Positions 1 through 64,000 of a stretch of 64,000 nucleotides of DNA are shown here, one piece after another. This DNA is from Rufibacter immobilis (GTDB lineage Bacteria; Bacteroidota; Bacteroidia; Cytophagales; Hymenobacteraceae). Location: the NCBI RefSeq assembly GCF_003721565.1, contig NZ_RJJE01000001.1, positions 496,001 through 560,000 on the forward strand, given 5' to 3'. Within the stretch, counting starts at the first letter, position 1, and the number at the start of each line of letters is the position of its first letter. Under the pieces are notes generated by a model, which was given only the letters and a program-made list of their open reading frames with translations, was not told where the DNA came from and ran no database searches. The position numbers and the translations under genes are program-made.

Positions 1-874
1 AGCCGTTGCCGTACTGGAGTTGCGGGTGCTGGTCTTTGATTCTAGCGCCAATGGCGGCAGGTGTCTTGAAATCAAAAGGCGTGCCGGCTATAGGTTCAAT
101 ACCCGTTGGAATCAATGTGGAATCTACCGGGGTGTAGCGGTCTGCGTTGATGTACAGCTGGTGGCCCAGCACATCGCCGCTGCCCTCGCCGTTCAGGTTG
201 AAGAAGGTGTGGTTGGTGAGGTTGACAATGGTGGCTTTATCGGTGGTAGCCTCGTAGCTTACCTTCAGTTCGTTTTCGTCGGTGAGGGTGTAGGTGACCT
301 TCACGTTCAGGTTACCGGGGTAGCCTTCTTCCATGTCTTTGGAAAGATACGTCAGCTCCAGGGTTTTATCATCTACCTGTTTGGCATCCCAGACCACGCG
401 GGAAAAACCTTTGTTTCCGCCGTGCAGGTGGTTGGCGCCGTTGTTGGTAGCCAGCGTGTATTCTTTGCCTTCCAGCTTGAATTTGCCCTCGGCGATGCGG
501 TTGCCGTACCGGCCAATAGTAGCCCCGAAGAACGTATCTGAGCCTTTGGTGTAGGCTTCCACGTTGTCAAACCCCACAGATACATCTACCAGTTTGCCGT
601 TCTTGTCTGGCACCAGCAGGCTCACCAGCCTTCCGCCGTAGTTGGTGATGGCCGCCTGCACGTTGTTCTTGTTCTTGAGCACGAACAGATCAGTTTCTTT
701 GCCGTCTATGGTCTTCTGGAAATTGGCGCGGGCAGGCAATTTGGCCTCCTGGGCGGCGGCGGTTTCTGTCTCTTGGTTCTGACTTTCTTGGTTCCCCGAG
801 TTCTGGTTACAGGCGCTGGCTAACATCATGGAGCTAATCAGTAAAGTGGTAAAAGGTCTTACTACGTATTTCAT
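1..874 (-). CDS. galM: Aldose 1-epimerase (galactose mutarotase), lipoprotein; C-terminus beyond the window edge
   Basis: Interconverts alpha and beta anomers of aldoses such as galactose or arabinose. The gene starts at the ATG at 872-874 (minus strand) and runs off the left edge, so about 291 residues are visible. The N-terminus has a hydrophobic signal followed by LASAC with Cys22, a lipobox, so the enzyme is probably anchored in the periplasm or outer membrane. Family motifs visible are ITNYGGRLVSL, the IGRYGNRIA loop and NLTNHTFFNL with the catalytic histidine. The catalytic glutamate near the C-terminus is not in the window. It lies on the same strand as the arabinan-degrading genes upstream, so a role in presenting released arabinose or galactose to uptake and catabolism is likely (inference from context). 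Confidence 0.93.
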   Translation of the reverse strand, partial: MKYVVRPFTTLLISSMMLASACNQNSGNQESQNQETETAAAQEAKLPARANFQKTIDGKETDLFVLKNKNNVQAAITNYGGRLVSLLVPDKNGKLVDVSVGFDNVEAYTKGSDTFFGATIGRYGNRIAEGKFKLEGKEYTLATNNGANHLHGGNKGFSRVVWDAKQVDDKTLELTYLSKDMEEGYPGNLNVKVTYTLTDENELKVSYEATTDKATIVNLTNHTFFNLNGEGSGDVLGHQLYINADRYTPVDSTLIPTGIEPIAGTPFDFKTPAAIGARIKDQHPQLQYGNG

Positions 875-968
875 GGGCTAGTTATGGGTTTCAATTGAAT
901 ATTTAGCAAAGCAGGCGTTTCCTTTACAGAGAAAAACGCTTTACTCCTGAAGGCGCGCCTGCTTTCTT

Positions 969-1397
969 CTACTGGTTTATCTCTACTATGGGCCACTGTG
1001 CTTTGTCCCAGGCAAGCTTCTCAATCCTGAGTTCGGGCCTGCCGTTCTGGGTGGCGTCATACCCGTGAAAGATAATGTAATCTGTTCTATCAAAGGTGTA
1101 GACCGCGTTGTGGCCCACGCCATTCCACTTTTCGTTTCCTTCCAGCAGAACGGTGCCGCCGCCCGCATCCAGGGCCACTCCGTTTTTATCCAGATATGGC
1201 CCCTGCACATCTTTGGCCCGACCCACTATCATCTTGTAATCACTTTTAGCGCCTTTGCAGCAATAGTCAATGGAAGCGAACAGGTAATAATAGCCGTTTT
1301 TCTTGAAAATAAAAGGCGCCTCAATGGCATTTCCGCCAGCCTCCGCCGGATTACCCGGCAACGGTGCCGGATTGGTCCTTTTACTTTCATTCATCAA
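969..1397 (-). pseudogene. C-terminal fragment of a GH43 arabinan endo-1,5-alpha-L-arabinosidase
   Basis: About 142 residues match the second half of secreted GH43 endo-arabinanases: the segment AIEAPFIFKKNGYYYLFAS contains the GH43 acid/base region, followed by DYCCKG, MIVGRAKDVQGPYLDK and GGGTVLLEG. The family normally exceeds 300 residues. The N-terminal half, including the first blades of the propeller and the catalytic aspartate, is absent. Upstream on the same strand are only stop-riddled sequence and a second, unrelated-looking remnant with a signal peptide. I therefore read this as a decayed gene rather than a small functional protein. It sits in an arabinoside cluster (GH127, GH51, mutarotase), so the ancestral function fits the context. 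Confidence 0.7.
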
Positions 1398-1610
1398 CTC
1401 CCCCTGAGACTATCTATCAAGAGATCTTCACCCAGATCACGTTCACTGAGCAGGGCTCTTGTGAAGGCTTCACACGCTTGTTCTTCACCTGAATAGATGT
1501 TGCACTGGTTGATGGCTGTACTGCCTCAGAGAGCTGCTGCTCCGGTTTTGCAGTGTGCTCATGTCCTGCGCGTATTCACACCCTCCAGCACAAACTCCCC
1601 GTCTTGGGCT

Positions 1611-1787
1611 TTAACAGCGGTATTCCCGATTTTCAGGATGAGTTCGTTCATTTTCTTGTTGATGCTGGCTGAGGCAGACATCTTTTATCTGCAAGGTCTT
1701 AGTAGCCGAATTTGTCTGCGCATTCAGGTTGAACGCCATCATACATCCGGCGGCCAGGGCCGTGAAGGAAAGGGTTTTGTTCTTCAT
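1611..1787 (-). pseudogene. Remnant of a secreted protein: signal peptide plus short frameshifted stub
   Basis: The ATG at 1785-1787 begins a 58-residue reading frame with a good signal peptide (MKNKTLSFTALAAGCMMAF, cut near NLNAQ). After about 35 residues the frame becomes unlikely. A neighbouring frame continues with the more protein-like MSASASINKKMNELILKIG and then GEFVLEGVN before stopping near 1575. This pattern suggests a frameshift and further loss. It may be the 5' end of the same broken gene as the GH43 fragment downstream or of another secreted glycosidase; the sequence does not decide. It begins 84 nt downstream of the GH127 stop, in the same orientation. Confidence 0.4.
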
Positions 1788-1871
1788 GTTACTTCTATTA
1801 AAACAGATACTATCGAGTTTGAGCCTAAGAACAGTTGTTACTTTGATGACCAGACTCAGCAAAGGGCAATT

Positions 1872-4238
1872 TTACTTCAACAACCGGACTTCGTAGATAC
1901 CCGCCGTGGAAGAGCCTTCTTTCGCCCGGAATTGGATATTTAAGACGTTATTCGAGGCTTTGGTCAGCAGGTGGGCGGGCAGTTCATAGTCTACCTCCAC
2001 AAACTTGTCGCCGCCGGAACCGTCTGCGGTCACTGTTTTGAGCAGTTGGTTGTTCACCAGAATGTCAAACGCCCGGTCACGGTCCCGCCCAAAGTAGGTC
2101 ACGCGCAGCTTGCGGGCCCCGGTGCCTTTGTTTTTCAGGTTATAGCTGAACCAGCCTGTGGCGTGCCGCCAATGCCGGTCGCGGTGAACACCGGTTTCGG
2201 TGCGTTCTCCCTGGAACCCATGATCTGACTCAGGTTGCTGTTCGCCGGGGGCTACCTGGTCTACCGTTCTGGCTTCCAGTGCCAGCTTCTCTCTTTCTTT
2301 TTCTTTGATAGCGGCTTTTCTGGCTTCCAATCCTTCAGGGGTGGTCACCGGCCAATACACCATGTAGCGGGCATCGTGTATCTGGTAGAAAGGCACCAGC
2401 TCCAGGCCTTTGTACTGGCTGGGCTGGATCAGCCCCGAAGCAGTAAAGGTGAAGGGTTTTCCGGGGACCGGTTGAATAAGATTGGCCACGTTTTTGGCAG
2501 AAGACACCAGCAGAGGCGCTTCCTCCAGCGAGTACAGCGGCCCATTGGCCACGTGCCCCATGCGGCTGCCATCTGCTAGTAAGCCGGTCAAGTCTTTTTT
2601 ATCGGTTGCGGCGGCTAGCACAATGGGGCCGTGCACAAAAGACACCCAGGGTGAGCCATCGGGTAAATATTCGGCTTTGGTTTCCATGGGCAGGGAGAAT
2701 GCCACCACATCCCCTGATTTCCACTTCCGGTCAATGCCCACGTACCCGGCCACGGCCGTACTTGTTTTTGCTTCTTTGCCATTAACCATCACTTGCACCA
2801 GACCTTGCTTCACCCACTCCGGCTGCCGGATGTACAGGGTGAATTTCTGGGCTTTCTTCAGGTTCAGGGTGAGTTCTGAACGTTCCTCAAAGGGGAATTT
2901 CGTTTTCTGGGTTAAGGCCAATCCTTTCGCTTGCCATTCTAGCCGCGAAGGGAGGAACAGGTTTACGTACAGGTCTTTGTCTGTATGGGCATAGACCAGC
3001 TCGCCGTATTTGCCATGGTTCTCCAGGCCCGAGCCCACGCAGCACCAGAAATCTTCCTGAGGTTGGGAATATACGCGGTAATGACGCGGCCGCATTGGCG
3101 TGAAATAGACAAAGCCTCCCCGGCTTGGATGCTGCGATGAGAGGATGTGGTTGTACATGGCCCGCTCATAGTAGTTCAGGTATTGGGCGGAGGCGCTGTT
3201 CAGAAACAGTTGCTTGGAGAGCTTGAGCATGTTGTAGGTGTTGCACGTCTCGGGGCCTTCTTTGCTTTCCAGCATGGAAGAGAAATTATTGGCCGGGTGG
3301 AAATGCTCGCTCACGCTATTGCCCCCAATGGAAACGGTGCGGTGGTTGACCACGGTGTTCCAGAAGAAATCGGCGGCCTTGGTCCAGCTAGTATCACCAC
3401 CCACCTCGGCCACCCGCTGATAGCCAATCACCTTCGGGATTTGGGTGTTGGCGTGCATGCCGTTCAGCTGGTCTTTGCCTTGCAGCAAAGGATTGAGTAC
3501 GGAGATCTGAGAGAACCGCTTTGCTATGGTAAGGTACTTTTTGTCTCCGGTGATTTGAGCCACATCGGCGAATACTTCGTTCATGCCGCCGTGCTCGCTC
3601 CGGAGCATGTCCTGGATCTGGGCATCGGTGAGGTTAGCGGTAAGATCTATACACCAATCTGAGAGCTTCACCAGCATGTTCTTAGCTTTCTCATTTCCGG
3701 CAAAAAGGTAGGCATCGCGCAGGCCCGCGTAGGTTTTATGGATGTTGTACCAAGGCACCCATTTCTTGTTCAGGGAGAAGCTTCCGGCCTCTATTTTACC
3801 AGCTTTGATGTCTTGCCACATCTGCTTGCCGCCGGGGGTGCCGCCCAGATACCCGTTGCCGCTTTTCTGTTGGCAAGCCTCCAGCTGGTCTACCATGTAG
3901 TTCAGCCGGCGCAGCATCTCCTGATCTCCCGTGGAAGCATACATCAACGCCAACGCCGACACGTAATGCCCCCCAATGTGCCCGTCCAGGCCGGTGTTTT
4001 CCCAGTTGCCGTAGTTCTCAGCCTTCGGCTGGATTCCGGCCTCTTTTTGATAAGGAGCCAATAACCGGTCCATGTCCAGGGACAGGAGATAATTTAAATC
4101 TGTCTGCTGCGCCTGTTTGAAGGGACTGTCCAGCAACCGCACCGCCGTTAACGGAAAACCCTGCAATCGCCCTGCCTGGGCACACCCCACTGCAGGCAGT
4201 AACGCAAAAAACAATATTCGTAGGACGCTCAACTTCAT
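1872..4238 (-). CDS. Glycoside hydrolase family 127 beta-L-arabinofuranosidase
   Basis: Predicted to release beta-L-arabinofuranose from plant glycans. It has 788 residues with an N-terminal secretion signal ending near GCAQA; a lipoprotein signal with Cys19 is possible. The GH127 (alpha/alpha)6 barrel occupies roughly residues 25-540. The hallmark zinc/cysteine centre is visible: Glu330 and Cys332 in KEGPETCNTYNMLK, and the Cys399-Cys400 pair in DFWCCVGSGLENHG. This matches the Glu/Cys/Cys/Cys arrangement of the family, in which a cysteine is the nucleophile. Beta-sandwich domains follow, and the last 130 residues resemble the DUF6805-type C-terminal domain. It precedes the GH43 remnants and galM on the same strand and is divergent from the GH51 gene. 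Intact. Confidence 0.92.
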   Translation of the reverse strand: MKLSVLRILFFALLPAVGCAQAGRLQGFPLTAVRLLDSPFKQAQQTDLNYLLSLDMDRLLAPYQKEAGIQPKAENYGNWENTGLDGHIGGHYVSALALMYASTGDQEMLRRLNYMVDQLEACQQKSGNGYLGGTPGGKQMWQDIKAGKIEAGSFSLNKKWVPWYNIHKTYAGLRDAYLFAGNEKAKNMLVKLSDWCIDLTANLTDAQIQDMLRSEHGGMNEVFADVAQITGDKKYLTIAKRFSQISVLNPLLQGKDQLNGMHANTQIPKVIGYQRVAEVGGDTSWTKAADFFWNTVVNHRTVSIGGNSVSEHFHPANNFSSMLESKEGPETCNTYNMLKLSKQLFLNSASAQYLNYYERAMYNHILSSQHPSRGGFVYFTPMRPRHYRVYSQPQEDFWCCVGSGLENHGKYGELVYAHTDKDLYVNLFLPSRLEWQAKGLALTQKTKFPFEERSELTLNLKKAQKFTLYIRQPEWVKQGLVQVMVNGKEAKTSTAVAGYVGIDRKWKSGDVVAFSLPMETKAEYLPDGSPWVSFVHGPIVLAAATDKKDLTGLLADGSRMGHVANGPLYSLEEAPLLVSSAKNVANLIQPVPGKPFTFTASGLIQPSQYKGLELVPFYQIHDARYMVYWPVTTPEGLEARKAAIKEKEREKLALEARTVDQVAPGEQQPESDHGFQGERTETGVHRDRHWRHATGWFSYNLKNKGTGARKLRVTYFGRDRDRAFDILVNNQLLKTVTADGSGGDKFVEVDYELPAHLLTKASNNVLNIQFRAKEGSSTAGIYEVRLLK

Positions 4239-4297
4239 CTATTTTCTTCCACTTTAGGTTTTAGACACAAGAGGTTAAGACCTCAGGCCGTGGTGTC

Positions 4298-4333
4298 GTT
4301 TAGGGGCTGTTTTTGGAAAAACAGCCCCTAAAC
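4298..4333. repeat. 36-nt palindromic repeat, perfect copy
   Basis: Left arm GTTTAGGGGCTGTTTTT, central GG, and an exactly complementary right arm. This is one of the cleanest copies in the window and serves as the reference. It lies between the divergent GH127 and GH51 genes, 59 nt before the GH127 start and 181 nt before the GH51 start. A pure end-of-gene terminator role cannot explain this position. Confidence 0.9.
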
Positions 4334-4514
4334 ACAAAAGCATAATTTTTTATGGTTTCTTCTTCCAAACTCTTCTCCTCCGCAAACCGCAAAAGCCTTC
4401 GCGTTTGTTTATATAAATGTAATAAATACACTTATATTTATTGCAAACTTCTCCTATATTTAACTTCCTGCTTCAAACATTTAGAAACAAACGCTCCCTA
4501 AACCGCCTTCAAGT

Positions 4515-6056
4515 ATGAAAAACACAATTACCATCTTTCTCCTCCTGTTGAGCAGCCTGGGTTCCTACGGACAAACCACCGCCACCCTTACAGTACCCGC
4601 CAAGGCAGAAGTAACCATTAGCCGACACATCTATGGGCATTTCGCGGAACATTTGGGGCGGTGCATTTATGGGGGCTTCTACGTGGGAGAGAACAACACC
4701 AAGATTCCGCATACGGCTGGGGTTAGGAATGATGTGGTGGCGGCGCTGAAGAAGCTGAAGATCCCTAATCTGCGCTGGCCCGGCGGTTGCTTCGCTGATA
4801 CCTACCACTGGAAAGACGGCATTGGTCCTAAAGACCAGCGGCCTTCCATCGTGAACAACTGGTGGGGCGGTGTTACGGAGAACAACAGTTTTGGGACGCA
4901 TGACTTCCTGAACATGTGCGAACTGCTGGGCACAGAGCCCTATCTGGCCGGTAACGTGGGAAGTGGCTTGGTGCAGGAGCTGGCCGACTGGGTGCAATAC
5001 GTAAATTTCGCCGGAGTGAGCCCCATGTCTGACCTTCGCAGGAAGAATGGCCGCGACAAACCCTGGAAAGTGAAGTACTGGGGCATTGGGAACGAAGCCT
5101 GGGGCTGCGGAGGAAACATGACGGCAGATTACTATGCCAATGAATATCGCAAATACGCCACCTTCGTCTCTGACTGGGGCAATACCGGCAACCTGTTCAG
5201 AATTGCTTCCGGGGCCAGTTCTTCAGACTACACCTGGACGGAGACATTGATGAAGATTATCCCCAAGAACCTGATTGAGGGCATTGCCCTCCACCACTAT
5301 TCCGTCATTAACTGGGAAAAGAAAGGCCCGGCTGTTGGTTTCTCAGAGCAACAGTACTTCTCTACCATGAAACAGGCGCTGTTTATGGAGGAGCTCATCC
5401 AGAAGCACTCAGCCATCATGGATAAGTATGACCCAGAGAAGAAAATAGCCCTGGTGGTAGATGAATGGGGAGGCTGGTACGAAGTAGAGCCAGGCACCAA
5501 CCCTGGCTTCCTGTACCAGCAGAACACCATGCGTGACGCCATGATTGCCGGCTCTACCCTAAACATCTTCAACAACCACGCAGACCGCGTGCGCATGGCC
5601 AATCTGGCACAAGCTATCAACGTGCTTCAGGCCGTCATTTTAACAGACGAAGAGAAAATGCTGCTCACCCCCACCTACCACGTGATGGAGATGTACAATG
5701 TGCACCAAGACGCCACTTTCCTTCCGCTTACCGTGAAGAGTACCAACTATACCCTAGGCACTGAAAAACTGACGGCCGTGAACGGCTCCGCCTCCCGGGA
5801 CAAGAATGGCATCACGCACATTTCCCTGGTGAACATTGACCCTAAAAACAAACAAGAGATTTCCATTGCCATTGACGGAGCCAATTACAAATCGGTGACC
5901 GGACGCATTCTGGCTTCCAAGGCGCTGCAAGACCACAACACTTTTGAGAAACCAAATCTGATCACACCTACCACTTTCAAGGGGGCCAAGCTGAAAGGCA
6001 ATTCGCTGAAAGTGGAGCTTCCGCCGTTTTCTGTGGTGGTGCTGGAAATGAAATAA
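4515..6056 (+). CDS. Alpha-L-arabinofuranosidase, GH51
   Basis: Removes alpha-L-arabinofuranosyl residues from arabinan or arabinoxylan oligosaccharides by a retaining mechanism. It has 513 residues with a signal peptide ([20 protein letters not shown]), so it is exported. The catalytic (beta/alpha)8 barrel holds the acid/base Glu194 in [12 protein letters not shown] and the nucleophile Glu317 in [25 protein letters not shown] is the typical GH51 substrate loop. A C-terminal beta-sandwich ends in VVLEMK. Length and motifs are normal for the family. It is divergent from the GH127 gene, so the two may share control elements in the 276-nt spacer. A 36-nt palindrome and then a terminator hairpin follow it. 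Confidence 0.95.
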
Positions 6057-6110
6057 ATCTCTTGGCCTCAATAGCGCACAGCTGCAGCCTGTACTTCATG
6101 ATATGTTTGC

Positions 6111-6146
6111 GTTTAGGGGCTGTTTTTGGGAAAACAGCCCCTAAAC
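6111..6146. repeat. 36-nt palindromic repeat
   Basis: GTTTAGGGGCTGTTTTTG with a matching right arm ending CAGCCCCTAAAC. Pairing extends outward through ttgc/gcaa (6107-6150). It lies 54 nt after the GH51 stop. Confidence 0.9.
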
Positions 6147-6200
6147 GCAACTCCTGTTCAGATGGCATAGCAGGAGTAACATCATGGCACAAGCATTTCC

Positions 6201-6236
6201 CCTTTAGCGCCCCTTTTTCCAAAAACAGACATAAAC
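6201..6236. repeat. Decayed copy of the 36-nt palindrome
   Basis: Left half CTTTAGCGCCCCTTTTT and right half AAAAACAGACATAAAC keep the length and the central T-run/A-run of the family, but pairing of the outer arms is poor. Probably a mutated old copy. Confidence 0.45.
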
Positions 6237-6237
6237 C

Positions 6238-6271
6238 AGCCTCGTCAGGTTTTCTGACGAGGCTGCTCTTT
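6238..6271 (+). terminator. Intrinsic terminator after the GH51 gene
   Basis: An 11-bp stem AGCCTCGTCAG/CTGACGAGGCT with loop GTTTT is followed by gctctttt. It lies about 180 nt after the GH51 stop, beyond two palindromic repeats. Confidence 0.75.
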
Positions 6272-6826
6272 TAATGTACCTAGAGGTTAACTTTCTCTAC
6301 CCGCTCTTACCCGATTCTGGAGGGGTCTTGGCACTTGACATGGATGGTGCCTAGCCCTTAATCCCAGCACCGGAAGCACAGGCCGTTGGTTTAAAAGCCA
6401 GCGCTTACCGCCAAAGCCTCTAAGGGATGGAAGGATAACGCGGTAAAGGCAATCACTACATAACGGGCGGCCAATACTGCCGTAAAAGAACCAGAGTAGC
6501 GTATTCATTCTAAATGGGAAATATTTGCTTATGCGCACCACGCGCAGACTGAACCAAATGCTTTTAGATTGCCAGAAGGGTGATGCCAGCATGAGGATAA
6601 ACTGTTCCTTACTTGGCTCCTTCTGCACCGCCGCTGTTGGTTAAACTTTACGCTACAGCTATATTCTTTAGGTATAAGCAGGAGACCAGCAAAACCCCTT
6701 TAAGGCTTCTACAGTAGTATAAATGCCAATATTATTTAATATCTTACCAGATAAGTACTACGCTCCGGTCTTAGTGCATGAACTCAATTACAGTATTAAA
6801 TTTTCTATTCTTTTGCCATACCACTC
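6272..6826. other. Gene-poor stretch before the sensor kinase
   Basis: No convincing coding sequence. A 113-codon open frame on the minus strand (6287-6628) has no recognisable domain, an arginine- and tryptophan-rich composition and no neighbour support. A neighbouring frame around 6400-6490 reads TALSFHPLEALAVS, slightly reminiscent of sterol-desaturase-type proteins, but it is too short to call. Upstream of 6827 there is an AT-rich leader with TTCTTTTG (near-match to TAnnTTTG) about 15 nt before the ATG. Confidence 0.4.
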
Positions 6827-9763
6827 ATGTACATCCAGAGAATATTATCCGGGGTTTTCCTTGTCGCTTTCCTTAGTTTGGTATTCTTTACTACACTTGC
6901 GTACTTAAACCTAAACGACACCTATACCCTTTACCGCCAGGACCAAATTGCGCTTGACATTCTGAGAGCCATAGAGCCCTTGGAAAACAACATATTGAAT
7001 ATTAACAACGGAGCCATCGCCTATGCCACCCAGGGCCACACCCAGGCGCTGGAGCAGCACGGGAAAGGACTTGCCAATTACCCAAGAAGCCTACGGGTGT
7101 TACAGAGTATTGACGCCACGGGCCTGGGTAAATCAGAAGACATGCAGCGGTTAATGCAACACGCAGACTCTGTCATTTCTCTCTCTTCGCGTCTGGTGGC
7201 CCAGGTCAAGGCCAGCCCCTCAGGCGCATCCTTCACGGTACTTGAGGAGAAACTACACCAGCATCTCTATCTTTTCAGAGCTGTGGTAAAGGCCATAGAG
7301 CACCAACAACAGGCCAAGCAGCTTTTAGCCGATGAAAACACGCAGAGCAAGCTCAACAACATGCTGCACACCTTCATTGTCTTTACGGCCTTCATGTTCC
7401 TATTTTTCATGGCCACCTATTGGCTTATCCACAAAACCCTCCGGAGCAGGCAGCAGGCGGCGGAGCTCCTGAGAGAAAAGGAACAACTTTTCTCCATTCT
7501 CTTCTACAAGAGCCCTATTATGCTGGCGCTCACAGAACTTTCTACCGGTAAAATCATTGACACCAATGACAATTCTTTGGCCTTCCTGGGCTATTCGCGC
7601 GAACAGGTCATTGGCCGCACCGCCCATGAGCTGAAGCTATATCCTAATCCGCAGGACCGGGAAAATGTGATCCAGATGGTGCTCAACAACCAAAAGGTAC
7701 GCAATCTGGAAATGCGGCTCCGCACCCAAAGCGGCGAAATAAGGGATGTCATGTACAACATTGAGCGCATGCACCTCAACAACCTAGACTGCATTCTGCT
7801 GGCCTTTGAAGACATCACAGACCGTAAGCGGGCAGAGAAAAAGCTAAAGGACAGCGAACTCCTGTTCTCTACCATTTTTTACAAAAGCCCCATCATCAAA
7901 TCCATCTCAGACGCCAACACGGGTGCCTACTTAGATGTGAATGATCGGTTTTGTCAGTTTTTTGGTTACCCTAAAGAAGAAATCCTGGGCAAATCCAGCA
8001 CAGAGCTCCAACTCTGGAAAAATGAGCATGACCGTACCGCCTTTGCCCAGAAGCTTAGAAATGAGCAGCGGGTGAAGTCTCTGGAACTGGAGGTAAAAAC
8101 CAAACAGGGCGCTATTCACCATATCTCTACCCACGCAGAGATCCTTCGCCTAGACGGGAAAGAATGTATTGTTTCTGCGGCGGTAGACATCACAGAAAAG
8201 AAACAGGCCGATGAACTTATCCGGAACCTAAACATCTCTTTGGAGAAAAGCGTGGCCGAGCGTATCAAGGAAGTCTCTGACTACAAATATGCCCTAGACC
8301 AATCTTCCATTGTGGAGATCACAGATAAAACCGGCGCCTTTATCTACGTCAATGACAACTTCTGCAACATCTCCGGTTACCGCCAGGAAGAACTGTTAGG
8401 CAAAAACCACCGCATCACCAAGTCCGGCTACCACTCCAAAGAATTCTTCCAAGATATGTGGGAGACCATCTCACGGGGCAACATCTGGAAAGGCGAGATC
8501 AAAGACCTGACCAAAGACGGTGTCTACTACTGGACTGAGACCACCATTGTCCCCATCCTGGATGAGCAGGGCAGCCCGCACCAGTATCTGGCCATTAGGT
8601 GGGACATCACTTCTAAAAAAGCCAGTGAAGAAGCATTACTGAGGGCCGTAGATGAACTAAGGATGAGCTCAGAGAGATTGAAGGAGGCACAGGCCCTGTC
8701 ACATGTGGGTAGTTGGGAATTTTCTTTGGAGCCCCAGGAGGCCATTTGGTCTGATGAGATCTACCGCATCTTGGGCACCTCACCTACTGAGACACCTACC
8801 AAGCTGGAATCATTCATGACGTTCGTGCACCCCGAGGATGTGGAGCACTCTCGCAAGATGCTGACGGCCCAAACCTACAAAGCAGACACCTCTTACCAGT
8901 TCAACTGCCGCATGGTGCTCAAAAACGGCAGCGTAAAATACCTATACAATGAATTTAAGGCGATAGTAGAACCTGACGGGAAACCCGTAAAACTAATAGG
9001 CATAACGCATGATGTCACCAAAGAATGGTTGGCCCAGCTGGAGAACGAGCGCATTACCTCAGATCTGCTACAGCGCAACAAAGACCTGGAGCAGTTTGCG
9101 TACATTGTCTCCCACAACCTCAGGGCTCCGGTGGCCAACATCATGGGCCTCTCCAACCTGATCAGGATGCTCCCCCCAGAGAATTCTGCCTTTAAAAAGT
9201 CTATGGACGGACTCCAAATCTCCGTGAACAAGCTGGACACCGTGATCAAGGATTTGAACAACGTGTTGCAGATACGCCGGCAGATCAATGAGATGAAAGA
9301 GGAAATAGACCTCCAACAGCTAGTGGATGATATCAAGTCTATGGTCGCGAATCTGATTGACAAAGAAAATGTCCTGATCTACACAGATTTCTCCCGCCTG
9401 GGGAAAATCTATTCCATCAAGAGCTACCTGCACAGCATTTTCTCCAACCTCATTTCCAACAGCATCAAATACCGCCAACCAGACCAAAGGCCTATTATTG
9501 AAATCATCGCCGACAAAATAGATAGTAAGATCTACTTCTATTTCAGGGACAACGGTTTGGGCATTGACTTAAAAGCCCATGAACACAAGCTTTTTGGGCT
9601 GTACAAGCGGTTTCATTTCCATACAGACGGCAAAGGCATGGGCCTTTTTATGGTAAAGACGCAGGTAGAGACCCTGGGTGGCAAAATCTATGTGCAAAGT
9701 GAAGTGAACAAAGGCACCGAGTTCATCCTGGAGTTTGAGGAACAGCACATGCGCCAGTGGTAA
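6827..9763 (+). CDS. Membrane sensor histidine kinase with CHASE3-like and four PAS domains
   Basis: A 978-residue sensor kinase. Residues 7-28 and about 183-203 are membrane segments flanking an extracytoplasmic helical region of the CHASE3 type. Four PAS domains follow at roughly 215-340, 340-465, 490-610 and 625-750; each contains a typical GY/E-E core and several end in a PAC motif (DITDRKRAE, DITEKKQAD, DITSKKASE). The HisKA helix carries the phospho-acceptor His763 in IVSHNLRAPVANI. The ATPase domain shows the N-box (FSNLISNSIKYR), DNGLGI and GKGMGLFMVKTQ. No response regulator adjoins it, so it is an orphan kinase. Cytoplasmic PAS copies may bind ligands or sense redox state; the signal is unknown. 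No receiver domain is fused. A shared terminator with the tRNA region follows. Confidence 0.93.
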   Translation: MYIQRILSGVFLVAFLSLVFFTTLAYLNLNDTYTLYRQDQIALDILRAIEPLENNILNINNGAIAYATQGHTQALEQHGKGLANYPRSLRVLQSIDATGLGKSEDMQRLMQHADSVISLSSRLVAQVKASPSGASFTVLEEKLHQHLYLFRAVVKAIEHQQQAKQLLADENTQSKLNNMLHTFIVFTAFMFLFFMATYWLIHKTLRSRQQAAELLREKEQLFSILFYKSPIMLALTELSTGKIIDTNDNSLAFLGYSREQVIGRTAHELKLYPNPQDRENVIQMVLNNQKVRNLEMRLRTQSGEIRDVMYNIERMHLNNLDCILLAFEDITDRKRAEKKLKDSELLFSTIFYKSPIIKSISDANTGAYLDVNDRFCQFFGYPKEEILGKSSTELQLWKNEHDRTAFAQKLRNEQRVKSLELEVKTKQGAIHHISTHAEILRLDGKECIVSAAVDITEKKQADELIRNLNISLEKSVAERIKEVSDYKYALDQSSIVEITDKTGAFIYVNDNFCNISGYRQEELLGKNHRITKSGYHSKEFFQDMWETISRGNIWKGEIKDLTKDGVYYWTETTIVPILDEQGSPHQYLAIRWDITSKKASEEALLRAVDELRMSSERLKEAQALSHVGSWEFSLEPQEAIWSDEIYRILGTSPTETPTKLESFMTFVHPEDVEHSRKMLTAQTYKADTSYQFNCRMVLKNGSVKYLYNEFKAIVEPDGKPVKLIGITHDVTKEWLAQLENERITSDLLQRNKDLEQFAYIVSHNLRAPVANIMGLSNLIRMLPPENSAFKKSMDGLQISVNKLDTVIKDLNNVLQIRRQINEMKEEIDLQQLVDDIKSMVANLIDKENVLIYTDFSRLGKIYSIKSYLHSIFSNLISNSIKYRQPDQRPIIEIIADKIDSKIYFYFRDNGLGIDLKAHEHKLFGLYKRFHFHTDGKGMGLFMVKTQVETLGGKIYVQSEVNKGTEFILEFEEQHMRQW

Positions 9764-9805
9764 TCTGGGCAAAAGGCTGAACAAGCCAGGCGAGCATAAA
9801 TAGAA

Positions 9806-9838
9806 AAAGCCGCTCATACAGTGCGTATGAGCGGCTTT
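9806..9838. terminator. Strong bidirectional hairpin terminator between the kinase gene and tRNA-Leu
   Basis: A 14-bp stem (AAAGCCGCTCATAC with its complement) and loop AGTGC, with A and T runs at both ends. It can end the kinase transcript from the left and the minus-strand tRNA transcript from the right. Confidence 0.85.
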
Positions 9839-9839
9839 G

Positions 9840-9923
9840 TACCAGGAGCGGGAATCGAACCCGCACGACCTAATGGTCACAAGATTTTAAGTCTTGCGTG
9901 TCTACCAGTTCCACCATCCCGGC
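9840..9923 (-). tRNA. tRNA-Leu (anticodon TAA)
   Basis: On the minus strand the sequence begins GCCGGGATGG and contains the class II long variable arm. The T-arm reads GCGGGTTCGATTCCCGC. The anticodon stem-loop CAAGACTTAAAATCTTG gives anticodon TAA. The acceptor stem closes with TCCTGGT plus discriminator A. CCA is not encoded. Confidence 0.95.
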
Positions 9924-9961
9924 AACCTCACCTCCCGAAGGAAATGAATTAGGCAGATAAA

Positions 9962-9992
9962 CAAAAGACGTTACCGAGGCAACGTCTTTTGT
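9962..9992. terminator. Hairpin between the two tRNA genes
   Basis: CAAAAGACGTT and its complement AACGTCTTTTG surround a short loop. The run of T/A on each side suits termination of the tRNA-Gly transcript on the minus strand. Confidence 0.7.
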
Positions 9993-9996
9993 TTTG

Positions 9997-10069
9997 AGCG
10001 AAAGACGGGGTTCGAACCCGCGACCTCGACCTTGGCAAGGTCGCGCTCTACCAACTGAGCTACTTTCGC
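9997..10069 (-). tRNA. tRNA-Gly (anticodon GCC)
   Basis: On the minus strand: acceptor GCGAAAG/CTTTCGC, D-arm AGCTCAGTTGGTAGAGC, anticodon stem GACCT with loop TGCCA, and T-arm GCGGGTTCGAACCCCGT. The anticodon is GCC. The gene is 73 nt long and CCA is not encoded. Confidence 0.95.
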
Positions 10070-10219
10070 GTTTTAACTAACTCGCTGTTTGAATTAGTGA
10101 TACAAAGGTATACACAAAAATCTTAATGTCAAGCGCAGCCCTCAAAAAAAATTCACCAACTACAGCTTCTCCCTGAAAATCAGGAAGAAAAATTTCAAAT
10201 AATTTTGTGGCCCTATAGC

Positions 10220-10255
10220 GTTTAGAGGCTGTTTTTGGAAAAAGAGCCCCTAAAC
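10220..10255. repeat. 36-nt palindromic repeat
   Basis: GTTTAGAGGCTGTTTTT / AAAAAGAGCCCCTAAAC around GG. Two positions in the arms are unpaired or wobble; length and centre are exactly those of the family. Confidence 0.85.
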
Positions 10256-10556
10256 GGATACTCTTGGCACCACAGAGAAAGCGCCTCTCTTCAAAACATT
10301 GCCTAAAACAGTGATTTACCTCCGCTTTTTTATTAGGTATTAGACATGCTCCACCCTCTTTCTTGTCTGGCATGGCTTCCCGGCGGTAGCTTTCACAGCT
10401 TATTCTTCCACCTACAAGAGGTAGGAGCAAGCCTAGCTGCATAGCCTCCTCCCATTAGAAGCAGTCTTGCCCTAACAAAGTCTGCCCCATCACCAAGTTT
10501 ACAGATAAATTGAGCGGGCAGCCTTCATCCATATTCTGGTGGGGCTCTATTTGCAG

Positions 10557-10614
10557 CGAAGCCACCCGTTTAGGAGCCGTTTTTGGAAAAACAGCCCCTA
10601 AACGGGTGGCTTCG
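10557..10614. repeat. Extended palindromic repeat forming a long hairpin after mutS
   Basis: The 36-nt core (10568-10603) is flanked by CGAAGCCACCC on the left and GGGTGGCTTCG on the right, giving a stem of about 28 bp with one interior mismatch. It begins 35 nt beyond the mutS stop codon and is well placed to act as its terminator. The outer arms are specific to this copy, so the core has either inserted into, or become the tip of, a pre-existing hairpin. Confidence 0.85.
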
Positions 10615-10648
10615 GCTTACCTAAGAATTCAGGTTCCTGAGTGATAGA

Positions 10649-13285
10649 TTAAGCTTTTTGCCGTTTGCCGTCTACCAGCATCTTCAGTTCGTTGAGTTTG
10701 AGCAGCGCCTCTACCGGCGTAATGGTGTTGATGTCCAGTTTCTCAAACAATTCCTTAATGCGCACCAACTGCGGATCGTTGAGTTCAAACATGCTGAGCT
10801 GGTACGGCTGCTTGGGCAGAGTTTTGAGGGTTTCCTGCGGATCTTGGTGCGGGTGGCTGATTTTCTCCTGCTCCAGGTGGTGCATGATTTCATTGGCCCT
10901 AAGCACAATACTGTTGGGCATACCCGCCATCTGCGCCACCTGTATCCCGAAGCTGTGGGCACTGCCACCTTCCACCAGTTTGCGCATGAACAAGATTCTG
11001 CCGTTGCTTTCCTTCACGCTCACGTTAAAGTTGCGCACCCGCGGGAAATCCTCGGCCAATTGGTTCAGTTCATGGTAATGCGTCGCGAACAAGGTTTTAG
11101 CCCGGCCTTTAGGCGCGTTATGCAGGTGCTCCACAATGGCCCAGGCAATGGAAATGCCGTCATAGGTACTGGTGCCCCGGCCAATCTCATCCATGAGCAC
11201 CAGGCTGCGGTCAGAGAGGTTGTTCAGGATGCTGGCCGTTTCGGTCATCTCCACCATGAACGTACTCTCGCCGCGGCTCAGGTTGTCTGAAGCGCCCACC
11301 CGGGTGAAGATTTTGTCAATCACGCCCACCTGCGCCGCCTGCGCGGGCACAAAGCAGCCAATCTGCGCCATGAGCACAATTAAAGCCGTCTGCCGCAACA
11401 GGGCACTTTTACCGGCCATGTTTGGCCCCGTGATGATAATGATCTGCTGGTCGTCGTTGTCTAGCCTGATGTCATTGGGCACATAGCGCTCCCCCACCGG
11501 CAGTTGCTTTTCAATAACCGGATGGCGGCCTTGCGTGATATTGAGCACGGTGCTCTCGTCTACCTCGGGCTTCACGTAATTGTTCTGGGTGGCCAGCTGC
11601 GCGAAATTGGCCAGACAGTCCAGCATACCCAGGGCTTTGGCGTTCTGCTGAATCTGGGGCACAAACTCGGCGGCACTCAAGACCAGTTCATTGAAGATGC
11701 GCTGCTCAATCACGAACAGCCGGTCCTCGGCGTGCAGGATCTTTTCCTCGTAGGTTTTAAGCTCCTCGGTGATGTAGCGCTCGGCGTTCACCAGCGTCTG
11801 CTTTCTTATCCAGGAGCTGGGCACTTTGTCTTTGTGGGCGTGCGTCACCTCCAGGTAATAACCGAACACTTTGTTGTAGGCGATTTTCAGGCTGCTGATG
11901 CCCGTGTTCTGCACCTCGCGCTGCTGAATCTGCAACAGGTAATCTTTGCCCGAAAACGCAATGGCCCGCAGCTCGTCCAGTTCGGCATCAATACCGTTCT
12001 GCACCATGTTTCCCTGGTTGGTGAGTACCGGCGCATCGGGCTTCAGGACTTTCTGGATCTCATCTCTAATGCTCTCGCAGGGCAGCAGTTGATCGGCCAG
12101 CTTCTGCAGGGCGGGCACGCCGCTCACCGCCAATAGTTCTTTAATGGGTAGGGTAGCCTCCAGCGCCCGTGCCAACTGCAACAACTCTCTGGGGTTCACC
12201 CGGCGCACCGCCACCTTAGAGATGAGGCGCTCCAGGTCACTGATCTGTTTCAGGTAGTGGTGGATGTCATGCAACAGTTCTGGACGGGCCTGCAAAGCCT
12301 CCACGGTATCTAACCGCCGCCTGATCTGCGCTGCATCCTTTAACGGCAGCACCAGCCACTTGCGCAGCAACCGGCCGCCCATGGGCGTAATGGTGTTATC
12401 CAGCACGTCAATCAACGGCACACCCTCGGGGTGCTGCGGATAGATCAACTCCAGGTTGCGCACCGTGAAGCGGTCCAGCCACACGTACTTATCTTCCTCC
12501 AGGCGGCCCAGCGCCGTGATGTGGCGCAGGTCGTGGTGCTGGGTCTCGGCTAGATAGTGTAGGATGGCCCCGGCCGCCGTGATACCCTCCGTGAGCGCCT
12601 CCACCCCAAAGCCTTTGAGGGTTTTGGTATTGAACTGCTTGGTGAGCGCCTCCAGCGCGAAGTCATAGCTGTACACCCACTCATCCAGCGCATAATGGCA
12701 GAAATCATTGCCAAAAGTCTGGAAGAATGTTTCTTTTTTGCCTTTGCAGAAGAGCACCTCGGCGGGGCTGAAGTTCTGGAGCAACTTGGCGGCGTAGCCT
12801 GCATCACCCTGAGCCAGCAGGAATTCACCGGTAGAGGCATCCAGTAAGGCAATACCCACCAGTGGCCCTTTCCCGAAGTGAAGCGAGGCCAGGTAATTGT
12901 TCCGCTTCTGCTCCAACACCTGATCGTTGAAAGACACCCCCGGAGTTACCAGCTCCGTTACCCCCCGCTTCACAATGCCTTTCACGGTTTTGGGGTCTTC
13001 CAGCTGGTCGCAGATGGCTACGCGTTCACCGGCCCGCACCAGTTTGGGCAGATAGGTATCCAGCGAATGGTGCGGGAAACCGGCCAATGCTGTCTCTGCC
13101 GCCGAGCCGTTCCCCCGTTTGGTCAGCAGAATGCCCAGTATCTTGCTGGCTTTGATGGCATCTTCGCCAAAAGTCTCATAAAAGTCCCCTACCCTGAAGA
13201 GCAACAGCGCGCCCGGGTGTTTCGCCTTGATGGCATTGTATTGTTTCATCAGCGGCGTAGCGCTGAACTCTGCAGATTTGGCCAA
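10649..13285 (-). CDS. mutS: DNA mismatch repair protein MutS
   Basis: Recognises base mismatches and small loops and starts methyl-independent repair with MutL. The mismatch-reading Phe-X-Glu is in RVGDFYETF near residues 33-38. The ATPase domain has Walker A GPNMAGKS, Walker [14 protein letters not shown] and the ATHYHEL motif. I chose the TTG at 13283-13285, giving 878 residues beginning (M)[15 protein letters not shown], because [11 protein letters not shown] is a conserved N-terminal block and starting at the internal ATG (13247-13249) would remove it. A frame open up to an ATG at 13457-13459 runs through the 36-nt palindrome and is unlikely to be translated. Divergent from the RNA methyltransferase gene. 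Confidence 0.95.
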
Positions 13286-13386
13286 AACTCTTGTGCTAAA
13301 AAGGTACTGTGCTGCGGCTCCAATGCTGGACTCAGGGTTATTTCCTGTTTCCGCAAGACCCACTTCTTTTGATCTCTCCTGTGTGC

Positions 13387-13422
13387 GTTTAGCGGCTCTT
13401 TTTTGAAAAACAGGCGCTAAAC
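13387..13422. repeat. 36-nt palindromic repeat between divergent mutS and methyltransferase genes
   Basis: GTTTAGCGGCTCTTTTTT on the left, right arm ending CAGGCGCTAAAC. Outer bases tgcg/cgca also pair. It is upstream of both neighbouring genes, so it is not at a gene end. Confidence 0.85.
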
Positions 13423-13443
13423 GCATCTGTCCCTGCTTTGTGT

Positions 13444-13451
13444 TACCTTTG
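13444..13451 (+). promoter_or_regulatory. Bacteroidota-type -7 element upstream of the RNA methyltransferase
   Basis: TACCTTTG matches TAnnTTTG and lies 34 nt before the ATG at 13486. No good TTG box is found at the standard 19-nt distance, so the call rests on the -7 box alone. Confidence 0.5.
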
Positions 13452-13485
13452 CGTCTCATCCGGCCTGGCCGAAAATGAATAAGAT

Positions 13486-14013
13486 ATGCGTAAGTTAAGC
13501 ATGGACGAACTCCAACGTGACTCGGTGGAGGACTTCAAAAATAAGCAAAAAAATCCGTTGGTTTTGGTGCTGGATAATGTGCGGAGCCTGCACAACGTGG
13601 GCTCGGCGTTCAGGACCGGAGATGCCTTTGCCGTGGAGAAAATCTATCTGTGCGGGATTACCGGCACGCCGCCCAACAAAGAAATCCACAAAACTGCCTT
13701 GGGCGCCACAGAATCTGTGGATTGGGTACACGTGCCCACTACGCTGGAGGCTGTGGAAGGACTAAAGCAACAGGGTTATCAGGTATGGGCTGTGGAGCAG
13801 GCCCAGAACAGCACGTCTTTAGCTGATTTCAAGCCGCATGTAGATGCTAAATATGCCTTCGTGTTTGGGAATGAGGTGTTTGGCGTGGAAGAGGAAGTCA
13901 TTGAGCAGGCAACCGGTGTGCTGGAGATTCCGCAGTTTGGGACCAAACACTCCCTCAATGTGAGCGTGACGGTGGGCGTGGTGGTATGGGATTTCCTGAG
14001 CAAAAGGCAGTAA
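13486..14013 (+). CDS. TrmH/SpoU-family RNA ribose methyltransferase
   Basis: A 175-residue SPOUT-fold enzyme that transfers a methyl group from S-adenosylmethionine to a ribose 2'-OH of tRNA or rRNA. All three SpoU motifs are visible: motif 1 [19 protein letters not shown] (residues about 30-48), motif 2 [14 protein letters not shown] (about 126-139) and motif 3 [18 protein letters not shown] (about 149-166), which form the trefoil knot. There is no substrate-binding extension, so it is of the short TrmH type; the target nucleotide cannot be read from sequence. It is divergent from mutS and ends at a strong hairpin terminator shared with the convergent gene. Confidence 0.9.
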
Positions 14014-14062
14014 CTTATTGTCAAGCTCAAGCGCTCCCTTATTTTTTGGATTCCAGAATGTG

Positions 14063-14110
14063 TATAAAAAGAGTCGGCCCACTCAGAGGAGTGGGCCGAC
14101 TCTTTTTATA
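14063..14110. terminator. Bidirectional terminator between convergent genes
   Basis: Stem AAAAAGAGTCGGCCCACTC with its full complement and a short loop, flanked by A- and T-runs. It serves the methyltransferase gene on the plus strand and the secreted-protein gene on the minus strand. Confidence 0.9.
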
Positions 14111-14126
14111 TGGAATTTAACGCTGC

Positions 14127-14522
14127 TTATTTCTTGCTGCCTTTGGTTACTTCCTGTACCATAGACAGGAAATTTCCTTCTGGCTTAGCCTTGAATTCTG
14201 CATACGCAGTAGCCTGGCGAGTGTTCAGGATTTTGTACAGGTCACCCTCAAAGCTGCTTTCAATTTCTTTCAGGCGAGCGTCAAGCATCTCGGCGTCATT
14301 GCTGTACATTTTTGCTACCTCAGCGGCCTTAGCTAAACGCTTTTGGTTCAGGGCTCTTAATTGAATGTACTCATTCTCGTTTAAACCCATTGACTGCACC
14401 ATGAGGCGAGTTACTGAATTACAGGTTTTCTCCAGCGCTTTGTTCAAGGCGGGGGTGTCTTGCGCCATGGCATTAACCGCTAGAGCAAATAAAAGACAGA
14501 GGGTGAGGGTAAAATTTTTCAT
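14127..14522 (-). CDS. Small secreted protein of unknown function
   Basis: 131 residues with a clear signal peptide (MKNFTLTLCLLFALAVNAMA, cut before QDTPAL). The mature part is predicted to be mostly alpha-helical, with repeated charged heptad-like segments such as LNQKRLAKAAEVAKMYSND and LDARLKEIESSFEGDLYKIL. The closing part, LNTRQATAYAEFKAKPEG, resembles small periplasmic helical proteins that follow the CpxP/Spy plan (phrases like L.. RQ...Y), but no diagnostic motif is present. It follows the TPR gene by 93 nt in the same orientation and may be co-transcribed with it. Function unknown. Confidence 0.75.
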   Translation of the reverse strand: MKNFTLTLCLLFALAVNAMAQDTPALNKALEKTCNSVTRLMVQSMGLNENEYIQLRALNQKRLAKAAEVAKMYSNDAEMLDARLKEIESSFEGDLYKILNTRQATAYAEFKAKPEGNFLSMVQEVTKGSKK

Positions 14523-14615
14523 GATGTGGACAGTTTGTTAATTTCGGATTAGATAAGGTTTATAATGGTGAGGGCGTAGCATATGGGGCTACAGGAAAGG
14601 GTATATTCTTTGGGT

Positions 14616-15239
14616 TTAGCGTCTGGCAAAGCGTCTCCCCAGCTGGTCATTTGCGCTGGCTAAGGCATTTTGGGCGTCTTTATGATCTGGATGGTAAGCA
14701 AGGAAAGCTTTCAAATCTGACACGGCGCCTTCCAGTTGGTTCAGGTCCATTTTCACGATGGCGCGGTTGAACAACGCTTTGGAATGCTCAGGCTTTTCAG
14801 TTACTACTTCGTCCAGATCGCGCATGGCCCCGAAGAGATCGTCCAGAAAGTATTTGGCGGCGGCTCTTCCATATTGTGCTTCCGGTGATGAGGCTTTCTC
14901 CAGCACCGCATCAAAGTCTTTGAGAGCTTCTTTATAAGCCCCAATTTCCAGAAAGGCGTTTCCCCTACCAATCAGGATACTCGTTTTATCTTCGGGAGAA
15001 AGCTCTTCAGCGGCTGAATAGTCCTTGATGGCCCCATACAGATCGCCAAGCTCCATTCTGGCAGCTGCTCGGGTTACGTAGGCCTGTACATTTTTAGGCT
15101 CTTTCTTCAGGAGCTGAGACATCTCCTTGATCTTCTGCTTAGAGGCAGAAACCAATGGCATATCTTCTGTGAAAGCAGACACTTGCAAAGAGGCACCTAT
15201 CAAGCATAATACAACTAGAATCAACCTTGCCACTTGCAT
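14616..15239 (-). CDS. Secreted tetratricopeptide-repeat protein
   Basis: 207 residues beginning with a signal peptide (MQVARLILVVLCLIGASLQVSA). It then carries about five TPR units of 34 residues: AYVTRAAARMELGDLYGAIKDY, ILIGRGNAFLEIGAYKEALKDF, AQYGRAAAKYFLDDLFGAMRDL, ALFNRAIVKMDLNQLEGAVSDL and a final partial unit. Such repeats form a protein-binding superhelix, here presumably in the periplasm. There is no catalytic domain. It heads a probable two-gene unit with the small secreted protein. Upstream lies the longest gene-free, AT-rich stretch of the window. Confidence 0.85.
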   Translation of the reverse strand: MQVARLILVVLCLIGASLQVSAFTEDMPLVSASKQKIKEMSQLLKKEPKNVQAYVTRAAARMELGDLYGAIKDYSAAEELSPEDKTSILIGRGNAFLEIGAYKEALKDFDAVLEKASSPEAQYGRAAAKYFLDDLFGAMRDLDEVVTEKPEHSKALFNRAIVKMDLNQLEGAVSDLKAFLAYHPDHKDAQNALASANDQLGRRFARR

Positions 15240-16154
15240 CTTTTTTGTTTTTAATTTTAATATAAAATGAATGTCTTTAATTTTTAACGTGAGTAGTCCC
15301 TGTTGCGGATCTCCACAAGCGCTAAATATTTCAATTGTTTAAAAGAATGTGACAAATATATTAAAACAATCAGAACGAAAGCAAGAAGCAGTAGTAAAAA
15401 ATATATAAAAAAATTTCTAAAACAAAAAAAAGCCTGTTTTTAGGCTGTATACGAAGGTTTTTATAGCTAACTTTTTCTTATAATTTCTCATTACAAGCTT
15501 CTTCCAACAACAACTTGCCTTTATCTAAGCTTAAAATTCTTCTTAAAAAGTAATATTATCAATCTGCCCCTAGATAAGTCAAACCAGAATAGGTTTATTC
15601 TTACTTATAACTATCCTCATCTAAGCCAGTCTGTTTTCAAAGTAGATTTTATTTTTGAGCACTAAGAAACGAATCCATTGAGCAACAGAGTACTCAGATG
15701 ACAAAGCGAGGGAGGTGCTAAGAATTAAGGTAATGAAGTAGGCACAAGCAATCCTGCACTATCCAAAGTTGCCGCTGGTCAACCTTTCCACAACTGAGGC
15801 ACTAAAGCCAATCCCTTAGCTTCACTCAGTCTGAGAACTATGGAAGGAGGAGATCTAGTCAGTTTTGCCCATATTTCAGAAAAAGCCTCGCTAAACGCGA
15901 TTCAGGAGATGGGCAATTAGAAAGCTCAACCAAGCTGCATCATGAAACACAACTCATAAAATCTGGCATAGTTTAACTGTTACCTTCCTGAGGAAGCTAT
16001 ACCTTGGCACCTTTCTGCTCAACTAACAGGAGTTCCGCTATTTTTTAAAGAAACTGTTGGAAAGCAGCAGGCCGCAGATGCTTGGGAATAGGAGAATCTT
16101 ACTTCATGCCTACAACTCTATACTCATTTGTAGCGCCACTACTGACAAAGCCTT
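15240..16154. other. AT-rich gene-free stretch, about 0.9 kb
   Basis: No open frame of useful length or domain content on either strand. The first 350 nt are strongly A/T-rich with several A-runs. A decayed palindromic repeat lies at 15862-15896. I see no tRNA, tmRNA or riboswitch-like fold, but a small RNA cannot be excluded by eye. Confidence 0.5.
15862..15896. repeat. Decayed copy of the 36-nt palindrome (35 nt)
   Basis: GTTTTGCCCATATTTC on the left and AGAAAAAGCCTCGCTAAAC on the right. The right arm is well conserved and the left arm is degenerate. It sits in a non-coding stretch away from any gene end. Confidence 0.6.
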
Positions 16155-16202
16155 AAACATAAAAAGCCCTGGCTCCCATGGGAGCCAGGGCTTTTTATGT
16201 TT
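16155..16202. terminator. Perfect 48-nt palindromic terminator
   Basis: Both arms read AAACATAAAAAGCCCTGGCT plus CCCA and their exact complement, with T- and A-runs at both ends. It terminates the minus-strand gene at 16229 and may also stop rightward transcription. Confidence 0.85.
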
Positions 16203-16228
16203 GGCAGAATCTTGGTTACACCATGTAC

Positions 16229-16888
16229 TTATATAAAGTTGGCTACCTGCTCCCGGAAATTCGATTTAGCCGAAGAGCGTTTGCTGTTTCTTTGGTCACG
16301 GATGCTTTCCAGCGCCTGCATGGCCTTCGGATCACCAGACACATAGTTGATGGTCAAGTGGAACGCCTGGCTCAACTCAATTCGGTTGCGGTCTAGGTCA
16401 CACACGGGCAACTCTGCTTCCAGGTCGGCCAGTGTCATGCCTTCTGCATACAGATCATACTTCTCCAGCACCTTCTCCGCAAAAGCTTTGTATTGATCTT
16501 GCGTAGGTCTTCTGATAATGGTCTGACCCAGAATAAAGTGACCATCAATAAAATGGAGACACTGTGTTACACGTACAGAACCAATTGAAGAGTTGTAGAA
16601 CAGAATCTCATGTCCATCTACCTCCATGCCTTTGTGCGCATGCAGGTTAGGCTTGCCTAAAATTTGTCTTGCTTCCTTCACAGAAGCCCCAAACTCTACT
16701 CCTCTGAAATTGATGGTAGCGCTGGTGTTAGAGATCACCCCCTTTTTGGGAGCAACAATGTTCAGCAAACTTACTATGGTGCGGGGGTAATTGGTCTTAT
16801 CGAAATACTCCTCTTTCGTTAAGGAGTGTGTCTCGTACCCCTTTTTAGATTTTGCCGATGAAGATTTCTGCCACAATAAACCAAACAT
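16229..16888 (-). CDS. Uncharacterised protein, 219 residues
   Basis: Starts at the ATG at 16886-16888. There is no signal peptide. The N-terminal 30 residues are lysine/serine-rich (SSAKSKKGYETHSLTKEEYF) and the rest looks like a globular mixed alpha/beta domain. The middle contains INFRGVEFGASVKEARQILG, a phrase reminiscent of proteins in which a beta-hairpin leads into a short helix, then EILFYNSSIGSVRVTQCLHF and ILGQTIIRRPTQDQYKAF. I recognise no family. It ends in a strong terminator and stands alone between two long gene-free stretches, so context gives no functional hint. The stable length, good composition and terminator support a real gene. Confidence 0.7.
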   Translation of the reverse strand: MFGLLWQKSSSAKSKKGYETHSLTKEEYFDKTNYPRTIVSLLNIVAPKKGVISNTSATINFRGVEFGASVKEARQILGKPNLHAHKGMEVDGHEILFYNSSIGSVRVTQCLHFIDGHFILGQTIIRRPTQDQYKAFAEKVLEKYDLYAEGMTLADLEAELPVCDLDRNRIELSQAFHLTINYVSGDPKAMQALESIRDQRNSKRSSAKSNFREQVANFI

Positions 16889-17674
16889 TTCTATTCCTTA
16901 GTTAAAATTCTGTATGTTAAGACGTTTCTTCTATTTCTAAGCTGTTTTCAAACGCTTCTGCAACCATTCCTAGCCACTGCGTCTATTCTATTTCTTAAGC
17001 TATTTACCAAGGCTATTTTATTCTTCAAAGAGATTCTACGAAGATTATAACAAGTTCTTTATTTCATGTAAAACCAAAAAATACAAAATCAGTAGTAGTG
17101 CAAATATTAGCAGGCATTATACTAAAATGTTAATATTCCCCGTTGCTCTATCTTCATTCCTCCTGCTAAGTCTTTAGCTGCCACACTACCGTTTATATCT
17201 CTTGCCAAAAGCTTTTACACCCCCTCTATAATCCTAAGACAAACTTACTTTAGTCCAAGTTACACAAAAGAAATAAGGCTCACTTGCCAATAGCTCTCCT
17301 GCTAGCAAAGGAGCGGCTCAAGTTTATTTCTTCGGGCCTTTTCATCCATAGCTTATTAGAAAGCAGTAGAACTCAAGGGCACCTGCCTCTACTTTGCCTC
17401 TTCAACTCAAACGGCTTCTCACCTAGCACTAAAGCCACGTCTTTCACAGACCTTCCTTTTATACAATAGTCAAAACCGCAGATAATGATAGCTGCGCCGG
17501 GGCTAGTTCCTACACGTATTCCCGTCCAAAGACCCCACGGAGCACGTGGCACCCAGACCACATCCTTTCAAAAGCAGAAGTGATGGCATTGCTTCTTTCT
17601 CCAGACTCCATATTAATTCTGCACAAAAAAGCGTTCTGCCCTGCACGTCCTTCTTCAAGGCTCCGGCCCTTTCT

Positions 17675-17710
17675 GTTTAGCGGCTCTTTTTTGAAAAAAC
17701 GGCCCTAACC
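17675..17710. repeat. 36-nt palindromic repeat, right arm degenerate
   Basis: GTTTAGCGGCTCTTTTTT on the left and AAAAAACGGCCCTAACC on the right. The outer right arm has changed from AAAC to AACC. Confidence 0.75.
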
Positions 17711-17756
17711 GAGAAGGATACATCTACTGCGTTCGGTGCTGCTCTCTCCCCTAGTT

Positions 17757-17792
17757 GTTTTAGGGCTTATTTTGGAAAAAGAGCCGTTAAAC
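17757..17792. repeat. 36-nt palindromic repeat upstream of aspS
   Basis: GTTTTAGGGCTTATTTTGG on the left and AAAAAGAGCCGTTAAAC on the right. It lies 28 nt before the aspS -7 box, so it is in promoter-proximal DNA. Confidence 0.75.
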
Positions 17793-17820
17793 GCATTTCA
17801 ACAACTCCCAAAACAATCCT

Positions 17821-17828
17821 TACCTTTG
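17821..17828 (+). promoter_or_regulatory. Bacteroidota-type -7 element upstream of aspS
   Basis: TACCTTTG fits TAnnTTTG, 27 nt before the ATG. The A-rich leader (TTTCTAAAGAACAGACACA) lacks a Shine-Dalgarno sequence, as usual in this phylum. No clear TTG is found 19 nt upstream. Confidence 0.55.
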
Positions 17829-17855
17829 CAGCTTAGTTTCTAAAGAACAGACACA

Positions 17856-19610
17856 ATGCTTCGTTCACACACCTGCGGCGAATTACGCCTGGAGAATGTT
17901 GGTCAGGAAGTGAACCTGACCGGATGGGTACAGAAATCCCGCGACAAAGGCGGCATGCTTTGGATTGACCTGCGCGACCGCTACGGCATTACGCAGCTAA
18001 GCCTGGAGGAAGGCGTTTCTGAGGCCTCGGTTCTGACCACCGCCCGCACGCTGGGCCGCGAGTACGTGGTAAAAGCCACCGGCACCGTGATTGAGCGTAT
18101 TTCTAAGAATGACAAAATCGCCACCGGCGACATTGAGATAAAAGTAACTGCGCTGGAAATCCTGAACCCCGCCAAACTGCCTCCCTTCCTCATTGAGGAC
18201 GACACCGACGGCGGCGACGACCTGCGCATGAAGTACCGTTACCTGGACCTTCGCCGCTCGCCCGTGCGCAAAAGCCTGGAGCTGCGCCACCGCATGGGCC
18301 AGCAAACCCGCGCGTACTTAGACGGCCAGGGCTTTATTGAGGTAGAAACGCCGGTCTTGATTAAATCCACCCCCGAGGGAGCCCGCGACTTTGTGGTGCC
18401 CAGCCGCATGAACCCCGGCGAGTTCTACGCCCTGCCGCAGTCACCGCAAACGTTCAAGCAGCTCTTGATGGTGTCTGGCTTTGACAAGTACTTCCAGATT
18501 GTGAAGTGCTTCCGGGACGAAGACCTCCGCGCCGACCGTCAGCCCGAGTTCACCCAGATTGACTGCGAGATGTCTTTCGTGACGCAGGAAGACATCCTGA
18601 ACACCTTTGAAGGTTTAGTGAAGCACCTGTTCAAGACCGTGAAAGGCATTGAATTGGGAGATTTCCCGCGCATGACCTACGCTGATGCCATGCGCCTCTA
18701 CGGCTCAGACAAACCAGACACCCGTTTTGCCATGCAATTTGTGGAGCTGAATGACCTGGTAAAGAACAAAGGTTTCAAAGTGTTTGATGATGCCGAGCTA
18801 GTGGTGGGCATTAACGCCAGCGGCAGCGCCCATTTCACCCGCAAGCAACTGGATGAGCTGACTGATTTTGTAAAGCGTCCGCAAGTTGGAGCCACCGGTT
18901 TGGTGTATGCTCGCGTGCAGGAAGACGGCAGCGTGAAATCAAGCGTTGACAAATTCTACTCTCCAGAAGATTTAGCGCAATGGGCCCAGGCTTTTGACGC
19001 GAAGCCCGGTGACTTACTGCTGATCTTAGCCGGCTTCGCCGATAAAACCCGTAAAGCTTTAAATGAACTGCGTCTGGAGATGGGCAGTCGTTTAGGCCTG
19101 CGTGACAAAGACACGTTCTCCACCCTATGGGTACTGGACTTCCCGCTCCTGGAGTGGGACGAGGATAGCAACCGCTACCACGCCATGCACCACCCGTTCA
19201 CCTCGCCCAAGCCCGAGGACATGGACCTGATTGACACCAACCCCGGCGCCGTGCGTGCCAATGCCTATGACATGGTGATCAACGGTGTGGAAGTGGGTGG
19301 TGGCTCCATCCGGATCCATGACCGGGGCGTGCAAAGCCGCATGTTTAACCTGTTGGGCTTCACGCCCGAGGAAGCGCAGGCGCAGTTCGGGTTCCTGCTG
19401 GATGCCTTTGAGTACGGTGCGCCTCCGCACGGGGGTATCGCCTTCGGGTTTGACCGTCTGTGCTCGCTCTTTGGCGGGGCAGATTCTATCCGCGACTTCA
19501 TTGCGTTCCCAAAAAACAACTCGGGCCGTGATGTCATGATTGATGCTCCTTCCCCTATCGTGCAAGCGCAGTTAGATGAACTGCAGATTGACGTGAGATT
19601 ACGCGGATAG
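17856..19610 (+). CDS. aspS: Aspartate--tRNA ligase
   Basis: Charges tRNA-Asp with aspartate in the cytoplasm. At 584 residues it has the bacterial-type AspRS architecture. The N-terminal OB-fold anticodon-binding domain (about 1-110) includes [20 protein letters not shown]. The class II catalytic core has motif 2 [18 protein letters not shown], and the bacterial GAD insertion domain lies around residues 285-410. Motif 3 is [16 protein letters not shown] near the C-terminus. Without genomic context I cannot tell a discriminating enzyme from one that also charges tRNA-Asn; gatA elsewhere in this window shows that the cell has an amidotransferase system. Monocistronic, with its own promoter box and terminator. 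Confidence 0.97.
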
Positions 19611-19640
19611 TTATTCGTTATTAGTTGTTCGTTCTTAGTT

Positions 19641-19677
19641 CAAAACGGGTGAGGTCTGGGAGATCTCGCCCGTTTTG
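19641..19677 (+). terminator. Hairpin terminator after aspS
   Basis: CAAAACGGGTGAG and CTCGCCCGTTTTG enclose an 11-nt loop. It starts 30 nt after the aspS stop and is followed directly by a palindromic repeat. Confidence 0.8.
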
Positions 19678-19678
19678 C

Positions 19679-19714
19679 GTTTTTGGCCTGTTTTGTGAAA
19701 AGTAGGCCAAAAAC
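19679..19714. repeat. 36-nt palindromic repeat, GTTTTTGGCC subfamily
   Basis: GTTTTTGGCCTGTTTTG on the left and right arm ending TAGGCCAAAAAC. It has the same length and centre as the main family, but the arm sequence TTTGGCC/GGCCAAA replaces TTAGGGGC/GCCCCTAA, with both arms changed together. Confidence 0.75.
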
Positions 19715-19789
19715 GTAAAACGGCACAGAGACGCTCGCAGGTCCTCAGGACGATCCGAGGTCTTTTGGACATGAATAGTAGAAGAAACT

Positions 19790-19914
19790 GGCGCGAGTCT
19801 GTAGACTCGTGCCGATGGATTTGTGGAATCTCCAGACTCCATTTTACGTGTTGCTGATGGTTCCTGGCGAGTCTGGAGACTCGCATCATCCCGTGTCACG
19901 AGACTTTAGTCTCG
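19790..19914. repeat. Cluster of three short gagtct/agactc palindromes
   Basis: Three short inverted repeats with a 2-nt centre: GGCGCGAGTCTGTAGACTCG (from 19790), GCGAGTCTGGAGACTCGC (19867-19884) and CGAGACTTTAGTCTCG (19899-19914). They share a GAGTCT/AGACTC or GAGACT/AGTCTC core and may form hairpins. No open frame is present here. Confidence 0.65.
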
Positions 19915-20046
19915 CGACAGCGTGGAACATAGGGGCAGCGTGGAATATATAAGTGTATAGAGAAATGGGCAGGTTCTTTGAAACCAGAAAATCAAGTGCT
20001 GACCTCGTAGCCTCCGGAGGTCCTGCGAGCGTCTGTGGCAAAAGCC

Positions 20047-20082
20047 GTTTTTGGCCTACTTTTCCCAAAACAGCCCGAAAAC
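20047..20082. repeat. 36-nt palindromic repeat, GTTTTTGGCC subfamily
   Basis: GTTTTTGGCCTACTTTTCC on the left and right arm CAGCCCGAAAAC. With the copy at 19679-19714 it brackets the aspS-hydrolase spacer. The right arm is intermediate between the two subfamilies. Confidence 0.7.
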
Positions 20083-20244
20083 GGAACAGTCCGACTTCCC
20101 CTTTCCAACAGCCACCACCAGCAAATAACCCCTTCACCGTTCACCCTTTGCAATTACCGCTCATCATATTTTGCTTCGCTGGCGAGGCTTTAGGCTGCAC
20201 CTTTGGGTCAATCAATCGCACAAACCTTTAATCATTCTACCGCC
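20083..20244. other. Leader before the hydrolase-kinase-regulator operon
   Basis: Together with 19611-20046 this forms a 634-nt spacer made almost wholly of repeats. CACCTTTG at about 20199 is a one-mismatch -7 box, about 40 nt before the ATG. No gene seen. Confidence 0.4.
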
Positions 20245-21111
20245 ATGAAAACAAAAGTTACTTCCCTCCTTCTTCTGCTGGTATGCCTCGTGTGGAGCGC
20301 ACAGGCCAAAGCACCTTCTTTCAATGTAGTGAAAACCGGCAAAGGCCCTGCCATGATCTTCATTCCGGGCTTGAACTCGGCCGGCGAGGTTTGGGATGAA
20401 ACCGTGAAGCATTACCAGAAAAACTACACCTGCTACGTACTCACGCTACCCGGTTTTGCGGGCCAGCCCGCGGTGAAAACAGAGCATTTCCTGAACAGCG
20501 TGCGGGATGAAATCATTGCCTACGTGCAGGAGAACAAGCTCAAGAAACCGGTGCTGGTGGGCCACAGCCTGGGAGGCTACCTCACGTTGGCCTTGAATGT
20601 AAAAGCACCAGAGCTATTTGGGAAGACGGTAGTGGTAGATGGCTTGCCGTACATAGGTGCCGTCCAGAACCCGGCCGCCACCGCGGAGAGCATTAAGCCC
20701 ATGGCCGACCAGATAAGAAACTCCATGAAACAGATGAACCCGGATGCCCAGAAACAGCAGGAAGCCAGCTTTGGCGTGACCATGGCCAATGATTCTGCGC
20801 ACATCAAGAAAATCATTGAATGGGGCAGAAAATCTGATTACAATACCACCAGCCAGGCCATGTATGAGATGTACTTCTCTGATTTGCGCCAAGACATAGC
20901 CGCCATTAAAGCCCCTGTCTTAGTGCTGGGTGCCTGGTACGGGTACAAAGATTTTGGGATCACCAAAGACATCACCACTAATATGTATAAAGCGCAATTC
21001 GCTAAATTGCCTACCGCCGAAGTCAAAGTAGCCGATACCGCCAGGCACTTCATCATGTATGATGAGCCTGCCTGGATGCTGGCCCAGATGGACGCTTTCC
21101 TGAAGAAATAA
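20245..21111 (+). CDS. Secreted alpha/beta-hydrolase
   Basis: The ATG at 20245 gives 288 residues with a signal peptide (MKTKVTSLLLLLVCLVWSAQA); an upstream in-frame ATG at 20203 would bury that signal and is rejected. The fold is canonical: oxyanion-loop FIPGLNSAGEVW, nucleophile elbow VGHSLGGY with Ser108, and the catalytic histidine in DTARHFIMYDEP near the C-terminus. A helical cap spans about residues 135-215. Substrate unknown; esterase, lipase or peptidase are all possible. It is 20 nt upstream of a sensor kinase and response regulator, so it is probably co-transcribed and may belong to the regulated response. Confidence 0.85.
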   Translation: MKTKVTSLLLLLVCLVWSAQAKAPSFNVVKTGKGPAMIFIPGLNSAGEVWDETVKHYQKNYTCYVLTLPGFAGQPAVKTEHFLNSVRDEIIAYVQENKLKKPVLVGHSLGGYLTLALNVKAPELFGKTVVVDGLPYIGAVQNPAATAESIKPMADQIRNSMKQMNPDAQKQQEASFGVTMANDSAHIKKIIEWGRKSDYNTTSQAMYEMYFSDLRQDIAAIKAPVLVLGAWYGYKDFGITKDITTNMYKAQFAKLPTAEVKVADTARHFIMYDEPAWMLAQMDAFLKK

Positions 21112-21131
21112 TCGCCAGCCTAATCAACTCC

Positions 21132-22190
21132 ATGACTGCCACCCGTCATCATAAATGGTATTGGGTCTGCCAAGCAATTGGCTGGACCTTTTACCTGTTT
21201 ATTGGGCTCCTGATGAGCTTCCTGTGGTTTAAAAAGCAGCAAGGCATGTACAGCGTACAGTTTGTGGGCACGGGTATTTTTCTGGTGCTCACGCATCTGC
21301 AACGGCATTTCAGCCACCGGTACCGTTGGATAGATTTGCCCATCGGGAAATTGGTGCTGCTGGTGCTAGCGTATAATGCGGCGGCGTCTATGGTCTGCCA
21401 AGTGCTGGTGAGCGTGTTTATGCTGAGCATTGGCCTGTTCACCTGGCAGGAATACAGCTTTGGGTACCTAGTCATGTATTCGGCCAACGGCCTGGTGATT
21501 TTGAGTTTCTGGTCTACCCTTTACTTTGCGTTTCAGGCCGTGCAGCGGTGGAAGCAGAAAGAAGTAGAGGCCTACAAACTCCAGCTGTCTTTGCGCGAGG
21601 CAGAATTGCAGGCCATTCGGTCGCAGCTAAACCCGCACTTTCTGTTCAACAGCCTCAACAATATACGGTCTTTGGTGCTGGTTGACCAGAACAAGGCCCG
21701 GGAGATGATCACCAGGCTTTCCGCGATGATGCGCTACGTGATTGGCTACAACCGCAATAATCTGGTGAGCGTAGCCGAAGAGCTGGAGTTTCTAGACAAC
21801 TACGTGGCCCTGGAAAAGATCCATTTTGAGGACAAGCTGCAATTCTCTGCCCAGGTAGACACAGAAGCAAAAAAAGCCGCCATTCCGCCGTTGGGTATAC
21901 AGCTCCTGGTAGAAAACGCCATCAAGCACGGCATTGGGACCAAATTGGAGGGAGGCAGAATCCATCTTTCCCTGCACCGGCAGAACGGGCATTTGCAGGT
22001 ACAGGTAGAGAATACCGGTACCTTGGCCACTGCTTCTTCCTCTAAAGGTATTGGCATAGAACGGCTGCTGGAGCGGGTGAGCCACTCCCTGGAACAGAAA
22101 GGAGCCTTTGCCTTAGCCCAAACCTCAGAACACCTTGTGACCGCCACCCTCACGCTGCCTTACAGAGAATATGAGAATCTGCATCATTGA
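21132..22190 (+). CDS. LytS/YehU-type sensor histidine kinase
   Basis: 352 residues with four N-terminal membrane helices (about 12-32, 38-58, 70-95, 105-130). A short coiled coil (YKLQLSLREAELQAIRSQ) leads to the His_kinase domain with phospho-acceptor His169 in LNPHFLFNSLNNIRSL. The C-terminal ATPase has LLVENAIKHG and GIGIERLLERV. The usual long HisKA helix is absent, as in the LytS class. It ends 20 nt inside the response-regulator gene, so translation of the pair is coupled. The signal is unknown. Confidence 0.92.
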   Translation: MTATRHHKWYWVCQAIGWTFYLFIGLLMSFLWFKKQQGMYSVQFVGTGIFLVLTHLQRHFSHRYRWIDLPIGKLVLLVLAYNAAASMVCQVLVSVFMLSIGLFTWQEYSFGYLVMYSANGLVILSFWSTLYFAFQAVQRWKQKEVEAYKLQLSLREAELQAIRSQLNPHFLFNSLNNIRSLVLVDQNKAREMITRLSAMMRYVIGYNRNNLVSVAEELEFLDNYVALEKIHFEDKLQFSAQVDTEAKKAAIPPLGIQLLVENAIKHGIGTKLEGGRIHLSLHRQNGHLQVQVENTGTLATASSSKGIGIERLLERVSHSLEQKGAFALAQTSEHLVTATLTLPYREYENLHH

Positions 22191-22887
22191 AGACTCCCGA
22201 CTGGCCCGCCTGGAGCTGAAGCACCTCTTAACCAAATTTCCGGACTTGGAACTCATCGGCGAAGCCGAAAACGCCGAAGAGGGCATACCGCTGATAGAAG
22301 AGCACCGTCCTGACTTGCTGTTCCTGGACATTCACCTGCCCCAGAAAAACGGTTTTGAGTTGCTGGCAGCGCTAGACTACACACCGCAAGTCATCTTCAC
22401 CACCGCCTATGACCAGTATGCTTTAAAGGCCTTTGAGCGGAATGCGCTGGATTACCTCATGAAGCCTATTGAGGAAAGTCGCCTGCGCCAAGCCGTGGAG
22501 AAAGCCCTGGCCAAACAGGAGACTACCAAACCTGCCTCGGCTCCTAGCCTGTTAAGCGAGGAAGACCGCGTGTTTGTGAAAGACGGAGAACGTTGCTGGT
22601 TTGTGGCTTTGAGACAGGTGCGCATGATAGAATCTAACGGCAACTACGCGTTCCTGTACTTTGACCAGGAGCGCCCCTGCATCCTGAAGTCCCTGAACTA
22701 CCTGGAGACCCGCCTGGACCCGAAGGTGTTCTTCCGGGCCAACCGCCAGCAGATCATCAACGTGAACCACATAGCGCAGATCAACCCTTGGTTCAGCGGC
22801 AGCATCAAGATCCAGCTCAGAGGCGGCGAGGAAGTGGAAGTAAGCCGAAGGCAAACGCAAATCTTCAAGGAGCTCATGAGTCTGTAA
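22171..22887 (+). CDS. LytTR-family response regulator
   Basis: 238 residues. The receiver domain (1-120) has acidic residues Glu7-Asp8, phospho-acceptor Asp53 in LLFLDIHLPQKNG and the conserved Lys98 in YLMKPIEE. The LytTR DNA-binding domain (about 133-238) shows VRMIESNGNYAFLYF, LNYLETRLDPKVFFRANRQQIINV and VSRRQTQIFKEL. It overlaps the kinase gene by 20 nt and is the certain partner. LytTR proteins usually bind paired direct repeats upstream of target promoters; no such pair was recognised in this window. A palindromic repeat starts 4 nt after its stop. Confidence 0.94.
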   Translation: MRICIIEDSRLARLELKHLLTKFPDLELIGEAENAEEGIPLIEEHRPDLLFLDIHLPQKNGFELLAALDYTPQVIFTTAYDQYALKAFERNALDYLMKPIEESRLRQAVEKALAKQETTKPASAPSLLSEEDRVFVKDGERCWFVALRQVRMIESNGNYAFLYFDQERPCILKSLNYLETRLDPKVFFRANRQQIINVNHIAQINPWFSGSIKIQLRGGEEVEVSRRQTQIFKELMSL

Positions 22888-22890
22888 TGC

Positions 22891-22926
22891 GTTTAGGGGC
22901 CGTTTTTCAAAAAACAGCCCCTAAAC
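22891..22926. repeat. 36-nt palindromic repeat directly after the response-regulator stop
   Basis: GTTTAGGGGCCGTTTTTC on the left and right arm CAGCCCCTAAAC; tgc/gca pair outside. It starts 4 nt after the stop codon, so it probably terminates the operon or lies in its 3' end. Confidence 0.88.
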
Positions 22927-22988
22927 GCAGAATTATATACTGACCAGCAGAGAGCCTCCGCTCACCCATGACTCTAGCTGCCCATCTG

Positions 22989-23023
22989 GTTTAAGCCTGA
23001 TTTTGGAAAAATAGCCCCTAAAC
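22989..23023. repeat. Palindromic repeat, 35 nt, near the nuoN end
   Basis: GTTTAAGCCTGATTTTGG on the left and AAAAATAGCCCCTAAAC on the right. The left arm is degenerate. It is immediately beside the nuoN-side terminator. Confidence 0.65.
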
Positions 23024-23025
23024 GC

Positions 23026-23063
23026 AAAACAGAAGAGGCACCCTTGGGTGCCTCTTCTGTTTT
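23026..23063. terminator. Terminator at the end of the nuo operon
   Basis: Stem AAAACAGAAGAGGCACC with its exact complement and a short CTTG loop, flanked by A- and T-runs. It lies just beyond the nuoN stop and also ends rightward transcripts from the LytTR operon. Confidence 0.9.
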
Positions 23064-23081
23064 ATAGGATGTAGTATACGT

Positions 23082-24458
23082 TTACAGCAAGTTGCTGAAC
23101 AGACCAGGCATTACACCCATCAGCACCGTGAGCACCACCAGGGAGATCAACGTAAAGGTTGCCAGTGGATCAACAGAGATACGGTCTCCGGCTGGTTCTT
23201 TCATGTACATAGCAATGATCACTCTGAAGTAGTAGTAGATACCAACAGCAGACATAAGCACCGCAACTACAATCAGCCACAGCAGGTCTTTCTCCAGCGC
23301 CGCTGAGAACAGGAACAGTTTCCCGAAGAATCCTCCGGTTAACGGAATACCCGCCAAAGACAGCATGGCCACCGTCATGGCAAAGGCCAGCAGCGGGTTG
23401 GTCTTCCCTAAACCATTGAAAGAAGTGTATTCATCAGAACCACGTTCATCGGCTACATATTTTAAAACCCCAAATGCAGCAATGGTCGCTACGCCGTAGG
23501 CCAGGGAGTAAAACAGGATGGCGTTCTCTGAACGATCATTGAAAGAGGTAAGCGCAATCATGAGGTAACCCGCGTGCGAGATGCTTGAATAAGCCAGCAT
23601 CCGTTTCATGCTGGTTTGCGTCACCGCCCCAATGTTGCCTATGATTAGGGTAAGTACGGTGATGGCTACCACCGTTGGGAACCACTGATCATACACGCCC
23701 CCAAAGGCCGCCGACATGAGCTTGTAGAAGGCAGCAATACCCGCCGTTTTCACTACGGTAGACATGTAGCTGGTAAAGACCGTAGGCGTACCTTCATACA
23801 CGTCTGGCGTCCAGAAGTGGAAAGGCGCGGCCCCAATCTTGAAGGTAATACCTACCAGCACCAGCAGTAACCCCATCAGCAGCAAAGGTGCAGTACCCGG
23901 CTCCATTCTGATAGCCGCATCGGCAATATCAGTCAGGTAGAAAGCACCGGTTGCGCCGTACAACAAGGCCACCCCAAACAAGATAATACCTGTAAAAAAC
24001 GAGCCCATGAGGAAGTACTTCATAGAAGCTTCGTTAGACAGGATGTTGCGTTTGTCAGAGCCCGCCATGATGTACATGCTGATAGACATGATTTCAATGC
24101 CCAGGAACAAGACCAGCAGGTTCTCATATGTTACCATCATGATCCCGCCCACCAGCGCGAACAGCAACAGTGAGTAGTACTCCGCCAGGTTGGCATTCTC
24201 ATTGATCACATACCGGCGGGAGAAAGGCAGAATAAATAAGGTGGACAACACCATCACCGCCGTAAAGCCAACGGAGAAGTTGTCGGTGGAAAGCATGTTG
24301 CTGAAATAGCTTTTGGGCTGGTTCCAGTCTAACAAGGTAGCCCCCAGTGCCACTGCCAAGAACAGCAATACCACGGGCATGAGCACTCTTTTGGATTTCA
24401 TGAACCCTACGAATAGGTTCAGGATACCGAATATGGAGAGTAGAATTATGGATGTCAT
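23082..24458 (-). CDS. nuoN: NADH-quinone oxidoreductase subunit N
   Basis: An antiporter-like membrane subunit of complex I, 458 residues and about 14 transmembrane helices. It is one of the three proton-pumping modules of the membrane arm. The proton-antiporter domain is recognised by ISMSISMYIMAG-type helices, KIGAAPFHFWTPDVYEGTP (with the conserved lysine of the broken helix TM7) and LAYSSISHAGYL. It is the last gene of the operon, 37 nt after nuoM, and is followed by the operon terminator. Confidence 0.95.
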   Translation of the reverse strand: MTSIILLSIFGILNLFVGFMKSKRVLMPVVLLFLAVALGATLLDWNQPKSYFSNMLSTDNFSVGFTAVMVLSTLFILPFSRRYVINENANLAEYYSLLLFALVGGIMMVTYENLLVLFLGIEIMSISMYIMAGSDKRNILSNEASMKYFLMGSFFTGIILFGVALLYGATGAFYLTDIADAAIRMEPGTAPLLLMGLLLVLVGITFKIGAAPFHFWTPDVYEGTPTVFTSYMSTVVKTAGIAAFYKLMSAAFGGVYDQWFPTVVAITVLTLIIGNIGAVTQTSMKRMLAYSSISHAGYLMIALTSFNDRSENAILFYSLAYGVATIAAFGVLKYVADERGSDEYTSFNGLGKTNPLLAFAMTVAMLSLAGIPLTGGFFGKLFLFSAALEKDLLWLIVVAVLMSAVGIYYYFRVIIAMYMKEPAGDRISVDPLATFTLISLVVLTVLMGVMPGLFSNLL

Positions 24459-24495
24459 GAGCAGGTAATTTCCTGTGTATGAAAATAGCGTCAGG

Positions 24496-25944
24496 TTAGC
24501 GTTTGATCACGTCCAGCAGTTTCAAAACGGATGGTTCAGAAAGACTCAGGAACGTGTTAGGGTGCAAGCCAATCCAGAAGACCATCACGACCAACGGCAC
24601 CAACACCGCTTTCTCTGTGAAGGTAAGATCGGTGAAACCGCGGGTAATGTCGTTTTGCTCGCCAAACATCACGCGCTGGAACATGCGTAACATGTACACA
24701 GCTCCCAGAATGATGGTGAGACCGGCAATAGCGCCCATCCAGTTGTTGTACTGGTACACGCCCATCAGAAGCAGGAACTCGCCCACAAACCCGTTGGTCA
24801 GCGGCAGCGCCACCGTTCCCAGCAACAGCACCAGAAAGCAAACCGATAGGAATGGCGTGTTCTGTGTAATTCCGCCCATGGCGGCAATCTCACGGGTACC
24901 AATGCGGCTCTGGATAATGTCAATGATGAAGAACATGCCCACTACGTTCACCCCGTGGCTCAGCATCTGCACCATAGCGCCTTGCAAACCGTGCTCGTTC
25001 AAAGTGAACAAACCGGCGGCAATCAACCCCACGTGTGAAACAGAGGAGAATGCCACCAAACGCTTCATGTCCTGCTGACGGATGGCAATGATAGCACCAT
25101 AGATAATCCCGATGATGGCTAGCACCATTACCACCGTAGACCATTGGCTTACGCCTAACGGCACCACCGGCAGTAACCAGCGTAGCACTCCGTATATACC
25201 CATTTTCAGCATGATACCAGACAAGAGCATGGTACCGGCGGCCGGGGCTTCAGAATATGTGTCAGGTTGCCAGGTATGGAAGGGGAATACCGGCATCTTG
25301 ATCGCAAAGGCAATGAACAGGAACCAGAACAACCAGCTTTGGGTACCGGCATCCAATATTAATTGATAGAAAGCTACTTCTTCAGAGCTATGCGCGCCCG
25401 GGGTCTGGAAGTACAGATACACAAATGCGGCCAGCATGAACAGAGACCCGAAAACCGTATAGATAAAGAACTTGAACGTAACACGTACCCGGTTCTCTCC
25501 GCCCCACATCCCGGCAATAAAGTAAATCGGGATGAGGGCTACTTCCCAGAAGAAGTAGAATACAAAGGCATCTAGCGCCGTGAACACACCCACTAGACCG
25601 GTTTGCATGAACAGAATGAGCGCGTAGAAAGAAGAAGGTTTCTCGTAGTTGTGCTTAAACGTAGACAGGATGATCAAGGGCACCAGGAACACGGTCAAAA
25701 GCACCATGAGTAAGCTGATGCCATCCATGCCTACTTTGAACATGATGCCGGCATCGGCAATCCAGGGCTCATTGAGCAGGAATTGGGTACTGGCGTTGGG
25801 GGCAAAGTTGATCCAGGCCCATACTCCCAGCACCAGTTCCACCAAGGCCGCGCCAAACGCGACTTTCTTGGCTCCCTGTCCTTTTACCAACAGTACCAGC
25901 AGTGCGGCCAGTGCCGGCCATAAGATTAATAAAGCGGTTAACAT
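24496..25944 (-). CDS. nuoM: NADH-quinone oxidoreductase subunit M
   Basis: 482 residues, about 14 transmembrane helices, the second antiporter-like pump of complex I. The conserved glutamate of TM5 is in FFWEVALIPIYFIAG. The lysine-containing TM7 segment is FAIKMPVFPFHTWQPDTYSEAP, and VAFSSVSHVGLIAAGL follows. It lies 13 nt after nuoL in the same transcript. Confidence 0.96.
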   Translation of the reverse strand: MLTALLILWPALAALLVLLVKGQGAKKVAFGAALVELVLGVWAWINFAPNASTQFLLNEPWIADAGIMFKVGMDGISLLMVLLTVFLVPLIILSTFKHNYEKPSSFYALILFMQTGLVGVFTALDAFVFYFFWEVALIPIYFIAGMWGGENRVRVTFKFFIYTVFGSLFMLAAFVYLYFQTPGAHSSEEVAFYQLILDAGTQSWLFWFLFIAFAIKMPVFPFHTWQPDTYSEAPAAGTMLLSGIMLKMGIYGVLRWLLPVVPLGVSQWSTVVMVLAIIGIIYGAIIAIRQQDMKRLVAFSSVSHVGLIAAGLFTLNEHGLQGAMVQMLSHGVNVVGMFFIIDIIQSRIGTREIAAMGGITQNTPFLSVCFLVLLLGTVALPLTNGFVGEFLLLMGVYQYNNWMGAIAGLTIILGAVYMLRMFQRVMFGEQNDITRGFTDLTFTEKAVLVPLVVMVFWIGLHPNTFLSLSEPSVLKLLDVIKR

Positions 25945-25957
25945 GTGGTTGGTGGTA

Positions 25958-27913
25958 TCAGATAATAAAGTTCAGCAATAAGATTAACGCGATGCCCAGC
26001 ACCATCAGGAGCAGGTAAGACCCGGTAGCACCGCTCTGCACAAAGCGCAGGGTGCGTCCTCCGCCTAAAGTCACCTTCCCAAACCCATTCACAATTGGGT
26101 CAATGATGCCTTTCTCTACAAAGCGATACAAGCCGGTAGACAAGCCCATCACAGGTTTTACAAACAGGGCGTTGTAGAGTTCGTCCACGTAATATTTGTT
26201 GTACACCAGTTTGTGCAACGGTGACAAGGCAGCCCCTTCCTCGGCGGGAACAGTTCTTTTCTTACCGTAAATCACGTAAGCCAATATGATGGCCACTACT
26301 GCCACCGCCACTGAAACCGCCATGAGGATATACTCTGTCTCATGTGACAGGTGGTGGGCTTCAAAGGCACTTGGCACGGCTCTTCTGGCCAACTCATATA
26401 CCGGCGAAAGGAAGTTGCCCAGCATATGGTTCTCGCTGAAGACTGCTGGTAATCCCATGAACCCGCCAATGGTAGAAAGTATGGCCAGGATAATTAAAGG
26501 AATGGTCATGACGGCCGGAGACTCGTGCAGATGGTGGCGCTGCTCCTCTGTGCCTCTGAAGTTTCCGTAGAAAGCCAGGTACAGCAGACGGAACATGTAG
26601 AACGCCGTCATGAAAGAAGTCAGCAGACCGAAGGCCCACATCACTTTGCTGTGCATGAACACGTGCGCCAGCAACTCGTCTTTAGAGAAGAAACCGGCAA
26701 ACGGCGGAATTCCGGAGATAGCCAGTGTCCCGATCAGGAAGGTCAGGAAGGTAACAGGCAATGCTTTCTTCAGACCACCCATTTTGCGCAAATCCTGCTC
26801 GCCGCTCATGGCGTGAATCACGCTACCAGCCCCCAAGAAAAGAAGCGCTTTAAAGAAAGCGTGCGTGAGAACGTGGAACAGCGAAGACGAATAGGCCATC
26901 ACGCCCAGCGCCAGGAACATATACCCTAACTGGCTCACGGTAGAATAAGCCAATACTTTTTTGATGTCGTTCTGGAAAAGACCAATGGTAGCGGCAAACA
27001 AGGCGGTGGCCAGGCCAACAATAGCTACAACTTCCAGCGTATCTGGAGCCAAGGTGTACAACACGTTGGAACGGATCACCATATAAATACCGGCCGTTAC
27101 CATGGTAGCCGCGTGAATGAGGGCAGAAACCGGAGTTGGACCGGCCATGGCATCTGGTAACCAGGTATATAGCGGCAACTGGGCAGATTTACCCATGGCT
27201 CCCACAAACAGCAGGAGCGTAATGGCAATTACTACCCCATCATTCACCTCGCTCAGTTGAGTGGCTTGGTTGAAGACCTCACCGTAGCTCACGCTACCGT
27301 AGGTGATAAATATTAAGAATATTCCCAGCAGGAAACCTAAGTCCCCAATGCGGTTGATGATAAAGGCCTTCTTGGCAGCGTTGTTGTACGGGGTCACTTT
27401 GTTCCAGAACCCAATGAGCAGGTAAGAGCAAAGCCCTACGCCTTCCCAGCCCACAAACATCATCACGTAGTTGGAGCCCATCACCAGCAGGAGCATGGAG
27501 AACACGAACAGGTTCAGGAATGCGAAGAATTTACCGAAGTTCTCGTCATGGCTCATGTAGCCGGCGGAGTAGATATGAATCACAGATCCTACCCCGGTTA
27601 CCAACAGCAGCATGATGAGCGACAGCTGGTCAATCTGGAACGAGAACGGAATCTTGAGGGAACCTACCGAGATCCAGTTGAAGATGTCAGTAGTGTACGG
27701 GCGGTTGCCGTAGCCTTCAAACCCGAAGAACAGGTACAACGACAACAGGAACGAACCCAGCACGGTGGCACAACCCACCAGTCCCGCCAGCCCTTTCGGC
27801 AATTTCCGATTACCCAGTCCGTTAATCAGAAACCCGATCAGCGGCAGGAGCGGAATCAGCAAACACACCCAGGTCATCTCAGCGTTGTTTGCCGGCAAAA
27901 TAAATTCTTGCAT
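25958..27913 (-). CDS. nuoL: NADH-quinone oxidoreductase subunit L
   Basis: 651 residues, the largest antiporter-like subunit of complex I, at the far end of the membrane arm. Characteristic segments are FVGWEGVGLCSYLLIGFW (conserved glutamate), SAQLPLYTWLPDAMAGPTPVSA (TM7 lysine position and loop) and VLAYSTVSQLGYMF. The C-terminal portion holds the long lateral helix and a last transmembrane helix (LLLMVLGIALILLLNFII). Length is normal. It follows nuoK by 59 nt. Confidence 0.96.
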   Translation of the reverse strand: MQEFILPANNAEMTWVCLLIPLLPLIGFLINGLGNRKLPKGLAGLVGCATVLGSFLLSLYLFFGFEGYGNRPYTTDIFNWISVGSLKIPFSFQIDQLSLIMLLLVTGVGSVIHIYSAGYMSHDENFGKFFAFLNLFVFSMLLLVMGSNYVMMFVGWEGVGLCSYLLIGFWNKVTPYNNAAKKAFIINRIGDLGFLLGIFLIFITYGSVSYGEVFNQATQLSEVNDGVVIAITLLLFVGAMGKSAQLPLYTWLPDAMAGPTPVSALIHAATMVTAGIYMVIRSNVLYTLAPDTLEVVAIVGLATALFAATIGLFQNDIKKVLAYSTVSQLGYMFLALGVMAYSSSLFHVLTHAFFKALLFLGAGSVIHAMSGEQDLRKMGGLKKALPVTFLTFLIGTLAISGIPPFAGFFSKDELLAHVFMHSKVMWAFGLLTSFMTAFYMFRLLYLAFYGNFRGTEEQRHHLHESPAVMTIPLIILAILSTIGGFMGLPAVFSENHMLGNFLSPVYELARRAVPSAFEAHHLSHETEYILMAVSVAVAVVAIILAYVIYGKKRTVPAEEGAALSPLHKLVYNKYYVDELYNALFVKPVMGLSTGLYRFVEKGIIDPIVNGFGKVTLGGGRTLRFVQSGATGSYLLLMVLGIALILLLNFII

Positions 27914-27972
27914 TTGTTAAAGCGTAAATGGAACGGTATTCTTTATAGAATCTAGTAGAGCGGCAAACCGCC

Positions 27973-28302
27973 TTACCACTTCAGTTTGTTCAGGATATTG
28001 ATGTCAGTGGAGCGCACATTGCGGTAAATCATCACAATAATGGCCAAGCCCACGGCTACCTCGGCGGCAGCCACCGCCATGATGAAGAACACAAAGATTT
28101 GCCCGTTAGGATCTGAACGATACGAGGAAAAAGCCGTAAGCAGCAGATTGACGGAGTTGAGCATCAACTCAATGCACATGAAAATAATGATGGCGTTACG
28201 GCGGGTAAGCACCCCAATAATCCCGATACAGAAAAGGGCTGTGCTGAAAAACAGGTAATAGTTCAGCGGGATGGTCCTAATGACCTCAGGAATATCATTC
28301 AT
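27973..28302 (-). CDS. nuoK: NADH-quinone oxidoreductase subunit K
   Basis: 109 residues and three transmembrane helices. The conserved glutamate in CIELMLNSVNLLLTAF contributes to the proton path of complex I. It is separated from nuoJ by 257 nt holding a terminator hairpin, a 36-nt palindrome and a promoter-like site, so it may start a partly independent nuoKLMN transcript. Confidence 0.95.
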   Translation of the reverse strand: MNDIPEVIRTIPLNYYLFFSTALFCIGIIGVLTRRNAIIIFMCIELMLNSVNLLLTAFSSYRSDPNGQIFVFFIMAVAAAEVAVGLAIIVMIYRNVRSTDINILNKLKW

Positions 28303-28351
28303 GATAAATATATTGGTGAAATAAGCGTCTCAGGCACCTGGCAACAGCACC

Positions 28352-28381
28352 CAAAGTTATTCCCATTTTTTGGTAAAACCA
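28352..28381 (-). promoter_or_regulatory. Possible internal promoter for nuoK-nuoN
   Basis: On the minus strand TGG (plus 28379-28381), 19 nt, then TAACTTTG (plus 28352-28359). This is one mismatch from the TTG-N19-TAnnTTTG promoter pattern. The nuoK ATG is 50 nt downstream. Confidence 0.5.
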
Positions 28382-28439
28382 TAGCTAACGGCACCTTCTT
28401 CCCCAGTGCCCCGGCTCCTTATAGCTTTACTGCCTTTGC

Positions 28440-28475
28440 GTTTAGAGGCCGTTTTCTAAAAAAGAGCCCCTAAAC
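28440..28475. repeat. 36-nt palindromic repeat inside the nuo cluster
   Basis: GTTTAGAGGCCGTTTTC on the left and AAAAAAGAGCCCCTAAAC on the right, between nuoJ and nuoK. Confidence 0.85.
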
Positions 28476-28511
28476 GGATGTAGACAAGGCGTGCCTTCTG
28501 GAACCGGCAAT

Positions 28512-28540
28512 AAAAAAGGACAACAGTGAAGCTGTCCTTT
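28512..28540 (-). terminator. Intrinsic terminator downstream of nuoJ
   Basis: Read on the minus strand: AAAGGACA, loop of about 10 nt, TGTCCTTT, then a further T-run (TTTTTTATT). It starts 19 nt after the nuoJ stop and would stop or attenuate transcripts entering nuoK. Confidence 0.65.
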
Positions 28541-28559
28541 CCAGCCCCTTTGCAGGAGC

Positions 28560-29075
28560 TTAAAATCTATTTTGTTCGCCGGGCTCGCGCTTACCTAACA
28601 TCACCGCTCCGGCCATAGCGGCCAGGAACAGCACGGAGGCAAGCTCAAACGGTAACAGGTAATCTCTGAAAAGCACTTTCCCCAGGTTTTCTACCATACC
28701 TATCTGCGAGTCAAACACGGCGGTATTGGCCAATTGGGTATCTACATCTTTCAAAGCGGCAATCATTACCACAAATAGAATACCACCGGCAATAACTGCG
28801 GCAAACTTACTGAGCATGGGTTTATGCTTTTCTGTGTCTTCGCGCATGTTCAGGAACATGATCACGAAGAGGAACAACACCATGATGGCTCCCATGTAGA
28901 CAATGAAGTTCACCGCCGCCAGAAACTGGGCGTTGAGCAGAATGTAATGCCCGGTTAGCGCGAAGAAGGTCATGATCATGAACAACACGCTGTACACCGG
29001 GTTTTTAGAGGCCACTACCCCAATAGCGGCAAAGAGGGTCAGGAAAGTGAGGAAGTAAAAGAAATTACCCGTCAT
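28560..29075 (-). CDS. nuoJ: NADH-quinone oxidoreductase subunit J
   Basis: 171 residues, five transmembrane helices, membrane-arm subunit of complex I. NPVYSVLFMIMTFFALTGHY and FIVYMGAIMVLFLFVIMFLN (TM3 with the pi-bulge region) are diagnostic. It ends 14 nt... downstream gene nuoK is 257 nt away, while nuoI precedes it by 14 nt. A hairpin terminator follows its stop. Confidence 0.95.
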   Translation of the reverse strand: MTGNFFYFLTFLTLFAAIGVVASKNPVYSVLFMIMTFFALTGHYILLNAQFLAAVNFIVYMGAIMVLFLFVIMFLNMREDTEKHKPMLSKFAAVIAGGILFVVMIAALKDVDTQLANTAVFDSQIGMVENLGKVLFRDYLLPFELASVLFLAAMAGAVMLGKREPGEQNRF

Positions 29076-29089
29076 AGTTTTGTCTGTGA

Positions 29090-29614
29090 TTAACGCGCGG
29101 CGGCAGATGATGTAAGTTCAATGGGCATTGGCTCTACCAGACGGTCTTTGCCGTAGATAAACTCATCGCGCTCGTAGCGGGCCGGGGCCAGTTTATCGTT
29201 CTGTAGGAAGATGGCCGCTTTAGGGCAAGCTTCCTCGCAAAGGCCGCAGAAGATGCAGCGCAACATATTGATTTCGTAGCTTACTGCGTATTTCTCCTCG
29301 CGGTACAGGTTCTCCTCGCCTCTTTTGCGTTCGCCGGCTACCATGGTAATCGCCTCGGCGGGACAAGCCACGGCGCAAAGACCGCAGGCGGTACAACGCT
29401 CTCTCCCCTTCTCATCACGCTTGAGCACGTGCAAGCCGCGCCACACCGCACTCATAGGCCGGGTTTCCTCTGGATACTTAATGGTTGCTTTCTTCTTGAA
29501 GAAGTGACGCATGGTGATAGACAAGCCTTGGAAAATAGCCGGGAGATACATTCTCTCCGACAGGTTCATGGGCTTCTTCTCCAGCTTCTTTGCTCTATTA
29601 CTTAATGACTGCAT
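29090..29614 (-). CDS. nuoI: NADH-quinone oxidoreductase subunit I (two 4Fe-4S clusters)
   Basis: 174 residues. Carries clusters N6a and N6b through two CxxCxxCxxxCP motifs: CTACGLCAVACPAEA and CIFCGLCEEACPKAA. The N-terminal helix (LPAIFQGLSITMRHFFKKK) lies along the membrane. It relays electrons toward NuoB and the quinone site. Between nuoH and nuoJ in the operon. Confidence 0.96.
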   Translation of the reverse strand: MQSLSNRAKKLEKKPMNLSERMYLPAIFQGLSITMRHFFKKKATIKYPEETRPMSAVWRGLHVLKRDEKGRERCTACGLCAVACPAEAITMVAGERKRGEENLYREEKYAVSYEINMLRCIFCGLCEEACPKAAIFLQNDKLAPARYERDEFIYGKDRLVEPMPIELTSSAAAR

Positions 29615-29688
29615 ATCATTTAAATCTTTAAAGGTCTGTAAAGACTCTCCTTTCGCTAAAAAGAACCTCTACCTCTGGTAGCTAACGC

Positions 29689-30747
29689 TTACTGGAAAAA
29701 CTCCTGCTTTAACAGAATGGCACCGCCGGTCAAGATCACATTGGCAATGGACAAAGGAATCAGGATTTTCCAGCCCAGGTTCATCAACTGGTCATAGCGG
29801 AAACGCGGCAGCGTCCAGCGTACCCACATGAAGAAGAAGATGAAAAAGAAGATCTTACCAAACAGCACCACGGTACCCAAAATGGTCACCACATTGTGCG
29901 GCAAACCTAGCTGATCCATGAACGGGAAGTTATAACCGCCAAAGTACAGGGTAGACATCACGGCCGAGGCCACAAAGATGTTCACGTACTCCGCAAACAG
30001 GTACAAGCCCATGCCCATGGAGCTATACTCAGTGTGGTAACCGCCAATAAGTTCGGTCTCGCACTCAGGTAAGTCAAAAGGCACACGGTTGGTCTCCGCG
30101 AAGGCGCAGACAATGAAGATCAGGAAGCCGAGCGGCTGGTAGAAGATGTTCCAGTTCATCCCGGAGATCCCGAACAGCTCCTCGCCCTGCTGTGCCGCGA
30201 TGTCACGCATTGACAAAGTGCCGGTTACCAGCAAAAGGGCAATGATAGACATACCCATGGCCAGCTCATAGCTGATGTTCTGCGAGGCCGCTCTAATGGC
30301 ACCCAACAGGGAGAACTTGTTGTTGGAAGCCCAGCCCCCAATCATGATGCCGTACACACCCAGAGCCACAATCCCGAACACGTACAGAATCCCGATGTTC
30401 ACCTCAATGGCCTGCAAGTGAATAGCTTCACCGCCAATGATTAAAGTACCGCCAAACGGAATCACCGCGCTGGACATACAGGCCGTTAACATGGCCAGCG
30501 AAGGACCGGCAATGAAGAGGAACTTGTTTGCATTAGCCGGCACGAATTCTTCTTTGAAGAACAACTTCACGGCATCGGCCAAGGGTTGCGCCAACCCAAA
30601 CGGGCCTGCGCGGTTAGGACCAACGCGGTCCTGGATGAAAGCAGCAACTTTACGCTCGGCGTAGGTAGAATAAGTGGCAATCAGCAACGTCACGCCGAAA
30701 ACGGCCAGGATGATGAGTGCTTTGATCAATAATAAGGATAGCTCCAT
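29689..30747 (-). CDS. nuoH: NADH-quinone oxidoreductase subunit H
   Basis: 352 residues, eight transmembrane helices; forms part of the quinone chamber and links the two arms of complex I. Diagnostic loops are TYAERKVAAFIQDRVGPNRAGP (quinone-side), NRVPFDLPECETELIGGYHTEYSSMG (acidic loop) and RWTLPRFRYDQLMNLGWK. Its ATG overlaps the nuoG stop by one base (TAATG), implying translational coupling. Confidence 0.96.
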   Translation of the reverse strand: MELSLLLIKALIILAVFGVTLLIATYSTYAERKVAAFIQDRVGPNRAGPFGLAQPLADAVKLFFKEEFVPANANKFLFIAGPSLAMLTACMSSAVIPFGGTLIIGGEAIHLQAIEVNIGILYVFGIVALGVYGIMIGGWASNNKFSLLGAIRAASQNISYELAMGMSIIALLLVTGTLSMRDIAAQQGEELFGISGMNWNIFYQPLGFLIFIVCAFAETNRVPFDLPECETELIGGYHTEYSSMGMGLYLFAEYVNIFVASAVMSTLYFGGYNFPFMDQLGLPHNVVTILGTVVLFGKIFFFIFFFMWVRWTLPRFRYDQLMNLGWKILIPLSIANVILTGGAILLKQEFFQ

Positions 30748-31751
30748 TATACTTGTCTTCCTAGGTTAAAAGGAGTGTCTTTCAAATCTTCCTCAGTTGA
30801 GCCTGGTAAATTAGGCACCACCGGCACATTCAACACGGGCAACTCATAGTGGTTGGTGGAAATTACCGAACCACGGTCAATTTTACGGGGTCCTTCAATA
30901 GTCCAATCATTCGGGTCTTTGTGGTCGAAACGGCACTCGTTGCAGATGAACTCCTGCACCTCGTTGTACTGGTCTTTGCGGGCAGTTACGCGCAGCACGT
31001 CGTTGCCGCGCATCCACAGCACCGTTTTACCGGAACATTTAGGGCAGTCGCGGTGGGCGTCTACCGGTTTGGTAAACCACACGCGGTTTTTAAAGCGGAA
31101 CGTCTTGTCTGTCAAAGCACCTACCGGGCACACATCTATCACGTTTCCGGAGAACTCGTTGTCAATCACGTTTTCAATGTAAGTCCCGATCTCGGCGGCG
31201 TCTCCACGACCCAACACGCCGTGCACGCGTTTCTCAGCAATCTGATCGGCGGTGTACACGCAGCGGTAGCACAGGATACAGCGCGTCATGTGCAACTGAA
31301 TCAACGGCCCTATATCAATTTTATCAAAGGTGCGGCGCTCTTCTTCGTAGCGGGTGCCGGAGGTACCGTGCTCGTAAGCGAAGTTCTGCAGATCACACTC
31401 CCCGGCCTGGTCGCAGATAGGGCAATCCAGCGGGTGGTTGATCAACAGCATTTCCACCACGCCTTTGCGGGCGGCCAGTACGTCTGGGTTGGTAGTGTTC
31501 TCCACCACCATACCGTCTTGCACCGGGGTAATGCAGGAAGCCACCAGTTTAGGCATGGGACGAGTATCTTTGGCAGAACCGGCCGCCACCTTTACCAGAC
31601 AGGCGCGGCATTTACCGCCGCTTCCTTTCAAAGGGGTATAGTAGCACATGGCCGGGGGCACCACCTCGCCGCCAATCTTACGGGCTGCGTTAAGGATGGT
31701 AGTTCCTTCCTCTACCTCCACCTCTATGCCATCAAAAGTAATCTTTACCAT
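30747..31751 (-). CDS. nuoG: NADH-quinone oxidoreductase subunit G, short form without the molybdopterin-fold domain
   Basis: I start at the ATG at 31749-31751 (MVKITFDGIEVEVEEG), giving 334 residues; an in-frame ATG 13 codons upstream precedes the ferredoxin fold and is less likely. The 2Fe-2S ferredoxin domain has CYYTPLKGSGGKCRACLVKV and later SCITPV. NuoG-type HxxxCxxCxxxxxC is in NHPLDCPICDQAGECDLQ, and two further clusters follow at CILCYRCVYTADQIA and DVCPVGALTDK. CPKCSGKTVLWMRGNDVLRV and ICNECRFDHKD resemble the start of the molybdopterin-type domain, but the large domain itself (roughly 500 residues in E. coli NuoG) is absent. The gene is not truncated by a frameshift: it ends cleanly in a TAATG overlap with nuoH. 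Short NuoG proteins occur in other Bacteroidota. Confidence 0.92.
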   Translation of the reverse strand: MVKITFDGIEVEVEEGTTILNAARKIGGEVVPPAMCYYTPLKGSGGKCRACLVKVAAGSAKDTRPMPKLVASCITPVQDGMVVENTTNPDVLAARKGVVEMLLINHPLDCPICDQAGECDLQNFAYEHGTSGTRYEEERRTFDKIDIGPLIQLHMTRCILCYRCVYTADQIAEKRVHGVLGRGDAAEIGTYIENVIDNEFSGNVIDVCPVGALTDKTFRFKNRVWFTKPVDAHRDCPKCSGKTVLWMRGNDVLRVTARKDQYNEVQEFICNECRFDHKDPNDWTIEGPRKIDRGSVISTNHYELPVLNVPVVPNLPGSTEEDLKDTPFNLGRQV

Positions 31752-31821
31752 GTTTTGTTTATTGTTGCTTGCTGATGGATAGTTGTTCATCCTCCAGCAA
31801 AGGACTATTACTTGTATTTCT

Positions 31822-31857
31822 GTTTAGAGCCTCTTTTTCAAAAAACAGCCCCTAAAC
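31822..31857. repeat. 36-nt palindromic repeat, nuoG side
   Basis: GTTTAGAGCCTCTTTTTC on the left and AAAAAACAGCCCCTAAAC on the right; about 65 nt upstream of the nuoG ATG. Confidence 0.85.
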
Positions 31858-31900
31858 GGCACTTTATTTACTTCTAGTAAAACCAGCTACACGCATTTCG

Positions 31901-32037
31901 TCCCCCTTTGAAGGGGGTAGGGGGATGATTACTTCTGCAGATAACTGCATTCCCGAGCATCAATTCCCTTTCGCTTTTAGCGTGTGCTTTCGCTTCTTCA
32001 AACGTCTTTGTCATCCCCCTACCCCCTTCAAAGGGAA
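31901..32037. repeat. Inverted pair of C-rich/G-rich elements
   Basis: Arm 1 (31901-31928) reads TCCCCCTTTGAAGGGGGTAG followed by GGGGATGA. Arm 2 (32011-32037) is its near-exact reverse complement, starting TCATCCCCCTACCCCCTTCA. About 82 nt lie between. Each arm is itself partly palindromic (CCCCCTTTGAAGGGGG). A related pair occurs at 55376-55558. Confidence 0.8.
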
Positions 32038-32065
32038 CTTATCAGGAATGCTTACTTTAGATACT

Positions 32066-32101
32066 GTTTAGCGCCTGTTTTCTGAAAAACAGGCGCTAAA
32101 C
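32066..32101. repeat. 36-nt palindromic repeat, nuoF side, with compensated arms
   Basis: GTTTAGCGCCTGTTTTC on the left and GAAAAACAGGCGCTAAAC on the right; extends outward through CT/AG. Compared with the reference copy, GGGGC/GCCCC is replaced by GCGCC/GGCGC on both arms at once, so base pairing is kept. It lies 8 nt after the nuoF stop. Confidence 0.88.
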
Positions 32102-32108
32102 AGCACGC

Positions 32109-33452
32109 TTATGCTAATACAGATTCGGCTTTGTTGAACACCGCTCCTGGCGCAGTAGCAGCCTGCGGATGCTTCACGTGCCACTCAAACTCATCTCTAA
32201 AGTGACGGATGGCAGCGGCAACCGGCCAAGCGGCGGCATCACCTAACGGACAGATGGTGTTTCCTTCTATCTGCTTGGCAACGCTCACGAGCAAGTCAAT
32301 GTCATGCATGTGGCCGTGGCCGTACTCAATGCGGTGCAGGACTTTCTCCATCCAGCCGGTTCCTTCACGGCACGGGCTGCACTGTCCGCAGGACTCGTGG
32401 TGGTAGAAACGGGCCAACGTCCAGGTGTGGCGTACAATACAGGTCTGGTCATCCATCACAAAGAATCCGCCGGAACCCAGCATGGTACCCGTGGCGAATC
32501 CACCGTCAGACAGGGACTCATAGCTCATTAATCTATCTTCACCGGCAGCGGTTTTCAGGATCAACTCCTTCGGAAGAATCGGAACGGAAGAACCTCCGGC
32601 AATCACCGCCTTCATGTCACGGCCTTTCCAGATACCGCCGCAGTACTCATCTGAGTAGATGAATTCCTCTACCGGAACGCCCAACTCAATCTCGTACACA
32701 CCCGGTTTGTTGATGTTACCGCCGGCAGAGATCAGTTTGGTGCCGGTGCTGCGTCCCACGCCAATTTTAGCGTACTCAGCGGCCGTGTTGGTCACAATCC
32801 ACGGCACGGTAGCAATGGATTCCACGTTATTTACCACGGTTGGGCTACCGTAAAGGCCCCACACCGCCGGGAACGGAGGCTTGTTTCTTGGATTTCCGCG
32901 CTTGCCTTCCAAAGACTCTAATAGCGCTGTTTCCTCGCCGCAGATGTACGCGCCCCCGCCTGGGTGCACGTGCAGATCTAGAGAGTAACCGCTGCCCAGG
33001 ATATTTTCTCCCAGGAAACCGTTGGCATAGGCTTCGGCAATGGCTTTCTCCAGAATACGCAGCACGTACAACAATTCTCCTCTAATGTAGATATAAGAAG
33101 TGCGGCAGCCCAAGGCGTAGCTGGAGGTAATCATGCCCTCAATTAAGAGGTGCGGCAGGTGCTCCATCAGGTACCGGTCCTTGAAAGTACCCGGCTCAGA
33201 TTCATCGGCGTTGCAGACTAAGTAGCGGGGTTTGCCTTCTGGCTTGGCCAAAAAGCTCCATTTCATACCGGTAGGGAAACCGGCCCCACCCCGGCCTCTT
33301 AAGCCTGAAGCCTTCACTTCTTCCACCACTTCCTCGGGGGTCATGGTCTTGAGCGCTTTCTCTACAGAGGCGTACCCGCCGTGCTTGCGGTACACGTCAA
33401 AGGTTTGGATGCCTTCAACGTTGATATGTTCAGTTAATAATTTTCTTCCCAT
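32109..33452 (-). CDS. nuoF: NADH-quinone oxidoreductase subunit F (NADH- and FMN-binding)
   Basis: 447 residues. Entry point for electrons in complex I. The FMN/NADH-binding Rossmann-like loop is LRGRGGAGFPTGMKWSF, and NADESEPGTFKDRYLMEHLPH follows. PGGGAYICGEETALLESLEGKRG is a further family signature. Cluster N3 is bound by ESCGQCSPCREG and the later Cys in NTICPLGDAAAWP. Its start overlaps nuoE by 19 nt. Length normal. Confidence 0.97.
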   Translation of the reverse strand: MGRKLLTEHINVEGIQTFDVYRKHGGYASVEKALKTMTPEEVVEEVKASGLRGRGGAGFPTGMKWSFLAKPEGKPRYLVCNADESEPGTFKDRYLMEHLPHLLIEGMITSSYALGCRTSYIYIRGELLYVLRILEKAIAEAYANGFLGENILGSGYSLDLHVHPGGGAYICGEETALLESLEGKRGNPRNKPPFPAVWGLYGSPTVVNNVESIATVPWIVTNTAAEYAKIGVGRSTGTKLISAGGNINKPGVYEIELGVPVEEFIYSDEYCGGIWKGRDMKAVIAGGSSVPILPKELILKTAAGEDRLMSYESLSDGGFATGTMLGSGGFFVMDDQTCIVRHTWTLARFYHHESCGQCSPCREGTGWMEKVLHRIEYGHGHMHDIDLLVSVAKQIEGNTICPLGDAAAWPVAAAIRHFRDEFEWHVKHPQAATAPGAVFNKAESVLA

Positions 33453-33973
33453 GGTTTCCTTACAGTTGAGGCTTTCAGCTCTTCCAGCATTTGGTCGGCG
33501 CTGGCGGGGTCTAGGTTCTCGTAGAATTTCTCACGTACCTGCAACATGGGCCCGGTTCCGCAGGAAGCCAGGCATTCTACCGTTTTGAGGGTGAAGTTGC
33601 CGTCGGCGGAGGTCTCGCCTACTTTGCAGCCCAGACGGTTCTCCAGGTGCTCTATCAGTTGGTCTGACCCGCGCAGCATGCAAGGGCCCGTGCGGCAAAC
33701 TTCCAGCACGTGCTTGCCTACCGGCTTCAGGTTGAACATGGTGTAGAACGTTGCTACCTCATACACCTCAATAGGCAGGATATTCAGGATTTCGGCCACT
33801 TTGTCCATCACCTCGGGGCTCACCCACCCACCAAACTCCGCTTGCGCGATGTGCAGGATAGGCAGGATGGCAGATTTCTGCCGCCCTTCTGGGTAATGCG
33901 AAATGTAGCGCCGGATTTCGGCCATGGCCCCTTCCGAGAACTGTACTTCTTTTTTTTCTACTGTTTGATCCAT
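33434..33973 (-). CDS. nuoE: NADH-quinone oxidoreductase subunit E (2Fe-2S)
   Basis: 179 residues. The thioredoxin-like domain binds cluster N1a through CRTGPCMLRGS and CLASCGTGPM, after the helical N-terminal domain (PILHIAQAEFGGWVSPEVMDKVA and EVYEVATFYTMFNLKPVG). It overlaps nuoF by 19 nt, indicating translational coupling of the two NADH-module subunits. Confidence 0.96.
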   Translation of the reverse strand: MDQTVEKKEVQFSEGAMAEIRRYISHYPEGRQKSAILPILHIAQAEFGGWVSPEVMDKVAEILNILPIEVYEVATFYTMFNLKPVGKHVLEVCRTGPCMLRGSDQLIEHLENRLGCKVGETSADGNFTLKTVECLASCGTGPMLQVREKFYENLDPASADQMLEELKASTVRKPWEENY

Positions 33974-34045
33974 TTGGTCAATGGCAAGTATAAAAGCTGT
34001 TTTGCAACAGGCTTGGGAAAAATCGATTCTATTTATAGGAGCTGC

Positions 34046-35260
34046 TTAGGCGTCCAGCTCACCGGCAATCACGTTCATGGAAGACAGCGTCACAATGGCA
34101 TCAGACAACTGTGAACCCACCACCATCTCCGGATAAGCCTGGTAATAAATGAAGCAAGGTCTTCTGAAGTGCAGACGGTACGGCGTACGGCCTCCGTCAG
34201 ACACCAGGTAGAAGCCCAACTCTCCGTTACCGCCTTCCACGGAGTGATACACCTCACCAACCGGAGCGTCAATCTCACCCATCACAATCTTGAAATGGTA
34301 GATGAGCGCTTCCATGTTGCGGTACACCTCCTGCTTTGGCGGCAGGTAGAACTCAGGAGCATCGGCGTGGAACGGACCTTCGGGCAGGTTGTCAATGGCC
34401 TGCTGAATGATGCGTAAGCTTTGCCAGATTTCCTCGTTGCGTACCATGAAGCGGTCATAGGTATCGCCTTTGGTGCCTACCGGAATCTCAAAGTCGAAAT
34501 CCTGATAAGAAGAGTAAGGGTTCATGACGCGTACGTCATAGTCTACCCCAGCGGCTCTCAAGTTAGGGCCGGTGAAACCGTAGTTCAAGGCACGCTCCGC
34601 ACTGATGGGACCCACGCCTTCCACGCGGTCCACGAAGATGCGGTTGCGGTTGAACATCACCTCAAACTCCCGCATCACGGCCGGGAAATCACGCAGGAAG
34701 TCTTTGATTTTCTGGATGGCCACCGGAGACAGATCGCGCTCCATGCCGCCTACCCTGCCCATGTTGGTGGTTAAGCGGGCCCCGCAGATTTCTTCGTAAA
34801 TGTCGTAGATTTTCTCGCGTTCCTGGAACACGTACAGGAAGCCGGAGAAGGCCCCGGTATCCACGCCCAGAATGGAGTTACAGATCAGGTGATCCGCAAT
34901 GCGGGCCAGTTCCATCACAATGACTCTGATGTATTCGGCACGCTTAGGAACCGTCACACCCAGCAGTTTCTCCACCGTCATCCACCAGCCCATGTTGTTG
35001 ATGGGCGAGGAACAGTAGTTCATGCGGTCGGTGAGCGGGGTAATTTGGTAGAAGTTGCGGCGCTCCGCGATTTTCTCGAAGGCGCGGTGGATATACCCAA
35101 TGGTGGGCACGCCCGATACAATCTTCTCGCCATCCATTTGCAGGATGTTCTGGAAGATACCGTGCGTGGCGGGGTGCGTGGGACCTAAGTTCAGGGTGGT
35201 TAACTCCTGAATAAAGGTATCCGTGGTATTTATCTCAGTGGTTTGTTTGGCTAACTCCAT
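34046..35260 (-). CDS. nuoD: NADH-quinone oxidoreductase subunit D (49-kDa)
   Basis: 404 residues from the ATG at 35258-35260 (MELAKQTTEINTTD). An in-frame ATG 17 codons upstream is possible but would place arginine-rich, poorly conserved residues first. Forms the quinone-reduction cavity with NuoB. Diagnostic: NLGPTHPATHGIFQNILQMDGE (quinone-binding histidine loop), GYIHRAFEKIAERRNF, DRMNYCSSPINNMGW and RRPCFIYYQAYPEMV near the C-terminus. NuoC is a separate gene, so C and D are not fused. Confidence 0.96.
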   Translation of the reverse strand: MELAKQTTEINTTDTFIQELTTLNLGPTHPATHGIFQNILQMDGEKIVSGVPTIGYIHRAFEKIAERRNFYQITPLTDRMNYCSSPINNMGWWMTVEKLLGVTVPKRAEYIRVIVMELARIADHLICNSILGVDTGAFSGFLYVFQEREKIYDIYEEICGARLTTNMGRVGGMERDLSPVAIQKIKDFLRDFPAVMREFEVMFNRNRIFVDRVEGVGPISAERALNYGFTGPNLRAAGVDYDVRVMNPYSSYQDFDFEIPVGTKGDTYDRFMVRNEEIWQSLRIIQQAIDNLPEGPFHADAPEFYLPPKQEVYRNMEALIYHFKIVMGEIDAPVGEVYHSVEGGNGELGFYLVSDGGRTPYRLHFRRPCFIYYQAYPEMVVGSQLSDAIVTLSSMNVIAGELDA

Positions 35261-35332
35261 CTTGGCGCTAAAAAGAGAGCAGAAACGTCGGCGGCCTTGC
35301 CTATATAGCAAAGCCGTTGACGTTTCGCTGGT

Positions 35333-35839
35333 TTATCTTCCGAAGAAGGTATTGATCTTGTCTTCGCGGGTCTGGTCTTCCAGCGGGAACTCCTTGCGCA
35401 TGGGGAACGCCTCCATCTCCTCCACATTGAGAATGCGGATAAGATTGGGGTGCCCTTCAAAGCGGATTCCGTAGAAATCCCAGGTTTCGCGCTCCATCCA
35501 GTTGGCGGTTAGGTACAGGTTGGTAGCCGTTGGCACCACGGCATCGTCTTCGGGGAAGAAGATTTTAATGCGCAGCCTGATATTGTTCACCAAGCTGTGC
35601 AGGTGGTACACCACGCCTAGCTCCTGGCCCTTGTTGTCTGGGTAATGAATACCGCATAGGGTGGTCAAGAACTGCATCTGCAGCACCTCATCGTCATAGA
35701 GCGCCTGCAGTATGGGAATAATGTTTTCCCGGGTGGTGGTAACGGTAACAAGCCCGTAAGGCTCCTGGATATCAAACACCTGATCACCGAACTTCTCCTG
35801 AAGTCGCTGGATCAGCTGTTCGTTTGTGATGTCGGCCAT
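35333..35839 (-). CDS. nuoC: NADH-quinone oxidoreductase subunit C (30-kDa)
   Basis: 168 residues. Peripheral-arm structural subunit that docks on NuoD. The family signature is in the second half: NWMERETWDFYGIRFEGHPNLIRIL, followed by FPLRKxxPL-like FPMRKEFPLEDQTRED. It precedes nuoD by 72 nt and follows nuoB by 3 nt. Confidence 0.95.
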   Translation of the reverse strand: MADITNEQLIQRLQEKFGDQVFDIQEPYGLVTVTTTRENIIPILQALYDDEVLQMQFLTTLCGIHYPDNKGQELGVVYHLHSLVNNIRLRIKIFFPEDDAVVPTATNLYLTANWMERETWDFYGIRFEGHPNLIRILNVEEMEAFPMRKEFPLEDQTREDKINTFFGR

Positions 35840-35842
35840 GCC

Positions 35843-36397
35843 TTATTTAATGTTGTAAGAAGCTAATAGTTCCTGATACTCCGGTGAGTTGCGGCGGCGC
35901 AGTGATTCGTTCTCGGCTAAATCCTGGATACGCATGAGGCCTTGTAGAATCTGCTCTGGGCGCGGCGGGCAGCCAGGCACGTACACGTCTACGGGCACCA
36001 CGCGGTCAATGCCTTGCAGCACGCTGTAAGAGTCAAAGATACCGCCGCTGGTAGCGCAGGCCCCTACGGCCATTACCCAGCGCGGCTCAGCCATCTGCTC
36101 GTACACCTGCTTCACCACGGGGCCCATCTTTTTGGCAATGGTACCCATTACCATGAGAAGGTCGGCCTGGCGGGGCGAGAAGCTGGGGCGCTCAGACCCG
36201 AAGCGGGAGATATCATAGTGCGCACCCATGGTGGCCATGTACTCAATACCGCAGCAGGAAGTAGCGAACGGCAGCGGCCACAGGGAGTGCTTACGGGCCA
36301 GACCTACTACTTTCTCAAAGGAAGTGGCAAAGAAACCGGCTCCTTCCATCCCCTCAGGGGCATCCACCAATTGAATATCGCTTTTGTTATCGCTCAT
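35843..36397 (-). CDS. nuoB: NADH-quinone oxidoreductase subunit B (cluster N2)
   Basis: 184 residues. Holds cluster N2, the last iron-sulfur cluster before quinone, through the adjacent cysteines in [12 protein letters not shown], the cysteine of [15 protein letters not shown] and that of [13 protein letters not shown]. Length is normal. A degenerate palindrome lies in the 100-nt gap to nuoA. Confidence 0.97.
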
Positions 36398-36405
36398 GTT
36401 GTTTT

Positions 36406-36437
36406 CGCTTAGTTTTCAGAAAAATAGGCGCTAAACG
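36406..36437. repeat. Shortened copy of the palindromic repeat between nuoA and nuoB
   Basis: CGCTTAGTTTTCAG on the left and GAAAAATAGGCGCTAAACG on the right. The right arm is complete and the left arm has lost several bases. It starts 9 nt upstream of the nuoB ATG. Confidence 0.65.
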
Positions 36438-36497
36438 CCCTCTTCCTGAACACAGGACAGCTCTTAAAAGTTTGCCGCGGCGGCGGCGAAGTCTATT

Positions 36498-36881
36498 CTA
36501 TTCCCACTTTAGAACGCCTTTCCGGATCACGTAGTAGAAACCGGTCAGGAGCAGCCCCATGAAGAGCAGCATCCAGATAAAGCCATCTATGCCCAAGGCC
36601 CGGAAGTTCACCGCCCAAGGGTACAGGAAGATCACCTCCACGTCAAAGAGCACGAACAGAATGGCAATCAGGAAATACTTAATGGAGATAGGGGTACGGG
36701 CATCGCCTTTAGACTCAATACCACACTCCCAAGAGGCGTTTTTCACCTGGCTTTTACGTTTGGGGCCAATCAGGTGGGTCACCACCATAGAGAACACCAC
36801 AAAACCCAAGGCCGCCGCAAACTGAATCACAATAGGCAGATAATCTGCCGGAAGATATTGCGCTGGGGCAGTTGTTTCCAT
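36498..36881 (-). CDS. nuoA: NADH-quinone oxidoreductase subunit A
   Basis: 127 residues, three transmembrane helices (about 16-36, 70-92, 98-118). The conserved matrix-side loop reads NASWECGIES, and the second helix includes FLIAILFVLFDVEVIFLYPWA. First gene of the nuo operon, with a strong promoter match 20 nt upstream. Confidence 0.96.
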   Translation of the reverse strand: METTAPAQYLPADYLPIVIQFAAALGFVVFSMVVTHLIGPKRKSQVKNASWECGIESKGDARTPISIKYFLIAILFVLFDVEVIFLYPWAVNFRALGIDGFIWMLLFMGLLLTGFYYVIRKGVLKWE

Positions 36882-36900
36882 AGAATAAAGAAATTTGGAA

Positions 36901-36931
36901 CAAAATTAGGCAACTCTGCCTAACATTCAAA
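36901..36931 (-). promoter_or_regulatory. nuo operon promoter, full consensus match
   Basis: On the minus strand TTTG (plus 36928-36931), exactly 19 nt, then TAATTTTG (plus 36901-36908). This is a perfect match to the Bacteroidota housekeeping pattern TTTG-N19-TAnnTTTG. The nuoA ATG is 20 nt downstream. Confidence 0.8.
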
Positions 36932-37249
36932 CTAAAAAGCGGTTTGCACTATACTTTGCAGAAGCACGCTAATCTAACGAACATCCGTTCTGAATATTTT
37001 ACAAATCCACTACCTCAAAAACGGTTGCGATTAAAAATTCAAGAATTATTTAGGGTTTCTTGTAATATTTTCTAAAATTTAGCAACCAATGCAACAAGTA
37101 GTGAAATTTCACTCTGCTAGCGAAAGTTGTTCCCTCCTTCTTTCCTGGCATTTTTAATTAAGTAAGTTTTCTTCACCTGATAAAAGCCCAGCTATCTTAG
37201 CCGGGCTTTTTCCATTGTAGGCCGCTCTTGAATAAACCCGTTTCTGGCC
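36932..37249. other. Spacer between divergent nuoA and the exported protein gene
   Basis: Part of a 448-nt gene-free spacer (36882-37329). AT-rich; contains one hairpin terminator (37182-37210) and promoters facing outward at both ends. No palindromic repeat here. No operator recognised. Confidence 0.5.
37182..37210. terminator. Hairpin terminator in the nuoA upstream spacer
   Basis: AAAAGCCCAGC and GCCGGGCTTTT surround loop TATCTTA with one mismatch, followed by TTCC. It lies upstream of two divergent genes, so it may end a short unannotated transcript or block read-through. Confidence 0.55.
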
Positions 37250-37257
37250 TACCTTTG
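37228..37257 (+). promoter_or_regulatory. Promoter of the exported protein gene
   Basis: TTG at 37228-37230, 19 nt, then TACCTTTG at 37250-37257. Full match to TTG-N19-TAnnTTTG, with the start codon 72 nt downstream. Confidence 0.7.
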
Positions 37258-37329
37258 CAGCCTCCCGGAACTTACTGGCGCAGTATTTGCATTTGGGAGA
37301 TGATCTAAAATATGTCTTTTACAACCACC

Positions 37330-37881
37330 ATGAACAGAAAATACCTGCTCGCGTTTTTGCTTCCCCTGGCGCTTCTGCTGGCCTTCGCCCCCAAGCTCAA
37401 GAAGGTGACCGTGGCCAAAAACGTGACACTCTCCATTCCGCAGACGTTTGAGGTGATGCCCGATGACGGTATTGCCCGTGAGTACCCGGCGGCCCGCAAG
37501 CCCCTGGGCGTCTTCACCAGCCCAGACGGCAATGTGGACATCAGCGTGAACCAGCGCCCCAGCACGTTCCCCGCCAATGACATCAACGTGCTGCTGCCGT
37601 TCTACAAAGCGTCTATCCAGCGCATGTTCACAGAGGTGCAGTTCCTGCGCGAGGAAAAGCAGACCATCAACGGCCGCGACTTCCTGGTGTATGAGTTTGT
37701 CTCCACCGTGCGCGATGAGCGCCGCACCGGCAACCTGGCACCCGTGCGCAAATACACGCTCATCCAGTACACCTTCCTGAAAGACCAGATGCTCATCTTC
37801 AGCTTCAATGCCCCGGTGCAATTGCAGAAAGAGTGGCAGGAGACGGCCCGCGCCGTAATGGCCACCGCCACCGTGAAATAA
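37330..37881 (+). CDS. Exported protein of unknown function, possibly PsbP/DcrB-like
   Basis: The ATG at 37330 gives 183 residues with a signal sequence or anchor (MNRKYLLAFLLPLALLLAFA); the ATG six codons earlier only lengthens the leader. The mature part (VTVAKNVTLSIPQTFEVMPD, then DISVNQRPSTFPANDINVL and FLVYEFVSTVRD, then a closing helix QLQKEWQETARAVMATATVK) looks like the beta-sheet-plus-C-terminal-helix plan of PsbP/DcrB-like proteins; this is a pattern impression, not a firm assignment. It is 116 nt upstream of tadA and separated from it by a palindrome and a hairpin, so it is probably a unit of its own. Confidence 0.7.
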   Translation: MNRKYLLAFLLPLALLLAFAPKLKKVTVAKNVTLSIPQTFEVMPDDGIAREYPAARKPLGVFTSPDGNVDISVNQRPSTFPANDINVLLPFYKASIQRMFTEVQFLREEKQTINGRDFLVYEFVSTVRDERRTGNLAPVRKYTLIQYTFLKDQMLIFSFNAPVQLQKEWQETARAVMATATVK

Positions 37882-37890
37882 TGGAATCCC

Positions 37891-37926
37891 GTTTAGGGGC
37901 CGTTTTTGGAAAAAGAGCCGCTAAAC
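37891..37926. repeat. 36-nt palindromic repeat after the exported protein gene
   Basis: GTTTAGGGGCCGTTTTTGG on the left and AAAAAGAGCCGCTAAAC on the right. It starts 10 nt after the stop codon. Confidence 0.85.
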
Positions 37927-37946
37927 GCAATTTTGAAACATAGCAG

Positions 37947-37976
37947 AACGGGTGGCAGTAAAAAAAGCCACCCGTT
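37947..37976 (+). terminator. Hairpin upstream of tadA
   Basis: AACGGGTGGC and GCCACCCGTT enclose the A-rich loop AGTAAAAAAA. It could terminate transcription from the left or fold in the tadA leader. Confidence 0.6.
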
Positions 37977-37997
37977 TCCATTTAACCCGTTCTACCC

Positions 37998-38444
37998 GTG
38001 CTCAGCGTACACTCAGACGAACATTTCATGCGCGAGGCTTACAAGCAAGCGCTTTACGCCCTGGAGGAAGGCGAGATTCCCATTGGCGCCGTGGTGGTGT
38101 GCCAGAACAAAATCATCGCCCGCGCCTACAACCAGACCGAGAAGCTGAATGACGTAACGGCGCACGCCGAAATGCTGGCCTTCACCGCCGCCGCCAACCA
38201 CCTGGGCAACAAATACCTGCACGACTGCACCCTGTACGTCACCGTGGAACCCTGCGTCATGTGCGCCGGCGCCAGCTATTGGAGCCAGCTGAAAAGGATT
38301 GTGTACGCCACCAATGACGAGAAACGCGGCTACCGCCGAACGGGCGTGAACCTACTGCACCCCAAGACCGAACTGGTGGCCGGCATCCTGGCCCACGAGT
38401 GCGGACAATTGATGACCGAGTTTTTCAGGGCGAAAAGAATTTAA
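37998..38444 (+). CDS. tadA: tRNA adenosine(34) deaminase
   Basis: Converts A34 to inosine in tRNA-Arg(ACG). 148 residues from a GTG at 37998; an ATG at 38028 (MREAYKQAL) is the shorter alternative, and the conserved region starts right there. The cytidine/deoxycytidylate-deaminase-like zinc site is AHAEMLAF (His ligand and catalytic Glu) and VEPCVMCAGA (two Cys ligands). KRIVYATNDEKRG is the usual post-site segment. Length is typical for TadA. Confidence 0.93.
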   Translation: MLSVHSDEHFMREAYKQALYALEEGEIPIGAVVVCQNKIIARAYNQTEKLNDVTAHAEMLAFTAAANHLGNKYLHDCTLYVTVEPCVMCAGASYWSQLKRIVYATNDEKRGYRRTGVNLLHPKTELVAGILAHECGQLMTEFFRAKRI

Positions 38445-38447
38445 TCT

Positions 38448-38455
38448 TAACTTTG
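38448..38455 (+). promoter_or_regulatory. -7 element of the superoxide dismutase gene
   Basis: TAACTTTG matches TAnnTTTG, 65 nt before the sod ATG. There is no good TTG at 19 nt; a T-run lies slightly further upstream. The segment is directly after the tadA stop. Confidence 0.5.
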
Positions 38456-38520
38456 GCGCGTTCCCTCTAGTATATCTGTAGGAACACCAATTGTATCATT
38501 CACCATAACCACATAAAACT

Positions 38521-39132
38521 ATGGCATTTGAACTTCCGCAACTTCCGTATGCGTACGATGCGCTAGAGCCGCACATTGACCGCCAGACTATGGAGATCCA
38601 CCATACCAAGCACCACCAGGCGTACCTCACCAACCTGAACAACGCCATTGCCGGCACTGAGAAGGAAGGCCAGTCTATTGAGGAAATCCTGCGTGACGCG
38701 GCCAAGACCCCGGCCATCAGAAACAACGGCGGCGGGTACTACAACCACAACCTGTTCTGGACCATCCTGAGCCCCAACGGCGGCGGTAACCCAACCGGCC
38801 CGGTGGCAGAGGCCATTGACAAGGCGTTCGGTTCTTATGAGGCGTTCAAAGAGGAGTTCGCGAAGGCAGCTACCACCCGCTTCGGGTCTGGCTGGGCCTG
38901 GCTGTGCGCCGTAGAAGGCGGAGCCGTACAAATCTGCTCTACCCAAAACCAAGACAACCCTTTAATGGAAGGCGTTGACACTTGCGGCGGCGTTCCAATC
39001 CTGGGCCTTGACGTGTGGGAGCACGCCTACTACCTCAAATACCAGAACCGCAGACCAGAGTACATCTCTGCGTTCTTCAACGTGATCAACTGGGATGAAG
39101 TGAACCGCCGCTTCGCGGAAGCCAACGGCTAA
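38521..39132 (+). CDS. sod: Superoxide dismutase (Fe/Mn family)
   Basis: Dismutes superoxide to oxygen and hydrogen peroxide in the cytoplasm. 203 residues without signal peptide. Metal ligands are His27 ([12 protein letters not shown]), the histidine of YYNHNLFW, and Asp and His in [24 protein letters not shown] is the usual core strand. The segment [11 protein letters not shown] has Tyr where Mn enzymes usually carry His (GGGHxNH), so metal preference (Fe, Mn or both) cannot be decided by eye. Monocistronic with its own -7 box and terminator. Confidence 0.95.
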
Positions 39133-39155
39133 TCCGTCCAATTCTCAAATCTGCC

Positions 39156-39192
39156 AAAAGGGTCTTGCTTTAACAGGTAAGGCCCTTTTTTT
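39156..39192 (+). terminator. Hairpin terminator after sod
   Basis: AAAAGGGTCTT and AAGGCCCTTTT (one G-U pair) with a following run of seven Ts. Confidence 0.75.
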
Positions 39193-39211
39193 GTGCCCGC
39201 ACGGCAATGGC

Positions 39212-39247
39212 GTTTAAGGGCTCTTTTTCTGAAAATAGCCCCTAAAC
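39212..39247. repeat. 36-nt palindromic repeat between convergent sod and the Fur-family gene
   Basis: GTTTAAGGGCTCTTTTTCTG on the left and AAAATAGCCCCTAAAC on the right; GGC/GCC pair outside (39209-39250). Confidence 0.85.
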
Positions 39248-39252
39248 GCCGC

Positions 39253-39630
39253 TTACGCGTTACATCCTGCGCAGTACCCAGACACCCAGCAATTGACCTG
39301 CGCCACCTGGTAGCCATTGGGCAATGAGAGGCTCACCTGCTCCGGCAAACATTCTACCCGCTGGCAGCCCAGGCACCGGAAGTGGAAATGGTCATGGGTA
39401 TGGTGGTGGTGCTCACAGGTCCGGCACAGCGCAAAATAGAACTTGCCCTCATCAGAGACAATGCGGTGCGCCATACCGTCTTCGCAGAAGCGGTTCAGGA
39501 CCCGGTAAATGGTCACCCGGTCTACTTCGCCTTTCAGTTTCTGCTCTATCTGGTCCTGGCTCAGCGCCGAGTTGGTGGCGTTCAACATAGCCAGTATGGC
39601 TTGCTGGGAAGGTGTGTTTCGTCTTTTCAT
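39253..39630 (-). CDS. Fur-family metalloregulator, Zur-like
   Basis: 125 residues from the ATG at 39628-39630; an upstream in-frame extension would run through the adjoining regulatory palindrome and a divergent gene. The winged-helix domain (1-75) contains QAILAMLNATNSALSQDQIEQ and DRVTIYRVLNRFCEDG, the Fur DNA-recognition helix. The metal part is rich in ligands: CEHHHHTHDHFHFRCLGCQRV and a second CxxC in SGYCAGC. Two CxxC pairs for structural zinc and the His-rich stretch fit Zur or a Fur/PerR relative. The protein lacks the N-terminal helix of longer Fur proteins. It is divergent from the flavoprotein reductase, and the palindrome between them is a likely binding site. Confidence 0.88.
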   Translation of the reverse strand: MKRRNTPSQQAILAMLNATNSALSQDQIEQKLKGEVDRVTIYRVLNRFCEDGMAHRIVSDEGKFYFALCRTCEHHHHTHDHFHFRCLGCQRVECLPEQVSLSLPNGYQVAQVNCWVSGYCAGCNA

Positions 39631-39639
39631 GGCACTTAA

Positions 39640-39654
39640 TGCAACATTGTTGCA
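39640..39654. promoter_or_regulatory. Likely Fur/Zur-family operator: perfect 7-1-7 palindrome
   Basis: TGCAACATTGTTGCA is a perfect 7-1-7 inverted repeat, the spacing typical of Fur-family sites. It begins 9 nt before the repressor ATG (minus strand) and its last bases overlap the TTG box of the divergent reductase promoter. Binding would block that promoter and lie in the repressor leader, giving autoregulation. Confidence 0.65.
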
Positions 39655-39679
39655 ATAACAGAAATTTCCGCTACATTTG
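39650..39679 (+). promoter_or_regulatory. Promoter of the flavoprotein reductase gene
   Basis: TTG at 39650-39652, 19 nt, then TACATTTG at 39672-39679. It is a full match to the TTG-N19-TAnnTTTG pattern, with the ATG 50 nt downstream. Its upstream box is inside the palindrome at 39640-39654. Confidence 0.75.
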
Positions 39680-39729
39680 CCAGCAGCCAGGCACAAAAAA
39701 GTCTGGCTGATGATAAAAGAAACACTACC

Positions 39730-40638
39730 ATGCAAGAGAGAACCACATTTGACGTGATCATCATTGGCGGAAGCTACGCCGGGCTTTCGGCGGCCATGTG
39801 CCTGGGCAGGGCTTTGCGCCAGGTACTTGTCTTGGATATGGGGCAACCGTGCAACCGCCAGACCCCGCACTCGCATAACTTCCTCACCCAGGACGGGGAA
39901 ACTCCGGCCGCCATTGCCCAGAAAGCCAGGGCACAAGTCCAAGCTTACTCTAACGTCTCGTTCCGGAACGATGCCGCGCTTCAGGTAACCGGACAGAACC
40001 GTGATTTCACGGTCACCACCGCCTCCGGCAGTATTCTGAAAGCCAGCAAGCTGATTTTCGCCACCGGTATCCGGGACCTCATGCCTCCCATCAAAGGCTT
40101 CTCTGAGTGCTGGGGTATTTCTGTGCTGCATTGCCCGTACTGCCACGGCTATGAGGTAAGCGGTAAGGAATTTGGGATTCTGGCCAACGGCGAAATGGCC
40201 TTTGAACTGGTGAAGCTGCTGCAAAACTGGTCCAAGAAACTCACGCTGCTCACCAAAGGCCCGCACACCCTCACCCCGGAACAGGAACGGCAATTACAGC
40301 ACTACCAGGTGGCAGTAGAGGAAAAAGAAGTGGCGGAATTCGTCCATGACCAAGGCCAACTGCAGCAGGTCACGTTCCAGGACGGCTCTACCCGCAAATT
40401 GACCACAGTATTTGCGCGGCTCCCCTTTGAGCAGCATTGCCCTCTCCCGCAAGCATTGGGCTGCGCCTTAGCCGCAAGCGGACATTTGCAGGTAGATGCT
40501 TTCCAGCGAACCACCGTGCCGGGCATATACGCCGCCGGCGATGCCATTTCAAAGTTAAGAGGGGTTTCAGCGGCCGTGGCCCAGGGCACCGCTGCGGGCG
40601 CTTTCGTGAACAAAGACCTCATTGACGAACGTTTTTAG
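39730..40638 (+). CDS. NAD(P)/FAD-dependent oxidoreductase, thioredoxin-reductase-like
   Basis: 302 residues. FAD-binding DVIIIGGSYAGLSAAMCLG (residues 8-26), a central NAD(P)-binding part, and the closing IYAAGDAISKLRGVSAAVAQG that binds the flavin ribityl. A CxxC pair (Cys135, Cys138) lies in LHCPYCHGYEVSG, the position of the redox disulfide of thioredoxin reductase, but the NADPH motif (normally GxGxxA) is poor: GILANGEMAFEL. This places it in the group of uncharacterised TrxR-like proteins often linked to stress or metal genes. It is divergent from the Fur/Zur-like repressor and its promoter overlaps the palindromic operator. The stop codon TAG lies inside a palindromic repeat, so the last residues (DERF) are encoded by the repeat arm. 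Confidence 0.88.
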   Translation: MQERTTFDVIIIGGSYAGLSAAMCLGRALRQVLVLDMGQPCNRQTPHSHNFLTQDGETPAAIAQKARAQVQAYSNVSFRNDAALQVTGQNRDFTVTTASGSILKASKLIFATGIRDLMPPIKGFSECWGISVLHCPYCHGYEVSGKEFGILANGEMAFELVKLLQNWSKKLTLLTKGPHTLTPEQERQLQHYQVAVEEKEVAEFVHDQGQLQQVTFQDGSTRKLTTVFARLPFEQHCPLPQALGCALAASGHLQVDAFQRTTVPGIYAAGDAISKLRGVSAAVAQGTAAGAFVNKDLIDERF

Positions 40639-40666
40639 CCTGATTTCAGAAAAAGAGCCGCTAAAC
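40631..40666. repeat. 36-nt palindromic repeat overlapping the reductase stop codon
   Basis: GTTTTTAGCCTGATTTCAG on the left and AAAAAGAGCCGCTAAAC on the right. The first eight bases supply the last codons and the TAG stop (40636-40638) of the reductase gene. Confidence 0.8.
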
Positions 40667-40760
40667 GCAAAACGTCCTAACAAAAGGGTAGCCTTACCAG
40701 TAGTTTATCTGTTTTACCGGATAAAATTGTAATATAGAGCCTATACTCTAAAAGGCTGCC

Positions 40761-43205
40761 ATGGAGGTATTTCTGCTTTTGCTGCTGGTGTTTTTGGTAC
40801 TATGGTTCGGGAACCGGCTTTCTGCTGCTGAAAAGGCGCACCGCCAAGAGCTACAAGGGGTACGGGAAGAACTGGCCCGGCTGCGGGAACAGATGTCCCG
40901 TCCATCGGCTGGCCCACCCCAGGACGCGGGAGCCATGGCCTCGCGGGTGAATACCGCTCCTGCTATTTCGGTGCACACACCAGCCCCTCCCCGGGAAGCA
41001 GCACCTGCGCCAGTGGCACCCACGCCCGCTCCCGTTCTGCCGCCCAGAGAGCGTCCTGCCCCCGTGCCCATTCCTGAACCTGTACCGCAGGCGGCTTTTA
41101 CTTCTGCGCCAGCGCCACCTGTTCCTCCGGTAGTTGAACGCGCCAACCCTACCTCTTTCCTCAGGAAACTGGACTGGGAAAAATTCATTGGGGAGAACCT
41201 TATCAACAAGCTTGGGATTGCCATTCTGGTGCTGGGCATTGGGTTCTTCGTGAAATACGCCATTGACCAGGACTGGATCAATGAGGTGGGGCGTGTGGCC
41301 ATTGGCTTGCTGGCCGGTGGAGCCTTGTTAGGGGTGGCGCATCGGCTCCGCCGTGAGTACAAGGCCTTCAGCTCGGTATTGGTTGGCGGCGGCATGGCGG
41401 TGCTGTATTTCACCATCGCCATTGCGTTCCATGAATACCAGATTTTTAGTCAGACGGTGGCTTTTCTCCTCATGGTAGCCATCACGGGTTTCACTATTTT
41501 CCTGTCCATTGCCTATGACCGCATGGAGTTGGCGGTACTGGCCCTTATTGGCGGTTTCGGGAGCCCGTTCATGGTGAGCACGGGCGAAGGCAATTACGTG
41601 GTGCTGTTTGTGTTTATTCTGCTGCTGAACGTGGGCATTCTGGTGCTGGCGTACTTTAAGAAGTGGAACCTACTCAACCTTATTGCCTACGTCTTCACCA
41701 TTATCTTGTACAGCGGTTGGTTTGGCACTAGGGTAGTAGACGTGCCCAACGCCCCGCACGTGGGAGCGCTGGTTTTTGCTACTTTGTTTTACCTGGTGTT
41801 CTTCCTGCTCAACATTCTTTACAACGTGAAGGAGCGCCAGCGTTTCAGCGGGTGGGAGATCATGATGCTCATGAGCAACACCTTTCTGTACTACGGCGTG
41901 GGCATGTACGTGATGACACAACTGGCCGGGGGAAGCTACCGCGGCTTGTTCACCATTCTGCTGGGCGTTTTCAACTTCGCTTTTGCGTACGCCTTGTACC
42001 GCAGCCAGCGCGTAGACCGCAATTTGGTGTACCTGCTCATTGGGCTGGTGCTCACGTTCCTCAGTTTATCGGCGCCTATTCAGCTGGAGGGGAATTACAT
42101 TACCTTGTTCTGGGCCTTGGAAGGTGTGCTGTTGCTGTGGCTTTCTCAGCGGTCCGGTATTCAGCTGATCCGGTACGCCTCGGTGTTAGTGCTCCTCCTG
42201 ATGCTGGGCAATTTACTCATAGACTGGATGGACTACGCCATCTCCCGCGAGGGGCTTCCGCTGCTCCTGAACAAACTGTTTGTGACGGGGCTGGTGGCGG
42301 TGGCGGCGCTGGGCGGCACCTGGTACCTGTTGGGCAAGGAACAGCCGGAACCAACTATGTTGAACCGCTTCTTTAGGATGTATAGAACCTTGGTAGGCAT
42401 TGCCCTAGGGCTCATTTTGTATCTGGTATTGCTGCTGGAACTGCAACACCAACTGGAACATACCACCTTGAGCGTGGAGGTGCAAATTCTGGCGGTAGGC
42501 TTCTACCATTACCTGTATCTGCTGGGGCTACTGTGGTGGAGCAACAAACTGGCTGCCCCAATGTACCGCCATGTGGCCATGGCGCTGGCGGTAGTGGCTC
42601 TATTCGCCTACCTGACTAACCTCCAACCGGCCACCGCCTACATCCGGAACGGGTATCTGTTCCAACGCACCCACACGCTGGGCGCCTTCCTTTTCCACTA
42701 CCTGCCCTTAGGAAGCTTGTTTGCGCTGGTGGCGGTAGTGGTGAACGGCATCCGGAAGGAGTTTGGGGTTAGGAGTCGGTTAGGGAAAATCAGTTTGTGG
42801 GTTGCCAGCGTTGCGGGGGTATTCCTGTTCAGCTTTGAACTGGAACATCTGTGGCTGCTTACCTCCCACCCTAGAGCAGAGGAACTCTACGGCACGGTGC
42901 GCCATATCCGGAAAATAGGGTATCCCATTCTCTGGGGGGTGACTTCCTTTGGGCTGATGCTGCTAGGCATGTCCCACAAACTTAAAACCCTCCGGATTAT
43001 CTCGCTCAGCCTGTTCTTCCTTACATTGCTCAAGCTCTTCCTCTTTGATGTGTGGGATATGTCTGAAGGCGGTAAAATTGCAGCCTTCATCTTCCTGGGC
43101 GTGCTGCTGCTGGTGATTTCGTTTATGTACCAAAAGCTCAAAAACCTGATTCTGGAGGGAGACGTTCCCCCTCCGCCCCAAACGCCGCTGCCCCATGAAG
43201 ATTAA
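40761..43205 (+). CDS. DUF2339-family polytopic membrane protein
   Basis: 814 residues. Residues 1-20 form a membrane anchor, followed by a coiled coil (RQELQGVREELARLREQMSR) and a proline/alanine-rich linker (about 55-125). After FLRKLDWEKFIGENLINKLGIAILVLGIGFFVKYAID the protein contains some 20 or more hydrophobic helices to the C-terminus. GxxAxLYFxxxxAFxxY-like GGMAVLYFTIAIAFHEYQIF is typical of DUF2339. The molecular role of the family is not established. The 3' end overlaps the next gene by 11 nt; DUF2339 and DUF3999 proteins are known as neighbours in other bacteria, so the pair probably acts together in the envelope. Confidence 0.88.
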   Translation: MEVFLLLLLVFLVLWFGNRLSAAEKAHRQELQGVREELARLREQMSRPSAGPPQDAGAMASRVNTAPAISVHTPAPPREAAPAPVAPTPAPVLPPRERPAPVPIPEPVPQAAFTSAPAPPVPPVVERANPTSFLRKLDWEKFIGENLINKLGIAILVLGIGFFVKYAIDQDWINEVGRVAIGLLAGGALLGVAHRLRREYKAFSSVLVGGGMAVLYFTIAIAFHEYQIFSQTVAFLLMVAITGFTIFLSIAYDRMELAVLALIGGFGSPFMVSTGEGNYVVLFVFILLLNVGILVLAYFKKWNLLNLIAYVFTIILYSGWFGTRVVDVPNAPHVGALVFATLFYLVFFLLNILYNVKERQRFSGWEIMMLMSNTFLYYGVGMYVMTQLAGGSYRGLFTILLGVFNFAFAYALYRSQRVDRNLVYLLIGLVLTFLSLSAPIQLEGNYITLFWALEGVLLLWLSQRSGIQLIRYASVLVLLLMLGNLLIDWMDYAISREGLPLLLNKLFVTGLVAVAALGGTWYLLGKEQPEPTMLNRFFRMYRTLVGIALGLILYLVLLLELQHQLEHTTLSVEVQILAVGFYHYLYLLGLLWWSNKLAAPMYRHVAMALAVVALFAYLTNLQPATAYIRNGYLFQRTHTLGAFLFHYLPLGSLFALVAVVVNGIRKEFGVRSRLGKISLWVASVAGVFLFSFELEHLWLLTSHPRAEELYGTVRHIRKIGYPILWGVTSFGLMLLGMSHKLKTLRIISLSLFFLTLLKLFLFDVWDMSEGGKIAAFIFLGVLLLVISFMYQKLKNLILEGDVPPPPQTPLPHED

Positions 43206-44427
43206 GTTACTGTTCCTTCTTACAGGATTTCTTTTCTACTGCCTTTCTGTTACAGCGCAGGACTTTGCGTGGCAGGCTCCATTGGCCCCGGTGACGCAGG
43301 AAGGGTATTACCAGGTGCTGCTTCCACCGCAGGTGGTGGGCCGGGCGCAACCGCACCAGGAAGATCTCCGGCTCATAAACCAGAAAGGACAGCCGGTTCC
43401 CTACCTGTTGCGCTCAGAGGCACCCGTGCAGTACCGCACCCTGTTCAAGCCGTACCAGATTCTGCGCTATACCCGTACTCCCGGTGGCCTCTCTGAACTA
43501 CTGGTGCACAACCCTCAGAAGCGCACCATGAACAACATCAGCCTGCTCATTGGCAATGCCGAGGTGCGCAAACAAGTTTCCCTGAGCGGCAGCGATGACC
43601 AGCAGAATTGGTACGCTCTCAAGGAACAAGATTTGCTCTACGCTATCCGGAATACCCAGAAAACCGCCGAGGTGAAACTGCTGGACTTCCCGCTAAGCAA
43701 CTACCGGTACCTCCGTCTGCAGCTCAATGATTCTTCCAGCGCGCCTCTCAACATTTTGCAGGCCGGTTATTATGACACGTACTCCCAAGCCGGCAAATAC
43801 ACCCGCATCCCGGTGCAAGCCTTCTCCAGAACAGACAGTGCTAAGACCACATTCCTGCGCCTTCGGTTTGGGCAGCCGGTGTACCCTGAGCAACTGGTCT
43901 TTTTTATCTCGGCTCCGCAACTGTACCACCGGCCGGGCAAAGTGGTATTGGGCAAGCGGAAAGTCTACGAGCGCCGAAGAAGGAAACGCCGGGCGCATTT
44001 AGAGGAAATCTCCGTGCCGCTGCTGCTTCACTCCAACGCTCCGGCCGTGCTGGACCTGCCCCGTTACCAAGTAGAAGAACTGGAAGTGCAGATAGAGAAC
44101 CGTGACAATCAACCTTTAACCATTGATTCTGTGCGGGTGCTGCAACTCAACCGGTACTTAATAGCGGCGCTGGAGCCCAACCAGACCTACACCCTGCGCT
44201 TCGGCGATGAGAAATTGGCCGCTCCGGAGTATGACCTGCAATTCTTCCAGGACAGCATTCCGCAGCATCTCCCGCTGGTGCAGGTAAAAGTCCTGCAAGC
44301 CCTTAAAACTGAGAAGAAACCCCAAAGGCGCAGCTCCACCCTCCTTATTTGGGCCGCCATTGCGGCACTGGCTCTAGGGTTGGGCTACATGACCTTACGG
44401 CTGCTACGGGATATGGAGAAAAAGTAA
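43195..44427 (+). CDS. DUF3999-like exported, membrane-anchored protein
   Basis: 410 residues: signal peptide (MKIKLLFLLTGFLFYCLSVTAQ), a large predicted beta-rich periplasmic part and a C-terminal membrane helix (LLIWAAIAALALGLGYMTLRLL) with basic tail. The sequence YRYLRLQLNDSSSAPLNI and the opening FAWQAPLAPVTQEGYYQVLLPPQV fit DUF3999, whose members adjoin DUF2339 genes. An arginine-rich run (RRRRKRR, about residue 257-265) interrupts the domain and is unusual. The stop codon lies in a long perfect hairpin (44425-44474). Confidence 0.75.
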   Translation: MKIKLLFLLTGFLFYCLSVTAQDFAWQAPLAPVTQEGYYQVLLPPQVVGRAQPHQEDLRLINQKGQPVPYLLRSEAPVQYRTLFKPYQILRYTRTPGGLSELLVHNPQKRTMNNISLLIGNAEVRKQVSLSGSDDQQNWYALKEQDLLYAIRNTQKTAEVKLLDFPLSNYRYLRLQLNDSSSAPLNILQAGYYDTYSQAGKYTRIPVQAFSRTDSAKTTFLRLRFGQPVYPEQLVFFISAPQLYHRPGKVVLGKRKVYERRRRKRRAHLEEISVPLLLHSNAPAVLDLPRYQVEELEVQIENRDNQPLTIDSVRVLQLNRYLIAALEPNQTYTLRFGDEKLAAPEYDLQFFQDSIPQHLPLVQVKVLQALKTEKKPQRRSSTLLIWAAIAALALGLGYMTLRLLRDMEKK

Positions 44428-44474
44428 GTGCGTTTAGGGGCTCTTTTTGGAAAAAGAGCCCCTAAACGCACTTA
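44425..44474. repeat. Perfect 50-nt extended palindromic repeat overlapping the DUF3999 stop codon
   Basis: Core GTTTAGGGGCTCTTTTTGG and its complement (44432-44467) extended outward by TAAGTGC and its complement GCACTTA, giving a 24-bp perfect stem with a GG centre. The leading TAA is the stop codon of the DUF3999 gene. GGGGCTC/GAGCCCC replaces GGGGCTG/CAGCCCC of the reference with both arms changed. It also lies 43 nt from the convergent M48 gene end, so it can serve as terminator for both. Confidence 0.93.
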
Positions 44475-44516
44475 GATATTGACAGAACTGCCCGCAGCTG
44501 TTTGGCAAATTTCTTC

Positions 44517-46652
44517 TTATGCCTCTGCCTCCGTGAGCAGTACTTCCTTCTGTGACTGGAGCAATGTTACTTGCAGGTCCAGCATCTGTTTCTTCAATTG
44601 GAAGCACCGTTCCCAGACAGTCTGCACGAAGAGGTGCAAGGCTTCTGTCAATTCACCAACAGAGGTATTGTCAAACCCATATTCTGTCAGGTACACCCGC
44701 CTTTGATGGGCTATTTTCTCCAGCTTGGATTTCTCCCCGGCGGTTAAACAACTGGTATAGGTTTCTTCCTGCAACAGCTGCTGCAGGCGCAGCCTGATGG
44801 GTTCTTCACGGGTTTCCAGCTCCTTCATGACGGTTTGTGCCCCTTCCAACGTCATGTCATTGTTGAAGATGAAGTTGAGCGTGTCAAAAATCTGGTGGTA
44901 AAGGCTCGTGGCTGCTTCAGCGGCGGCGGTGGCGTCAAACAGCGCTTGATACGCCTGCACCAGCGCGTATTCTGCCCCTTGCTCCCGCGCTTTCTGGTAA
45001 AACAGCTTAAAATACTCCTTATCATGGAATGCCAGCTGTTCCTGCGCTTCCTGTAGCTCCTTTTCCAGTTGCTGCTGCACGGTGGCCGCTTCTTTTACGC
45101 TGTATTTCTCACCGTCAAAGTCAAAAGACTTGATGTCATGGGCGCCCTGCACAATCTGTTGCACCGTTTGAAGGTCATCCTCCATGCGGCTTACTTTCTC
45201 GGGCAGCTTACAGTTCACATCAGCGAACAGTTCTTCAAAAGGGCGGGAGGGCAGAAGAGCAGCCTCAGAAGAAGCTTCCTGCAGATCAAAGGCCGTGATC
45301 ACTCTATTGTCATAGTAGCCCTTGTAGGCTTTATCAAAACTTCGGCCCGAAATCTCTGCGGTGAGTTTCTCAGAGAACTGGGCAAGCGTAAGGTCCTGCG
45401 GAGCTTCGGCAAACTCGGCATTCTCATATACTTTTTGGGTCATGTGCTGCTGTACTTGCTCTCCATTCCTGAACAGAACCCAAGCCGAATCATGCACCAG
45501 TACGGTAGGAATGTTGAGCGACAATAGGTGCGCTTCGCGGTCATCGGTGCTGGGATGGGAAGCCCATTGGTCTTTGATCACCAGACGGCTTTGGTTAAAC
45601 ATGGCAAATGTCTCGGCGTTCACTTGCAGCAATCCATGCGCCATGGGAATATTGAAGTCGCTGGAGAAGCGGTGCATGAGTTCCCGGTGCTGCGGGTACA
45701 TGTTATCGGCTTTCAGGTTCTCACTGAACCAGGCATTGTAGTGGTTGAACAGGCGGGAGTAGCAGAGACCGGCGGCCTCTATGCGCCGGAGGCTGGTGAC
45801 CAAGGGCACAGAACCGGTGACGTACGCCGACACCGAATCTGCGTGGAATTCCATCTGCCGGGAGAGGCTCATGTACGGTTTGTTCACCACCACGTACGCT
45901 TTCTTCAGAACCCACTGAATGGCCTGCACAATTCTGGCGGTAAGTCCCGCGAAAAGCGCGAAATAACCACTAATGTTGGCCCATTTCTCCAGCGCCTTTC
46001 CGTAGCCCTGGTTGTCATACAGCATGTTATGGATGGCCTGGTTCACGTGGTACACGTATGACCCCAGCTTCATGCTGCGCTGCGAGAAATGCCCGAACTC
46101 ATGCGCCAGAATGGCCTTGAACTCTGTCACGTTCACACAATTCACCAACCCCAGGCCAATGACCAAGTTCTTCTTCACGGGCAACAGCATGCTCCAGAAA
46201 CTGGAGTCATAGAACACAGAGGCATTCACGTCTGGCGACAGGTATATCCTCTTCGGGAACGGGGTCTGGGTTTCCTGGGTAATTTTCCGGATGAAGGCGA
46301 ACAGCTCGGGCTGGTCTGCCTCCTGCACCTCTATCATCCCGGAGCGGTCGGTTTTGCTGCGCTTGAAGATAAACTTGAGCAGGAAGTAGATCACCATCAC
46401 CCCTAACCCGGCTAACCCCAGCCCCAGCATGAACGTGATAAAAGACGGTTTCAAAGTGACCAGTGCGTAGCCCCCAAAGCCGCACAGCACCGCCAGTGCC
46501 ATGGCCGCCGCCATAAGCGCCACATATACCACCATAAAAAAGGCAATGGCGCCGGCAACTTTCACCACTTCGCGTTTGAAGGCCGGCGAAGGGGCAATCA
46601 CGCGTTCATCTACTCCCTGCGGCATGGGCGGGTACGGAAAAGTATCTTGCAT
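44517..46652 (-). CDS. M48-family membrane metalloprotease
   Basis: 711 residues. Four predicted membrane helices: two close to the N-terminus (about 32-62 and 70-95) and two less certain around 225-250. The zinc site is ILAHEFGHFS (His184, Glu185, His188), with the third ligand Glu268 in MEFHADSVSAYVTGS. This is the Ste24/HtpX type of arrangement. The C-terminal 300 residues are helical with coiled coil (VKEAATVQQQLEKELQEAQEQ) and have no assigned domain; they may bind substrates. Likely envelope-protein quality control. It is convergent with the DUF2339/DUF3999 pair. Confidence 0.88.
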   Translation of the reverse strand: MQDTFPYPPMPQGVDERVIAPSPAFKREVVKVAGAIAFFMVVYVALMAAAMALAVLCGFGGYALVTLKPSFITFMLGLGLAGLGVMVIYFLLKFIFKRSKTDRSGMIEVQEADQPELFAFIRKITQETQTPFPKRIYLSPDVNASVFYDSSFWSMLLPVKKNLVIGLGLVNCVNVTEFKAILAHEFGHFSQRSMKLGSYVYHVNQAIHNMLYDNQGYGKALEKWANISGYFALFAGLTARIVQAIQWVLKKAYVVVNKPYMSLSRQMEFHADSVSAYVTGSVPLVTSLRRIEAAGLCYSRLFNHYNAWFSENLKADNMYPQHRELMHRFSSDFNIPMAHGLLQVNAETFAMFNQSRLVIKDQWASHPSTDDREAHLLSLNIPTVLVHDSAWVLFRNGEQVQQHMTQKVYENAEFAEAPQDLTLAQFSEKLTAEISGRSFDKAYKGYYDNRVITAFDLQEASSEAALLPSRPFEELFADVNCKLPEKVSRMEDDLQTVQQIVQGAHDIKSFDFDGEKYSVKEAATVQQQLEKELQEAQEQLAFHDKEYFKLFYQKAREQGAEYALVQAYQALFDATAAAEAATSLYHQIFDTLNFIFNNDMTLEGAQTVMKELETREEPIRLRLQQLLQEETYTSCLTAGEKSKLEKIAHQRRVYLTEYGFDNTSVGELTEALHLFVQTVWERCFQLKKQMLDLQVTLLQSQKEVLLTEAEA

Positions 46653-46738
46653 TATCGTAGCTTTTACTTAGGTAAGATAAGAAGAACCAATGATTTTGAA
46701 AAAGGGATTTATCATTTTTCCCACAAGTCTTAGCTCCC

Positions 46739-46774
46739 GTTTAGGGGCTCTTTTTCTAAAAAGAGCCCCTAAAC
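46739..46774. repeat. 36-nt palindromic repeat between M48 and amidase genes
   Basis: GTTTAGGGGCTCTTTTTC on the left and AAAAAGAGCCCCTAAAC on the right, almost perfect. It lies upstream of both divergent neighbours, the M48 and amidase genes. Confidence 0.9.
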
Positions 46775-46847
46775 AGGAATCACTTGGCAGAAAGGTGGCA
46801 CAGATATAGGAGAAGCCTTATATTGGCCCGCTCATCCAAACCCGTTT

Positions 46848-48389
46848 ATGAAATCTGTAGTACCCCTCCTCCTGCTCTGCCTGACCGGGCATCTCTCCTC
46901 GGCCCAAAAGGTACAACCCAAAAAAACCGCTCCAGCCCCGGTAGTCACGGCTACCTCCTCCAAGTTAGATTCCATCAAAGTGGAATACGTCCGCACAGAA
47001 CCTAACGCAGAACTGTGGCTCCAGCCCGGCGACCGGCTCCACCTGCGCGTGAAGTCTGTTCCCGGCCTAAAAGTGAGCCTCTGGAACAAGCTGCCGTTGC
47101 AGGAACTTCCGGCTGCCCAGAACAAGGGCGTGGCCGGCCTGTACGTGGGCACCTACATCCTTCAGCCTACAGACACCATGACCAACCGGCCCGTGCCGGT
47201 ACTGTTGGAGGACTCCGCTGGCACCAAGACCACCGTGTACACAGCTACCACTGTCACGGTTCTTAATCCGGCGCAGCCTATCTACGGCCTAACCCAAGGC
47301 AAAATGCCCTACATGAACTATGGCCTGGGCGAAGACCGCTTGGGAGGCGCTAAAATAGGTTTCGTGGATTCTCTGGTACGGGTGCAGATCAACGGCAAAG
47401 TAGGCAAAGACTACCGCATTAAACTCTCCAATCACCTCAATGCCTACATTCCGGAGCAGCAGGTCAGGAGGGAAGGCCCTACCACCTTTACCGGCGAAAG
47501 TCTCACCAGTTCCTGGAGCGCCACCGGCGAAGGCCCCAAAGGGAAATATGATGTGGTGCGGGTAGCCGTGGGGCAGCGCCTGCCCTACACCTCGTACATG
47601 GACGTGAACCCCACCCGCATTGTGGTAGATGTGTATGGTGCCGTGTCCAATACCAACTGGATGACCCTGCACCGCACCCTGCGCGAAGTGAAGAATGTGC
47701 AGTACCAGCAGATAGCCTCAGACGTGTACCGCATCCTCATTGACCTGAAACATCCGCAGCCCTGGGGCTACAGCGTGGGCTACCAGGGTACATCTCTGGT
47801 GATACGGGTAAAACGCCAGCCCGAGAAGCTGAAACTGAAGCACCTCACCATTGCCGTTGATGCGGGCCACGGCGGCACCAACGTGGGCACCAAAGGCAAG
47901 ACTGGCATCCCGGAGAAAGAAATCACCTTAAAGATTGCGCAGCAGCTCAAAAAGGAACTGGAAAAGACCAAAGCCACCGTGGTCATGACCCGTGAGACCG
48001 ATGTGACTGTTGACAATCTGGAGCGCGTCCGCATCCTGCGAGAAGCCCAGCCAGACCTGTTGGTGAGCGTACACGTAAACTCCGCTGGCCGTCCTGAGGT
48101 GCAGGGCACCAGCACTTATTACCGCCACGTGGCGTTTAGGCCGCTGTCACAGGCGCTGTATGAGGAAGTGCTCAAACTGGGACTCAAAGAGTTTGGGAAC
48201 ATTGGCGGCTTCAATTTCGCCCTGAACGCCCCTACGGAGTTTCCTAACGCCCTGGTGGAGACGGCCTTTTCCTCTAACCCAGAGGACGAGCAGCGCCTCA
48301 TCAACCCGCATTTCCAGCAGGACATGGCCAAACAGATCAGAAAAGGGGTGCAGCGGTTCCTGAAGGAAACCAGAAAGCGGAAAGAATAG
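46848..48389 (+). CDS. N-acetylmuramoyl-L-alanine amidase (Amidase_3)
   Basis: 513 residues with signal peptide (MKSVVPLLLLCLTGHLSSAQ). The C-terminal zinc amidase domain (about 333-510) cleaves the bond between MurNAc and the stem peptide, working in cell separation or wall turnover. Zinc ligands: His341 in VDAGHGGTNVG, Glu356 in IPEKEITLKIA, His409 in LLVSVHVNSAG; a catalytic glutamate is in PNALVETAFSSN. The AMIN-like segment around residues 235-320 (VRVAVGQRLPYTSYMD, RIVVDVYGAVSN, YRILIDLKHPQPWGY) probably recruits it to the wall or outer membrane. The N-terminal domain (40-230) has no assigned family. Confidence 0.93.
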   Translation: MKSVVPLLLLCLTGHLSSAQKVQPKKTAPAPVVTATSSKLDSIKVEYVRTEPNAELWLQPGDRLHLRVKSVPGLKVSLWNKLPLQELPAAQNKGVAGLYVGTYILQPTDTMTNRPVPVLLEDSAGTKTTVYTATTVTVLNPAQPIYGLTQGKMPYMNYGLGEDRLGGAKIGFVDSLVRVQINGKVGKDYRIKLSNHLNAYIPEQQVRREGPTTFTGESLTSSWSATGEGPKGKYDVVRVAVGQRLPYTSYMDVNPTRIVVDVYGAVSNTNWMTLHRTLREVKNVQYQQIASDVYRILIDLKHPQPWGYSVGYQGTSLVIRVKRQPEKLKLKHLTIAVDAGHGGTNVGTKGKTGIPEKEITLKIAQQLKKELEKTKATVVMTRETDVTVDNLERVRILREAQPDLLVSVHVNSAGRPEVQGTSTYYRHVAFRPLSQALYEEVLKLGLKEFGNIGGFNFALNAPTEFPNALVETAFSSNPEDEQRLINPHFQQDMAKQIRKGVQRFLKETRKRKE

Positions 48390-48475
48390 AAATATATTGG
48401 GCTAAAAATGCTGTCTTTGTGTGGAAATAGTTCTACATTAATGGCACAACTAACTAACCCTCAACGTAACAGCTC

Positions 48476-48973
48476 ATGGAAAACCATTCCGCCACAGATT
48501 CTTTCTTTTCAGACCTCTATGAATCTTCCCACCAAGTGGTCTATGCCGGTTTCTGGCTCAGAGTAGCGGCCTATATCATTGATGCCATCGTGCTCATGAT
48601 CCCTAATCTGGTGCTCCAGTTCATCTTCATTGGCAGCACCGTTTACAACCAAGAGGCCATTGCCGAAAACCCGTTTATCTTCTTCGCCAATATGGGCACG
48701 TATTTCTTCGCTTCCATGCTGCTTAACTTTCTGTACAAGGCTGGTATGGAAAGCTCTTCCTGGCAGGCAACGTTGGGCAAACGTGCCCTGGACTTGAAAG
48801 TAACCGATGAGCAGGGGCAGCGGCTCTCTTTCCTGCGGGCGTTAGGCCGTGCCTTTGCCTCCATCCTCTCTTCCCTGATCATGGGAATTGGGTATCTGAT
48901 GGTAGCCTTCACGTCGCGGAAGCAGGCCCTGCATGATAAAATTGCCGGTACGCTGGTGACCAGAACCCGGTAA
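48476..48973 (+). CDS. RDD-family membrane protein
   Basis: 165 residues. RDD proteins carry an Arg in helix 1 and two Asp: here GFWLRVAAYIIDAIVLMIPN and the later KRALDLKVTDEQGQR. Three or four transmembrane helices (about 30-55, 65-100, 125-150). Function of the family is largely unknown; transport or membrane-stress roles have been proposed for some members. Monocistronic; a hairpin terminator follows. Confidence 0.85.
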   Translation: MENHSATDSFFSDLYESSHQVVYAGFWLRVAAYIIDAIVLMIPNLVLQFIFIGSTVYNQEAIAENPFIFFANMGTYFFASMLLNFLYKAGMESSSWQATLGKRALDLKVTDEQGQRLSFLRALGRAFASILSSLIMGIGYLMVAFTSRKQALHDKIAGTLVTRTR

Positions 48974-49009
48974 GGTGCCGCAACGTTTACCAGTTGCCCA
49001 TTTTCTTTA

Positions 49010-49040
49010 AAGCTCCTGGGCCACTGGCTCAGGAGTTTTT
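49010..49040 (+). terminator. Hairpin terminator between the RDD protein gene and mscL
   Basis: CTCCTGGGCCA and TGGCTCAGGAG (one G-U pair) with five Ts. It lies 36 nt after the RDD stop. Confidence 0.75.
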
Positions 49041-49064
49041 CATTGTACACCAACCAGAAACAAG

Positions 49065-49490
49065 ATGTCTATTCTAAAGGAATTCAAGGAGTTTGCCATG
49101 CGGGGCAATGTCATAGATTTGGCGGTGGGGGTAGTAATTGGCGCTTCCTTCGGGAAAATTGTCACCTCAGCGGTCAATGACCTCATCATGCCGCCGTTGG
49201 GCATTCTGGTAGGCGGCATGGACTTTAAAGACCTGAAGATAGTGCTGCGCCGAGACGTGATGGACGCCGAGGGCAAAGTGGCCGATGTCACGCTCAACTA
49301 CGGCGCTTTTCTCCAGAACGTCCTGGATTTCATCATCATCGCCTTCGCCATCTTCCTGCTGGTGAAGCTCATGAACAGACTGAAGCGCAAGAAAGCCGAA
49401 GCCCCTTCCACCCCGCCCGCTCCCACCAAGGAGGAAGTATTGCTCACTGAGATACGAGATGCCATCCGTTCCCAGAAACCTGGCCTTTAA
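49065..49490 (+). CDS. mscL: Large-conductance mechanosensitive channel
   Basis: 141 residues, pentameric pore in the inner membrane that opens under hypo-osmotic stress. N-terminal amphipathic helix [20 protein letters not shown], pore-forming TM1 [17 protein letters not shown] and TM2 [20 protein letters not shown]; a charged C-terminal bundle ([17 protein letters not shown]) is preceded by a Pro/Ala linker. Length and motifs are standard. Confidence 0.95.
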
Positions 49491-49502
49491 GCACAACTTT
49501 GC

Positions 49503-49538
49503 GTTTAGGGGCCGTTTTTCAGAAAACAGCCTTAAAAC
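49503..49538. repeat. 36-nt palindromic repeat overlapping the mscL terminator
   Basis: GTTTAGGGGCCGTTTTTC on the left; right arm CAGCCTTAAAAC is changed and is shared with the left arm of the following terminator. Confidence 0.75.
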
Positions 49539-49580
49539 AGAAAAGCCACCTTTGCGGGTGGCTTTTCTGTTTTAAGGCTG
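49527..49580. terminator. Long perfect terminator hairpin after mscL
   Basis: CAGCCTTAAAACAGAAAAGC plus CACC and its exact complement around a TTTGCG loop: about a 24-bp stem. Its left arm is the right arm of the palindromic repeat at 49503-49538, so two alternative hairpins compete. Confidence 0.85.
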
Positions 49581-49587
49581 TTTGGCA

Positions 49588-49700
49588 CTCGCTCGCCTCT
49601 GGCGAGTGTGGCTTATGGGCGGCGTCCCGCCGCGTGAGAATTAAAACATAATACACGGCCAGAGGCCGAAGGTAGCTCACACTCGCCAGAGGCGAGCGAG
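49588..49700. repeat. Compound inverted repeat with internal palindromes
   Basis: Arm 1 (49588-49613) begins CTCGCTCGCCTCTGGCGAGT; arm 2 (49674-49700) is its reverse complement, ending CAGAGGCGAGCGAG. Each arm holds a smaller palindrome, and the 60-nt centre adds GGGCGGCGTCCCGCCGC and CGGCCAGAGGCCG. A cruciform or REP-cluster-like structure between mscL and rlmN. Confidence 0.75.
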
Positions 49701-49730
49701 ATACATGTCTTAACTTCTCACGTATTAAAC

Positions 49731-50813
49731 TTATGCTTCGGCTTTCTTGTCTTTGATGGCTAACTGTCCGCAGGCGGCGTCAATGTCTTTGCCGCGGCTG
49801 CGCCGAACGTTCACCTGCACGCCTCTGTCTGCCAGGTAACGCATGAACGGCTCCAGCCTATCGTCCTGCGACTTCTGGAACAACCCGCCTTCAATGGGGT
49901 TGTATTCAATGATGTTCACCTTGCACGGGATCAGTTTGGAGAACTGCAGCAGTTCTTTGGCGTCTTCCAGGTTGTCGTTGAAGTGGCTGAGCAAGATGTA
50001 CTCGTAGGTCACTTTACGGCCAGTTTTCTGGTGGTAGTACACCAAGGCTTCCTTCAGAGCCTCCAGCGAGTTGGTCTCGTTGATGGGCATGATCTCGTTG
50101 CGCTTGGTGTCATTGGCGGCATGCAAGCTCAGGGCCAGATTGGCTTTGATGCCGTCATCGGCCATTTTCTTGATCATCTTGGCAATACCGGCGGTGCTTA
50201 CCGTGATGCGGCGGGCCGCCATGTTGAGACCGTCTGGTGCTGTGATGCGCTCAATGCTCTTCATCACGTTGGCGTAGTTCAGGAGCGGCTCGCCCATGCC
50301 CATGTACACAATGTTGGTGAGGGCGCGGTTGTAGTTCTGCTCAGACTGTTCTTTGATACGCACCACCTGGTCATAGATCTCATCTGCGTTGAGGTTACGG
50401 ATGCGGTCCATTTTGCCGGTGGCGCAGAAAGAGCACGTGAGCGAGCAACCTACCTGGCTACTCACGCAGGCGGTCATGCGCTTGGGGTGCGGAATGAGCA
50501 CGCCCTCCACAATGTTGCCGTCGTACAGTCTAAAGGTAGATTTAATGGTATAGTCTTCGCTGAGCTGGCTGGTGTTCACCTCTACGCTGTTGATGGTGAA
50601 GTGACGCTCCAGTTTCTCGCGCAGCGGCAGACTGATGTTGTTCATCTCCGTGAACGAGGAAGCCGTCAGTTTCCAGATCCACTCGTAGACCTGCTTGGCA
50701 CGAAACGGTTTTTCGCCGTTTTCCGTCATCCAGGCCTTCAGTTGGTCCAAAGACAGTTTCCGGATGTCCTGCCGGTTCAGAATCTCTATATCTGGGATCA
50801 AAGTGGTACTCAT
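49731..50813 (-). CDS. rlmN: 23S rRNA (adenine2503-C2)/tRNA methyltransferase RlmN
   Basis: Radical-SAM enzyme that methylates A2503 in 23S rRNA and A37 in some tRNAs. 360 residues from the ATG at 50811-50813 (MSTTLIPDIEILNRQ); the longer frame (five more codons) would run into the promoter box. The 4Fe-4S cluster binds in VGCSLTCSFCATGKM (CxxxCxxC). MGMGEPLLNYANVM and STAGIAKMIKK are family motifs. The second methyl-carrier cysteine is in DIDAACGQLAIK near the C-terminus. It follows the thioesterase gene in the same direction by 21 nt. Confidence 0.96.
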   Translation of the reverse strand: MSTTLIPDIEILNRQDIRKLSLDQLKAWMTENGEKPFRAKQVYEWIWKLTASSFTEMNNISLPLREKLERHFTINSVEVNTSQLSEDYTIKSTFRLYDGNIVEGVLIPHPKRMTACVSSQVGCSLTCSFCATGKMDRIRNLNADEIYDQVVRIKEQSEQNYNRALTNIVYMGMGEPLLNYANVMKSIERITAPDGLNMAARRITVSTAGIAKMIKKMADDGIKANLALSLHAANDTKRNEIMPINETNSLEALKEALVYYHQKTGRKVTYEYILLSHFNDNLEDAKELLQFSKLIPCKVNIIEYNPIEGGLFQKSQDDRLEPFMRYLADRGVQVNVRRSRGKDIDAACGQLAIKDKKAEA

Positions 50814-50817
50814 ACCA

Positions 50818-50825
50818 CAAAGGTA
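50818..50825 (-). promoter_or_regulatory. -7 element almost abutting the rlmN start
   Basis: On the minus strand TACCTTTG ends 4 nt before the rlmN ATG, so a transcript from here would have little or no leader. No TTG box is evident at 19 nt. Confidence 0.4.
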
Positions 50826-50834
50826 CAAAATATC

Positions 50835-51263
50835 TTACGCTTTAGTTTCCAGACGGGCCAGTGCCTCCGGCGGAATTGTCTGGAGTTTGCGGGTGCTGTA
50901 GTCAAAGCAGAGCATGCCGGTTTTGGCGTGGGCTATTTCCTTGCCGTCTTGGTTGGCCAGGCGGTACACCAGATCAAACCCGTACTTATGGAACTCGGTG
51001 GGCTGTACCTGCACGGTGAGCACATCGCCGTAGAAGCCCTCGCCTTTGTAGACAATGCCCACGTCTGCCATGATCAATCCGGCCCCGCCGAAATCCATCT
51101 CCGTGTACCCGTGTTCTTTCAGGAACTGTACCCGGGCCTCGTGCAGCAAACTCAGCAGTGCGTCATTGCCCAGATGGCCGCCGTAGTTCAGGTCAGTGAT
51201 TCTAATAGGCAGTTGGGTCTGGAAGGAGAAACTGGCGGGAAGGTCTATCTTGATGCGGGCCAC
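50835..51263 (-). CDS. Acyl-CoA thioesterase, hotdog fold (YbgC/FadM-type)
   Basis: 142 residues. The 4HBT hotdog fold is visible in TQLPIRITDLNYGGHLGNDALLSLLHEARVQF, where the Asp and Gly-His region sits at the active-site helix, and in DVGIVYKGEGFYGDVLTVQVQ. It hydrolyses acyl-CoA thioesters; the chain length is not readable. No signal peptide, cytoplasmic. It precedes rlmN by 21 nt in the same orientation and may be co-transcribed with it. Confidence 0.85.
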   Translation of the reverse strand: MARIKIDLPASFSFQTQLPIRITDLNYGGHLGNDALLSLLHEARVQFLKEHGYTEMDFGGAGLIMADVGIVYKGEGFYGDVLTVQVQPTEFHKYGFDLVYRLANQDGKEIAHAKTGMLCFDYSTRKLQTIPPEALARLETKA

Positions 51264-51332
51264 TTTAGAATTAGGAATTAAGAATTGGGAATTAGGAATT
51301 TAAAGATAGACGATCTGCACGCACGGATTAGC

Positions 51333-51368
51333 GTTTAGGGGCTGTTTTTTGAAAAAGAGCTCCTAAAC
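51333..51368. repeat. 36-nt palindromic repeat
   Basis: GTTTAGGGGCTGTTTTTTG on the left and AAAAAGAGCTCCTAAAC on the right; GC/GC extends outward. It lies between divergent genes, upstream of both the thioesterase and the LD-carboxypeptidase genes. Just before it, 51266-51301 holds short direct repeats of GAATT/TTAGGAATT. Confidence 0.85.
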
Positions 51369-51455
51369 GCCTTGTTGCCGTTCCAAGGTAAGTACAGCCA
51401 CCGCGAGGCTCAGAAAAATTGCCTATTTTGGCACCCTTTACCAACCCTTTTACCC

Positions 51456-52352
51456 GTGAACCTACCCGCCCTGCAGAAAGGAGATGCCGTTGGCATTGTT
51501 TGTTTAGCCCGAAAAGTAAGTCTGGAAGATATTCAGGACGGTGTTGCGCTGCTGGGGGCGTGGGGTCTGCGCGTGGTGGTGGGCCAGAGCGTGGGCGCGG
51601 AGGACGGTTATTTTGGGGGTTCTGATGCCGTCCGGAGGGCCGATTTTCAGCAGATGCTGGACAACCCCCAGATCAAAGCCATTTTCTCGGCCCGCGGCGG
51701 TTACGGCACCACCCGCATCTTAGACCAGCTAGATTTTACGCAGTTAGTGGCTAACCCCAAGTGGATCATCGGGTTCAGTGATGTCACGGCGCTGCTTTGC
51801 CATCTCCTGTCTCTGGGCCTGGAAAGTGTGCACGGCACCATGCCGCTGCTCATGGGCAAACCAGACACCGCGGAGGCCGATGAAACCCTGCGCCAGATTC
51901 TTTTCAGGGAGCCGCTTTTCTATTCCGTTCCAGCCCATCCGCTGAACCACCTGGGCACCGCCACCGGGCAGCTGGCGGGCGGCAACCTCATCCTGCTGAA
52001 CAATATCACCGGCACCGCCTCAGACCTGGACTTTACTGGTAAACTGCTCTTCATAGAAGATGTGGGCGAGTACTACTACAACATAGACCGCGTGCTGGTG
52101 CACCTGCGTCGGCAGGGCCGACTGGAGAAACTGGCCGGTCTGGTGGTGGGGCAGTTCTCAGACATGAATGACACCGCCGTTCCGTTCGGGAAGGACGTGC
52201 CGCAGATAATTCTGGAACACTGCGGCGGCTACGGGTACCCCATCTGCTTTGATTTCCCGGTAGGCCACGTACCCCGGAACCTGGCCTTAACGGTAGGCCG
52301 CGAAGCTACATTACAGGTAACCGAAGCCGAAGTAACCTTACACTATGTGTAA
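51456..52352 (+). CDS. Muramoyltetrapeptide (LD-)carboxypeptidase, S66 family
   Basis: 298 residues from a GTG at 51456 ((V)NLPALQKGDAVGIVCLARK), where the family usually begins; the frame is open to a TTG at 51372 but that N-terminus would be family-atypical. Serine nucleophile Ser108 in WIIGFSDVTALLCHLL; Glu in LLFIEDVGEYYYNIDR; His in DFPVGHVPRN. It trims the terminal D-alanine of the cytoplasmic tetrapeptide during peptidoglycan recycling. It is convergent with the glutaminyl cyclase gene. Confidence 0.92.
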   Translation: MNLPALQKGDAVGIVCLARKVSLEDIQDGVALLGAWGLRVVVGQSVGAEDGYFGGSDAVRRADFQQMLDNPQIKAIFSARGGYGTTRILDQLDFTQLVANPKWIIGFSDVTALLCHLLSLGLESVHGTMPLLMGKPDTAEADETLRQILFREPLFYSVPAHPLNHLGTATGQLAGGNLILLNNITGTASDLDFTGKLLFIEDVGEYYYNIDRVLVHLRRQGRLEKLAGLVVGQFSDMNDTAVPFGKDVPQIILEHCGGYGYPICFDFPVGHVPRNLALTVGREATLQVTEAEVTLHYV

Positions 52353-52356
52353 CTGC

Positions 52357-52392
52357 GTTTAGAGGCCGATTTTCCAAAAACAGCCCCTAAAC
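52357..52392. repeat. 36-nt palindromic repeat after the LD-carboxypeptidase gene
   Basis: GTTTAGAGGCCGATTTTCC on the left and AAAAACAGCCCCTAAAC on the right, starting 4 nt after the stop codon. Confidence 0.85.
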
Positions 52393-52417
52393 GCATATTG
52401 CCCGCTGCAAAAAGCAA

Positions 52418-52452
52418 GAGCCGTTTTCCGGTTAATTCCCGAATAACGGCTC
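52418..52452. terminator. Hairpin between convergent genes
   Basis: GAGCCGTT and AACGGCTC with a 19-nt interior; the right side continues into CCTAAACGCG, resembling the family's right arm. May be a highly rearranged copy of the palindromic repeat acting as terminator for the cyclase gene. Confidence 0.5.
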
Positions 52453-52475
52453 CTAAACGCGTTGTCTAAATGGCG

Positions 52476-53465
52476 CTATTTTTCCGTCATGACCACGTGC
52501 AGCACGGTCTGGCCCACGGCTTTCAGGGTGTTGCGGTCAATGATGTCCATGTTGTCTGAATGGCGGTGGTGGTACGGCCCGAAGAAACCGTCTGGGCTGG
52601 AAGGATCATAGGCAATGATATCGGCCATTCTGATGTTGGCGTTCTGGATCACGAAGGTGTGGTCATCGGTGATGCCGGGGCTGTCCTGGAACGGGAAGTA
52701 GTCTGAGTAGCCAATCTGGTTGGCGGTTTTCCAGATTTTCTCCACCACATCGCCGGCGTACACACGGCTAGTCTCCTCCCGCGCGAAACGAGCGCCCTTG
52801 GCTCCTACCATGTCCAGCAGAATACCGTACTGCGCCTGGTAACCGCTGGGCAGCAGGTTCTTACTCCAGTACTGCGAACCCAGGCCCCAGCTTTCAGGCG
52901 CATCCTGTCCGTAATCCTCGCCGTCAAACAGCAGTAAATCTACGCCCACATTGCCCTGTAGCGGGTTGGCCTGCAACTGACGTGCAATTTCCAGCAGAAC
53001 GGCCACGCCGCTGGCGCCGTCATTGGCTCCGTCGGCGGGTTTGTCGGCGTTCACGGAGTCTTTGTCGGCCATGTGGCGGGTGTCCCAGTGAGCGGCCAGC
53101 AGAATCCGGTTGGTAGCCTTGGGGTTAAACTGCGCCATGATGTTGCGTAGGTTCAGGGTGGTGCCGGTATAGGCCTGGGCCGTGAACGGCTGCTCCAGTA
53201 CGTTGGCGCCATACCCTTTCAATTTGGCCACCAGGTAATCGCCGCAGGCGCGGTGCGCCGGGGTATTGGGCACGCGTGGCCCGAAAGCCACCTGCCTGGC
53301 TACAAACTGGTATGCCGAGTCTGCGTTGAACGCCGGTACATTTACGGCGGCGGTTGCGGCGGGCTGTTCGGCGGTAGCCGTTTCTGTGTTGCCTTTTTTG
53401 TCGCAGGCGTAGAAGCCTGTGGTGAGCAGCAGACCCAGGGCCAGTGCTTTCATGTTATTCTTCAT
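52476..53465 (-). CDS. Glutaminyl-peptide cyclotransferase-like M28 protein, lipoprotein
   Basis: 329 residues. Lipobox TGFYAC with Cys21 predicts a periplasm-facing lipoprotein. The fold is that of the M28 zinc aminopeptidases, but motifs match the animal-type glutaminyl cyclases seen in Bacteroidota: [21 protein letters not shown] (Asp149), LLFDGEDYG (Glu183/Asp184), WGLGSQYWS, and HHRHSDNMD (His302). Forms pyroglutamate at exposed N-terminal glutamines of exported proteins. Starts at the ATG at 53463-53465 inside the end of cysS (11-nt overlap); an ATG 4 codons later avoids the overlap. Confidence 0.9.
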
Positions 53466-54945
53466 AAGCCCAGTCTATACCGGTTTTCATGTCTTTAATG
53501 ACAATGCCCTGGCCTTTGAGCTGCGCCCTGATGGCGTCTACCTTGGCATAGTCTTTATTTTCTTTGGCTTCTTTGTAGAACCCTAGCACCACCTCCAGCA
53601 GCGTCTGGGCAGAAGCGGTTTGCTCTTCTTTGAGGCCCAGAATGTCAGTGACCAGGGTGCGGTAAGCGGCGCGCATCTGCTCAAAGGTTTCCGGCGAGAT
53701 GGTTTCCAGCTTGAAGCCTCCGGTGTGCATGCTATTCACTTTCTTGAGCAGGTTGAACAGGGCGGCAATGGCTTTGGCGGTGTTCAGGTCGTCATTGAGA
53801 GGAACGAACAAATCTGCCGTTAATTTTCTGATCTCGTCCTCGGCTTTGGCGTCTACCGCTTCGGCCCCGGCCGGGTATTGCAGTTGGTTCAGGATTTTGA
53901 GCCCGTTCATCACCTTCAGGTAACCTTTGCGCGCGGCCTGCAAGCCTTCATTGCTGAAGTCTAAGGTGCTGCGGTAGTGGGCCTGCAAGATGAAGAAACG
54001 CACCGTCATGGGGCTGTAGGCCTGCTGCAGCACTTCATGGGAACCGGTAAAGAACTCGCCCAGCGTGATGAAGTTGCCCAACGATTTGCCCATCTTCTTG
54101 CCGTTGATGGTGATGAGGTTGTTGTGCACCCAGAAACGTGCCGCGTCTGAGTGGTTGTGGCTGGCCTGGCTCTGGGCAATCTCGCACTCGTGGTGCGGGA
54201 ACATGAGGTCCAGTCCGCCGCCGTGGATGTCAAACTGCTGGCCCAGGTATTTGCGGCTCATGGCCGAGCACTCCAGGTGCCAGCCCGGGAAACCGTCACT
54301 CCAAGGCGAAGGCCACCGCATGATGTGCGTGGCCGAGGCTTTCTTCCACAGCGCGAAGTCCAGCGGCGAGCGTTTCTCTTCCTGCCCTTCCAACTCACGG
54401 GTGTTGGCCAGCAGGTCTTCAATGACCCTCCCAGACAACTTGCCGTAGCGGTGGTCTTTGTTATAGGCGGGCACGTCAAAGTACACCGATCCATTGGCTT
54501 CATACGCCAGCCCGTTGGCCAGAATCTCCTGGATCATCTCAATCTGCTCAATGATATGGCCCGAGGCGCGGGGCTCGATGTCTGGCGGCAGCACGTTGAG
54601 CCGCTCCATGTCACGGTGGAAGCTGTTGGTGTATTTCTCCACCACTTCCATGGGCTCCAGCTGGGCGGCTTTGGCCAGTTTCTGGATTTTGTCCTCGCCG
54701 TGGTCGGCGTCGTTCTGCAGGTGGCCTACGTCTGTGATGTTGCGCACGTAGCGCACTCTGTAGCCCAGGTGGTGCAGGTAGCGGCGCATGACGTCAAAGG
54801 TGATGTACGGGCGGGCGTGCCCCAGATGCGCATCGCCGTAAACGGTTGGTCCGCAGACGTAAAGCCCCACGAACGGGCTTTGCAGCGGCTCAAACTTTTC
54901 TTTGGTGCGGGTGAGGGTATTATATAGCGATAATGGGTGGTTCAT
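53455..54945 (-). CDS. cysS: Cysteine--tRNA ligase
   Basis: 496 residues, class I synthetase. KxxY-like [21 protein letters not shown] provides the HIGH-type signature and a zinc Cys. Further zinc ligands: Cys in WHLECSAM, His/Glu in [15 protein letters not shown] loop: [14 protein letters not shown]. The C-terminal helical anticodon-binding domain (about 370-496) completes the protein. Length normal. Its 3' end overlaps the cyclase gene, so both are co-transcribed. Confidence 0.97.
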
Positions 54946-54949
54946 GCGG

Positions 54950-54957
54950 CAAAATTA
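54950..54957 (-). promoter_or_regulatory. -7 element almost abutting the cysS start
   Basis: TAATTTTG on the minus strand ends 4 nt before the ATG, the same geometry as rlmN. No TTG box 19 nt upstream is evident. Confidence 0.4.
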
Positions 54958-55036
54958 TAAAACTAAATGGTACTTGTGGTACTGGTATAAGGTTCGGGTT
55001 GTTTTGGAGAGGCCTTTGTAGGATACCGCTCTCCTG

Positions 55037-55071
55037 GTTTGGCGCAGATTCTGGAAAAAGAGGCGCTAAAC
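55037..55071. repeat. Palindromic repeat, 35 nt, degenerate
   Basis: GTTTGGCGCAGATTCTGG on the left and AAAAAGAGGCGCTAAAC on the right. The right arm is good and the left arm has changed. Confidence 0.65.
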
Positions 55072-55375
55072 GCGATTTCTTTTTATCAGTCATGTTGAGA
55101 CTGCCGAAGGATCTAACTTGGATGCTTGTGCACGCAGTACGCTGTTGCCATTGGCTTGACGGCTTTTCTATGGCTTCATGAGCGGTATTATTCCATAGTT
55201 TCCGCTATGCGCTCACGGCCGCGGGGCCCCGTCTTCCGCCCTCGCGCTGTGATTTCTCCCCGCCCGCCTCGCTGTCGCTCAGGGACGGTCGAACTCTAGG
55301 CGCTCAAACGAAAGACTGGAACAGGTGCGGGTAGTAAGAGCTGTTGGAGGTTGGTGACGGAAGCTCAGCAGGTGT

Positions 55376-55558
55376 AAACCCATCCCTACCCTTCCCAAGA
55401 GGGGATTTTTGGTTCTTTGCGCATGAGGCGGCACTGGAGGAAAGTGGCGCAGGAATAGGCGTAGCGGCGGCAGAAAACTTGCGGCATGAACTGACCTCCC
55501 AGGCGATTTCCTTTCTCGTGCAGATGACTCCCCTCCCGGGAGGGGCTGGGGTGGGTTC
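55376..55558. repeat. Second inverted pair of C-rich/G-rich elements
   Basis: Arm 1 (55376-55408) reads AAACCCATCCCTACCCTTCC then CAAGAGGGGATTT; arm 2 (55527-55558) reads ACTCCCCTCCCGGGAGGGG then CTGGGGTGGGTTC. Arm 2 reverse-complemented begins GAACCCACCCCAGCCCC, closely matching arm 1. About 118 nt lie between. Same architecture as 31901-32037, with a different arm sequence. Confidence 0.75.
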
Positions 55559-55562
55559 TTCC

Positions 55563-55597
55563 GTTTAGGGCCTCTTTTTCCCAAACTAAGCCAAAAC
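55563..55597. repeat. Palindromic repeat, degenerate right arm
   Basis: GTTTAGGGCCTCTTTTTCCC on the left and AACTAAGCCAAAAC on the right. It abuts arm 2 of the C-rich/G-rich element pair. Confidence 0.6.
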
Positions 55598-55641
55598 TGA
55601 ACTCAGGACTCTAGACTCAGGACTTGTTTCCAGTAGCGTGC

Positions 55642-55677
55642 GTTTAGCGCCTCTTTTTCCAAAAAAAGCCCCTAAAC
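55642..55677. repeat. 36-nt palindromic repeat after the EEP-family gene
   Basis: GTTTAGCGCCTCTTTTTCC on the left and AAAAAAAGCCCCTAAAC on the right; GTG/CAC extends outward. It lies 14 nt after the stop codon of the EEP-family gene (minus strand). Confidence 0.85.
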
Positions 55678-55690
55678 ACAACACAAAGGT

Positions 55691-56815
55691 TTATGGGTTG
55701 GTGAGGACGTAGGTGGCTTCCAGGGGGAAATGGTCGGTGAAGCGGATCTGTTCCAGCACATCGAACCGGAGCAGTTGCAGGCGGCCGCTGAAGAACTGGT
55801 TGTCTATCCTAATAGGTAATTTACCATTATAGGTGAACCCGAAACCGTTGCCGCCTTCCTCAAACCCGTTCCTGAACCGGCGGCGCAGCTGCTGGTAGGT
55901 GTAGGAACTGGGCAGGTCGTTCAGGTCACCGCAGAGTAAAACGGGGTGGCTGCTGGCCTCCATGTGCTCCAAGAGGCGCGCCAGTTGGTGGCTGCGGGCA
56001 ATAAAGCCGCCTTTCAAGCGGCGGGCAATGTTTCGGCCTTTGGTTTTGAGGCCTTCCTCGCTCTGCACGGCTTCCTCCACGTCTTTCTGCTCAATGGCCA
56101 TAGACTCCAGGTGCATGTTGTAAACGCGCAGGGTGTCTTTGCTGGGCAATTTCACATCCACAAAAATGACCTGGTTCTTGGTGGGGATGTCAAACGTGAC
56201 GTGGCCTTTGTTTACAATGGGGTAGCGGGAGAAAATAGCCAGGCCAAACTCGGCCCCAGACTTATTCACCAGGAACTTGTCTACGAACACTTCGCGGCCC
56301 TGGGCTTTGCCAATGCGCTTGCGGCTGTTGTATTTGGCTTTGGTGGGGTGGTGGTAGAACTCCTGCAAGCAGAGAATATCGGCGGGATGGTTGGCCACCC
56401 ACTCCAGTTCCCGCTCGGGCAGGCCGGGGTCTTTGGCGTGCAGATGGGCATAGGCGTTGAACACCCGCACGTTGTAACTCAGCACGCTGATGCGCTGGTC
56501 CTGGGGTTCCGGTTGGGCGTCTGGGGTATTGAGGGTGAAATAGCGGGTATGCTGCCCCCAGAAAAGGAAGATCAGCAAGGCGGGCCAAAGCGCCCACAGC
56601 GGGCGCTGCCACAGCCACAGCACCAGCAGGAACCCATTGAGTACCAAGGCCCCGGGCAGCGACATGGCCACAAAACCGGCGGGCCAGAAAACGTGCGGCG
56701 GTAGGTACTGGCACGCCACCCCCAGCAGCAGCCACAGCGTAGACAATGACGTAAGAAAAGAAAGAATCTTCCGGAGCACAGGTAAAAAATTAAACGCGAA
56801 AGTAAACCTACGCAA
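55691..56815 (-). CDS. Membrane-anchored endonuclease/exonuclease/phosphatase-family protein
   Basis: 374 residues. About three N-terminal membrane helices (14-35, 40-65, 68-88) anchor a catalytic domain (about 108-370). EEP motifs: LSYNVRVFNAY (metal-binding Asn), ILCLQEFYHHP (metal-binding Glu), VYNMHLESMAI, LLCGDLNDLPSS (Asp and Asn) and IRFTDHFPLEATY (Asp/His). The usual IDYIF is replaced by RIDNQFFSG. A hydrolase of nucleic acids, phospholipids or other phosphodiesters; the topology puts the active site on one side of the membrane. No operon partner. Confidence 0.88.
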   Translation of the reverse strand: MRRFTFAFNFLPVLRKILSFLTSLSTLWLLLGVACQYLPPHVFWPAGFVAMSLPGALVLNGFLLVLWLWQRPLWALWPALLIFLFWGQHTRYFTLNTPDAQPEPQDQRISVLSYNVRVFNAYAHLHAKDPGLPERELEWVANHPADILCLQEFYHHPTKAKYNSRKRIGKAQGREVFVDKFLVNKSGAEFGLAIFSRYPIVNKGHVTFDIPTKNQVIFVDVKLPSKDTLRVYNMHLESMAIEQKDVEEAVQSEEGLKTKGRNIARRLKGGFIARSHQLARLLEHMEASSHPVLLCGDLNDLPSSYTYQQLRRRFRNGFEEGGNGFGFTYNGKLPIRIDNQFFSGRLQLLRFDVLEQIRFTDHFPLEATYVLTNP

Positions 56816-56852
56816 AAAACCGCAAGCCGCTGCAAAAACGTAGGTTCTGGCG

Positions 56853-56888
56853 GTTTAGGGGGTCTTTTTCCGAAAACGGCCTCTAAAC
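56853..56888. repeat. 36-nt palindromic repeat
   Basis: GTTTAGGGGGTCTTTTTCC on the left and GAAAACGGCCTCTAAAC on the right, partly mismatched. It lies upstream of both divergent neighbours. Confidence 0.8.
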
Positions 56889-57016
56889 GGAACCTAAACA
56901 TTCTGCCACGCTTTAAAATAGAGCATCCGCCTCACCGTTTTAAACTTGACCCAATGTGTCAGGTAATTGGAAATTATACCCTAATTTTACATCCTTAACA
57001 CCTTATTAGTACTGCT

Positions 57017-57394
57017 ATGTTGTTATCCAGCTTATTATTCATCGGCAACTTAGGGACCGGCGAAATTATTGCATTATTGGTGATCGTGCTGTTGCTGTTC
57101 GGAGCCAAGCGTATTCCAGACCTGGCCCGCGGCCTGGGCAAAGGTATCCGCGAGTTCAAAGACGCTACCAAAGAGATCAAGAACGACATTGAGAATGCCT
57201 CCAATGATGACCGGTATTCCAACAACCAAAACAGAAACTACCAGAACAACGGCGGCGGGTACTACAACCCTAACCCCAATGCGAACGGTGGGTACAACCA
57301 GCAACCTGGCTACAACCAACCAGGCAACGCTCCTTACCAGAATGAGCCCGCTGTGAACCCAAACAACCCTACAACCAACAACCCCAACGTTTAA
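57017..57394 (+). CDS. tatA: Sec-independent translocase subunit TatA, with a long Asn/Gln/Tyr-rich tail
   Basis: 125 residues. The TatA/E part covers 1-60: membrane helix [21 protein letters not shown], then the amphipathic helix [19 protein letters not shown]. The family is otherwise 55-90 residues. From residue 67 to the end the sequence is low-complexity and almost entirely Asn, Gln, Tyr, Gly and Pro ([33 protein letters not shown]), a composition like prion-type or gel-forming segments. Start ATG is clear. It is 3 nt upstream of gatA, so the two are in one operon. Confidence 0.9.
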
Positions 57395-57397
57395 TAC

Positions 57398-58834
57398 ATG
57401 CGTTATACATCCCTTGACGCTATCCGCGAGGAGATAGGCCGGGGCTCGCTCTCCTGCCGCCAGCTGGTAGAGCATTATCTGCAGAACATTGCCGCCAAAC
57501 GCCACCTAAACGCGTTTCTGGAAGTGTTTGAGGAAGAAGCCCTACGGCAAGCCGAAGAAGTGGATGCCAAACTCAAAGCCGGCACCGCCGGTAAATTGGC
57601 CGGAATGGTGATTGGCATCAAAGACGTGCTGGCCTATGAGGGCCACGCGCTGCAGGCTTCCAGCCAGATCCTGAACGGTTTCAAATCCCTTTACACGGCC
57701 ACCGCGGTTCAGCGCCTCCTGGCCGAAGACGCGGTGATCATTGGCCGCCAGAACTGTGATGAGTTTGCCATGGGCGGCTCCAACGAGAACTCGGCCTTTG
57801 GCCCTTCCCTCAATGAGATAGACACTACCCGCGTGCCGGGTGGCTCCTCCGGCGGTTCGGCCGTGGCTGTGCAGGCAGACCTTTGCCTGGCCTCCATTGG
57901 CTCAGACACCGGTGGTTCTGTGCGCCAGCCCGCGGCTTACTGCGGCGTAGTGGGCATGAAACCTACCTACTCCCGCATCTCGCGCTACGGGCTAATTGCC
58001 TACGCTTCTTCCTTTGACCAGATTGGCGTGATCACGCAAAGCGTGGAAGACGCCGCCCTGCTACTGGAAGTAATGGCCGGCGCAGATGAGTTTGATGCCA
58101 CCGTGAGCCAGCGCCCCGTTCCTGCCTACAGCCAGAACCTCACCTTTGACCGTCCGGCCCGCATTGGGTTCATCCGGGATTCCTTTGAGAGCCCCGGCCT
58201 GAACACTGAGGTGAAAGCCGCCGTGCAGGGCGTACTGGATGGCCTACAGGCCGATGGCCACACCGTGGAAGCCGTAGAGTTCCCTTTCCTGGACTACATT
58301 GTGCCTACCTACTACATCCTGACTACCGCAGAGGCCAGCTCCAACCTGGGCCGCTACGATGGCGTGAAGTACGGTTTCCGGAGCGAAAACGCCACCGACC
58401 TGGCCTCTATGTACAAAAAGACCCGCTCAGAGGGATTTGGGAAGGAAGTGCAGCGCCGCATCATGCTGGGGACCTTCGTGCTAAGCGCCGACTATTACGA
58501 TGCTTACTACACCAAAGCCCAACAGGTACGCCGCCTCATCAAAGAGAAAACCGATGAGCTGTTAAGCCAATACGATTTCCTGGTTTTACCTACCACGCCT
58601 ACCACCGCCTTTAAGATAGGCGAAAATACCAAAGACCCGCTGGCCATGTACCTGGAGGACATTTACACCGTTCAGGCAAACCTGGCAGGCATACCGGCTA
58701 TTTCGTTACCAGTTGGGCAAGACTCTTCGGGGCTGCCCATTGGGGTGCAAGTGATGACTAAAGCGTTTGCCGAGGAGCAATTGTTTGCCTTCTCCAAACA
58801 ACTGATGAACCATCAACCACAAATAACCGCCTAA
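57398..58834 (+). CDS. gatA: Asp-tRNA(Asn)/Glu-tRNA(Gln) amidotransferase subunit A
   Basis: 478 residues. Releases ammonia from glutamine and hands it to GatB for conversion of misacylated Asp-tRNA(Asn) or Glu-tRNA(Gln). The amidase-signature Ser-cisSer-Lys triad lies in VIGIKDVLAYE (Lys), GGSSGGSAVAV (cis-Ser) and GSDTGGSVRQPAA (nucleophile Ser). GRQNCDEFAMGGSNENSAFG is the GatA-specific loop. gatB and gatC are not in the window. Between tatA (3 nt) and the transglycosylase gene (TAATG overlap). Confidence 0.95.
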   Translation: MRYTSLDAIREEIGRGSLSCRQLVEHYLQNIAAKRHLNAFLEVFEEEALRQAEEVDAKLKAGTAGKLAGMVIGIKDVLAYEGHALQASSQILNGFKSLYTATAVQRLLAEDAVIIGRQNCDEFAMGGSNENSAFGPSLNEIDTTRVPGGSSGGSAVAVQADLCLASIGSDTGGSVRQPAAYCGVVGMKPTYSRISRYGLIAYASSFDQIGVITQSVEDAALLLEVMAGADEFDATVSQRPVPAYSQNLTFDRPARIGFIRDSFESPGLNTEVKAAVQGVLDGLQADGHTVEAVEFPFLDYIVPTYYILTTAEASSNLGRYDGVKYGFRSENATDLASMYKKTRSEGFGKEVQRRIMLGTFVLSADYYDAYYTKAQQVRRLIKEKTDELLSQYDFLVLPTTPTTAFKIGENTKDPLAMYLEDIYTVQANLAGIPAISLPVGQDSSGLPIGVQVMTKAFAEEQLFAFSKQLMNHQPQITA

Positions 58835-60381
58835 TGCGTACATCTACCCTTCTTACTAGCCTTGTACTTTCACTTGGTTTAGGTTCTGCCGTGCAGGCCC
58901 GCCAAACCACCGCGCTGGATTTTCCGGCCGTGCAAGTAAAAGACACTACCAAGGTACTCCCTGACACCGTAGAGTTCATACCGGTAGAAACCGATGAGCT
59001 CATCCAGGACCGCCTCAGCTGCCTGGAACAGGAGATTCCTTTGGAGTTCAACAAGCAGGTAAGAGGTTTGATAGACTATTTCACCATTAGGAACCGGAAA
59101 TACACCCGCCGGGTACTGGAGCGCCAACCACTGTACTTCCCTATGTTCGAGAAGTACCTGGCCAAGCACAACATGCCAGATGAGCTCAAGTATTTAGCCG
59201 TGGTGGAGTCTGCGTTATTGCCAAAGGCGGTTTCGTCTGCCAAAGCCGTTGGTCTGTGGCAGTTCATGGACTTTACCGGCCGAGATTTCCGTTTGGTACA
59301 GAACCATTACCTGGATGAGCGCATGGACCCCGAGAAATCTACGGAGGCCGCGTGCAAATTCCTGAAACAGCTGTACCGCATGTTCGGGAGCTGGGAAATG
59401 GCCTTGGCGGCTTACAACTGCGGTCCGGGTAACGTAAGGAAAGCGATTGCGCGCTCCGGCGGCAAAAAAACCTTCTGGGGCATTTACCCTTATCTGCCTA
59501 AGGAAACCCGCGCCTACGTGCCTTCCTTCACGGCCTTGATTTATGCCATGAACCACGCGGCAGACCACAACATTAAACCGTTGAATCTGCAGTTGCCTAT
59601 AGAGACAGACACTTTGCTGATCAACCAGTCAGTAGACTTGAAATTACTGGCCCTGCAGCTGAACCTGCCCGAAGACCAGCTTGTGAACCTGAACCCAGCG
59701 CTCAAGCTGAAGCATATTCCGGCCAACGCGGCAAACGTCGCGCTGCGCATTCCGGCCAATGCAAGACCGCTGCTGGAGGAAAACAGGCTGGCTATCCTGG
59801 ATTCGGCCCGCTATAGAACTCCTGTACGCACAAGACAGCCACTGCCTGAGGTACCTGCCTCCATGCTAGCCAAAGCGGAAGCCGTAACACCGGACAGCAC
59901 TTCAAAAAGGATGTACGTGGTACGCCGCGGCGATAATCTGTCTACCATTGCCAAAAAGCAGAACGTAACGGTAGAGCAGTTAAAAGCTTGGAATAAACTT
60001 TCCGGGAACAACTTGCTGGCGAACCAGAAGTTGGTAGTCTTCAAGCCAGAAACCAGGGAGCTCAAAGAGGCCACCCAGAAACTGTCTCCGGAGCCTCAAC
60101 TGCTGGCCTCTGCAGAAGAAACCACCGTTTCTAAACATGCGGGTCCTAACGCAGAGAACACGCCTGCAGAAAATGCCGCCACTGCCACAGTGACCGCGAA
60201 GAAAGCAGTGGTGCAAAAAAACAAAGTTGAGAAACCGCAGACCATTCATCACGTGCAGCCCGGTGATACGCTCTGGAATATCTCCAAACGGTACAACAAC
60301 GTGAGTGTGGAGCAGCTTAAAAAAGCGAACAAGCTGAAAGACGACGAGTTAAAACCCGGCATGAAGCTGATTGTAGGCTGA
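58834..60381 (+). CDS. Membrane-associated lytic transglycosylase with two LysM domains (MltD-type)
   Basis: 515 residues with signal peptide (MRTSTLLTSLVLSLGLGSAVQA). The SLT domain (about 100-235) contains the catalytic Glu in YLAVVESALLPKAVSS and the substrate motifs AVGLWQFMDFTGRDFRL and MALAAYNCGPGNVRKAI. Two LysM modules bind glycan: VVRRGDNLSTIAKKQNVT (about 362-405) and HVQPGDTLWNISKRYNNVS (about 467-512), joined by an Ala/Lys/Glu/Thr-rich linker. It cleaves the MurNAc-GlcNAc bond with anhydro-ring formation. Its ATG overlaps the gatA stop (TAATG). Confidence 0.94.
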   Translation: MRTSTLLTSLVLSLGLGSAVQARQTTALDFPAVQVKDTTKVLPDTVEFIPVETDELIQDRLSCLEQEIPLEFNKQVRGLIDYFTIRNRKYTRRVLERQPLYFPMFEKYLAKHNMPDELKYLAVVESALLPKAVSSAKAVGLWQFMDFTGRDFRLVQNHYLDERMDPEKSTEAACKFLKQLYRMFGSWEMALAAYNCGPGNVRKAIARSGGKKTFWGIYPYLPKETRAYVPSFTALIYAMNHAADHNIKPLNLQLPIETDTLLINQSVDLKLLALQLNLPEDQLVNLNPALKLKHIPANAANVALRIPANARPLLEENRLAILDSARYRTPVRTRQPLPEVPASMLAKAEAVTPDSTSKRMYVVRRGDNLSTIAKKQNVTVEQLKAWNKLSGNNLLANQKLVVFKPETRELKEATQKLSPEPQLLASAEETTVSKHAGPNAENTPAENAATATVTAKKAVVQKNKVEKPQTIHHVQPGDTLWNISKRYNNVSVEQLKKANKLKDDELKPGMKLIVG

Positions 60382-60400
60382 TTATGGGAAATAAAGAGGG

Positions 60401-60432
60401 ATAGCATCTCCGGCTCTGGCCTGAGATGCTAT
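60401..60432 (+). terminator. Terminator of the tatA-gatA-transglycosylase operon
   Basis: ATAGCATCTC and GAGATGCTAT enclose a 12-nt loop; the next bases are TTGCTTTT. Confidence 0.75.
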
Positions 60433-60434
60433 TT

Positions 60435-60470
60435 GCTTTTCAGGTAATTTAGGAAAAACGGCCGCTAAAC
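60435..60470. repeat. Degenerate copy of the palindromic repeat
   Basis: Right arm AAAAACGGCCGCTAAAC is clear; the left arm GCTTTTCAGGTAATTT is degraded. Confidence 0.55.
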
Positions 60471-60589
60471 GCACTTCATATTCGCCTTGGCGAAGTGGAA
60501 AAAACTTAACAATTTGAAATTATTTCCTGCTCAACAAGCTTTGCTATAGCAGGACTAAAATTTAGACCAACACACGAGAACAGAAGGAC

Positions 60590-62857
60590 ATGATTAAGAT
60601 CAACAAGGAAGACGCACTGAATTATCATAGCCAAGGACAACCCGGCAAGATAGAAGTAGTGCCTACTAAAATGGTGAGCACCCAGATGGACTTAGCACTG
60701 GCCTACTCACCGGGCGTAGCAGAGCCTTGTAAAGAAATTGCCGCCAACAAAGAAGACGTTTATAAATACACGGCCAAAGGAAATCTGGTGGGGGTAATCT
60801 CCAACGGAACCGCCGTACTGGGCTTGGGCAACATTGGGCCAGAAGCCTCTAAACCCGTTATGGAAGGCAAAGGCGTTCTTTTCAAGAAGTTCGCGGGCAT
60901 TGATGTGTTTGACATTGAGATAGACTCCACAGACCCGGAGGAGTTCATCAAGATTGTAAAATCGTTGGAGCCTACATTTGGCGGCATCAATCTGGAAGAC
61001 ATTAAAGCGCCGGAAAGCTTCAAGATTGAGAATGCATTGCGTGAGCAGATGAACATTCCGCTTATGCATGATGACCAGCACGGCACGGCCATCATTTCCA
61101 GCGCCGCCTTATTAAATGCCCTTGAGATAGTGGGCAAAGACATCTCTAAAATCCAGATGGTGGTGAACGGAGCCGGGGCTGCCGCCATTGCCTGCGCAAA
61201 ACTATACCTGGCCCTGGGCGTGAACATTGACAACATTGTCATGTTTGACAAAGACGGCATCATCAACCCAGAGCGGAATGACCTGGATATCTACCGCGCC
61301 CAGTTTGTGACCACCCGTAAGATCACTACCCTGGCCGAAGCCATGGAAGGTGCCGATGTCTTCATTGGCTTGAGTGCCGGTAACGTACTGGCCCCAGAAC
61401 TGGTGAAACTGATGGCGCCTGATCCTATCATCTTCGCGTTGGCCAACCCAGACCCCGAGATTGCCTATGAAACCGCTATGGCTACCCGTGAGGATTTGAT
61501 CATGGCCACTGGCCGGTCTGACCATCCTAACCAGGTGAACAACGTTTTGGGCTTCCCTTACATTTTTAGGGGCGCATTGGACGTACGGGCCACGGAAATT
61601 AATGAAGAGATGAAACTGGCTGCCGTGTACTCGCTGGCAGAACTGGCCAAAGAAGGGGTGCCAGACATTGTACACAAAGCCTACGGCGATAATACCATCG
61701 CCTTCGGCCGCACCTATCTCATTCCTAAACCTCTGGACCCTCGCCTTATCACCACGGTAAGCCCGGCGGTAGCCAAGGCGGCGATGGAATCTGGCGTGGC
61801 GCGTCAGCCCATCCAGAACTGGGAGCGTTACCACCATGAGCTGCAGGCCCGTATTGGTATAGACCAGAAACTGATGAACCGCGTGATTACCCAAGCCCGT
61901 CAGAACCCCAAAACGGTGGTTTTCGCGGAGGCGGATAACTACAAGATCCTGAAAGCGGCGCAAACCGTGCTGGAGCAAAAACTGGCCTACCCTATCCTTT
62001 TAGGAGAGCGGGCCCGCATCCATGAATTGATTGCCGAGTTCAACATGGAGCTGGAAGGCTGCGTGATCATTGACCCCAGAGAGGAAGATGCCAAGTGCGA
62101 GAAATTCGCGCACCTGCTCTACGAGAAACGTAAGCGCAAAGGACTGTCTCTGTACGACTGCCGCAAACTGGTTAGGTACCGCAACTACTTTGGCTGCATG
62201 ATGGTGGAAACCGGCGAAGCCGATGCGCTTATCTCTGGTCTTACCCGCGACTATTCTACTACTATTAAACCGGCGCTGCAAGTCATTGGCGTAGAAGAAG
62301 GCGTGAACAAAGTGGCTGGTATGTACATCATGCAAAACAAGAAAGAGCCGTACTTTTTCGCAGACACCACCGTAAACCTGCAGCCTACCGCCGAGGAACT
62401 GGTAGACATCATTGGGTTAACGGCCCGTTATGTGCGGTTCTTTGACCGGGAGCCCCGTGTAGCGGTGCTTTCGTACTCCAACTTTGGGTCTAGCTCTGGG
62501 CAGGTTCCCACCAAAACCCGTGAAGCCACCCGCCTAGCCAAACTCCGCTACCCAGACCTGCTCATTGACGGTGAAATGCAAGCCAACACAGCCTTGAACA
62601 CAGATTTATTACGGGAACATTATCCGTTCAGTGAACTGGCAAATGAGGGCGCTAATACACTTGTCTTCCCAGGCTTGGCGGCAGGTAACATTGCCTATAA
62701 GCTTCTACAGGAAATGGGTGGCGCTGAGGCAATTGGCCCTATCTTGATGGGAATGCGCAAACCAGTGCATATTTTACAGTTAGGTTCTTCTGTGCGTGAA
62801 ATCATCAACATGGTGGCTATTGCCGTGGTAGATGCCCAAACCAAGACTAAACTCTAA
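60590..62857 (+). CDS. maeB: NADP-dependent malic enzyme with C-terminal phosphotransacetylase-like domain
   Basis: 755 residues. N-terminal two-thirds: malic enzyme, oxidative decarboxylation of malate to pyruvate with NAD(P)H formation. Motifs include LALAYSPGVAEPCKEIA, MHDDQHGTAIISSAALLNAL (metal-binding Asp) and VVNGAGAAAIACAKLYLALG (dinucleotide binding). From about residue 430 a phosphotransacetylase-like domain follows (VVFAEADNYKILKAAQTVLEQ, SNFGSSSGQVPTKTREAT), which in the MaeB family is usually regulatory (acetyl-CoA) rather than catalytic. Monocistronic, supplies NADPH and pyruvate. Confidence 0.96.
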   Translation: MIKINKEDALNYHSQGQPGKIEVVPTKMVSTQMDLALAYSPGVAEPCKEIAANKEDVYKYTAKGNLVGVISNGTAVLGLGNIGPEASKPVMEGKGVLFKKFAGIDVFDIEIDSTDPEEFIKIVKSLEPTFGGINLEDIKAPESFKIENALREQMNIPLMHDDQHGTAIISSAALLNALEIVGKDISKIQMVVNGAGAAAIACAKLYLALGVNIDNIVMFDKDGIINPERNDLDIYRAQFVTTRKITTLAEAMEGADVFIGLSAGNVLAPELVKLMAPDPIIFALANPDPEIAYETAMATREDLIMATGRSDHPNQVNNVLGFPYIFRGALDVRATEINEEMKLAAVYSLAELAKEGVPDIVHKAYGDNTIAFGRTYLIPKPLDPRLITTVSPAVAKAAMESGVARQPIQNWERYHHELQARIGIDQKLMNRVITQARQNPKTVVFAEADNYKILKAAQTVLEQKLAYPILLGERARIHELIAEFNMELEGCVIIDPREEDAKCEKFAHLLYEKRKRKGLSLYDCRKLVRYRNYFGCMMVETGEADALISGLTRDYSTTIKPALQVIGVEEGVNKVAGMYIMQNKKEPYFFADTTVNLQPTAEELVDIIGLTARYVRFFDREPRVAVLSYSNFGSSSGQVPTKTREATRLAKLRYPDLLIDGEMQANTALNTDLLREHYPFSELANEGANTLVFPGLAAGNIAYKLLQEMGGAEAIGPILMGMRKPVHILQLGSSVREIINMVAIAVVDAQTKTKL

Positions 62858-62927
62858 CCAGTATAAGTACGTACTGCTGTATTTTCACGTCTGTAATGCA
62901 ATAACATCCTTACAATTCTTATATTCC

Positions 62928-62963
62928 GTTTAGGGGCTGTTTTTCAAAAAACAGCCCCTAAAC
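62928..62963. repeat. 36-nt palindromic repeat between maeB and ruvA
   Basis: GTTTAGGGGCTGTTTTTC on the left and AAAAAACAGCCCCTAAAC on the right, perfect except for the centre CA. C/G pairs extend outward. Confidence 0.9.
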
Positions 62964-63009
62964 GGAAATAAAACTAAGATCTGATTTTACCCTTTACTCC
63001 GCTGGCTAC

Positions 63010-63600
63010 ATGATTGCTTATTTAGATGGCCGCCTGGCCCAGAAAGATCCCACGTTTGTGATCATTGACGTGGGAGGAGTAGGCTATGAACTTCGCATCT
63101 CGCTGAATACATTTACCCAATTACCTGAAGGAGAACGCTGCCGTCTTTACACGCACCAGCACATCAAAGAAGACGCCCACACTCTCTATGGATTTGCGAC
63201 CCTAGCGGAGAAAAGCGCTTTCCTGCACCTTATATCTATTTCGGGTGTAGGGCCTAACACCGGCCTCATGATACTTTCCTCGCTTACGGTGCAGGAAGTT
63301 CAGCAAGCCATTGTGCGCGAAGACGTACGCACCATTCAGCAGGTGAAGGGCATTGGAGCCAAAACGGCACAGCGCATCATCCTGGAGCTGCGTGACAAGT
63401 TCAGAAAAGGTTTTGGAGCCGATACCGTAAGTGTCTCTTTTGGAGCGCACAATACCTCCAGAGAGGAGGCGTTATCTGCTTTGGTAACATTAGGCTTTGC
63501 GAAGAATGTAGCCGAGAAAACCTTAGATACTATTATCAAGCGGGAAGGCGCAGGCCTCACCGTGGAAGAAATGATCAAATTAGCTTTGAAGTCATCTTAA
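63010..63600 (+). CDS. ruvA: Holliday junction branch-migration protein RuvA
   Basis: 196 residues, tetramer that binds the four-way junction and positions the RuvB motors. N-terminal OB-fold (IAYLDGRLAQKDPTFVIIDVGGVGYEL), two helix-hairpin-helix motifs (LISISGVGPNTGLMIL and IQQVKGIGAKTAQRIILELRDK) and a small C-terminal RuvB-binding helical domain (ALSALVTLGFAKNVAEKTL). Length normal. It precedes sprA, as in many Bacteroidota. Confidence 0.96.
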   Translation: MIAYLDGRLAQKDPTFVIIDVGGVGYELRISLNTFTQLPEGERCRLYTHQHIKEDAHTLYGFATLAEKSAFLHLISISGVGPNTGLMILSSLTVQEVQQAIVREDVRTIQQVKGIGAKTAQRIILELRDKFRKGFGADTVSVSFGAHNTSREEALSALVTLGFAKNVAEKTLDTIIKREGAGLTVEEMIKLALKSS

Positions 63601-63618
63601 GCAACTTCTCCATTTTTT

Positions 63619-64000
63619 GTGTTTTATAAAAGAAAGCCTCACATTCTTGCAGCCGCAGTAGGGTTGGTGTCGTTGATGGCTTGGCTAACTCAGGCCGAGC
63701 CTAGTAGTTTTTCCATGGCGGGCAGAAGTGCCTTTCGTATGGAGTTGCCTGAAGAAGAAGAGCCCCAGGACACAATTAAAAACCAAGGCTATATTCCCTC
63801 CAGACGTCCGAAGCTCATTTTTGAGGACCGAAGAGGAGATCCTTTCTCTAACAGATCTACTTTATCTCCGCTGTTGCTGCCTCTGCCCTCTAACGTACAG
63901 TTACAGGTAGAGCCAGATGACAGTTTAAAGCGCTTTGAAATCACGGAGCAGATTGGCGGTTATAACTACCGTGATCCCAGCACCATGACTTTTGAGGAGT
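63619..64000 (+). CDS. sprA: Start of SprA, type 9 secretion / gliding-motility translocon protein (3' end beyond window)
   Basis: From a GTG at 63619 the frame is open to the window edge (127 codons). The beginning (M)FYKRKPHILAAAVGLVSLMAW is a signal sequence; the mature start contains an acidic stretch (ELPEEEEPQD), NQGYIPSRRPKLIFEDRRGDPF and the diagnostic IGGYNYRDPSTMTFEE. SprA is a very large outer-membrane protein (over 2000 residues) that forms the T9SS pore; only its N-terminus is visible. Its position after ruvA is typical of this phylum. The GTG start is my choice; no ATG precedes the signal sequence in frame. Confidence 0.85.
   Translation, partial: MFYKRKPHILAAAVGLVSLMAWLTQAEPSSFSMAGRSAFRMELPEEEEPQDTIKNQGYIPSRRPKLIFEDRRGDPFSNRSTLSPLLLPLPSNVQLQVEPDDSLKRFEITEQIGGYNYRDPSTMTFEE

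What the first reader, a model, noticed from the sequence alone, without database searches (positions are those of the whole stretch)
39640..39679. Zur/Fur-type operator overlapping the reductase promoter
A perfect 7-1-7 palindrome (TGCAACATTGTTGCA) lies between the divergent Fur-family gene and the flavoprotein reductase. Its last bases form the TTG box of a full-consensus promoter (TTG-N19-TACATTTG). The neighbouring regulator has a His-rich segment and two CxxC pairs, typical of zinc-binding members. This predicts metal- or redox-dependent repression of a TrxR-like protein with an unusual CPYC pair.
Basis: partly seen in the sequence, partly recalled or inferred. Interest (0 to 1): 0.55.

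Follow-up and report, generated by a model that had tools for sequence, protein, structure and literature searches.

The report
Zinc-type switch for dithiol oxidase
The palindrome looks like a conserved zinc-regulator binding site over the promoter of a flavoenzyme that resembles toxin-disarming dithiol oxidases; the same site stands before this enzyme and before zinc-uptake genes in many related bacteria, which suggests that zinc starvation switches on a thiol-oxidising defence.

Summary
In detail: a perfect 7-1-7 palindrome at 39640-39654, whose inner TTG is the -33 box of TTG-N19-TACATTTG. Symmetry alone is not beyond chance (7 such palindromes in the window), and the genome has no second copy. 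Conservation carries the case. A plain operator pattern stands upstream of 74 of 80 orthologous regulator genes (reversed control 0). The 17-mer core occurs in 60 of 390 genomes of the order (reversed control 0), beside ZigA-type GTPases, MerC, TonB receptors, a ZIP transporter, AztD-like proteins and, most often, this reductase. 88 of 140 reductase orthologs carry the box (1% threshold; 0 of 7 paralogs), 76 of them with no regulator within 700 bp upstream. So it is a Zur-type zinc box. The 'reductase' is not thioredoxin reductase: its nearest structures include the dithiol oxidases DepH, HlmI and GliT, CPYC is invariant (98 of 98), and the NADPH arginine pair is gone. Best reading: a zinc-loaded Zur-like repressor shuts off itself and a DepH-type dithiol oxidase; zinc loss derepresses both. 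This parallels P. aeruginosa DnoP, a dithiol oxidase induced by zinc starvation through an unknown regulator (PMC11317636). Binding, zinc sensing, activity and substrate are inferred, untested.

The parts
39640..39654 (.). 7-1-7 palindrome, core of the Zur-type operator
   Evidence: conserved
39636..39658 (.). extended 23-mer operator TTAATGCAACATTGTTGCAATAA (consensus in relatives TTATTGCAACANTGTTGCAATAA); 5 nt from the regulator ATG, 71 nt from the reductase ATG
   Evidence: weight matrix and distance; sites within 250 bp in 77 of 80 regulator loci by the matrix trained on them, 74 of 80 by a plain pattern, reversed pattern 0 of 80
39650..39652 (+). TTG, -33 box of the reductase promoter, inside the right arm of the operator
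   Evidence: spacer of exactly 19 to TAnnTTTG in 31 of 88 operator-bearing reductase orthologs
39672..39679 (+). TACATTTG, -7 box of the reductase promoter (Bacteroidota type; consensus recalled)
39253..39630 (-). Fur-family, Zur-like repressor, 125 aa, with H55, C69, C72, H81, H83, C86, C89, E93, C94, C120, C123 invariant in 19 aligned orthologs
   Evidence: Pfam FUR 37.6 bits, cut-off 23.1
39730..40638 (+). DepH/HlmI/GliT-type FAD dithiol oxidase candidate, 302 aa, active-site pair C135-P-Y-C138

Best explanation
The palindrome is the operator of a zinc-responsive (Zur-like) Fur-family repressor. With zinc bound, the repressor sits on the 23-mer, covers the -33 box of the flavoenzyme promoter and the start region of its own gene, and represses both. 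When cell zinc falls, through scarcity or because a dithiol compound chelates it, the repressor lets go and the enzyme is made. The enzyme is a DepH/HlmI/GliT-type FAD dithiol oxidase that closes small-molecule dithiols into disulfides, using oxygen and not NADPH, and so disarms zinc-chelating dithiol toxins of the gliotoxin or holomycin kind. Shown by sequence: operator, promoter geometry, conservation, association with zinc genes, enzyme family and motifs. Inferred: that this regulator binds this site, that zinc is the signal, the oxidase activity, and the defence role (the least certain step).
For: Operator pattern TGCRA-N5-TYGCA within 250 bp upstream of the regulator in 74 of 80 loci from named genomes, reversed pattern 0 of 80. 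The 17-mer TTGCAACANTGTTGCAA is in 60 of 390 genomes of the order, reversed control 0 in the rows shown. All 71 sites were examined: 54 have within 400 bp, transcribed away from the site, a gene clustering with the reductase (14 sites), a ZigA-type COG0523 GTPase (11), TonB receptor (9), MerC (9), a lipoprotein family (3 more sites), a His-rich lipoprotein family (4), an AztD-like protein (3) or a ZIP transporter (1); 17 have none of these (one or two members per family put to Pfam or NCBIfam). 88 of 140 full-length reductase orthologs have the box within 400 bp above a 1% shuffle threshold, 64 above the best of 2960 shuffles; 0 of 7 paralogs. With a matrix trained only on the 26 regulator loci that hold no reductase: 76 of 140 over the threshold, 33 over the best shuffle, 0 of 7. 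Other upstream regions: 5 of 662. 76 of the 88 have no regulator within 700 bp upstream. A regulator relative (E up to 1e-10) is in 59 of 60 genomes with the 17-mer against 243 of 330 without. C69 aligns with FurB C76 and H55 with D62. Enzyme: DepH E 8e-52, HlmI 1e-50, GliT 2e-35; Z 33.7, 32.0, 31.7 against 28.8 for E. coli TrxR; CPYC 98 of 98, NADPH arginine pair 0 of 98. Parallel: DnoP.
Against: In this genome the box occurs once; MerC was not found and the best CobW-family match is 36 bits, so here the link to zinc is indirect. NCBIfam's Zur equivalog cut-off is missed by far (25 of 167 bits), and a Fur structure ties with Zur in the fold comparison. The regulator lacks the His that aligns with Fur H125 (numbering recalled) and carries extra invariant cysteines C72 and C94, so another metal or thiol sensing is possible. 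The regulators in genomes with unlinked boxes are mostly a 34-43% identical clade, so the trans evidence may concern that clade. 52 of 140 reductase orthologs score below the threshold, though some of these still carry a clear palindrome. 4 of the 5 background hits score as high as true sites. All counts are inflated by relatedness. No expression, binding or enzyme data exist here.
Confidence: 0.72

Rival explanations
1. Zinc-controlled thiol housekeeping: the operator is a Zur box, but the enzyme serves the cell's own thiols or a self-made dithiol metal ligand during zinc shortage, not defence against foreign toxins.
For: The enzyme is the most frequent gene beside the box, together with uptake genes; in three Arenibacter loci it shares one divergent run of genes with MerC and a TonB receptor (L100, L110, L137).
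Against: The characterised near relatives DepH, HlmI and GliT, and DnoP of the DepH group, act on natural-product dithiols (PMC5721475 passages, PMC11317636 sections); deleting dnoP did not change sensitivity to the chelator TPEN.
Confidence: 0.35
2. The neighbouring regulator is a peroxide-, thiol- or other-metal sensor with a single local target, and the similarity of its box to zinc-gene boxes reflects shared ancestry of the DNA-reading helix only.
For: One box in the genome; extra invariant Cys C72 and C94; superoxide dismutase gene next door, also in Rufibacter-group loci.
Against: Regulators of the same clade stand divergent to MerC / small Cys-His protein / TonB receptor genes in Flavobacteriia; no superoxide dismutase match within the loci outside the Rufibacter group.
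Confidence: 0.15
3. The palindrome is a chance symmetry without function.
For: Seven perfect 7-1-7 palindromes in 64 kb; no second exact copy in the genome.
Against: Conserved position and sequence in 74 of 80 orthologous loci and upstream of 88 of 140 reductases.
Confidence: 0.01

Closest known systems
Zur regulon and Zur box (E. coli, Mycobacterium, Streptomyces and others)
   Same: Fur-family repressor with Cys4 structural site and a Zur-type cysteine; inverted-repeat operator over promoters; genes beside the box include COG0523 ZigA-type GTPases, a ZIP transporter, TonB receptors and AztD-like proteins.
   Different: Own box sequence TTATTGCAACANTGTTGCAATAA; MerC and a dithiol oxidase as leading neighbours; in the window's genome only one box. 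Haas et al. (PMC2770081, passages only; its supplementary tables not seen) list candidate Zur sites in Firmicutes, proteobacteria and cyanobacteria; its main text has no hit for Bacteroid or Flavobacter.
P. aeruginosa DnoP (PA4170), zinc-starvation-induced dithiol oxidase (PMC11317636; abstract, passages and sections 9-11 read)
   Same: DepH-group dithiol oxidase made under zinc starvation.
   Different: In P. [quoted passage not shown] here a Zur-type box overlaps the promoter and is conserved through an order. No direct comparison with the DnoP sequence was run.
A. fumigatus GliT with GtmA (gliotoxin oxidase and bis-thiomethyltransferase; PMC10500201 passages)
   Same: Fold and CxxC chemistry; zinc-linked expression; 7 of 80 loci here have the enzyme and a SAM methyltransferase in one divergent run of genes.
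   Different: Sequence-distant (27% identity in the structural alignment); the methyltransferase is not shown to be GtmA-like.
NADPH thioredoxin reductase TrxB
   Same: Overall fold, FAD, one CxxC.
   Different: Scores 90 of 343 bits against the curated TrxB cut-off; the genome has a separate TrxB over the cut-off with CAVC, GAGDTA and an RR pair.

Membership tests
Fur superfamily | FUR domain over the curated cut-off | tested here: met
   PF01475 37.6 bits, cut-off 23.1
Zur (zinc uptake regulator) | two CxxC pairs of the structural zinc site | tested here: met
   C86/C89 and C120/C123 invariant in 24 of 24 aligned sequences
Zur (zinc uptake regulator) | Zur-type cysteine in the regulatory site (E. 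[quoted passage not shown]
   C69 aligns with FurB C76 and is invariant in 24 of 24; passage
Zur (zinc uptake regulator) | box upstream of zinc-acquisition genes | tested here: inconclusive
   met in relatives; not seen in the window's own genome, where the only convincing box is this one
Zur (zinc uptake regulator) | zinc-dependent DNA binding | not testable with these tools
   needs protein
NCBIfam E. coli-type Zur equivalog (PRK11639) | score over the curated cut-off | tested here: not met
   25.1 of 167 bits; hence described as Zur-like by box and residues, not filed in that equivalog
DepH/HlmI/GliT/DnoP dithiol oxidases | redox CxxC in a TrxR-like fold nearest to these enzymes | tested here: met
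   CPYC 98 of 98; among the best PDB sequence hits; Z 33.7, 32.0, 31.7; two uncharacterised proteins, 3fbs and 4fk1, rank between them
DepH/HlmI/GliT/DnoP dithiol oxidases | oxygen-dependent oxidation of small-molecule dithiols | not testable with these tools
   enzyme assay needed; loss of the NADPH arginine pair is in line with it
NADPH thioredoxin reductase (TIGR01292) | score over the curated cut-off | tested here: not met
   90.1 of 343.45 bits
NADPH thioredoxin reductase (TIGR01292) | NADPH-binding arginine pair | tested here: not met
   the column pair is RR in the genome's own TrxB; the second Arg column has no R in 98 of 98

The most novel reading that the evidence does not exclude
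Across Bacteroidota, zinc starvation sensed by a Zur-like repressor directly controls a DepH-type dithiol oxidase as a standing defence against zinc-chelating dithiol toxins, in some lineages with a methyltransferase beside it, so that bacteria and fungi have arrived at the same pairing of signal and antidote; in the window's lineage this antidote is the only remaining target of its own zinc repressor.
Probability: 0.38. Interest if true: 0.75.

Novelty: new variant of a known kind. Interest (0 to 1): 0.6.

Why it matters
It gives a testable zinc-regulator box for a phylum whose Zur regulon I did not see described in the listings of eight searches of the paper library or in passages of two Flavobacteriales papers (PMC9976891; PMC11960050). 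It also ties a dithiol oxidase directly to such a box, a step that the authors of the P. aeruginosa DnoP study say is not yet elucidated (PMC11317636). If right, zinc stress is a general cue by which environmental bacteria meet disulfide toxins of competitors.

Tried and rejected
Own-genome regulon: exact 15-mer, two-mismatch 15-mer and a degenerate 19-mer found no convincing second box (the 19-mer with one mismatch gave 2 sites against 5 for its reversed control). The two-mismatch hit L007 is the centre of a perfect inverted repeat with 23-base arms, near a gene that looks like an integrase by eye. Sigma-70 promoter scan: nothing, as expected for Bacteroidota.

Peroxide or iron sensing: no NCBIfam Fur/PerR/Irr/Zur equivalog cut-off is passed; not excluded. 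Superoxide dismutase as a partner: matches in the loci are limited to the Rufibacter group, so not counted as part of the unit. Fold comparison cannot separate Zur from Fur: 4mtd Z 12.6, 3mwm 12.3, Fur 5nbc 12.2.

Methyltransferase as a GtmA counterpart: one weak PDB hit, 2p8j at 4e-7, and generic family hits; left open.

Counts: from the 141 reductase upstream regions one duplicate (L159, same gene as L243) was dropped; one search prints 89 and 65, the numbers after dropping are 88 and 64. Two partial matches (G295 and the second G365 copy) were not in the test. The first weight matrix was trained on the upstream regions of L060-L139; 44 of these regions also face a reductase and a few come from the window's own order, so repeats the test with 26 reductase-free loci (76 of 140). 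The figure 77 of 80 uses the matrix trained on the same loci; the plain pattern gives 74 of 80. Start positions are match starts, not always start codons. Gene calls in scripts are mechanical frames. Relatedness inflates all counts; the Fisher and binomial values printed ignore it and are not used as probabilities. In one search the control TrxB was picked wrongly (longest frame); one search repeats it with the right one.

Full report
Observation. The palindrome TGCAACATTGTTGCA is at 39640-39654, between a Fur-family gene on the minus strand (39253-39630) and a flavoprotein gene on the plus strand (39730-40638). Its inner TTG (39650-39652), 19 bases and TACATTTG (39672-39679) fit the Bacteroidota promoter form (consensus recalled). 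The window has seven perfect 7-1-7 palindromes, so symmetry alone proves nothing, and the genome has no second exact copy; of the 11 sites with two mismatches 10 lie inside mechanically called frames.

Where it comes from. Genomes that share the window's genus include named Rufibacter and Sabulibacter records (contig lengths agree, for example G042:C3 and NZ_VKKY01000003.1). Regulator orthologs of 50% identity or more are in 19 of 120 genomes of the family, the window's own included. In the genus sample the pair is present together in G000, G006 and G027 and absent together in G012, G017, G022, G032 and G037 (G037 has only a 35% regulator relative).

Conservation at the regulator. A scan of named genomes found 320 relatives and kept the best 80. 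A symmetric weight matrix refined on their upstream regions gives the consensus TTATTGCAACAATGTTGCAATAA. By that matrix 77 of 80 loci have a site within 250 bp of the regulator start and 42 have two or more; the misses are L081, L106 and L127. The plain pattern TGCRA-N5-TYGCA gives 74 of 80, its reverse 0 of 80. This fits autoregulation. The nearest divergent gene is the reductase in 44 of 80 loci, MerC in 8, a 91-aa Cys protein (cluster 14) in 5, a small Cys/His protein (cluster 3) in 4, others three times or fewer (families of representatives). Loci L100, L110 and L137 (Arenibacter) carry TonB receptor, small protein, MerC and reductase in one divergent run.

Conservation away from the regulator. 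The 17-mer TTGCAACANTGTTGCAA is in 60 of 390 genomes of the order, 71 sites, with no match for the reversed pattern in the rows shown. The genes beside all 71 sites were examined. Fifty-four sites have a gene of these clusters: the reductase (14, one of them, L182, split), COG0523 GTPase (11; ZigA model 548 bits, cut-off 600), TonB receptor (9), MerC (9), a lipoprotein family also found beside MerC (3 more sites), a His-rich lipoprotein (4), an AztD-like protein (3; 106 bits, cut-off 400) and a ZIP transporter (1). One or two members of each were put to Pfam or NCBIfam; the two lipoprotein families have no Pfam hit. Seventeen sites have none of these. Two sites with the reductase also face the regulator (L144, L204). 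This is the gene content of a zinc-uptake regulon.

The reductase test. One search lists 149 matches in 136 of 390 genomes: 140 full-length orthologs (45% identity or more), 7 paralogs (37-39%) and 2 partial matches that were left out. Upstream regions of all 140 and all 7 were scored. Eighty-eight of 140 pass the 1% threshold from dinucleotide shuffles, 64 pass the highest of 2960 shuffles, 0 of 7 paralogs pass. With a matrix trained only on the 26 regulator loci without a reductase, 76 of 140 pass the 1% threshold, 33 the highest of 2940 shuffles, and 0 of 7 paralogs. Of 662 other upstream regions in the named loci 5 pass, 4 of them with high scores, three in one locus (L072). The plain pattern is in 74 of 140 against 0 of 140 for its reverse. 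Twelve of the 88 have a regulator within 700 bp upstream; 76 do not.

The regulator. It is a Fur-family protein by Pfam with three CxxC pairs. C69 and H55 align with C76 and D62 of M. tuberculosis FurB; that these are ligands of the regulatory site in FurB is recalled. E. coli Zur uses His77, Cys88, His96 and Glu111 there, and Cys88 is the most conserved of them among Zur proteins (PMC4219657, passages). The AlphaFold model (pLDDT 85) is nearest to E. coli Zur, Z 12.6, but Fur 5nbc at 12.2 is a tie. No curated equivalog cut-off is reached. A relative of the regulator (E up to 1e-10) is present in 59 of the 60 genomes with the 17-mer and in 243 of the other 330, mostly a 34-43% identical clade, which may be the main Zur of these genomes. 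The window's genome has three Fur-family genes: a canonical Fur, this one, and one beside an RND efflux adaptor.

The enzyme. Its best PDB relatives are DepH (8e-52), HlmI (4ntd, 1e-50), an uncharacterised Agrobacterium enzyme (3fbs), a B. anthracis protein (4fk1) and GliT (2e-35). The AlphaFold model (pLDDT 88) gives DepH Z 33.7, HlmI 32.0, GliT 31.7 and E. coli thioredoxin reductase 28.8. CPYC is kept in 98 of 98 distinct relatives and HCPYCHGYE in 95. The arginine pair that the genome's own TrxB has in its NADPH motif is absent in 98 of 98. It fails the TrxB cut-off, and the genome has another gene that passes it.

Mechanism and context. GliT uses oxygen to close the disulfide of gliotoxin; DepH and HlmI act likewise on romidepsin and holomycin (PMC5721475, passages). 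Dithiol gliotoxin and reduced holomycin chelate zinc (PMC10500201, passages). In P. aeruginosa the DepH-group oxidase DnoP is induced by gliotoxin and by TPEN, protects against several such toxins, and its signalling path is unknown (PMC11317636, abstract, passages and sections 9-11). The Bacteroidota arrangement supplies, by sequence, a direct zinc-box link. Seven of 80 loci also hold a class I methyltransferase in the same divergent run, reminiscent of GtmA, but its family match is generic.

What is not shown. Binding, zinc as the signal, oxidase activity and the natural substrate. In this genome only one convincing box was found; MerC was not found and the best CobW-family match is 36 bits, against 187-192 for the ZigA-type proteins beside boxes.

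Verdict. A Zur box is a known kind of thing; a box shared across this phylum in which a dithiol oxidase is a leading neighbour was not seen in the listings of the papers searched (only papers under open licences are held).

Noticed in passing
G000 contig C13:5981-6331 (locus L014, 1417-1833, minus strand): A second Zur-like Fur paralog (33% identical to the window's regulator) directly downstream of a CzcB/CusB-type RND adaptor gene on a 76-kb contig, perhaps a metal-efflux regulator.
   Followed up: partly
L007, around 1480-1535 (G000:C10:1445132): A perfect inverted repeat with 23-base arms near a gene that looks like an integrase by eye; it caused a two-mismatch hit to the palindrome.
   Followed up: no
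L084, L088, L093, L095, L097, L109, L110, L119, L122, L137: A class I SAM methyltransferase, in 8 of these 10 loci with a 91-aa Cys-containing protein without Pfam hit, on the strand divergent from the regulator; 7 of the 10 loci also hold the dithiol oxidase.
   Followed up: partly
L182, site at 2001 (G365:C4): The reductase copy behind the box is split into an 89-aa frame and a separate 220-aa frame, while the same genome has a full-length copy elsewhere.
   Followed up: no
L112, L116, L117, L125, L131, L135, about 6371-10775: In Winogradskyella the genes convergent to the regulator are a di-haem peroxidase (MauG type), a lipoprotein, a small Cys protein and an outer-membrane receptor (the last three by eye), perhaps a copper or other metal set.
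   Followed up: no
L072, 6510-10831: Three further upstream regions in this Chitinophagales locus score as operator sites, so it may hold a larger zinc cluster.
   Followed up: no
window 38521-39132: Fe/Mn superoxide dismutase gene convergent to the regulator, matched near it in Rufibacter-group loci only.
   Followed up: partly
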